From Saccoglossus kowalevskii (taxonomy: Eukaryota; Hemichordata; Enteropneusta; Harrimaniidae), in contig NW_003158231.1 in the NCBI RefSeq assembly GCF_000003605.2, forward strand, positions 74,315-117,007: DNA of 42,693 bases, written 5' to 3'. The notes under the pieces are model-generated. The model saw only the letters and a program-made list of their open reading frames with translations. It did not search any database and had not been told where the DNA came from. Of this stretch, positions 1 to 42,693 are shown one piece after another. A program made the translations under genes and the position numbers. Within the stretch, counting starts at the first letter, position 1. Each line of letters starts with the position of its first letter.

Positions 1-171
1 TAATTCACAAAGAACATGTGCATTTTCTTAAGGTCCTACATACTCAGATAAAAGACTATCCATGACATCCTGAGGTCAGAGTTGCTTGAGCACATTATTG
101 TGCGCACCCAGGACTCTGAGACCTCGTAGACAGAACGCACCAGCCTCCTAGACCAGGCAACAGATTTACTG

Positions 172-1440
172 GTGGGCCACCGCACATCTACGTGCGACAT
201 CCCCCAGTGTCACCTGGCTCTCCTGGCCGGGGCTACGACTGTGCAACAAGGTGCGGTCTTAGACGTCAGGGGGTACGTCCCCCAGTTCAATGCAACGAAC
301 CAGATGGTTCAGATCAAATCCGCTAGCCAGTTGGCCACTGCCAAGAGTAAACTGGGGGCGCCCCAAGCACAGAAAACACAACGCCCTAAAGCGACGTCTG
401 CTAGCCAGAGTCAGCCAGGAGGCAAGCGCTTATACCCTTCCATGGGAAGGAAGAGAAGCGGCGCACCCCCAGGGAGGAAGGGACCAGATGGTGGCTCCTC
501 ATCCTTCTCGGGCAGTCGTCCACCCGGCAGCTGGGGAAGCATGTTTGAGGCTTACCTCTGCGACCGGGGGGGGGACAGGCATGTGTTTGGTGAGTGGCCA
601 GGTCACAAGTTAGTGACTATCGCAGGCCTTTGGGAAACTCACCTCATGGGAGAAGAGAGCAACCACACCTCGCAACTGCTGTATACCCCTGTCGCACACA
701 GATGGCGCCGGTGTAGTTCGTTTTGGAGGCAGCGGGTGACTGATCCCTGGGCTTTCCAGGTGGTGACATACGATTACAGGATACCGCTGAAATCTCCATC
801 TCCCCCGTCAGTGTCTCCCCCATTGGGGGCACTGCCAGGGGACACCCAAAAGGCGGAAGCAATCAGACAGTTTGCTGGAAAAGGGCGCCATACACAAGGT
901 AGATCAGCCGGCATTAAGTCCAGACTTCTACTCAAATGTGTTCGTAGTACCAAATCTACAGATGGCGGGCAACCGGTTCTGGATCTAGGCAGACTGAATC
1001 AGTATGTGCTCCTCGATCGGTTCTGCATGGAGATGCCATTCAGCGTTTTTCTTTCCATCCATAGTTTCGACTGGCTAGCCCCACTAGACTTAAGCGGGCC
1101 TACTGCACATACTGATGCACCCGGCGAGTTGCCATCTGCTTCGACTCGACCAGCTGGTATTTGAATCTCGGGTGCCCCCTTCTGGTTATGCACAGCCCCC
1201 TACGTTCGACCGAAATGGATGGGACAGGTGGTGCTGCTGCTTTACCAAACATAGGTACACATCAATCGTACCAAGACGACTGGTTATTACATAACTCTAA
1301 CAAGGGGTTATTAGCCGAGCAAGTATAGCTAACACAGGATTTACTTCACCAGTTGGGCTTTAGTAAATCAGACATGTCTCATCCCTACCCAATGCAACAG
1401 TTGGTGTTCCTGGACTTGGAGTTTGACACACAGAGGTAGG
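172..1440 (+). pseudogene. Gag-like end and reverse transcriptase remnant of the DIRS-like element
   Basis: Frame 172-1164 holds a Pro/Gly/Arg-rich segment, then GYRIP-type residues (DYRIPL) and PVLDLGRLNQYVLLDRF, a hallmark of DIRS-type reverse transcriptases. The frame breaks just after the LDL motif near 1090. The catalytic box survives downstream as YQDDW at 1269-1283, where active relatives usually have YLDDW. LGF and FLDLEFDT follow to about 1435, with further stops. Confidence 0.8.
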
Positions 1441-1739
1441 CTTGGTATAGCTATTTCAAGTGTGTTGCTTGGCGCTAAGCAGCCTAGCCGAACGCCTAGT
1501 CAGTGTTCCCTCAGTGTCCCACCGAGAACTAATGCGGATCATCAGAATGATGACCTTGGTTCGATGGGTAGTTCCCGAGGCTGCATTACACAGTCGCCCG
1601 TACAATGCTTGCTGCTACAACACCGAGCTCTCCCACGGGAACTAGATAGGCGGGTATTGATCTCGGACCATGCGAAGGAAGCCCTGCTCTAGTGGTCGTT
1701 ACTGGCCAACCTCGGACATGGGGTCTCCTTCGACCCGCT

Positions 1740-2130
1740 CGCCGCAGCTATGACTCTGGTAACAGATGCCTCCCTCCAAGGTTGGGGAGCACATCTATTG
1801 GACGAACAAGCCCAAGGTATATGGCCCTGCATTAGTTTCTAGGCCGCCATATCAACCGACTTGTACTGAAAGCAGTGCACTTAGCACCACCACACTTTCT
1901 ACCTGTAGTTCGAGACCACAGAATCCTGCTCTGCACAGGCAACACAGCAGTGATCTCCCTCAACAAGGAGGGGGGACGCATTCCCCATCGTTGTCAGTCC
2001 TAGCGAAGCAATTTCTCCTTTGGTTCCTAGAATACAATGTGGAGCTAAGCACACACGACCTTCCAGGGGTAAGGAACAGTCTGGCAGATGCCCTTAAAGG
2101 GTGGCTCTGTCTCCAACCGGACGACACACT
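1740..2130 (+). pseudogene. RNase H remnant of the DIRS-like element
   Basis: TLVTDASLQGWGAHLLDEQA (from about 1753) carries the first catalytic Asp and the WG pair. After a frame change, GGTHSPSLSVLA and PGVRNSLADAL give the second half, with the final Asp in LADAL. The order matches the RNase H that follows reverse transcriptase in DIRS elements. Confidence 0.8.
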
Positions 2131-2159
2131 ACCAACGAGCCCAGCATAGAGGCTCTCAG

Positions 2160-3180
2160 TAGACCAGCACTACAAAAGGTTTATCTGAGCAGGCTGCCAA
2201 CGTTCTGGCCAGGGTGAACATTTCTAGGTGGCGAGCATACACTGATTGGTGTAGCGGAAGGGAAATTGATGCATACCATTCCTCTATTGGCCAGATAGCA
2301 GACTCCTTCATCCACCTGTTTGAAGTGGGCTTGTCCTATGCAGCGATAATTGGCTACAGGTCGACCTTGTCCCCCACCACTGAGAATGCTTTGGGAACAA
2401 GACTAGCCGATTGTTCTATTATTAGGAGACTATTTACTGCTTTCCATATCAGAGGCCGAGACCCCGTACAAGGGAACCGCCCAACTAGGATTTGTTGTCT
2501 GCTTTAAGCAGACCACCCTTTGAGCCTCTCTGATCAACACCACTCAAAATTTTGACTTGTAAAATAGTCTTCCTACTGGCCCTCGCCTCAGGTAGACATC
2601 TGTCAGAACTGGGGGCATTGTACTCCTTGGACGATGTACCGCCTTTATGGACAATCAAGTTGTGCTAAAGACACGAATCGGGTTTCTCATCAAGAACCAA
2701 ATCCCAGGACACGATTCTCACTTGATCGTCATCCCCCAGCTGTCAAATTTTATCGGCCCAGAGGGTCAGGAGGAATTGCTTCTCTGCCCGGTTCGAGCAC
2801 AGAGTTGCTACCAAAACCGTACTAGGGATTCAAGACGGGGAGCCAATCACATGTCTTTATGTTAAGGCCCAGGCAGGCAGGATAGGCCGGCCTCCTCTAC
2901 TTCCATCACCAGATTACTGTGACTGTATTAGAGGTCTACTTTAACTTCCTCGACACAGAGCTTGCAGAGACACCAAGTACGAGTGTATGAGGTTTGTGCG
3001 ATTGCTAACTCACTAGTTCTAGTGTTATGCGCCCACTCGAACATTTTCATCGAACATTTTCATCGAAGGGCAGGCTTCTGGAGAACGCAAACGTCTTTAT
3101 CAACTACTACCTAAGAGACACCCAATCCATTAATGAGGGCCTCCTAGCGGGTCAGACTCTGGTTACTGACCCAGCCTGAA
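2160..3180 (+). pseudogene. Tyrosine recombinase remnant of the DIRS-like element
   Basis: ISRWRAYTDWC, SIGQIADSFIHLFEVGLSYA and IIGYRSTLS (2214-2400) form the N-terminal core-binding part. LLALASGRHLSEL (about 2575-2615) carries the first catalytic Arg. LCPVRA, AGFW and FINYYLRDT (about 3070-3125), with a Tyr near the end, form the C-terminal catalytic part. At least four frame changes or stops separate these pieces. Confidence 0.8.
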
Positions 3181-3578
3181 CGACCACAAGGGTCCCTACG
3201 CATATGCGATAAGTTGGTCTCAGCATTTTTGAGGTCAGATTTCTTTACCATCAGCACTCCTTGGAAGTTTCCAGGTGTCGCTTTTCGGCCTATGTCCTCA
3301 TGCAGAACTGTTTCAGTCTTTACTTCGAAAGCATACTACCCCCAAATTTGAGAATTTTGGGTCTAGCTTTCTCAGGCACACTGAACCCTGTCACTGTAGC
3401 AGCATTTTTGGCTTTTTGCTCCGGGGACAGCACAGGCGAGGTAAGACACCACCCTCTTTTAGGGTCTTAGCTAGGTGATGAGTGGTGTAGAGTGTATCAT
3501 CCCGGACTGGGAAAAGACATCATTTTCTGTTTGCTCGGAAAACCCGCCACCTATCGGCGTCTGACTCTTTCTACAGTT

Positions 3579-3955
3579 CAAAAGTCATTTTTACTAACCA
3601 AAGTCTATGGTTGGTAGTTGAACGTATTGAAAATAGGCAGATGGTTCTCTGAACCAGTCTATTCACATAGTTCATACCCACCATAGACTCCGCCGCCCCC
3701 CACCAACCCCACTATTTCCGTAGCTTTGGTCTAAGTCCTCGATGCCGCCATATGGCCTCGGCCACGTGGTTCGTGACGTAAGTGAAAAGAATCTCGGGGT
3801 CATGGGGCTTCCCCTGACCTAGATTCTATATCTCCGTCATTGGCAGAATCGCTGATTAATGCCTACAGTTCAAAATAGTCATTTTGACTGACCGGAGTCC
3901 ATGGTGGGTATGAACTATGTGAATAGGCGGGTTAGGAGAACCCTCTGCCTAAATT
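3579..3955 (+). repeat. Inverted and direct repeat tail next to the DIRS-like element
   Basis: A 30-base block at 3659-3688 is the reverse complement of 3897-3926 with one mismatch. Around these, 3579-3655 and 3866-3950 are also similar in direct orientation (both start CAGTTCAAAA and share TCATTTT). Such nested inverted/split direct repeats are typical of DIRS/Ngaro termini. That this is the element's right end is inferred. Confidence 0.6.
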
Positions 3956-4261
3956 TCACAAGTGGGCTTTACTCAAAAAAATACTGTAATCTTTTGGGCT
4001 AATTAATTTTCGAGTCTTGCAGTGTCCTTTACCAACCCACCAGAAAATGGCTGATAAGGTACCCCCAAGTGAAATTCATCTGTCTTTTTGCCAGTCAGAT
4101 ACACATAAGACTTGATGTTAAAGCCAACTCATGAATGAACATACCTGGAATTTATTCATTTTGCAATAAAATGCATTCCCAAGCAATATATGCATATTTA
4201 CTTTAAAAACGTTTGGCGTCACCAGCCTAATATTTGAGAAAATGCTGTTTCTATTTTAGTA

Positions 4262-4590
4262 TATTGTCATGTGATTTATGTCCACTTTTCTCAAAACTTA
4301 TGAGTCGGCTTTACCTTAAATACAGCGCCAAGAAATCTTTCATATTTGTACCTGAATTGTGTTCAGCTCCACTTCTATCTGGTATCCACAAGTTTGTAAC
4401 CTACACTGGGTTTGCTGGAAAATTTGACTCGATTATAAACCTGTTTATTATTATACATCTGTCACCATAACGCAATACGTTACAGCGTGCCATAATTTTG
4501 TGGGGTATTTTCATCCGGTCGGTCGATACTCAAGCTGTACTGTCATCATGCATACTTTAATGTATCCTCGTAATAACCTCGTATTATTTT
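4262..4590. repeat. Diverged dispersed repeat, related to 29621-29670 and 36180-36340
   Basis: 4263-4310 matches 29621-29670 in direct orientation (shared TGTCATGTGATTTATG and TTTTCTCAAAA). The stretch TTATTATACATCTGTCACC at about 4448 and TAATAACCTCGTATTAT at about 4570 both recur inverted near 36340 and 36185. An old interspersed repeat family is inferred. Confidence 0.5.
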
Positions 4591-6640
4591 CAACTTGGAT
4601 GGGCCATCCAAATCAAGATGGCTAGTTTTCAAACATTTTGGAACAAAATTGGTCCTATAAATTATGATACATGTAATGCCCAAACTTGTAACACAGTAAA
4701 CTCTATAGCCATATAAAAACACTAACAGGTGTTCACAAATAATAAAATATTATTACTATTCAATTCAGAATGATATTAAACTGGAGAAAGCATTGTGTGT
4801 CTTTGAATGTGGACGATATTTGGTTACATGGTGCCTTCTGATTTTTAAATACATGTACATGCGCAGCTAGCAATAATAAACTGTTATAATACATTTTTGT
4901 TAAAAGTTTAAAGATATCAGAAACAGTGACACTAGACCTGATATGACAACTTTTGCTTTATTAGCGCAGCTTTCAAAATGGGTCGATAAATTATCGATTC
5001 TGGTATTGAAATCGGCTGAATTTATTTATTTGATTCTGTAGTTGATCTATGGCCTGCAATGCTGTGAATGGCAGTCTGCTAGTATAATAAGCATGTTACT
5101 AGTATTTTCGTCACTTTTTCGAGCTTTGAACTACATGATTCGTTATGACAATAACATCGGACAAATATTAACTTTGCCAACTCCCATCACTTTACACAGC
5201 TTTGCGCACTGTTTTTTTAGATTGCAGCCAACGTTTGCCAACTAGAGAAGCCACGTTTTTACTGATAATTTGTAGAAATGAACATTTGAGACTATTTCCA
5301 CAACAACATTTTATCGACATCACAGTTATGAAAACGGATTCTAAAAATTTCCATTTGCATATGTCTGACGAAATTTAACAAGAAATAGTTCTAAGCTAAC
5401 TTTGACATAGTTTGTCCTAAATCCACCAAGCTGATTGTTTGGATATTGTATATGTAGATGCCATGGCAACCTGTATCAGACTCCTTACTCAGAGTTTATG
5501 AACCATATCTTTTGCCTTACTGAGGCGTGTTTTCGGACCAGTAATGTGCCTCTATTCTCATTATTGACTACATTACCCGTAAGCCTAATTGATGCTAGTG
5601 TCTTTGGTTTTGCATGGAGCGTAATTGATGCCAAATTAGGACTTGCATTTCGAAGTTAAGACATTAGGTTTTTAAAGGGGATTGCACCAACAGGGATTGC
5701 ACCAAAGAATCATGGGACAATATTGTTTATTAATTTTAATCCAGAAAGTAAATTTGTTGTGAGATTAGGCTTAACTGGAAGTGCCCCTTTAAATTAAGGT
5801 TTGCATTTTGAAGTTGAGACATTATGTTTGTAAGTTTGCAGTCTTATTTTAGTGTTAATAAGGCTCTATAGTTATTGCCTGTTTTAGTTTTTGCCTTGCT
5901 CATGTATCAGGTCAAAGTTGGCATCTTGCATGCTATAGGTCTTGGCTTCAAACCTACATCTTCTGGTTTTTTTGCTGTGTTGGGAATCTCACAATGCCTT
6001 CATTAATGATGCAAACAATAATCAGCCCATTTGCACATCAATGGTCGCGTCGTTTTAAATACAGAATGCTAATGGAAGTTCAAACGATGTCAGTCTATGA
6101 AGAATCAGGGAATGTGAATGTTTTACAAAATTTAATTTATACTTTCCATCTCCCCAAATAAGTATGATTTGTTTGGTTCAATATAAAAATACTAGGAATT
6201 AAAGCTTACGAACATTTCAACAAATTATAGAATAGAAGTGGGTCGTTCCCAGGATGTGATTCGTACTTGTTAAACATCTGATTCCTCAATGGCAGTTATT
6301 AATATCGCAATTATTTATGGTTACTTTCTGAATGAATAGAGCCTGAAAACGTTCGTGCATTAACAGTGTTTAATCAAGGGGACGGGCGATACTACTCGGA
6401 TACTACCGCAAATGTGTGAGGTGTTTGCTTGGAAAAACGACTGGGAAAATGACTGAGATTACGTAAACTCGAATTCAATAATTATTGTCTTTATGAACAA
6501 ATATCACGAAGAAATGTGTACAGGAGCGTTTTCCATCCAAACACCGCTATAAAACGTCTGTCATTTGAATGTATTTGGCACGCTCAGAAAATATCTTACG
6601 GGACTTTATCAAGACTTTATTTTTTGATTCCCCACGAACG

Positions 6641-6707
6641 CACAGGGGCTTGTCAACTGACGGCAAATCCCCTAGTGCGGGCGATTTGCAGTTGATAAGC
6701 CTCTGTG
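6641..6707. repeat. 67-nt hairpin
   Basis: Arms 6641-6669 and 6683-6707 are reverse complements apart from two differences and a 4-base insert in the left arm. Both differences give G-U pairs in plus-strand RNA. The loop is 13 bases. It could be a small palindromic insertion. Confidence 0.6.
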
Positions 6708-8155
6708 GACGAACACAGGCATTTGATTAGCCCATGACATAGAGATATCACCTTTGTACCGTAAATGGTATTATGCTGAACTGTATTTAACTCTGTGTAC
6801 AAAACATTCTTAACGCGAAACCATCATTTGTACAACCAGTTCGTCAGCCAGTAACTATGGGTGCCAACACAGTGTGATTTCCCATGAATGAACATCTACT
6901 GACCGAGACTTCCAGTGTACATACAAAGGTCAGTGCATGATCGCGAAAACCCGGGAGAAGTCGGTAAAACTATGGAGCTCTATGATTCAATCCACCTGTA
7001 CTTGTGTGAACAATTTATGTTGCTTTATCAACTTCGCGTAAGTCGTGGGCGATTCTAGTAGCCAGCCATCCCTGATCCTTTTCACGATTGGCCACGATAA
7101 AATGGTAGACATCTGCGCGACTACATTTGCATATGAAAGTACCCGGATCTAGTAAGAAATCTTACGAGTGAATTGCAGAACAGGACAGTCGGTCGTGCCT
7201 AACAGCACTCCATACTTCCTGTCCCGGCGCTCGCAATTTATTCACTCCTATTACTTTTATACAGATTAAGATTAGGTACGACGGCTGTCGACAGTCTAGG
7301 GAGAGCGGTAAGGTGTGACACGGGAGAGCAGAGTTTTCATTGTATCACTCTATCATATCATCTGTAATTGGTTATGTAAGAGGTATGTTTTCGTCAACTA
7401 TTATTTCAGCAGCACGAGTACTAGTGATGCACAATCGTAAAATTTCAAAGTTTATCAAACCAACGTTCACCTTTTCATGTCGAATACATCATGTTGTTGT
7501 TTCAAGTGGTCCCGAATCGATTCCGATTCCGATCATTCGAGTTAAATTCAAATAGAACAACAATAATTGTGTCTTTGAACAGAATATCGCATTATTAAGT
7601 TTGGAAATTAATAGAAATGCTGCTGTTATGATAAACACAATACGAGTAGAGAAACATATTCGAATTGTTCGATCAAATAATATCTCCGAATGTATTTTAT
7701 TGTCATTATGACCATTCCCAGATAGAAACGTTTTTCTGAAATTCTGTAAGAGTACTGTAATTTGTATGATATGTGGTGTGCTTGGGATGGTTCGACTAGC
7801 TATGCTTATTGAAGACAGAATATTACAAATATATGATTATGATTATTCATAGCAAATCATATAAACTATCTCATAGATAAAGCTGTATATGACAAAGTCA
7901 TATACCAATCCCCTTGGATGACTAAAATATGTTATGTCGAACCCTTGTCTGAGTGAAACATGCGAGAATAGGATATTTTCACGCAAGATTGGAATTCTGA
8001 AATGCATGAAAATAGCATGTGGACCAGTTATAAAATTATAAAAATAGCATTGTATATTTCCCCAAATCTCTTATGTCTTGATCCAGCTAATCGTATTAAA
8101 GGGCGTTCGTCGTCGCGCCACGCATGCGTAAGATATGGGTCTCATATAAACAAAG

Positions 8156-8220
8156 ATGGCGACTCTGACCGTTGCGCAGATCGACGAGTACAAACTGAAA
8201 GGTTACCAAGCTATAATTAA
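8156..8220 (+). CDS. Possible first exon of a phytanoyl-CoA dioxygenase-like gene (orphan)
   Basis: ATG in a strong Kozak context (AAAGATGG) opens MATLTVAQIDEYKLKG, followed by YQAII. This resembles the LT-x-x-Q-x-x-x-Y-x-x-x-GY-x-x-I start of PHYH/PHYHD1-type Fe(II)/2-oxoglutarate oxygenases. The frame stops at 8228, but a donor-like GTATTT at 8221 could end the exon earlier. A TATA-like CATATAAA lies just upstream at about 8143. I found no second exon carrying the HxD motif, so this may be a relic or chance. Confidence 0.3.
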
Positions 8221-8230
8221 GTATTTTTAA

Positions 8231-11200
8231 GCGATTGGAAGGTATCGAAGGAGTAACTGGTCAAACCTCATATACTTGTGATTTCCGTTAGAAGAGCACA
8301 TAGGATTGTGGACAAATAAATACAAACCGCCCTTTAACTTATGTAAATTCGGTTAGGTTAACTATGATTACTGCGCGTTATCAAAACTTTGCTCAGACAA
8401 AAATTGAGGCAATTATCTTTTTAGACCAAACACATTACTAACAAATGAAACAATTATTCAATTCCTCAACACAGCTTAAACTGTTGAACCTTTCTAAGTT
8501 TTGTAATTATATTATTTAGCAGTTTTAATTGCTGTAATGGCTTTGTATATACTAGTATTACATTGTTTTGGGGCTAGTACTATTTATTTACCCAATCACA
8601 CGTATGCGCTGCTGCCCTGTATTCTTTCAGCATTGGAGTGCATGCAGTAATTTGGTCTCTAAACAATAGCTTGCTCTATGATAGGGTCATGAATCTATAA
8701 TGAGGCCAAGCATGTATACGTGATTATTACAACTAGTAGTATTCTAAAACAGTTCTGCATATTATATTAAATTTGAATTGTGCTTTTATATTTCGTTTTT
8801 GTAAGAGAGGAGTAATCTCACTATCCAGTAAGTTGATTTAAAACCGTTGTGCATGTCTTCGGTAGATGCACTTGTTTGAACTGAAATATGCGTCAAGATA
8901 ACGACACTTCAGCAACGTAATATTGTATTTATAATTCAGTGGATTGTATTTTGAGCATTTTTGACTGATTCTTACATTATTCATTTGTGTTTACATCGAT
9001 TGTGCCATAAACAATTATTTACTGTTCTTGGATATATAACTTTGACAGTGAGCAAATGTAAAAGTATGGTTTATTCAATGAAGATAAAGCAAGTTAGACG
9101 AAACTACTGCAGCCCTTCTCAGGCGTGTCCAGTCAGTCAAACAAAACATACGCGTTAGTTATGATATTTTAGTCTAATAGTAAAGATACAGAATCCGATC
9201 TCGGACAAGGAACCAGTGCATTTGACAGTCCCAGGAAACCTAGAGAGTCTTATGCACACCATTTGTTTACTCTAATATTCCTCAGTGCATGTACCTTATA
9301 CCTTTAACAAAGATTGAAAAAAGTCTATCTCTAATCGTACATTGCGCTGAACGACGAATTTAATGCTTATATTATGCTTTACCTTTATTTGTCAGCACGC
9401 ATATTTATCAGTGTACCATTTATTATCTTAAAATCGAAAGGTATTATTGATCTTTAATTTTGAAGTGTACGTTACTTGTTCAATAAATAAATATGATATA
9501 ACAATACATTCTTGAACGGGTATAGTCATTACTTTCATGTCATACGTGTTCAGTAAACAGAGGACTTCCATATTAAATACAATGGCAAAGCATGACACGA
9601 ATTGACACGTACAAACTTAATAGTACAAATTGTCGCTTCCACACAATTGCACAACATGTTTGATTAGATGACTTTATGCCATTCTTATTGTGAAATACCG
9701 ATTAGAACAGTTTACTGTTAATATACGATATACTGGTAGAAATGTCACCAAAATATCAGCATGCATCATTTAGGCAGCCCTTGATATCGTTTGTTCTCAT
9801 TTATTCATAAGTATGCAAATGTCTCATAAGAAATGCCATTTACTAATCGTTTTAAAAGATGCATATCGGCATACATATATGTGTATATAACAACCGTGAA
9901 CAACGTAACTGAATGAGCTTGTGCACAAAACGTAATCAAGTGTGACGACCTAGTATGTAGCCATAGCTTCCATCCTAGGTCCCAACACAAAGTGCAATCA
10001 ACAAATCAGAACTAACTTTACATGCCGTTAGTATATTACATAACTTATGAGAGTTATCAACGTTAAACGTTGTTAGAAAAACTGTAATCAGTTCACCGAT
10101 TGTTCTGTGGAGGGTGGTATCTCACATGGGANNNNNNNNNNNNNNNNNNNNNNNNNNNNNNNNNNNNNNNNNNNNNNNNNNAGCTGCCAATAGTTACAAT
10201 TTTGGTGACATGATATTCAGTATGAAAGACTTTGAACTGATACTTTATTCTCTGAATGATGAAGTGTAGACATTAATTGATTTTTGGGTCAATTGATGAA
10301 TATATGTGGATGTGCTTTCCTGGGGTCTGGCAGTGCAAGCACATCTCACGGTGTACACTGGATGAGGCCTCCATCTCGTAATGCTCTGTCGGAATGTATT
10401 GATTCAGTTAGTCAGAACTGTGATAGAGAACTTTGCCAATAAGTCTCCCATCCCATTACCAGATCTTTCAGCATAGTCTACGCTCATGGGTACCACCAGC
10501 ATCACGGCCAGCCGGTCGGTACCGAGTGCCCTGTGCTTGCATTGGGGTGGACTGTTTCTCTTATGAAGCTTCCTTTATCTTACCGTATTGAGATTTGTCC
10601 GTATCTGGAAGTGGAGGTTTAAGGTTACCGATCTCTCAGTGAACATCTTGTCATTACAAATACAGCTATTAACAACTGCATCACGTCTATCCGATTGGTA
10701 GGTGGCATACAGCACTACAATGTTCTGCAATAAAACATGCAGCTCAATAAAACATGCAGCAAATTTACCGGCCCTGGACGTTCCTGTCTTGATTTTGCTA
10801 GACTGAAAGTTTCGGCTGCATATTGCATATCGTTTGGGTAGTCATACTCGAACAACAATGAAAAAGGTATATAGAAAAATGTTGGCCGAGATCTGTATAA
10901 AATAGCGATGGGAAACATGCCAAATTTGCTTTGAAATTCGATCGTTGTAGCCGAGAGCTCGAAAAAAAGTGTCAAAACTACTCGTAAACGCTGACTATAA
11001 TATCGGACTGTCACGCATGTACAGGTCAAAGGTCATTATTCGAATACTAGTAGTTGAACTTTAATTATACATACTTAACGTATTGATGCACCATTTATGA
11101 AATATGAGGTCCCCCTAATCGTGTTTGAGAGGTAGCGAAATTGATGTGTTTGGTGTTGGGACTGCAGCATTATTTACATATGAGGGAAATCTTAGTGGCA

Positions 11201-11235
11201 TCACATGGAGCCCAGGAACTATAATTAACTGTTCT
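8231..11235. other. Intergenic, no recognised gene
   Basis: AT-rich sequence with short open frames only; none shows a domain or a convincing splice framework. It contains the 50-N gap and, at about 10320-10600, a stretch of higher GC that I could not assign. Confidence 0.55.
10132..10181. other. 50-N assembly gap
   Basis: Run of 50 N; the true length is unknown. Confidence 0.99.
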
Positions 11236-11241
11236 AATATT

Positions 11242-11478
11242 CTATTTTTATAGAAGAACCTTCCCAAATAAAAGAAATACTAATATTTAAAAACATTAGA
11301 GGTAGTCAATAAACCCTGTACTTTCACACACAAGAAAGAAAAGAGACATGTTTGTAAAATACCATTTTTTTTACAAATAAAAAAAATTTAAAAAAAGAAC
11401 TGCAGACCTCACTTCTTTATATTTTTGATTGAGCCAGCCAAGTTTCCACATACAAAAATACGCATAATATTTCTATTT
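11242..11478. repeat. Dispersed repeat copy R1a (partner 15532-15804)
   Basis: Starts CTATTTTTATAGAAGAACC and ends near ATAATATTTC. It is nearly identical along its length to 15532-15804, in the same orientation, except for an insertion of about 35 bases in the second copy. No coding potential is seen. Confidence 0.8.
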
Positions 11479-11495
11479 AAATTATGTTATTCAAA

Positions 11496-11607
11496 CAATA
11501 ATGAACGACCCGCCAACCCATAATGGAAGAAAGCTCACTTTGTGCGACATATATGGAGCACAAAGTGTGTTTGAGTCTATTATGGGTTGGCGGGGATTTC
11601 ATTATTG
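11496..11607. repeat. 112-nt imperfect palindrome
   Basis: The outer arms share CAATAATGAA and CCCGCCAACCCATAAT as reverse complements. Inside, CACTTTGTGC (11536-11545) pairs with GCACAAAGTG (11558-11567) around a 12-base loop. It starts a few bases after repeat R1a. A foldback-type insertion is likely. Confidence 0.75.
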
Positions 11608-12141
11608 TTATTATTTTATAGCGTTGTCATTACCAGTGGATTTGCTGCCTCTAAAAAGCGGAAAATTTTGAGAAAAATCCACAGTGAACGGAATAGTTTC
11701 ACAGTCACTGGCCCGTGAATCTGAATAATGTCTTTCTGGAAATTGTTTCCACAATCTTATATGGCAAACTAAGAAAGAAACTAATTTTAATCCATCAAAT
11801 ATTATTTTATTGGACTAATTTACATTGCGAGTGAATGAGTGACTGATGTGTGATGTGGAGTAGTATTGCAGTGATCGCCAGAGCGAACGGCACACCATGA
11901 CTGGTACGACGTACGCCGTATTGGTGTCCGACGCGGCCTTTCAATACGCTACGCTAGATCGCTGCCGTGGTCCAGCTGGATCGACTGTGTGTAGGGATGC
12001 CCATCCCACTAGTGTTTTCAAACCATCAAGGTAGATGTTATTGGCAACTGTCCTGTCTGTGTATAGTTATTTTAAATTCCACAGGGGAGCGGTGATTTGA
12101 CGAAGCCAAACGAAACTTACGGGCGTAGCGAGCGAACGAGC

Positions 12142-13970
12142 ATGTATGATGAAATTATTTGCACGTATCTGGTAATCGACTTAATTAGCTGATTACTAGT
12201 GAATGGCTGTGTTATGTCTGTCATCGTTTCGGCCCATGTGAGGTTCTGGACGGAACTTGGCTCAGTGATTTGGAACTAATTACGAGATAACCGTCGCTAT
12301 TCGGACTACTATTTCTGACAGTTGGTATTCGCAGTTATTAATGTAGTGAACGATTAATCAACGATATGACGTGTTCAGTACTTAGTGTGATTGGCTTTAT
12401 GATTGAAGGTTACGCCTTAGAGTCTTTTAAACTGCTTTGTAATTGGTTAAGGTTTTTAAAATGAATAAAGTTGTTTTTAGTTAGTCTTGGCGAGTACACC
12501 ACGAGAGAGCAGTCCAGTCTTGGAGAGTCTTAAGGCGAGTCTTGATGCAGTCTAGAGAGGAGTCTTGGGTCAGCTTTGCGATAGTATGGCACCGATGAAC
12601 AACGCTGAAGACATGAATATTTCAGAACCCCTTAAGAAGGACGAGTATCGAATAGGACTGTATAATCAAGACTTGAGCGACATTAAAGACAAGAAGACGA
12701 TGATAAAGAACGACCCGGAATAACGCGACAAAAAGAGAAGAGACGCTATATAGACTTTGAATTAGAACTTTAGCTATCTGTGTATTGCTTAGAGAACCAC
12801 TCACTGGACACTGTAACTGACACTGTGTAACTCAAGACGTTGAAATCTTTTTCAGAATCCCAACACTATTGCTCAGTAATGTAATGTATTGCTTGCTTTT
12901 CCTATCGTTTTTCTGAACATTTTTTTGTGGTGTTGAATTGTATGTTATGTAAGCGCCCAGATCATTGTTTTGAAATGATATTTAGTGACGTGCGAGGTCC
13001 TTTATAACAATTTAAGCGCGTTTCAGTAGACAAGTATTTGCAACACAGTGTTATGAGTTTTGTGAAGTTTTATTGTGTTTTAATGAGTTTATGAGTACGT
13101 ATTATGATGGGGAAAGTAATGCCCCAATCAGTTTTGAGATTTGTCGATGTACAGAGATATCGACGTTTTAAGAGTTGTTTTTGTTTACGTGTTGTTTCCG
13201 AAATGACTTTTTTTGAGTAGAGAGCACCTTTGTAACGTTTGTTGATGTCTTTTTGAAATGAAACTGGTGCGCCCACGTACATATTGTTTGATAACGCAAG
13301 CTTTTGTTCATGATTGACAGGATTATATGTAACTTAGTAGTGTCTATCGTTTTAGCCTTTTTCCGTCTTTTTTGCCAGAGGAGTAATGTATTATGAAAGC
13401 GACTTTGTCTTTGCATTCCGTTTCCACGTCGTATGACTTTTGTTTAGATTAATGACTTGTGAGTTCAGTTTGTGAAGTTTATAAGCGTATGTGACAGGAG
13501 TTTGATTAATAGATTTTTTATTCATTGTTTATTAGTTACCGCTTTGCAATGCTTTAACCGAGAGACGCATCCCTGGTAATCACGTGATCATGCTGTCGAC
13601 GGCCGCGATTAGCTGTTCGCTTGGTTACACCGCCACGCCTTAGTTTTTTTGACCTTTTGATATAGAGATTGTAACCTTAGTAACGGGAGACAGCGCAGCG
13701 AAGGGTTACCCTCAGCCGACCGTTTGAGAAAAGCGGGCCTATTGGTAGCCTTTCCCTTGTTTTTTGAAAATATAACCATTGTATTTAGACTTATAATCAG
13801 TTTATTAATCAGTGTGATTTACACTTTTGATTTATTCCTTTTCTTAGTATTGTATTTAACCCATATGACGATGAGTGGAGGACGGTATCTTTGATTTATG
13901 AACGTGTTATGCCAGGAGGCATGGCTCAGTTTGAGTGAAGGGATGTATGATGAAATTATTTGCACGTATC
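12142..13970. repeat. 1.8-kb segment flanked by a perfect 28-bp direct repeat
   Basis: 12142-12169 and 13943-13970 are identical and 1,801 bases apart, then diverge within two bases of each other. This could be a pair of short terminal direct repeats, a very long target-site duplication, or a local duplication. No coding domain lies between them. Confidence 0.5.
12586..12723 (+). CDS. Small open frame, 45 residues, unknown
   Basis: Encodes a highly charged peptide starting MAPMNNAEDMNISEPLKKDE and ending MIKNDPE, with no hydrophobic segment. The composition looks protein-like compared with nearby sequence. No homologue is recognised, and a chance frame is possible. Confidence 0.2.
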   Translation: MAPMNNAEDMNISEPLKKDEYRIGLYNQDLSDIKDKKTMIKNDPE

Positions 13971-14129
13971 CGGAGAACCCCGCGGCCGAAGATTTTCCCC
14001 CTCATACAAGACTGGAAAGCTAGTGGGTGTTAGCCATCTTAGAAGGAGAACCAACAGTGATTTTAATCTGACTGTATACATAAAAAAACACGGATACTTG
14101 TTTTTGCTTATGCAAACTGTGCCCGGACT

Positions 14130-14380
14130 GTGACATTTACCGGGGGAGCCGACGCTGAGGAAATACAAGTCACGTCGGTCATCGTCGATCTCGTTTCGCA
14201 AATTGTGTGGTACTACTATTCACTACAAAAGCAAAACACCAGGACAGGGGCATCTGTCGCGGAATCTAGAAGCATGTGTACTAGATGGAGCGCTTTGACC
14301 AAACGCGCTTCAGCGTACATAGCAGACGACAATGCCCTTGAAAAATTTTCTGATTTCGATATTGAAATCTGCTGTTATTG
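14130..14380 (+). CDS. Possible orphan coding exon, unknown product
   Basis: An open frame of about 84 residues with balanced composition (for example AEEIQVTSVIVDLVSQIVWY and KFSDFDIEICCY). It ends at a donor-like G|GTAATGGG near 14380. No upstream acceptor or partner exon is evident and the family is not recognised. GC is higher than in the flanks. Confidence 0.25.
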
Positions 14381-14858
14381 GTAATGGGCCGTTTTATTTG
14401 ATGCCGATTTTAGTATTAAATACTTGTTATCTAACAATTTCTCTTCTTCTTTTTAGTTTCTCCTTTATTTGTTTTCGAAAACAACATTGTATTCATATCC
14501 ATGGCACAGGGCCTTGATGCTCAATAATGGGATACATTATCGTGAATAATCTGCTGCAATGACGTCATAAAATCCCCTGGTATTGATAACGCTATAATAT
14601 AATTTATAATATTTTCACTGAATTCTATAGAATAAATTTACCATTTACAAATTAATGTGTTGGACAATATATAATCTGCATATTTCACAATCCACATTCT
14701 TTATTTGAATCTGTTTCAAGCCATTTGAAAAAATAATTTGGAATCATAACAATACAACGACTAGATTTGGTGTCACAGTTTGCTCCCAATTCATACTGGA
14801 ATATTGCCAGCAATAATTAATAAAGCTTGTTCAGAATACCATTTATTCCCGACATCAT

Positions 14859-14983
14859 ATTCAATGGCTAGTTCTCAGGATCTACAACAGTAAATAAATA
14901 AACAAACAGAAATCATTTTGATGCCATGTTTTTAGACGACGCCACCATAACGAATTTTGGTTTGGACCATACCATTTCAAGCT
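14859..14983. repeat. Dispersed repeat copy R2a (partner 15817-15933)
   Basis: Shares CAGGATCTACAACAGTAAAT, CCATGTTTTTAGACGAC and TTTGGACCATACCATTTCAA with the second copy in direct orientation. Copy R2b lies immediately right of repeat R1b. Confidence 0.8.
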
Positions 14984-15531
14984 GCAGGGTGTCTAAACAA
15001 TGACTGAACAAACAATAAACACATCTTCCATCCACCACACAAATTTTAGCCACAATTGAACAACCAAGGAAGCAACAAATATCAGGCTGCATCTTGAAAA
15101 CAACGAGATACCACATTACAACCAGTCATTACAAACATGAAATCCTCCACCCCTCCCAGTACACCCTACAACATTAATGGTTATTATACTCATTTGCATC
15201 TATGTACAACAAGCTTAGCCAATAGATGTACCTGACTCATCAAACTTTTGACCAACCACTCATTCTAATTATTGTTGCGTGAGGGCGCTATTTTAAAAGA
15301 ATTAACAGATCTAATATTACAAGCAGTGAACATCAAGTGATGCTTTAATTAATGAAGGTATACAGTTCACTTACCTGAAAACATATTGGGACAGGACTTA
15401 TAACTTGTACCCATAGTTCTTGTAGTCTGGGCGCAGTTGTATACCTGTGCGATAAATGATTTCTGTGGCAGTGATTCAGATCTAGTGTTGAAATTAAAAT
15501 AAAATATTAAAATTAATTCATTACATCTGTC

Positions 15532-15933
15532 CTATTTTTATAGAAGAACCTTCCCAAATAAAAAAGAAATTCTAATATTTAAAAACATAAGAGGTAGTCA
15601 CTAAACCATGTACTTTCACATTCAAGCAAGAGAATGTTGGTGAGCTAGCCTTGCACTATGAGTATTTTATTGTTTGCAGCCTGAAAAATAACAGTTTTTT
15701 TACAAATAAAAACATTTTTAAAAAAAGAACTGCAGACCTCACTTCTTTATATTTTTGAGTGGGCCAGCCAAGTTTCCACATACAAAAATACACATAATAT
15801 TTCAATTTCTATTTCTATTCAGTGGTTAGTTTTCAGGATCTACAACAGTAAATAAACAGAAATCATTTTGCTGCCATGTTTTTAGACGACACCGCCATAT
15901 CGAATTTTGATTTGGACCATACCATTTCAAGCT
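15532..15933. repeat. Composite of repeat copies R1b (15532-15804) and R2b (15817-15933)
   Basis: The left part matches 11242-11478 and the right part matches 14859-14983, both in direct orientation. The two halves occur separately elsewhere in the window, so this is either the intact parent element or two nested insertions. The GT/GC microsatellite starts exactly at its right end. Confidence 0.75.
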
Positions 15934-16080
15934 AGTGTGTGTGCGTGCGTGCGTGCGTGTGCGCACGCGTGTACGTGTGTGTTTGCGCGTGTGTGTTTGC
16001 GTGTGTGCGCGCGCGTGTCTGAGCGCGTGCATTCGAAAGTGATGTTCGCACGTGCGTGCGCGAACATGCGTGCGTGCGTA
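15934..16080. repeat. GT/GC alternating purine-pyrimidine microsatellite
   Basis: About 145 bases of degenerate (GT)n and (GTGC)n with CGCG blocks. The sequence is almost strictly alternating purine and pyrimidine, which favours Z-DNA. The His/Thr/Arg-rich and Val/Cys-rich open frames here are artefacts of the repeat. Confidence 0.9.
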
Positions 16081-16084
16081 CAGC

Positions 16085-16790
16085 CCGTAATCTGTTTGCT
16101 ACTGGTATATGCCATACCAAAAATAGTGAGTTTTAAGTGGCTCCCTAACCAGTTCGACATACAGCCTGTGATACAGTCCAGCTGACCACTGAAGAAAAGG
16201 TATTGTCTACAATTCGATACAGATTGATCTGTAAGTTCCTTATTTTCAACTTTCACACATTTCTCCAGATCGATATGCCTTTGCTACTCAGAAACAATCA
16301 CAAATACTGACTTAAGTTTAGACCACTGTATTTCAATGAAGGGACTAGTTTTCAGTCTTAATTAATTACAGAGTAGACCATTTATGTGGACAATTTATTG
16401 TCTTGGTAGGTCACTCAATTCACACAATTTGAATTGATTGTCTAGTTGTTATGTGCAATCGTTTGCTGTAATTCTTGTTTGAATATTGATTTAATGATGA
16501 AACATTGGCTAACTATCAAAAGATATAATTGTATTTACATGCACCTAAAATAACACACACTTTATTACCATGAAAAAAGGAAATATTATATTACATAGCA
16601 GATGAGAAAACACATTATGCACACATTTTGTTTTGCACATCCACGCAATCGTTTATTATTGGTATACGTCATACACAAATATAGAGTTGACTCCCTAACC
16701 AGTTCGAAATTCAGTCTGATGTTACAGTGCACTGAAGACAAAGTATTCTCCACAAGCTGGTACAATTTGACTAGTAAGTTTCTTTACCGG
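16085..16790. repeat. Diverged duplicated block R3 (16085-16235 and 16640-16790)
   Basis: The two blocks share, in order, an AATC-GTTT start, GGTATA-GTCATAC-type sequence, CTCCCTAACCAGTTCGA, ACAGTCC/GTGCACTGAAGA and a CTACA/CCACAA-CGATAC-type end. They are about 555 bases apart in direct orientation. A third, weaker version may lie at 17410-17470. No function is seen. Confidence 0.55.
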
Positions 16791-16794
16791 CATG

Positions 16795-18350
16795 ATTTTA
16801 TGTAAAATTTTAATACTGTATTTCAGGGAAAAAACTGTTATGTAGATGCAAATTCCTCAATAAGCATCTGTTGTTGCCTAGTATGGCGTTGAACTTGAAA
16901 CACGATGACGATACCATATAAAGGGCCACGGTTGTCTTAAGTGTAAAGCTGACATAATATGCCCCACTGTTCCCGTTATATTGAGAGTATACCATTATAT
17001 CGTACAAAGGTGTTCTTGACTTACACTGTCGCTTACAACCGACTGCACAAAAACATTGGTGTCCACGGCTCACCTCCGCTTGTAGACTTCAGCATAACCG
17101 CTTTCTTTAAATTCTAATAAATTTGACTATTGGCTTTTATGGAATGAACCGAATGCCTGCTTAATGACTACGTGTTTCCTAGCTCGCATTTAAATAGTCA
17201 CTCGCAGTACGTTCCAGAAAGCACCATGAAATTTTGCTATATTCAGATGGACGTGCACTGAAATCACCTATTTGCTATAACATTCCAAAATGTTAAAACG
17301 CAATGTGTTAACGATACATACATGATCTTCTGGATATTACTCTTACAAAACATTTACATCTAAAAATGAAATAAACACTAAATAGTAAAAATAAAATTTC
17401 TGATGATTGTGATATACAGCCACTATATTCTACCTGACCACCAGCAAAAAACTACTCTCCATCCGCCGATGCTGCAGATTGACCCATAGGTTATTTATTT
17501 TTAACAACTGCACAGTTTTTATATTAATTTATTCTTGCTATTCGGAATGTATCCTACTTACCAACATGATTGTATGTACAATTAGTATTTCTACCACAAC
17601 ACACGGCCATTTATTGGTGAAATGCCACATGATTTTGTCTACAAACATCAGCTTTCGCAGTGTTCGAAATTTAAATTGTGCCACTGTGATGCATCAAGCC
17701 ATCAACGAGAAATCGCCTGTTGACATGAATATATTTGTAGAACTGGAACTCTTCATGGAAGATCCGAGCTTCAACGCTGCATTATTCAACCGAAGCAGTA
17801 TTACTGAAATCTTAGCATATGTATTCCGTACTTTGGGGTCAATTCTAGTAGTATATAAACTGAAAATATTCAATTAAACATTTTTTTTAATCCATGATAA
17901 AATGAAAAACGCGACTGTATGTTTGCTTGTATTTGTTCTGTATATACAATTGGTAGACCAAACTATTGGTAGTTTTTATATACATATTTACGTCATACAT
18001 CTACGTAGTACTCATTAAGACATATCCAACATATACATTGCCAAATATCCAACCGCATCACATAATGATAATGACACCTTGAATTTGTATTAGCAAAATA
18101 ACAATCTAATCCATTATCAAACTATTTACTAACCACACGACCTTGAATGGTTTGAATACCTCTCATCAAGCAGGGTTTGCGCTAATGTCTCGGCAAGACG
18201 AGTCCCACTTACAAAATATTAAGAAATTTAAATTTGACTCTGGATAACTTTTCTAGAGATTGGACCCTAGCTTGCCTGAAAAACTGGGTCCCTTTTCAAT
18301 AATTGGAGTCCGGGAAGCAAAATATGGGGTTAACGCAATCCCTGTCAAGT
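16795..18350. other. Unassigned; includes one protein-like open frame at 17668-17845
   Basis: AT-rich. Within it the plus-strand frame reading VMHQAINEKSPVDMNIFVEL and then FMEDPSFNAALFNRSSITEI has balanced amino-acid usage and follows an acceptor-like TTTCGCAG near 17660. I do not recognise the family and see no clear donor. The remainder has nothing recognisable. Confidence 0.3.
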
Positions 18351-18357
18351 TAACAAA

Positions 18358-18528
18358 TTAATCTGATAATCTTACAAACACATCAGTGTGGCATTCAATA
18401 GCACTGCCAGATTAATCTGATAATCTTACAAACACATCAGTATGGCATTCAATAGCACTGCCAGATTAATCTGATAATCTTACAAACACATCAGTGTGGC
18501 ATTCAATAGCACTGCCAGATTAATCTGA
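18358..18528. repeat. Tandem repeat, period 54, about 3.2 copies
   Basis: Copies begin with ATCTGATAAT at 18361, 18415 and 18469 and a truncated fourth at 18523. They are almost identical, with a single G/A difference in the GTGTGG/GTATGG word. The high identity implies recent expansion. Confidence 0.95.
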
Positions 18529-18529
18529 T

Positions 18530-19500
18530 GAAAATAAACATGCAAGATTTTTGGAAAATCTTGTAACACTCAGAATTTTCTGTTCATGAGGTAAGATTTT
18601 GTTTGACAGTGTGAAGACAATTCAACATTTGGTCTAACCATAACTTATTTTACATACAAGAATTTAAAAGTACATGTATGGGCAGAGGGTCAACAATGGT
18701 ATAGGCTATCATAAATTTAATACACAATACAATACATAGAAATTATATGAGGATTTATTACTAAAGACAATGCTAAGGAAATATTTATGATAATTACAAA
18801 GTTAAATCATTCATTCATTCATACTTTATAAATATAAAATCTGTTATCAAACATTTAAACGACTAAATTTCAGACATTGCCATCAAATTCATCCAAGGAT
18901 GGCAGGCTAACATAGTAATATGTCAGTTTAATAAAACTTTTGTAAGCATTAACATTAGAAAGAAAAGTACATATAAAGTTAGAAAATGAATAAATACAGC
19001 AGTGATTATGAATTGGATATGGTAAAAACATGGCACATGTAAATATTATAGAAGTAAATTGAAAACAAAAAAATAGTTTCCATTATGTAATATTATTTTT
19101 TTTAGATTTAGATCACTGTCACAACCACAATGTTTAATCCATCCAAACAGCACCATTGCCAGCTAACTTGCCGACTCATTGGCTATGCTCATAAGATCAT
19201 AACGTGATTTGAACTGGTTAGATTAGGTCATTTTTACAAGAGAGTGCTATTTCACTAAATGTGATTTGCTTGTTGCAATCACGTAACAATCTTAAGACGT
19301 GCATAACAAACCAGTCAGCTACTTAGCAGGCAATGTTACTTAATGGCGGCGAGAGTAGTTAAACATACTATTTAAAACATGTTGACAAGAAATGAACAAT
19401 AAATATAGTAAGCTACACATTTCAATATTACTTAAGAAAAAAAGAAATAATACAGTCTTGTGGGACAACATTTGTTTAAAAATAAATAGATCTGATTTTG
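18530..19500. other. Intergenic downstream of NuMA, nothing recognised
   Basis: AT-rich, no domain-bearing open frame. It probably includes the end of the NuMA 3' untranslated region at its right side. Confidence 0.5.
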
Positions 19501-19515
19501 ACAGGCAGTGGTAAT

Positions 19516-19521
19516 TTTATT
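19516..19521 (-). terminator. Candidate poly(A) signal AATAAA of NuMA
   Basis: The minus strand reads AATAAA about 120 bases after the proposed stop. It is the first such hexamer in the presumed 3' untranslated region. Cleavage would fall near 19495-19505. Confidence 0.4.
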
Positions 19522-19639
19522 GTTACATGATTTAGTACAACATATATGACTTATAAAATGCTGCTTCATGAATAACATTTCATTTTGTGATCCAACATTC
19601 ACATGAAATCTACAGCTTGTACCATTTCGGCCCATGCCC

Positions 19640-19657
19640 CTAGATATCAGTTTCTTT
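19640..19657 (-). CDS. NUMA1: NuMA exon 19 (terminal, KETDI-stop)
   Basis: After acceptor TATATTCCAG the in-phase reading is K-E-T-D-I then TAG. This is the first in-phase acceptor with a stop downstream of exon 18. The mini-exon is short, so an alternative distal terminal exon cannot be excluded. The end ETDI would fit a class I PDZ ligand. Confidence 0.6.
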   Translation of the reverse strand, partial: KETDI

Positions 19658-22600
19658 CTGGAATATAAAGTGAGCACAGATATATATGAAAGTTAGGAGG
19701 ACAATGAAATTACAAAATAATAGCATGCAGTGATTCTTAGAATCAGAATGTATGCAACCACACTGAGATGGAGTCCAGTGTGACAAGGAGGTTCACATAA
19801 CCACAAAATAGTTTTAATTATAATAATTTACCTTTTGCTTTGTCAACTTGGCTTTTCTCTTCTTTATTGGGGTGAATCCAATGCTGAAAGCTGTAGACTC
19901 GCAAGTTTCCTGTATTGAAAAAAAAGTAGAAAATAAGTAGTATCAATATTATTTATTTTGAGGACTAGGCACAGTGTCTCATGTTAATGATATAGCCCAG
20001 GCCACAGCTTCTGAAAACAATACAGCCTACACTACAGTTGCTGAAGTGTCTTGCTATCAACTATATAGCCTAGACCACAGTTTCTGTTGCATGTCACTGT
20101 CAACTTTATAGCCAAAGTTATATTTATTATGTCTCTGTGTCAACGATATGGCACAGGCCAAAGTTCCTGTAGTGTTTTGTTGCCAACTGTGTAGCCCAGA
20201 CAAGTGTGGTTAACAATGATACATCACGTTTGAATGTAATGGATCCAGACATGTCAAAGATAAAATATGGCTCATGAACAGTAAGAGTATGTCAGTGATA
20301 TGGCTCCAGAACTGCATTCACTAAAACAAAATGGTCACCAGTCAGCCATTTTGAGTCCAATCTGACAAACAAAATGATGTTCATTAAGGTTCAATATTGT
20401 CCAATGTTTGTATCAATCTATACCAAGATCCTGTTCAGGAATGACAGAAATGATTGCTATTTGGCCATCTGCAATTGAATCACAAAACCAGTTGATGTGC
20501 ATATGTATCCCAAGATGCATCATGTTTATATGATATTTGAATATGATCCGTGCAGACATGTCCAGCATACAGGTGGAGATGTACACATCCACAAAGGTCA
20601 AAACACAAGTCCCAATTTCCAGACTCTGTTCAAATGAGAACTAATTATTCCCATAATCCATGTGATGGCAACAGAATACCAGTGAATAAATCAACTATAA
20701 ACATCATACCTTTCTGTTATCATTCTTAGCCACTCTTAAACTTTTGCGGTTTTGTTTATCTTTTAATGGTGTAAAACCAACATCAAATGCTGTACACTCT
20801 TTGTTAATCCGCACAGTTTCCTGAATAAAAGACATTAATTTAAATTACTACATGCACAAGTAATACACTAAAAATATGTATGGATCGACAATTCTACATC
20901 AATCCAACTTTTAAATTTGAAATTGAAATGGAATTTAGTACTCTGTTATGACAAAATAAGCCACTGGGAAAGTCACAGTCCCTCTTTTTGTACTTGCTCC
21001 ATTTTTACAAGTTTAACTAAATTTATTGTGAAAATTCTCATGTATGTACCTATACCTGCTAGACAGCCATTTTTATAGGATTGTGACATAAATCAAATGG
21101 CATCTCTAAGAATAAATGCATTGCCTTTGTACTGTAGAATACTTTATCTTCATTTGGAATTTATTTCCACTATTTTCGCTGAAGGGATGATTCCGTGAAA
21201 ATAAAATCCAGTGAATATACTTTTTTTTCTATATTTCACATTCAACTCATCAAAAATCAGTGAAAATAAATTCCATAAAAAACACCCAAAAAGCCTTTTC
21301 AGCGAAAATTAATTCCAGCAAAAATAAAGTATTTTACAGTACTTAGTTTGAATAGACTTGGTGTGCCAACATGTTCCAAGTTAGAAGGATTTTGTCCGCA
21401 CAACTTTGTGATGATATACAAAACCTGTATTTTTTAAAGCCATATTTTGAGAATGAATATTGCTGCCAGTCAGCATTTTGAATCTGATCATAAACAAATC
21501 TGGAGCATACATATGTATGTACATATCACATGTATCAAATAAATGGAAAGTGTTGAAAACAGTCTATGAACAGTTGGTAAAATGTAACAGACTGGCAGAT
21601 AAATAAACAAATTGTAAACAAAGTACAAATGTACTGATAACTCGCAAAACTCCAAAAAAAAATATACAGTATAAAGATGCAACATATTAATCCGAAAACA
21701 CTACATAGAATACAGGGACAGGCAACTACAGTCTCTTGAGATTTGAATGTTAGCATACAAGATAACCTTCAAATTTGAGATGGCAAGTTACATTGTACAT
21801 GCAGAGAATACAAATATTAATCATGTTTTTCAATGGACGAATTTCAAAATAAATATTTTCAAAAACAGGTCACACAAACTACAGTGATAAGTGTGAATGG
21901 CAGTTGTGAATTTCTAGCGACGCACAGATCTTCTATTCCCTTTAATGTTTTCCGCAGTTGGATGTTCCTATATCTTAAATCCGTGATCAAACTTGTAACA
22001 TAGTCGCTTACCTTCTGGGCAGAAGTTGATTTTCTGGGAGTTACTCGACGAGTCTTGTTAGGTCTCTGCGACACTGAGGACCGCAGCTAGAAAAAAAAAA
22101 TTGTATTGTTGACCATGTTAATGTCATTGTAATGTGTGGTTTGAGAGACTGCTAGATTTATTTCACTTCTCGGGATGTTTTACTCACCCTTCTTCTTGCT
22201 CCATGATTTTTGTCATCAGACACAACAGCTTTCCTTTTTCTGACTTTCTCCTGATCTGTTTTATTTTTCAATGCATTCTCCTCAACCTTAGTTGGTGTAG
22301 CATGCTGGGTCTCAATGGGATATGCAGTTCTTAGATGTGGAGGACACAACGTGTTCCTACGTTGCATTTCTGATACTCTATTCCAATCAAAATGTTCAGG
22401 TTCATCCTCACAGCCTCCCATGAGTACAAAACCTGCCCTTCCTGTAGGATGCAAAGACATGACACGAATTACACAAAAAGGGAGGTGTCAATCGGTGAGA
22501 AAATGTGCCAGACCAACCTTTTCGGGTCAATTTGGGAGTGTTGATAAAAAACAATTATGCAAATAAATTGTGAATTTTCTTCAAACAGAGTGGCTACCAG

Positions 22601-25600
22601 TCAACCATCTTGTATTGAATCCAAGCTCAAACCAACTTGCATCTTTTTAAATTTACAAAAAGGCTACCGGTCAGACAATTTCAAATAATCCTAACAAACA
22701 CAGAATGTGTCTCAGTATGCCATATATATTTTTAATTTCACAGACTCAGTCAGCAAAATTGGGAGATAACATCTACACGTATAAAATTTAGGTTTTTAGG
22801 CTATTTTTTAGTTTAAATATGGCCAACAGTCGACATTGAAGCATAAGTAATGCTATGGAATTATGTATCAACATGTCCCAAGTTTAGTGAAAACAAAAAT
22901 CAGTCCATGAACTTGTGACTATAAATATGACTGAGGGACACGCCAACAATGAACTAAACCAATTGCACAAGGCTAAAAAGTTGTTTGACAAATTCACATC
23001 CCCCACCCATGCATTTCTCATTAAACTGAAATTGATTACATGCATAATTTTTATTCTTTGGTAACACAAGTATTTTTTTTACCAAATTGACACAATAAGA
23101 TTTGTGTTAGATGTGACAAGCTAAGACAAAAACAAAGCTACATTAAAATGATGCATCAAAGATAGTATCATGTTCAGGAAATGAAAATACAATATTTACA
23201 CACTTGAGGTATTTCAATGATGCATTGTATGGTATATGTGTTGTTTTAATAAAGCAAATACAGTAATTCATTTAGTAGAACAAATATTTGGTGAATACAC
23301 GTCATCACAACATTAACTACAACCTAATTACCTGTTGTTTGTTTATTGACAGCATCCAAAGTACAGCTTGGACTGGATTTCAAAGTGGGAATAACATGAT
23401 GTCCAAACTCAAAACTTTCATCCTTATCGGATATTGTGTCATCTTCCAAAGACGTCTTGCGTGTCATTGTTATTTCAAAGATTGTAGAGGCTGAATAAAA
23501 ACACACCAGTACATGATAATTTCACAGTACATAAATATTCATTTTTTAGTCAGTTTTTAAAAATAACAAATGAAAAACAATAAGCCCCCAAGGACATTTT
23601 TGAAAGAGTCTCACTGAAAAAGAAAAGCAGTCAATATAGAAAGTTAAATTTTGTAATCAGCTGTTACTTGATTCACAAGACAAAACCACACTTAATAGCA
23701 GTGTATCCAAACATCACATTGTAAGAATATTTTTTATGCAGTTACACAGTTGTTATTGACAACCTATGCTTCAGATAAATAAAAAAAAAATAAAATAATC
23801 TTACATACATGTAGCACCCGAATAATATACTGTAAAATGACTAATTTTCACTGGGTTTAAATTTCACTGATTTGCCATTTCAGGCATATTCAGTGGGTTT
23901 TAAATTCACGGTTTTATCATTTAGATAACGTGTTCTATGCTAAATTTTACATATTTACTGGGTTTTAATTTAGCGCATTTTCCAGTCAGCGAAATAAGCC
24001 AAATTAAAACCCAGTGAATAATTAACCCCTTTACAGTACAACATATTAAAACATCGTTGATACTAGTTTATGAAAAAATTACCAAAATATTCACCAAAAA
24101 TACTGAATATTGAACTGAATTTAACAAAATTTCTCACTGAATTAATAAACAGGAAATTCACTGCACAATTATTATGTAAATACAGATATCATTATAAGTT
24201 TCTATTACAATATTATCCAAATACTGTTACAGTATTGTATCCACTAGCAGCATACATGCTTTTGTAATTAACAGATGGGTTTTTATGGTCAAAATTAGTA
24301 ATATTTGAATGATTCTGTTTTTAGGCATTTAAGCACAACTGATCAATAAATGTTTTTACCTCTTTTGGAATTGATGCTTGTCAGAGATTCCCGACTACTG
24401 AACTGGTTGGTTTCCAAGTTGGAAGGTTTTGATCTTCGCGACATCTGCGATATTTCTAAATCAGACAAGCACAACGTATGATCATCTGGTTCTAAGCTGT
24501 CTTGTCTAATAAGTGTATCGTCCAACATTGATGTATCAGAGTTCTCTGCCAAGTAATGAGAGGATGATGCTTCATTTGCTTTTATTAGTTCTCTGTCACC
24601 ATGACGGAACTGTAAAAAAACACACACAAAAAACAGTTTTTAAAATATGCAGCGTCAAAGTAAACTTACTGTTGTTGAGTATATCATATATAAAACTTGG
24701 GATTTTTTTATAAAAAAAAAAAGGTTTATCTACAAAAACAAAATGCTGTTGTACCTGGACTTCTAAACAACGTAGACGATGTTTCAAGATATCATTTGTT
24801 TTCTGTTCTTCGGAAAACTTGTGCGTTACATTTGTAATTTCTACCTCCAAGGTTTTCAGCATTTCTTTCAACATTTTATGCTGCAAGAAAATATGAACGT
24901 ATTAATTATGACAGCAATAGGCATTATTAAACCCGACATGAGACACAAAGTCTGGTGTACTATCACATAGGTTAGTATATGCTGCAAATATTTACATACA
25001 GTAGTGTGTTGTACAGCTAGTTAATCGTTTGATGCGAGAGAAACAGTTAAGAAATCAGATTTTTCAGGCAGTGTATTGAATACATCAATGGTATTCATCT
25101 TGTAGGCAAGGTACAATGTACAAGCAACTTTCTGATGGATTACAATTAGCTGATCTTGGTTTAACCTTGCTATCCTTAAAGAACAAGTTTGTAGAATCTC
25201 TTGTGTTGATACAAAATTTCCATGAATAGTCTGCGGTGCCTTCCATAGTAATCACCACAGTTTTTGAAGTGATAAATATGCTAATGAGAGATGCAGCCGT
25301 TGACCTGCTCTACACAACCAGATTCCTTTGCACAAGCATACTTGGCCAGTCAAAGTTGGATCATCAGAAATGCTTTTGTAAGCGAGTCCACATTTTGAAT
25401 TTAAAGGTAATTTAAATTTGAAAGCTCAAACTAATTAATAAAATATCAAAGTTTGAAAAAAAAAAATTTGAATTATTGTAACCACAAGAAAAAAGTTTAT
25501 GCTGAACATGACAACAAAGACGATGACAGACATTTTCTTCTCAAATACATTTCCCTTTATATAATAATAAATCGAGCCAGGTAAAAAAAATCATACATGA

Positions 25601-28600
25601 AATGTTGACAAAATATTAGAATAGTTCATAGTAGTATTAATTTGATAGGAAACCACTCGGGGCCTTGCGAGATAAATATCAAACAAAGTTGCTGTAATGA
25701 ATTAATAAGAATAATTTAATGGAGAACAATGTCAGTGCCGTAGGGCTGCTTGGACTATTACATTGTATGTCAAGAATTTAAATGAATAAAGTTCCATTAA
25801 TTAGTTATTTTACATACTGGTACGAGACATTCAAAGTTTCAAATTAGTTTTCCCCCAATGAATGATGATACATTTCTCACCTCATTTTGCAAACTTTGCA
25901 GCTGAGTTGACAGATCAAGTTTCTCACGTTCATGTCGCCTCAATTTACTATTGGTCTCACCACAATGGCTTTCGTGTTTTGTTTGTAGAATGGTGTATTG
26001 ATTAACTAACTTTTGCAACTTGGTTTTATAGAGATCACCTCGACTGTCACTTTCTTGCAATTTTTTGTCAGTTTCTGCTTTATAACGATTGAAGCGACCC
26101 ATCTCGGACTGTGCCATCTCAATGGTCTGTTTTAACTCATCGTTCTCTTTGACTCTTTCATTGTATTTCATTCTTAGACTGACTATCTCAGAATCTTTTT
26201 GGCCGATTTCCTTGGTATATTTCAGTTTCAAATGATTTATTTCATTTTCTTGCTGCTTAGAAAGTTTATCAATTTTCTCTTTGAGGCAACACTCCTGTAA
26301 ATCATGTTCTTTTTGTGTCTTTTCCATTTCTACAATTTTCTTGTTTTTCTCCGCCAGATCTTTTTCATACTTGTTCTTTTCTTGTCGAGTGGTTTCCATT
26401 ATCTGTTGTTGCTGTTGTGATATGTCACGTAGTCTGCAATGGAATTCTTTTGTCAAACTGCGTTTATTTTGAGTCTCTGCATCATAATCTTTCTGTAAGC
26501 CAGTAATTTGTGTTCTTACTTCGGCTAGTTTTCTCTCATAGCTTGCTTCCATGACTGACATCTTATTCTGGTTTTGTTCTCTCTCAGCAGCCAAATGATT
26601 TTGCAACTCTACAATCTTAGAATTCAACACTACTTCCTTCTCACATAGCTGATTCTCAACACATTGCTTTTCTGAAGCCAGCTCAGCCAGTGTGGTTCTG
26701 AATTTAATTAATTTATTTTCATATGCTGCTTTCATGGTAGAAATCTCATTTTCCTTCTGTTCACATAAAGCAGTGTATTGTTCTTTTCGCTGCTTCTCTA
26801 AATTCTCCTTTTCTGACTCCAGATCAGATACTCTTTTTTCCAAAATAAATCCCAAGGATTCACCGCGCTGAACTTCTTCAGTAGCTGTTTTGGAATACAA
26901 CACAACATGGTACAGTTATTACGGCAGACAACAACAAGTTTAAATGGAAACTACCAATGTAAGTACAAGTCCAAATTAAGTTCATTTCAGCATTCAAACA
27001 AGGATTAAATACATTTAGAAAGTGGATATATAGCCAAAGGCTCTGTGCACTTTCATAGATGCTGGCTAATCAGTAAATTGATCGAGTGAATACAGTTAAA
27101 GTTTACAATCATAAATTGATGGTTTTCACTGCAGTGGAAATACTGCATAGAATCGGACAATTCATTTACCCAGCTCACTCACCTTGTTGGCAAATTCTTT
27201 CTTCAAGCTGTTGAATTTCATCTTTCAGTGCGTTTTCTCTCTCCTCTTTTAGACTTTGTAATTCGTCTTTTTCTTTGATAATATCTAGGATACTTTGTTT
27301 ATTCCTTTCACATTCTAGTCGTAGTTGATCGTGATGGTAGGTTTCCTCAGTCAGACGTTTTTGAAGTTGAGAATTCTCTATCTGCAAGGCCTCATTGTGT
27401 TTGGTCTGAAATCAAAAACGCCCATTCACAGTTNNNNNNNNNNNNNNNNNNNNNNNNNNNNNNNNNNNNNNNNNNNNNNNNNNNNNNNNNNNNNNNNNNN
27501 NNNNNNNNNNNNNNNNNNNNNNNNNNNNNNNNNNNNNNNNNNNNNNNNNNNNNNNNNNNNNNNNNNNNNNNNNNNNNNNNNNNNNNNNNNNNNNNNNNNN
27601 NNNNNNNNNNNNNNNNNNNNNNNNNNNNNNNNNNNNNNNNNNNNNNNNNNNNNNNNNNNNNNNNNNNNNNNNNNNNNNNNNNNNNNNNNNNNNNNNNNNN
27701 NNNNNNNNNNNNNNNNNNNNNNNNNNNNNNNNNNNNNNNNNNNNNNNNNNNNNNNNNNNNNNNNNNNNNNNNNNNNNNNNNNNNNNNNNNNNNNNNNNNN
27801 NNNNNNNNNNNNNNNNNNNNNNNNNNNNNNNNNNNNNNNNNNNNNNNNNNNNNNNNNNNNNNNNNNNNNNNNNNNNNNNNNNNNNNNNNNNNNNNNNNNN
27901 NNNNNNNNNNNNNNNNNNNNNNNNNNNNNNNNNNNNNNNNNNNNNNNNNNNNNNNNNNNNNNNNNNNNNNNNNNNNNNNNNNNNNNNNNNNNNNNNNNNN
28001 NNNNNNNNNNNNNNNNNNNNNNNNNNNNNNNNNNNNNNNNNNNNNNNNNNNNNNNNNNNNNNNNNNNNNNNNNNNNNNNNNNNNNNNNNNNNNNNNNNNN
28101 NNNNNNNNNNNNNNNNNNNNNNNNNNNNNNNNNNNNNNNNNNNNNNNNNNNNNNNNNNNNNNNNNNNNNNNNNNNNNNNNNNNNNNNNNNNNNNNNNNNN
28201 NNNNNNNNNNNNNNNNNNNNNNNNNNNNNNNNNNNNNNNNNNNNNNNNNNNNNNNNNNNNNNNNNNNNNNNNNNNNNNNNNNNTTCTTTGGAATTGTTCT
28301 AAAAATAACAATTTTCAAGAAATATTAGGACACGTTTCTTAAAAAGAGTAACTGTAACACAAAAAAACAAGTCACTGAAAATGACACAGTCCCCGTTAAA
28401 TTAAGTTCTCTTTGTGCTCATCATATTAAAGCGGAGGGGTTGTCGCGAGCGCGTCCTTGAAACTTGAGTTTCAAGTGGCGTATACAACAGATTGTTTATT
28501 TACATCAAAACACGTGTTCCGTGTAGTAGTAATATGGCCAAAAATAAAAACAGCTGTTATTCGGCCATCTTTGATCTGATTATGAAACACACTGATATGT

Positions 28601-31600
28601 ATGATGTACGTGCCATATACAAATGAAAATGGTACATAAATTGTGGAAATATAGTAGTAAGGCCAAAAAGTCAGATGGCTGTCAATCGGCTATCCTTAAC
28701 CAGATTTTGAAACAAATTGTCATGGACATGCATCCTAACATGTATAAGTACATGTATGTGCCAAATTTTAATGAAAACTGACAGAGCATGTCAGATACCG
28801 CATAAAAAAAAAAAATGCCTGCCAGTCGACCGTCTTTGATCCAATTGTGAAATAAATCGTCATGGACATGTATTCTAACATATAAAATCTATGTACCAAG
28901 TTTGAATGACAACTGACAAAGCATGTCCAAAATACAACATTTTCAAAAAACAAGATGGCTGTCAGTTGGCCATTTTGAATCAAATTGCTAAACCACAGAA
29001 TGTGCACATGTCCCACATGCAAAGAATGAACGGAATCGGTCCACAGGATTCTGAAATATGACTCTGGACAGACTGAGGGACGGACGAACACACAGACGAA
29101 CGGACTCAGGAACTCACGGACAGTCGGGGACATGTATCCTAACATGTATGATCTATGTACTAAATTTGAATGAAAACTGACAAAGCATGTTCAAAATACG
29201 ACATTTTCAAAAAACAAGATGGCTGCCAGTCGGCCATCTTTGATCCAATTGTGAAATAAATCATCATTGACATGTATCCTAACATGTGTAATCTATGTAC
29301 CAAGTTTGAATGAAAACTGACAAAGCATGTCCAAAATACAACATTTTCAAAAAACAAGATGGCTGCCAGTCGGCCATTTTGAATGGAATCACTAAACCAC
29401 TGCATGTGCATACGTCTCACATAAAGTACTTGGCACATGCAAAGAATGAACGGAATCGGTCCAAGGAATTCTGGGATACGACTCCGGGTGGACGCACAGA
29501 CGGACGGAGACCGAATTATAAGTCCCTGTTTTCGGACTTCGTCCGAACGGGGACTAATAATACTATTTTATTGTACCACGAGACAACAGCTCCATGAATT
29601 TACGTAATAGACCAATGAACATTGTCATGTGATTTATGACCAATTTTCTCAAAAATTATGAGTAGGCTTCTTTCTACCTCAAGGGAACAAATGCCAAAAA
29701 AATGATTTCCATCTGCAGTGGCTCACTCATGAACCCATAGATTTTCAATCTTCAAAACTCAATCAGACGCACAATGCAATTGCCATCTGTATTTTTTTCA
29801 AATTACCAGTAAGTCGATTAAGACAATTATACATATATCAATATTGCTGCTAACAAGAAACTACACGAATAAACACCGCAATGTCAAAATACACTGGCAA
29901 ATTTGTGCCACCACCATGGGCCCATTTTTATTATACCACGGTTGCAAGTAGAACATTTCAGTGCTTACAATCATGGTGAATCTGTTTAATAATATTGAAC
30001 ACAGATTGGCAATGAAGTCATTATCATTTATCAATTTCCTTCTTCTAATAAATATTTACCCTCGGTCATGAAAAATTGGATTGATTCGGTGACCAAGTAA
30101 CAAAGAAACATATGCATGCTTCAATAAAGCCAGTCATTGTAATCACACACTATCTGTGAATTCTGAAAGTAGTTTATAAATTAATAAACGCTGCTGGGAT
30201 TGATAAATGTGATATATAGAAGATAATATTTGGTAATTAGTCCTAAGTTTAATAGTTACTTAGGACGATTACTGAATGTTATCTTCTATATATCTGTAAA
30301 TTCTGATATCCACTCAACTCTACAATACATATTATTACATTGAATGTTCATTACAACAGTTGTCAACATAATTAATAAAGTTCATAATATTATTATTTGC
30401 CCATTGTTTTTTACATATTCCAGTGTGAAAGTTTTGTAGAAATGTTCTGAATGTGCAATTGAAGCAGCAATGTTATTTACGTCCCTGGTTGAAAACAAGA
30501 CATGGAATTTCTTTGTCTGTTTTGCTTTCAACAAGTGTATCAAAAGCTGGCATTTGTGAATAAATGCATGTACACCATGCACAATAACAGCAAGACTGTT
30601 GAACTATTCCTAGAGTAACTCATCAATGCAATACTGTAAAGGGGGTAATTATTCACTGGGTTTTAATTTAGCTTATTGCGCTGACTGGAAAATGCGCTAA
30701 ATTAAAACACAGTGAATATGTAAAATTTAGCATAGAACACATTATCTAAATGATAAAACCGTGAATTTAAAAACCCACTGAATATGCCTGAAATGGTAAA
30801 TCAGTGAAATTTAAACCCAGTGAAAATTAGTCATTTTACAGTATATCTACCGGTATGTATAATCTAATGAAAATACATAAAGACCAATTGAAACTTGGAA
30901 TTTAGTGTTATAAATAAAGGTACTCTACAAAACCATATGACTATATTGTTGGCAATCATTGATAGACACCACACCATATCACTAAGGCTGTTGTCATGGC
31001 GATGCTATTGTGTACGAATAATCAGATGCTCACTTTGCTATCTCATCCTGTGCTTCTTTCACGGCAAGTTTACTGGTTTTCAGATCATCTTCAACAAAGC
31101 GCAGATGCTGCAAGCCCTTTACTTCACTCTTTAGTTGATCAATTTTGCAATCTATTGAGAAAAAAAAAGAAAGAATTACAATTATATAAATTTAGACAGT
31201 TTCAAATGACAAATGCAAAAAAATATTCATCCAATGTTTTGAGTGTTTGGTATAACTGAGTAAAACCTCAGATAGTTATGTATCATTTTTGTTTAAGTGC
31301 ATCATTTCTGATGAATCATTGCGATTTTATTCAGCAAATTTTAGCAAAGTTGAATTAAGAGCATAAAATAAGTACACTATAAAATGATTGATTTTATGGC
31401 AGTCAAAAAATATTTGCCAGAAATGGGGATGGATGATCTAAGGAAGCAGTTAAAGTAATGTAGCTTTCATGGTACACTTCAGCCTCGTTATAACGAACTC
31501 TTTGAGAGACATACAATTAGTTTATTATAGTGAAATATTCACTATAATGAAGCACATAATACATTGGGTTTGTTGTGAGCGGGAGACACGGTATGTGTTC

Positions 31601-34600
31601 ATTATATCAGGAAATTCATTATAACTGTTCATTATATTGAGGTTACAGTGTATTCGAAAAATATATATTTCAGAAGACGCAAAGTTCCGAGTCAATTGAA
31701 GATTATGATAGGAGTTCATGTTATTTATGTTCATTCAGACAGAGGTACAAAATAAAAGTGGAACTGTCAACAGTGTTAGTCATTATTTCGCCATGGAATG
31801 GAGAAGTTAATTTCACATGTACAATTTTTTGACATATGGAGTATGGCATACAAGGTAATTTTTAGGAAAAAAAAACAAAAAATATTTTTTTCAAAGTAAA
31901 CTTTGTTGTAAAGATTTAACGCCCTTTACAACATCGTTAAATTAAAACACATCAACATAAAACAGTTTAGATTTACATATTTGCACTGTATGAATAGGCG
32001 AGTGATGTACTGAAGAGATATGGTCAACAATTATATACATGTACAATTCTACCTTTCTCTATCAAGTACTTTTTATTTTCTTCTAATTCCTGTTCTCTTT
32101 CTTGACGCAAGAACATCTCAGTCCTCAAATCTCTTGTCAACTTCTCCATTTGTTTTTTGTTCTCACGAAGGGCAATCTGCAACAACATAATACTTGATAA
32201 TAAAGCCAATCAAGATTAATTTATTCAACCATTCAATTACTATTTATCCCTATATATTCAGCAAGCTTATCTCAAAGGGATATATGCAATTCAACACCCA
32301 CCTTTATTGTATTTCCATTGCTACAGACGATGACAACTACAGATGATTGGGCATACAATTTGATCTATGTATTTTATAGACGTCAAATACATAGCATCTC
32401 ATTAGAATCACACAAAGGTTTGTAAGAAAGCATGTTTAAATAGAGTTTATAAAACCGTGTAATTTGGACGGTTGCATTTTTCAAGCAACATTTTAAAAAT
32501 CTATGTGAACCCACAAGCCAAAACCCCAGGGGGGAAATTCAGCACATTGGTGATTAGCCTCATAACTTCACAACTCATCACTATACCAATATCATTTAGA
32601 CTAAATACTTTCATAGGTTGACGTTGGCAGACATAAGTGATTACCATCAGGGACATACGCAAGGATTGATGCTATTCTGGGAGTAATTATGATTGTCTGC
32701 TGACGCCAGTCTACACGAAAATATTTAGGCATATACACTGTATAGATATCACATGCATATTTCCTCAGTCCAAATAAATAAAATTACAATGAATGCAAAT
32801 ATACTGTACGAACCAGTTGTGCACGTTTTGTGCCATTGCTATTTGTTCATGATATTCGTTCCAAATCACTATTATTTTCAACCGAGCTGTATTGTGGTGG
32901 AAAAACATCCTAGCTCACTCACCTTTGTGCCAACTTGAGGAGAATTTAAAAACTGCTTAGTTGGCGAATTGCTGTAGTATTGCTGTGTGGCAGCACAACG
33001 AGTAACCAACCTAAATGGCGGCGGCAGCGGCTGCTGCTGCTGCTGTTGCAAGTCCACAGCTACACTATCTATTAAACAGAACACAATTAAATTACAATGT
33101 TATCTGCATTACATCATTACAATAGAAGTTTGGATAAGACAAAATTAGTGTAGATTTCAACCAACACACTATTTTCGGCAATAATCAAAGATCAATTACT
33201 CTAGTTTGAAGTATACATTATAAATAAAGGAACATGTATCATATCTATTTACAACAAGTTTTAGAAGTATTGTTGCAGCAATTTAGCAAACTTGCTCACT
33301 ATTCGCTGTAAACTTTGGTTTTGACAACGCAGATTTGACCACCACAAACAATTTTGCATACGTTTCAGTCCCAGAAAACCTCAGCTTAGTTAAAATACTA
33401 TTTTTTTTTTAGATATATTCCTAGCATTTAGTGATGACAGATTGAATGGTAATACATGTATTCAAATTGTAGATCAACTGCTTTAAGTCAAAACCAAAAT
33501 GGTTGGTGAATTAGTGATCAAGTTAGCCCAATAAATTTTCTTTAAAGAAACATCTCCAACAAAAGCACACATGAATCTCACTGTGAAGATCATTTACATA
33601 AACACATGAATTATTGATGGAGGAAATGCAGTAAATTAGGGTCTTACAGAATATTTATTTTTTTCAGCGAGTTGGGCTCACTCCATTATGGCCAATTTGG
33701 TCCAAAATGTTGGGCACATATGTACATAATATATTTACAAGGCCAGAACCCTTTCTAAACTTGTGTTTATCTCTTTGCATGTTGATCAACCAGTCTGTTG
33801 AAACTTGCATTATTGATATTTGTTCACGCTAAAATAAAATTTTCGGACAGGCACTTTCGCAGGTTTGACACTATGTGGTGTCAATTTCTGACATTATGGA
33901 ACCTACATGTCTGCACAAATGGTGAAAAGGACAACCTCAACAAATGTTCTAAAATTGAAACTGTGCAATAAATCAATAGGTATACATACCGCTTGTATGA
34001 GGTGATGGAGTGTTAGCAAACGTCAGTTTCATCCCTACAAACAAACTAGTGTCCAGTCCATTACTAGATGCTGCAAAATTAAAACAGCACACAATGCGTA
34101 TTACACAATCATATTCATAGAGATGTGGACAAATAATTATATATATCGGTACTAGTACATGGAGATAGTAGGCAAAAATATACAATACTCTGATTTGTCA
34201 ATGCTGCATTTATGTACACAGAAACAAAACGGAGCGAACAATATGTGAAAATTATGAAAACAAGCAAAATTTATGGTTTTCAGTGAAAATAAAGTAGTGC
34301 ACAGTACATGTATAGACTACAAACTCTTCTTTCTATCAATATTTCAACTGATCAAATCAAAAGGAACCAATTTGCCAAGAGGAAAATATACATCAGTGAG
34401 TTGAAGGCTGATATTGATATATAGGGTGTGTAATTGCATTAATACCTAGAAAACTAATCAACACTCATTGTACACTGGTAAGTATTACTACAATATATCC
34501 AATCAAGTACCTTCTTAACCCCAGCAAGAAATTACCAGACATTAATTAGAGTATGAAATTTTGCAAAATTGCATACCAGACACCAAGGCAGGTTTAAAAG

Positions 34601-37600
34601 ATTAATATACTTCTATACACCACAAAAACATTCTGCATACCACATTTTATATTATTGCATTTTTTGTTTCACAAAGGAGAATGGCATAAAGCATTTTATA
34701 TTATTGCATTTTTTGTTTCACAAAGGAGAATGGCATAAAGCATTTTATATTATTGCATTTTTTGTTTCACAAAGGAGAATGGCATAAAGCATTTTAAAAC
34801 TATACTTGCAGCTGTCCATAAAATATTGCAAGACAACAGGGAATGTCATGTTTTAACTTTTACAGCCCAACCGTAAAGTTACTGTCTCAGGCATACTAAG
34901 GCAGTAATTTGAAACCTGTCCTACACTCAACATATTGTATCTCTAATAAAAGTGTATATATAAACCTAAAATCACACTGGCTGTGAACTAAATCATTAAA
35001 ATAATACTTAATTTGATCATAGAAATGTATGTAAAAAATTAGGTATGTGCTTTGAATATAGCCAATATGGTACCTTCATCATGGCAAGGGAGATCCAACA
35101 CATCTGCAAAGTCAGGTCTTAATCCAGTGGCAGGCGATTCAACAAGTATAAATTCAATGATGTGTTTCATATTCATCTGGGACTCTTCATCTAAACCTAG
35201 AATAACTTGAACAAACTCTCCTTTCTTCTCACATTCCACCGATTGACAAACCAACAACGCACAAACTTTACCAATCTCCCTCTCAGCCTGCTCAAAAAAG
35301 ATGCGAGACCAACTAATCTGTGGTTTCTGGTCACTATAGCAACCTGGAAAACAAATTCACATTCTGAGCATAAATGCCCCTGAAATAGAAACAAATTTTC
35401 GGAAACGCATACACTATCGTAGTACAATTTAGATAACATGGTAGACCTAAAATATAAAGTTGAAATACGTAATGCTCATTGGAGTCGGGCAGTAACAAAA
35501 TGATTGGTTGTTCATAAGACTAAATATTGACGTAATTTGACCAATGCATTATATACAAGCATTGCAAGATATGTACATACGCGTGTTGTACAAACATTAT
35601 ATAGAATGCGGTGTGATATTCCATCAAGTTTAGAAAATGCAATATTTATGAAAACACACATCTTTCATACATAATTATCCTAATTTCAAACAGTTGAAAT
35701 ATTACATTCCACAATAATAAACAGTCCAAACATACAATCAACATTAGTACAATTGAGTTGTTTCACAGGCAAGGAAACTACTTGTTCTTAAGGTGTTACA
35801 ACTGTTGATTATTACTCAGTCATGATAATAATAACATACATTGTACAAAAAATTAATTTTTTTGGATTGTTATGAAATGAAAGTATAAATTAACATTCAG
35901 ACAAACACTTAATGCAAAACAATATCCACCATGTTTCTTTTATACACTGACCTGATAGAATAAGCCACTTATTTCAGAATATCAACAATAGCAAATGCAA
36001 AAGTTTTATCGATATTGAAATTAAGTTTTTGGCATTCATATTGGTTGAAAAAAAAGGTATAATTATTTCACCGTGACAACAGCTAATTCTCAAACAGTCA
36101 TTCACCATATACAATTAGCATCATACTCTTAAATAGTAATTTCCGAAAGAAAAAAATTTGATGCATAAATTAGAATACTTGTGATAATACGAGGTTATTA
36201 TTATGTGTGGGGTCCAGTCAAACCCTGGGGGCAGCCATGTTTTTTTTTATTGTTTTATTCCATATTTAGAATTTGTGTTTCTTAATATGGTAGAATGAAA
36301 CTGTACGCTGTGACTTATGTCGTTACGGTGACAGATGTATAATAATTTTCAATTAATATTGTTGTTTAATACTATTGTGAATAAATTTATTGGATTATGA
36401 TTTCATCAAACCTAAAATGAAATAATGATGTTTACTTGCCTCGCAGATAGCTTAATACCAACTTGAGTCTTTCTTTGGGATCTTCATGGTCTTCAATTTC
36501 CCCATCACTAAATATTCATCATCAAGTACAAGAAAAATCAATCATGTAAAAAACTATGTCAAATAACTTTGTAGGCCTGTTTACCCCAGTTTTTAACAGG
36601 TTGAACATGTAGACACAATTGTAACCACCCACCCCGCCCATCCTGCTATTCATAGCTCAGTAAACCTTTTATAACAATTACTGACTAAAAAGTAAAAAGG
36701 TGAAAAACAATGGAAATATAACATGATATTGTGTATTCACAAACTATTACTTTAGTGCCTAAGCTTACATACAATTGTGTTGTATTATACATATGCAGGT
36801 TACGGACACTTATGCAATTATGTGACTTTGCTAATTAGTGGAAATGTGTATACTCACATTCTTCTCGTTACCTCCAGGAGAAAACTGCCATCCCAAAGTT
36901 GCTCCAATCTCTCAATGGCATTATTGTTAAGTGCATTAACCTGAAAATATTTTAAATAATGCATGCTAGTATAATGGAATACATGCAGTGATACAGTGAA
37001 ACTACCAATCAACATGTACATGTATAAACACATTAATGATTACAATGTAAAAATCACTAACATGAATTTCACATAACATGTGTGTATGCAGATAGGTCAA
37101 TGATCTTGGTGTGGTAAAATGATACAAAGTATGTTTGCTAACCACATACATGTAAGTTTTAAACACAAACTTATTTGCATTGATTAGTTCTAAATTTTAG
37201 AAGGAATATGAAAATAACTGTCACAAAGTATTGGATATAGCACATCACCTACTGACATGCTATCAGTGAATGCTTTCAAACGATAGGAATGTTTTATTAG
37301 GATTTATTTAGTCAGGTCTTGAATGAATAATACAAATGTAAACATGTATTACATGATGTGTAAAAATAAATTTGAACATGTCTGCCCAAGCATGTCATTT
37401 CTCTAAATCAATGGGACTACCGGTATGACCATGGATAAAAATCCCGCAAAAATGAACTATCTCGGTATACTGTATAGCTTTTGATCAATTTGCAACACAC
37501 GTTCATGATTTTTATCGCATTGGCGTCACCCATTAATAATGCTCATATGGCCAACGAATTGTAAACTGGTTAATTTTATTTGTATTGATCATTTTTTGAA

Positions 37601-38308
37601 AAACATGGGCGATCATAGAAGTCAGGTGACAGTATTGGTGTTTTTGATTGAAACTACAGTGGTTAAAATGTGTGAAGCTAATATGCAACGCATGATTGAT
37701 ATGCTATTAAATATGCAATCTGAAAGTGATCAAAATGAAACACAAAAGCAATAAATACGAGTCCAGTGCAATATACATGTACATTGTATGTCACTGTTGT
37801 CACACCAAATAAAAATAATGCCAGATTAAATAATAAACTTATCTATGTGTAAATAATTAGCTAGTGGCTAATAACATGACTATTTTGTTTAAAAATAAAA
37901 TAAAAATTGACTAATTTACATTTAAAAAAAATCGAGATTGACCCAAACTAGGTAGATACAAGTACTGTAGAATACTTTATTTTCGCTTTATTTTTGCTAT
38001 TTTCCCTGAAGGGGTGATGCCTTGAAAATAAAATCCAGCGAATATACTTTTTTTCCTATATTTCACATTAAACTTATCAAAAATCAGTGAAAATAAATTC
38101 CATACAAAACGCCCAAAAAGCCTTTTCGACAAAAATTAATTCCAACAAAAATAAATTATTCCACAGTAGGTACTTATTTTCTAGGCCAAAGTTATTAAAC
38201 AAAAAAAAAACCATAATGGAAATGTACACTAATTGCGACAGTGATTTCTTATATAACCAAACATAATCTTACCCAGTTAATGAGAGCTTTCTTTTTACTT
38301 GAATCCAT
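19640..38308 (-). CDS. NUMA1: NuMA (nuclear mitotic apparatus protein 1) orthologue, multi-exon gene, interrupted by a gap
   Basis: In its family this protein links LGN/Pins-Galpha at the cell cortex to dynein and organises spindle poles. Eighteen coding exons join in phase from ATG 38308 to TAG 19640; a further partial exon enters the 850-N gap. About 1,070 codons are visible. Order: Hook-like domain (about residues 1-150), Ser/Pro/Gln linker (150-226), coiled coil (from about 228; exons 7-12), then a tail with an LGN-binding motif, basic NLS-like residues and TPxK sites. Identification rests on the tail motif EDEPEHFDWNRVSEMQRRN followed by CPPHLRTAYP, on the LINWVN start, and on ENKKYLIEKD at the coiled-coil start, all matching vertebrate NuMA as I remember it. 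Human NuMA is about 2,115 residues, so this one appears shorter, chiefly in the coiled coil. The fit of all parts in order makes another coiled-coil family unlikely. Exon edges are by eye. Confidence 0.93.
19832..19909 (-). CDS. NUMA1: NuMA exon 18 (TAF-x-x-GFTPIK module)
   Basis: 78 bases, phase 0 to 0, acceptor CAATACAG, donor GTAAATTA. It encodes ETCESTAFSIGFTPIK followed by KRKAKLTKQK. Residues ET, TAF, GFTP and K coincide with exon 17, pointing to tandem exon duplication. Because the exon is in phase 0 on both sides, skipping it would leave the frame intact. Confidence 0.85.
20300..20600. repeat. Diverged copy of the 140-bp-unit repeat in a NuMA intron
   Basis: Words such as CCAGTCAGCCATTTTGA and ATTTGGCCATCTGCAATTGA match the recurring GATGGCTGCCAGTCGGCCAT module of 28674-29380. 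Much older than the main copy. Similar fragments lie at about 21440 and 22590-22700. Confidence 0.5.
20710..20820 (-). CDS. NUMA1: NuMA exon 17 (TAF-x-x-GFTPLK module)
   Basis: 111 bases, phase 0 to 0, acceptor TTATTCAG, donor GTATGATG. It encodes ETVRINKECTAFDVGFTPLK followed by a basic stretch. The AFxxxxTPxK core resembles AFSILNTPKK of human NuMA, whose threonine (T2055) is the known CDK1 site controlling cortical release. It shares its layout with exon 18. Confidence 0.85.
21130..21341. mobile_element. MITE family B copy 1 (212 bp)
   Basis: Bounded by TACTGTAGAATACTTTAT and the inverted ATAAAGTATTTTACAGTA, an imperfect terminal inverted repeat of about 25 bases. The interior is nearly identical to 37963-38168 in the same orientation. 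TA at both ends could be the target duplication. Non-autonomous; lies in NuMA intron 16. Confidence 0.8.
22012..22086 (-). CDS. NUMA1: NuMA exon 16 (basic tail, TPRK)
   Basis: 75 bases, phase 0 to 0, acceptor TTTTTCTAG, donor GTAAGCGA. It encodes 25 residues, LRSSVSQRPNKTRRV then TPRKSTSAQK. They are strongly basic, as expected of the distal microtubule/DNA-binding tail. TPRK (22030-22041) fits the full CDK consensus. Confidence 0.85.
22188..22441 (-). CDS. NUMA1: NuMA exon 15 (LGN/Pins-binding motif and NLS-like basic stretch)
   Basis: 254 bases, phase 1 to 0, acceptor ATCCTACAG, donor GTGAGTAA. At 22353-22412 it encodes EDEPEHFDWNRVSEMQRRN, nearly identical to the LGN-TPR ligand of vertebrate NuMA, including Asp-Trp-Asn-Arg and the closing Gln-x-Arg-Asn. 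CPPHLRTAYPIET follows, also conserved. The end of the exon has KVRKRK and GARRR around an acidic spacer, resembling a bipartite NLS. ATPTK at 22287-22298 is a full CDK consensus. This is the strongest single identifier of the gene. Confidence 0.96.
23332..23490 (-). CDS. NUMA1: NuMA exon 14 (tail, 4.1-binding-like region)
   Basis: 159 bases, phase 1 to 1, acceptor TTATTCAG, donor GTAATTAG. It contains STIFEITMTRKTSLEDD, which matches QIINITMTKKLDVEEPD of human NuMA, a part of the tail reported to bind protein 4.1. The rest is a Ser/Pro-rich linker. Confidence 0.88.
23828..24038. mobile_element. MITE family A copy 1 (211 bp)
   Basis: Starts TACTGTAAAATGACTAATTT and ends CCCCTTTACAGTA. Terminal inverted repeats continue into CACTGGGTTT on both sides. 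It is the near-exact reverse complement of 30632-30843. It lies in NuMA intron 13. Confidence 0.8.
24360..24609 (-). CDS. NUMA1: NuMA exon 13 (proximal tail)
   Basis: 250 bases, phase 0 to 1, acceptor TTTTACAG, donor GTAAAAAC. It begins FRHGDREL, the last rod turn, then becomes an acidic, Ser/Thr-rich disordered tail with MLDDTLIRQDSLEP and SSRESLTSINSKRG. Dispersed Ser-Leu motifs resemble the SLESL/SLDSL stretches at this position in the vertebrate tail. Confidence 0.83.
24755..24880 (-). CDS. NUMA1: NuMA exon 12 (end of coiled coil)
   Basis: 126 bases, phase 0 to 0, acceptor TTCTTGCAG, donor GTACAACA. It encodes HKMLKEMLKTLEVEITNVTH through LKHRLRCLEVQ. The final part lines up with the CRHLTAQVRSLEAQ segment that closes the rod in vertebrate NuMA. 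Confidence 0.87.
25881..26884 (-). CDS. NUMA1: NuMA exon 11 (large coiled-coil exon)
   Basis: 1,004 bases, phase 1 to 0, acceptor CAAAACAG, donor GTGAGAAAT. It encodes about 335 residues of continuous coiled coil with recurring blocks such as NEISTMKAAYENKLIKFRT and NKMSVMEASYERKLAEVRT. Those two blocks are about 67 residues apart and look like an internal repeat. Vertebrate NuMA likewise has one very large rod exon, several times longer than this. The open frame runs past both splice sites, but phase and the 3' donor support the edges given. Confidence 0.9.
27183..27405 (-). CDS. NUMA1: NuMA exon 10 (coiled coil)
   Basis: 223 bases, phase 0 to 1, acceptor TGATTTCAG, donor GTGAGTGAG. It encodes 74 residues rich in Glu, Lys, Gln and Leu with hydrophobic residues in heptad spacing, for example LKEERENALKDEIQQLEERI. 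It has no methionine start of its own in context; it is an internal exon. Confidence 0.87.
27434..28283. other. 850-N assembly gap inside the coiled-coil part of NuMA
   Basis: All bases are N. Long open frames drawn through it are artefacts. The true length is unknown, so at least one coiled-coil exon and the total protein length stay undetermined. Confidence 0.99.
28284..28298 (-). CDS. NUMA1: NuMA exon 9, partial, running into the gap
   Basis: Only 15 bases are visible between an acceptor-like TTTTTAG and the run of N. Joined in phase 2 after exon 8 they read KTIPK. This is too little to prove an exon. It is proposed because the phase is open and because the gap must contain 3n+1 coding bases to link exon 8 (phase 2) to exon 10 (phase 0). 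Confidence 0.35.
28388..29555 (+). mobile_element. 1.17-kb element of 140-bp units with palindromic ends and hairpin tail
   Basis: Begins AGTCCCCGTT and ends AACGGGGACT, a 10-base inverted repeat. Inside, the module GATGGCTGCCAGTCGGCCAT recurs at about 28674, 28814, 28953, 29218 and 29358, mostly 140 bases apart. Two (A)CGGACGG-rich patches precede repeat boundaries. The right end is a near-perfect hairpin (29522-29554), then CTAAT. No protein is encoded. A Helitron-like or SINE-like non-autonomous element is possible; the class is not settled. Confidence 0.65.
30212..30293 (+). ncRNA. 82-nt pre-miRNA-like hairpin (candidate) or small palindrome
   Basis: Arms 30212-30248 and 30258-30293 pair around a 9-base loop with one bulged A. 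All four differences between the arms (30227, 30231, 30232, 30238) give G-U pairs in plus-strand RNA, but A-C mismatches in the other strand. Size and loop fit a microRNA precursor. It is antisense to NuMA, in the intron after exon 8. A recent palindromic insertion is the alternative. Confidence 0.35.
30632..30843. mobile_element. MITE family A copy 2 (212 bp, inverted relative to copy 1)
   Basis: Reverse complement of 23828-24038 with scattered differences and the same TACTGTAAA...TTTACAGTA termini. It lies in the intron between NuMA exons 8 and 9, about 190 bases from exon 8. Confidence 0.8.
31034..31151 (-). CDS. NUMA1: NuMA exon 8 (coiled coil)
   Basis: 118 bases, phase 1 to 2, acceptor CTCAATAG, donor GTGAGCAT. 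It encodes DCKIDQLKSEVKGLQHLRFV and then EDDLKTSKLAVKEAQDEIA, an uninterrupted heptad-type coiled coil that continues exon 7. Its partner exon downstream lies in or at the edge of the 850-N gap. Confidence 0.85.
31473..31652. mobile_element. Pogo/Tigger-like MITE (180 bp)
   Basis: Starts TACACTTCAGCCTCGTTATA and ends with the inverted TATTGAGGTTACAGTGTA. Terminal repeats of the type CCTCGTTATAACGAAC are characteristic of pogo-derived elements, and TA flanks fit their target preference. The interior repeats TTCATTATA words. No transposase. Lies in NuMA intron 7. Confidence 0.75.
32053..32176 (-). CDS. NUMA1: NuMA exon 7 (start of coiled coil)
   Basis: 124 bases, phase 0 to 1, acceptor GTTGCAG, donor GTAGAATT. 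It encodes a charged heptad-repeat helix containing LTRDLRTEMFLRQEREQELE and ENKKYLIEKD, which lines up with LKKQLADERSNRDELELELA and ENRKLLTEKD at the same place in human NuMA. It fixes where the rod begins, about residue 228. Confidence 0.9.
32923..33068 (-). CDS. NUMA1: NuMA exon 6 (polyQ/polyP linker)
   Basis: 146 bases, phase 1 to 0, acceptor TTTAATAG, donor GTGAGTGAG. It encodes five glutamines from a nearly pure CAG run, then a PLPPPF stretch, then NSPTKQFLNSPQVGTK. The Ser-Pro motifs sit where the vertebrate protein has its own SPxSP-type linker just before the coiled coil. SPTK is a full CDK consensus. The CAG run may vary in length between individuals. Confidence 0.82.
33069..33989. 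other. NuMA intron 5, nothing recognised
   Basis: AT-rich intron without coding potential, except for a faint CCAATTTGGTCCAAAATG word near 33690 that may be an old repeat. Confidence 0.5.
33990..34070 (-). CDS. NUMA1: NuMA exon 5 (linker)
   Basis: 81 bases, phase 1 to 1, acceptor TTTTGCAG, donor GTATGTAT. It encodes ASSNGLDTSLFVGMKLTFAN followed by TPSPHTS, a low-complexity linker between the Hook-like domain and the coiled coil. Conservation here is weak; the call rests on phase and position. Confidence 0.75.
34643..34796. repeat. Tandem repeat, period 49, about 3.1 copies
   Basis: Copies start with CATTTTATATTATTGCA at 34643, 34692 and 34741, with a truncated fourth at 34790. They are identical or nearly so, giving an open frame of 72 codons on the plus strand that is an artefact. 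Lies in NuMA intron 4. Confidence 0.95.
35074..35333 (-). CDS. NUMA1: NuMA exon 4 (core of Hook-like domain)
   Basis: 260 bases, phase 2 to 1, acceptor CTATAG and donor GTACCA. It encodes the middle and end of the N-terminal domain, including CALLVCQSVE and FVQVILGLDEESQMNMKHI, equivalent to the segment ending QAELAVILKFVLDHEDG in the vertebrate protein. A second acceptor, TTTCCAG, lies 10 bases upstream. Using it would shift frame and give a stop after two further codons, so the downstream AG must be the coding one. Confidence 0.88.
36180..36345. repeat. Diverged dispersed repeat, inverted relative to 4262-4590
   Basis: Contains the reverse complements of TAATAACCTCGTATTAT and of TTATTATACATCTGTCACC found at 4570 and 4448. 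Lies in NuMA intron 3. Confidence 0.5.
36436..36507 (-). CDS. NUMA1: NuMA exon 3 (Hook-like domain)
   Basis: Acceptor ATTTAG, donor GTAAAC, 72 bases, phase 2 to 2. It encodes IDGEIEDHEDPKERLKLVLSYLRG, the loop and next helix of the Hook-like domain. The element ERL followed by a hydrophobic helix and a final FL/YL matches the vertebrate protein. Confidence 0.88.
36858..36940 (-). CDS. NUMA1: NuMA exon 2 (Hook-like domain)
   Basis: Acceptor TTTTCAG, donor GTGAGTAT, 83 bases, phase 0 to 2. It encodes VNALNNNAIERLEQLWDGSF and LLEVTRR, the second part of the N-terminal helical domain. The pattern WVN, then a leucine-rich helix, then a small residue cluster and an isoleucine/arginine pair matches the start of vertebrate NuMA. 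Confidence 0.88.
37963..38168. mobile_element. MITE family B copy 2 (206 bp)
   Basis: Same orientation and layout as 21130-21341: TACTGTAGAATACTTTAT at the left and a CACAGTA end at the right. Lies in NuMA intron 1, about 100 bases from exon 1. Confidence 0.8.
38273..38308 (-). CDS. NUMA1: NuMA exon 1 (coding start)
   Basis: Twelve codons, MDSSKKKALINW, ending at donor GTAAGATT in phase 0. Vertebrate NuMA has a similar short basic lead followed by LLSWVN, so the start is well supported. Acceptor-like CAG sites lie on the minus strand 20-40 bases upstream of the ATG, after pyrimidine-rich sequence. This suggests a 5' untranslated exon further right, which I cannot locate; the promoter is therefore not assigned. 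Confidence 0.85.
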
Positions 38309-38349
38309 ATCTTATATGCAAATCAAGAAATCTGTAAATACAGGTAACT

Positions 38350-39420
38350 GTAAAAATAAAGAATTATTTAAAATTAATGGAATTACCGGTAGCAAATAAA
38401 AAATAAATCTGACAAAGTGCATGTAACGCCTCATATAACACCTGTTCACTATATTCCATTATGTGTATTGCTGCCCTAATAATATACATTTGAAAAGTAT
38501 CACGATTCAGACTAGAGAAACTTGGCAAGATATACACTGAATAGGTTGTTGACCGTTAATAAACTGACTACCGATTTTACACATAGGGAGTATCATATTT
38601 GTGTGTAAACTAAAAATATATTAACATACTATATGCCTGTCAGTTATGCAAAATGATCAGTTAATTATGCAAAATAAATAAATGACAATTGCAAAGGTGA
38701 CATTTGCAACTCAACAAGTTTTTCTACATTTATGATAAAATTATTTGTTGATGTGATTTTATAAACTGCCTCAAAGTAATTTAATTAGCCAGTCTAGTTG
38801 GAATATGAACTAAAATTATGGTTGTGAATAACAAATCTTGCATATGCACCGCTGCAGTGTTTTTGGCTACTACATTGTATAAACATTTAAAGTGGCCGCC
38901 TTTTTGTAACTGGTTAAAAGACAAGCCACCTCTCTGTTAAGGATGATTTTTTGTTAACATATCTTGTGTTTTATGGTGTTTCTATAAACAGGCTTGATTG
39001 ATGTATAATGCGAACAACTGCACAAAAAAATAAGGTAGAGCTCCAGAAGGAGTACCTACACTTTATGCAAATTTTTTTTAAATTATGCTAATTTATTCAT
39101 GACATAGCAGTTTCTGTGCTCATGAATATTCATTAATTTGTGGGTCAATACATTTTAAAAGGGGCGATATATTATTTGGGGGGGAAGAGTTAGAAAGGGG
39201 GATTAGCAATCCTTAGGGGGTCAATACAAAAGAAGGGATCCATTTGGAGAGCAGCCATGCTCCTCGTGTCTGTTGTTGCACGTGCTGTCAACTGTGTTCG
39301 TTCTTCGACTGTGTTCGTTCTTCAATGACTTTGACTGGCTTCCATGTGGGGTAGTATTCTTGTGTTTGTTTTCCTGACTTGAGTTTTTGAATCCGCTGTT
39401 ATGGAATTTAACGTCTTTCG
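38350..39420. other. Region upstream of NuMA, nothing recognised
   Basis: AT-rich, with short poly-G runs at about 39175-39220. A 5' untranslated exon and the promoter of NuMA are expected here or further right, but I cannot place them. Confidence 0.4.
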
Positions 39421-39424
39421 TGTC

Positions 39425-39502
39425 TTTTGTAGAAGTGTCCAATCCGTGATTCGAACTTGCGATCTTTGAGTACCCAGCGCACTGTCTTGTCCACTGTACC
39501 AC
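39425..39502 (-). repeat. tRNA-like sequence 1
   Basis: On the minus strand a box-A-like TGGTACAGTGGACAAGAC is followed about 30 bases later by a box-B core AAGTTCGAATC. The spacing fits a tRNA-derived sequence. The anticodon arm is not canonical (no T at position 33), so it is not a functional tRNA. Confidence 0.6.
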
Positions 39503-39582
39503 GAGTTTCTTCACACAGGAGTTAGGATTTAAGTCCTATTCATAGGAGCACTGTCTTCACTAGCATTCAAAAATCTAACTAA

Positions 39583-39655
39583 ACATACTGGATTCGAACC
39601 AGCAATCGCTCACATTGCTGACATAGTACAAATCAACTGAGCTATGTGGATAGTC
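39583..39655 (-). repeat. tRNA-like sequence 2
   Basis: The minus strand has box-A-like TAGCTCAGTTGATT and a T-arm GCTGGTTCGAATCCAGT that folds as a 5-bp stem with a canonical TTCGAAT loop. The D-stem and acceptor stem do not pair, so it is a degenerate tRNA or tRNA-derived unit. Confidence 0.65.
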
Positions 39656-39727
39656 ATGAAAATTAAATAATGTGTTGTCATATTTAGCTTTATTGCCAAA
39701 TGATGTTTGCGAGAAAAAAATGGGCAG

Positions 39728-39800
39728 GCAAGGGAATTGAACCCAGGTCCTCCTGATCACTATGTAGAGAACTGACCCACAAGACCACAATGGGTTGACT
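39728..39800 (-). repeat. tRNA-like sequence 3
   Basis: The minus strand has TCTTGTGGGTCAG, then GGGTTCAATTCCC with a 3-bp core T-stem. The middle part (CTACATAGTGATCAG) resembles the equivalent part of sequence 2. Confidence 0.55.
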
Positions 39801-40039
39801 GGATATGATTGCATTTGATAAGACTATATAGTGTGTATATATATATAGAAATACAACATATTTCTATTATTGAGTTACAATTGTCCAAAAAATTGCCAAT
39901 TTTGTGTTTTTACGTTCCTGTTAATAATTCCGTTGCCCATACCTGACCCGACCCTAACCCTAATGCCAAGACACGTTCCTGTTTATAATTGCTCAATAAT
40001 GATACTCTGTTGTGCACTGTCTGCAGGTAAGTTGCATTG

Positions 40040-40770
40040 ATGTCAACTGATTAAACAAGTCGCGTTTAAGTAATTTCCACTATTAACAAGTGGTTAAATT
40101 GTGACAATAAATGTGTGGACAAATATTTGAGATTAATTTTGGTGTAGACAGCTCTTGTTTAATTGTTTTACACCATTACAAGTTGTTAAATTGAGAGAAT
40201 AAATGTGCTTACAAATATTTTAGACTTATTTTGGTGTAGATAGCTCTCGTTTAATTATTTTACACCATTACAAGTTGTTAAATTGAGAGAATAAATGTAT
40301 GGACTAATATTTGAGACTTATTTTGGTGTAAACAACTCGCGTTTGATTAATTCCCACAATTACAAGTTGTTAAATTGAGAGACTAAATGTGTGGACAAAT
40401 ATTTTAGACTTATTTTGGTGTAGAAAAGTCGCATTTAATTTACTTCCACAAATTACAAATTGTTAAATTGAGAGAATAAATGTGTGGACAAATATTTTAG
40501 ACTTATTTTGGTGTAGACAACTATCATTTAATAATTTTACACCATTACAAGTTGTTAAATTGAGAGAAACAAGTTCTTAAATTGACAGAATGAATGTATG
40601 GACAAATATTGACCATTATATTTGTGAGTAAATACCTGTTTAATTAATTTCCACCTCTACAAGGTTGAGAGAATAAATGTGTCGACAAATATTTGATACT
40701 TATTTAGGTGTAAGAACTCGTGTTTGACCAACTTCCACCATTGCAAGTTGTTAAAATAATGAAATAAATA
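40040..40770. repeat. Satellite array, period about 92 bp, about 8 copies
   Basis: The word GTTAAATTG recurs at 40093, 40185, 40277, 40369, 40462 and 40554, a spacing of 92-93, followed by two more degenerate units. Each unit also carries AATAAATGTGTGGACAAATA and TTATTTTGGTGTAGA. The array sits between tRNA-like sequences 3 and 4. Confidence 0.93.
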
Positions 40771-40827
40771 TACTGGTATCATTGGATATTTGATATAATT
40801 GTGAAACTTTCTAACAAAATGTTAACT

Positions 40828-40895
40828 GCTGGCTTCGAACCCTCAATCAACAATTCCGCAGACACAGTATAAATTCAACAACACCACAGAAGATA
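40828..40895 (-). repeat. tRNA-like sequence 4
   Basis: The minus strand has TGGTGTTGTTGAATTTATAC and, downstream, GGGTTCGAAGCC. It aligns with sequence 2 from TTGATTTGTAC to the box B. The T-stem is broken in the middle. Confidence 0.5.
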
Positions 40896-41165
40896 TTCGT
40901 CTGTTGCCTGAATTGTTTTCGTAATATAGGGAACGCCATCGACACTTTAACAAAACTTACCTTGACTTGGGTCTTGTTTATCTCTTGTCACAAGATGGAA
41001 ACTGTTCAACAAATTGCGCGTCGTCCAGTTTAAGACGTAAGTTATTTTATTATTTATTCATTCAGTTTTGTATGGTGGAGTTCTGTGAGGTTTATTATTT
41101 TTTTGCGACGTTCTTTGTTTAAGGTTTGATAGATTTCAGTTTATTTGATTTACGTTTTTACGGTA

Positions 41166-41252
41166 GCTCTGAGCGGGACTCGAACCCACTGTCTTTTCAA
41201 GCTAATTTTGTTTTATTTTGATTGCACGCTTGTGTACCACGCCACGACGTTG
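41166..41252 (-). repeat. tRNA-like sequence 5
   Basis: The minus strand has GTGGCGTGGTACACAAGCG, an A-rich spacer of about 30 bases, then GTGGGTTCGAGTCCCGC. The last forms a fully paired 5-bp T-stem with a canonical loop. The A-rich spacer replaces the anticodon arm. Confidence 0.6.
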
Positions 41253-41351
41253 GTCGTTAAGTGGTGTTCATTTTTCTAACTACTCCAGTATTCCGATGAG
41301 TTGAACGGAAAAGCCAAAACGATTGCTGGTTTCTGATTGCTTCGGTTCTGG

Positions 41352-41440
41352 TGAGTGTGTATCTAGTGTGATTCGAACCCATGTCGTTTGTATTGGGCGT
41401 TTTTTTATTTCCCATGTTGGCTACGCCGTAATATGCAACC
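41352..41440 (-). repeat. tRNA-like sequence 6
   Basis: Same layout as sequence 5: GGCGTAGCC, an A-rich spacer, then GACATGGGTTCGAATCAC. The T-stem has one mismatch. Sequences 5 and 6 form a subfamily. Confidence 0.55.
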
Positions 41441-41649
41441 ACTTCCCCGTTTTATTGTGATTTTGAGTGTTTAATGATGTCTTCCTCACCCGTCACGCCA
41501 TGACCCAGTTTCAACCACACGGCCATTTTGCAACACAGTTCGTGACCCTCGGCGTCACCCGACTGACTATATGAGCGTTCTGTTCAACTGTTAAGCTAGG
41601 ATTTATTACCGTTATTATCATTATATTGTCACGTGATTTGTTTTACCTT

Positions 41650-41847
41650 ATGTGTAATGTCTTAAGTATCTTTATTGTAATTTGTATATACCAATTCGTA
41701 TATACCGAGGAAACGACCCCGATTGAAGGTCATGTATTTTATGACGTCACCAATTCGTGTGTAGGTACTGCTTCTAGATCTGTGCCAAAAATAACCCTAC
41801 CAGCCAAAAAATCAACAATTACAGTGAACCTAACAGCTACAGAATAG
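41650..41847 (+). CDS. Possible small secreted protein (65 residues) or first exon of a secreted protein
   Basis: The frame starts MCN, then a hydrophobic core VLSIFIVICIYQFVY typical of a signal peptide, with likely cleavage near VYT-EE. The mature part is short, with one Cys and a Thr-rich end (KKSTITVNLTATE). An upstream in-frame ATG at 41626 adds eight residues. No family is recognised. It may splice to the frame at 42319. Confidence 0.3.
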   Translation: MCNVLSIFIVICIYQFVYTEETTPIEGHVFYDVTNSCVGTASRSVPKITLPAKKSTITVNLTATE

Positions 41848-42318
41848 CAGCAACAAATAGCTGTGCAGTGATAACTAATAGTGTCATTTGGGCCCGGTGT
41901 TAAGAGACTGACATATTGCCAGAATTGGAATTACTCAATTAGGCAATCATCGTCTATAGTTTAGTAAGATGGGAGAGGGGAAGAGGGAATACCCAAACTT
42001 CAAATTTTCATATGATTAGCATCATTGACGATAATCGCAGTGCCTCTATTTATTTATCTGTCTATAGAGGGACTGTGTAATATTGGAGGTACACGTAGAA
42101 ACACAAATATCCGCCACAAAGGCCTGGCGTGTGGTTGATTGCTGAAGTCAATACATGGACGTCTATGGGCAGAACGACTATGTCTCGATACTGGGCCTTA
42201 TCGTCCTTGCTCAGTATAATGAAAATTATAGAATTGAAACGGTAATGTAATGCTAGCATATAACATTACATTTATTTATCCACTAAAAATCACTAATAAT
42301 TGTTTCTTTTATATCAGC

Positions 42319-42543
42319 CAGAGCCTGCGCTTAAATCATGGAGGTAGAAAAAGAGACCTCCATGTACTAATGGAGATCGCCAGCTCCCTGCGGCAACAAA
42401 CCGGCCCGACCATGCACAGCACTGCTATAAAAATGACTACAATCTATACCAAAACAGACGGAACACTGACACATTCAATCACTGTCACTTACCGATGGCA
42501 GTATACTGTTCTGAACAAAACATCGATGAATTACGGACAATGA
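42319..42543 (+). CDS. Possible terminal exon of a Thr-rich protein
   Basis: After an acceptor-like TTTTATATCAG the frame reads SLRLNHGGRKRDLHVLMEIA, then TAIKMTTIYTKTDGTLTHSI and ends SMNYGQ at TGA. Alternating polar and hydrophobic residues suggest beta strands. GC is above the flanks. No homologue is recognised, and linkage to 41650-41847 is only inferred from strand and style. Confidence 0.3.
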   Translation, partial: QSLRLNHGGRKRDLHVLMEIASSLRQQTGPTMHSTAIKMTTIYTKTDGTLTHSITVTYRWQYTVLNKTSMNYGQ

Positions 42544-42693
42544 AACAGACCCAATGTACGAGCACCTACAACTTTTAAATAATGTACTTTCTCAGTCACG
42601 TGAGATAAATCAGCCAATCCGGATTCACTTTATTTCATATAGTCTATCGCTGGTGGCGCTTCAGCAAAAAAAAAAATTCTGGTCCCCTGCCCC
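42544..42693. other. Window end, nothing recognised
   Basis: Short tail with an A-run; no feature is supported. Confidence 0.5.

Follow-up and report, generated by a model that had tools for sequence, protein, structure and literature searches.

Two related CDK-consensus exons in the tail of a NuMA-like gene of the acorn worm Saccoglossus kowalevskii, possibly copies from an old duplication within a multisite charge switch

Two neighbouring exons, 17 and 18, of a NuMA-like gene of the acorn worm Saccoglossus kowalevskii are related in sequence, each encoding a threonine-proline site of the full CDK consensus followed by basic residues, in a protein tail with four such sites. With a confidence just short of even, we read the pair as encoding one short linear motif, T-A-F-x-[I/V]-G-F-T-P-[L/I]-K with a basic run after it, in two homologous copies, which would have arisen by an old duplication within a single NuMA gene and would now form part of a multisite CDK1/PP2A-B55 charge switch.

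The gene lies on the minus strand of the window (the whole stretch of 42,693 nucleotides analysed) and is, on its matches, NuMA-like (Table 1; exon numbers are those of the original prediction). In PDB, the LGN-binding peptide encoded by exon 15 hits chains of human NuMA (6hc2_B, E = 2.5e-4; 3ro2_B, E = 4.9e-4), and the peptide together with the NLM-like stretch (CPPHL-T-YP-E) is invariant relative to human in 24 of 39 columns, the second half of the human sequence being provisional. The intron ahead of exon 15 is of phase 1, and the two bases that open this exon finish a codon. For the upstream open stretch, the best Pfam family was PF21670, HOOK_N_NuMA (E = 4.1e-5; its 23.8 bits fall short of the curated threshold of 27), accompanied by weak PDB matches to Hook proteins, the best of them to Hook homolog 3 (E = 0.026); for the NuMA tail, which is probably disordered, Pfam gave no family even with the E limit raised to 1. 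Outside exons 15-19 and the Hook stretch, the gene was inspected by eye. A 358-residue open stretch resembles a coiled coil on such inspection, and the Pfam matches there all fall below cut-off. There are runs of N at 27434-28283 (850 bases) and 10132-10181 (50 bases); a portion of the gene may be missing at the longer run, since it adjoins coiled-coil coding sequence. The gene is present as a single copy in the species' own assembly (572,110,611 bases, 4830 contigs), where two matches were obtained at E <= 0.001, namely exons 17 and 18 themselves, with no further copy beyond these two.

Table 1 Features of the NuMA-like gene, listed from the N-terminal to the C-terminal end of the protein.
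Feature	Position in window	Strand	Basis or remark
Open stretch towards the N-terminal end, with a putative partial Hook domain of NuMA type; positions are those of the open stretch	35042..35356	-	Pfam, PDB
Exon 15: LGN-binding peptide, NLM-like stretch, ATPTK site, basic cluster KVRKRKAV	22188..22441	-	Borders and translation
LGN-binding peptide MGGCEDEPEHFDWNRVSEMQRRN, inside exon 15	22353..22421	-	PDB match; coordinates counted by hand
Exon 16, phase 0-0, 25 codons, VTPRK site	22012..22086	-	Unrelated to exons 17 and 18
Exon 17, phase 0-0, 37 codons, 111 nt, ETVRINKECTAFDVGFTPLKDKQNRKSLRVAKNDNRK, core ECTAFDVGFTPLK	20710..20820	-	AG before, GT after
Exon 18, phase 0-0, 26 codons, 78 nt, ETCESTAFSIGFTPIKKRKAKLTKQK, core ESTAFSIGFTPIK, basic run KKRKAKLTKQK	19832..19909	-	AG before, GT after
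Probable final coding exon (KETDI plus stop)	19640..19657	-	3' splice site and frame
Probable poly(A) signal AATAAA, 119 nt past the stop	19516..19521	-	Sequence

The basic cluster KVRKRKAV of exon 15 resembles, by eye, a nuclear localisation signal; invertebrate NuMA-related proteins are described in a review as non-nuclear, unlike vertebrate NuMA (PMC8047419). Downstream of the gene, a tandem array occupies 18357-18529 (54-base unit, 3.2 copies, 98% matches). On the plus strand there are open stretches at 130-1164 (344 codons) and 1763-2149 (128 codons), which may be pieces of a retroelement.

The original prediction described exons 17 and 18 as phase 0-0 neighbours, related in sequence, with a shared core and basic residues after it; all of this was borne out, and the range 19832-20820 is exact. 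Local alignment pairs ECTAFDVGFTPLKDKQ of exon 17 with ESTAFSIGFTPIKKRK of exon 18 at a BLOSUM62 score of 55, which was reached by none of 5000 shuffles; when 15-mers were anchored on T-P, 8 of 15 residues were identical, and with these two residues held in place no shuffle out of 20,000 scored as high. Among the 83,323 six-frame 15-mers of the window that are free of N, each core used as query ranks first on itself and second, with a score of 50, on the other exon; the remaining 15-mers reach no more than 24 for the exon 17 core and 32 for the exon 18 core. Similarly, in the 21 pairs formed by 7 chosen coding segments (the coiled coil trimmed to 40 residues), exons 17 and 18 score 55 and the next pair 34. 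Chance likeness was thus ruled out by the shuffles, the six-frame scan and the segment-pair scores. Exon 16 was considered as a third copy and rejected: its scores against exons 17 and 18 were 18 and 18, matched by 2848 and 2255 of 5000 shuffles, respectively. No third or dead copy was seen elsewhere in the window, where the best other match to an averaged profile scored 22, compared to 66.5 and 62.5 for exons 17 and 18, the two exons from which the profile itself was built.

The likeness is limited to about 13-16 residues, with no clear DNA likeness beyond, as would be expected if the two cores had converged on one binding motif, in the absence of any exon duplication. We regard such convergence as quite improbable: nine shared residues in register, together with matching exon starts (both ET) and matching phases, are more easily produced by duplication.

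The nine identical residues of the aligned core (the eight in the 15-mer plus the preceding E) are encoded by the same codon in three cases; by simple arithmetic, free choice among two or four synonymous codons would give about 3.25. Because the codon is shared at only 3 of 9 residues, the duplication appears to be old and may be ancestral. If there was a duplication, it was then presumably old, with the core kept by selection at the protein level. The near flanks of the two exons are also unlike each other: on the upstream side (200 nt), shuffles aligned as well in 176 of 200 cases, and on the downstream side (170 nt) in 52 of 200. A recent tandem duplication is therefore not supported, given the saturated codons and the unlike near flanks. 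Two results run mildly against an old duplication: the exons extended by 150 nt at either end were matched by 13 of 200 shuffles, and whole introns 16 and 17 scored 34, above all 200 single-base shuffles (maximum 31). Short direct repeats present in both introns, for example at 20338-20367, 21059-21088 and 21466-21479, may account for the intron score; by eye, these repeats resemble an element seen several times in the six-frame translation of 28685-29567.

The human and mouse tail residues used in all comparisons are provisional, and the human ones found no match in PDB sequences or paper texts. The original prediction likened the core of both exons to the region around human T2055; for exon 18 this was upheld at nominal significance, and for exon 17 it was not. 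In comparison with the provisional T2055 block, the score of 30 obtained for exon 18 was equalled or exceeded by 112 and 47 of 20,000 shuffles (one count for each side shuffled), and the score of 23 for exon 17 by 3454 and 1872; with T and P fixed, the respective counts were 275 and 1036 of 20,000. Against a longer piece of the provisional human tail, the exon 18 score was reached by 3 of 5000 shuffles and the exon 17 score by 774 of 5000. Thus, the AFSI--TP--K likeness is nominally present in exon 18 and is not separable from chance in exon 17. Like the human T2055 region, the two exons are distal to the LGN-binding and NLM stretches and carry a CDK-consensus threonine with basic residues, and exon 18 shares the pattern AF-S-I--T-P--K with the provisional human letters; unlike in human, the core is present twice in the acorn worm gene, in separate exons, of which exon 17 is not significantly similar.

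Exon 18 need not be a second copy of the T2055 site, because it fits the provisional human C-terminal end better, with a score of 42 (0 and 1 of 20,000 shuffles); the fit of exon 17 to that end scores 24 (129 and 215). When T and P were kept fixed, the human end was matched equally well by 12 of 20,000 shuffles for exon 18, by 119 for exon 17 and by 494 for the T2055 block. In six-frame scans, exon 18 was the best match for the T2055 block (24 vs. 22 for the next) and for the human end (33 vs. 22); the provisional mouse end gave a tie at 21 in one register and missed the exons in the other. Global alignment of the S. kowalevskii tail with the provisional human tail places exon 17 on T2055 and exon 18 on the C-terminal T-P, which we take to be T2106; a literature search found no paper pairing NuMA with T2106. 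The extreme human C-terminus, in its provisional form, resembles exon 18, whose best-scoring match it is, in having a T-P followed by a lysine-rich end, and differs from it in being alanine-rich ahead of the T-P, with no AF core. The collinear reading appears to be at least as good as the likeness of the exons to the T2055 block. NuMA tails were also sought in viral contigs, where 13 and 22 stretches fitted a pattern and none was confirmed, and in prokaryote genomes, where one of 6 pattern stretches was confirmed (in a Gemmatimonadales contig, L001, with 15 matched residues) and was read as chance.

These comparisons bear on two other accounts of how the pair originated. The tail may have had two sites since ancient times, with exon 17 as the counterpart of human T2055 and exon 18 as that of the extreme C-terminal T-P, such that nothing was doubled in this lineage and human NuMA retains a worn second copy. 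This would rival the origin proposed here and is compatible with the switch; it draws on the higher score of exon 18 at the human end than at the T2055 block, on the partial fit of exon 17 to that same end, on the likeness between the two human blocks with T-P fixed, on the collinear global alignment and on the synonymous saturation. Given that the human end is alanine-rich and provisional, that the mouse end does no better than tie in one register, and that the link between exon 17 and T2055 is weak, we consider both the ancient two-site tail and the worn human copy possible, on the unlikely side. The account given in the original prediction, a lineage-specific tandem duplication of the T2055-site exon that doubled the switch, gains from the adjacency, equal phases and common core of the exons, from the first place of exon 18 in the T2055-block scan of all the 15-mers, and from the scores of the introns and of the exons with their 150-nt flanks. 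It must nevertheless accommodate saturated codons, unlike near flanks, unequal exon lengths (111 vs. 78 nt), an exon 17 that is not significantly T2055-like and an intron score that conceivably stems from repeats common to both introns; accordingly, it too seems to us rather doubtful.

As had been predicted, the frame is kept if either exon is skipped, each being of phase 0 at both ends, which would suit alternative use of the two (as cassette or mutually exclusive exons) to give tails with one or two sites. However, the phase symmetry is not peculiar to this pair, since phase 0 is found at every one of the four junctions 15|16, 16|17, 17|18 and 18|19, and exon 16 could be skipped just as neutrally; it is weak evidence for alternative exon use. 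The splice borders look canonical as well, and we find alternative use improbable.

The prediction of CDK-type sites with basic residues behind them in both exons also proved right, the full consensus T-P-x-K/R being present in each as T-P-x-K. In the 147-residue tail, taken from the NLM stretch to the stop (a starting point picked after the sequence had been seen), there are four S/T-P sites, and all four are full T-P-x-K sites; in the provisional human tail, by contrast, T2055 is the only site of this form. Shuffling of the tail gave an expectation of 0.36 full sites, with four reached by 1 of 20,000 shuffles, and at least four S/T-P of any kind in 564 of 20,000. Behind the four T-P sites, taken in order, the residues at +2 to +13 carry a net charge of +1, +3, +4 and +7.

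In human NuMA, T2055 is called well conserved in a review, according to which its phosphorylation by CDK in metaphase inhibits cortical association and PP2A-B55gamma dephosphorylates the protein in anaphase (PMC8047419). PP2A-B55 is reported to prefer T-P with basic residues from +2 (PMC8370769); by sequence alone, the S. kowalevskii sites resemble such substrates in the threonine, the proline at +1 and the basic residues from +2. Another NuMA-related protein, C. elegans LIN-5, has several CDK consensus sites, of which T168 and T181 are phosphorylated by CDK1 in vitro; they differ from the sites described here in lying in the dynein-binding N-terminal part and in not forming a tandem tail motif (PMC5053539).

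For the charge switch with two old motif copies, which we prefer, we infer the phosphorylation, the phosphatase, the effect on localisation and the gain from doubling as follows. The two copies would have arisen by old duplication and been retained, both of them, at the protein level. Up to metaphase, CDK1-cyclin B would phosphorylate the tail threonines beside the basic runs; the phosphates would weaken membrane binding by the basic tail and might alter how this tail contacts microtubules, DNA or the autoinhibited end that binds dynein. At anaphase, PP2A-B55 would strip the phosphates, upon which NuMA would load on the cortex, and two related sites in a set of four could make this release more threshold-like than one site would. 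The relatedness of the cores, the saturated codons under a conserved core, the T-P-x-K form of every site, the net charges, the single gene copy in the assembly and the literature on human T2055 and on PP2A-B55 preference argue for such a switch; the lack of significant likeness between exon 17 and the provisional T2055 block and the possibility of motif convergence over 13 residues argue against it. One of the contacts named, that with microtubules, may not be under this control, because the phosphomimetic T2055D relieved autoinhibition towards dynein and left microtubule binding without marked change in one in-vitro study (PMC11623564).

Provided that the last exon is correctly assigned, the predicted C-terminus is ETDI, by sequence a PDZ ligand of the Dlg type: type-I ligands have S/T-x-I/L/V at the C-terminus, the Dlg family prefers glutamate at -3 (PMC3138430), and ETDI fits on both counts. 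The provisional human end, in contrast, reads GKAKH, and human NuMA presumably lacks a PDZ ligand of this kind. According to work reviewed in PMC8047419, LGN in its phosphorylated form is a binding partner of Dlg1, and both LGN and NuMA depend on Dlg1 for their presence at the cortex; a direct link between NuMA and Dlg is a lead rather than a finding. Going further, NuMA could ancestrally have had two tandem switch motifs, of which human T2055 would be one and the human C-terminal T-P the worn twin, with both intact here ahead of ETDI, such that a direct connection between NuMA and Dlg, independent of LGN, could be under the control of the CDK1 sites together with the basic run; we rate this combined proposal as highly improbable.

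A doubled T2055-like site is not described in the titles and abstract openings of the literature matches listed. Human T2055 is the site by which CDK1 holds back cortical NuMA until anaphase. If an animal tail carries two such related copies, either the switch was ancestrally double, which would make the second human site of interest, or its threshold has changed in this lineage.
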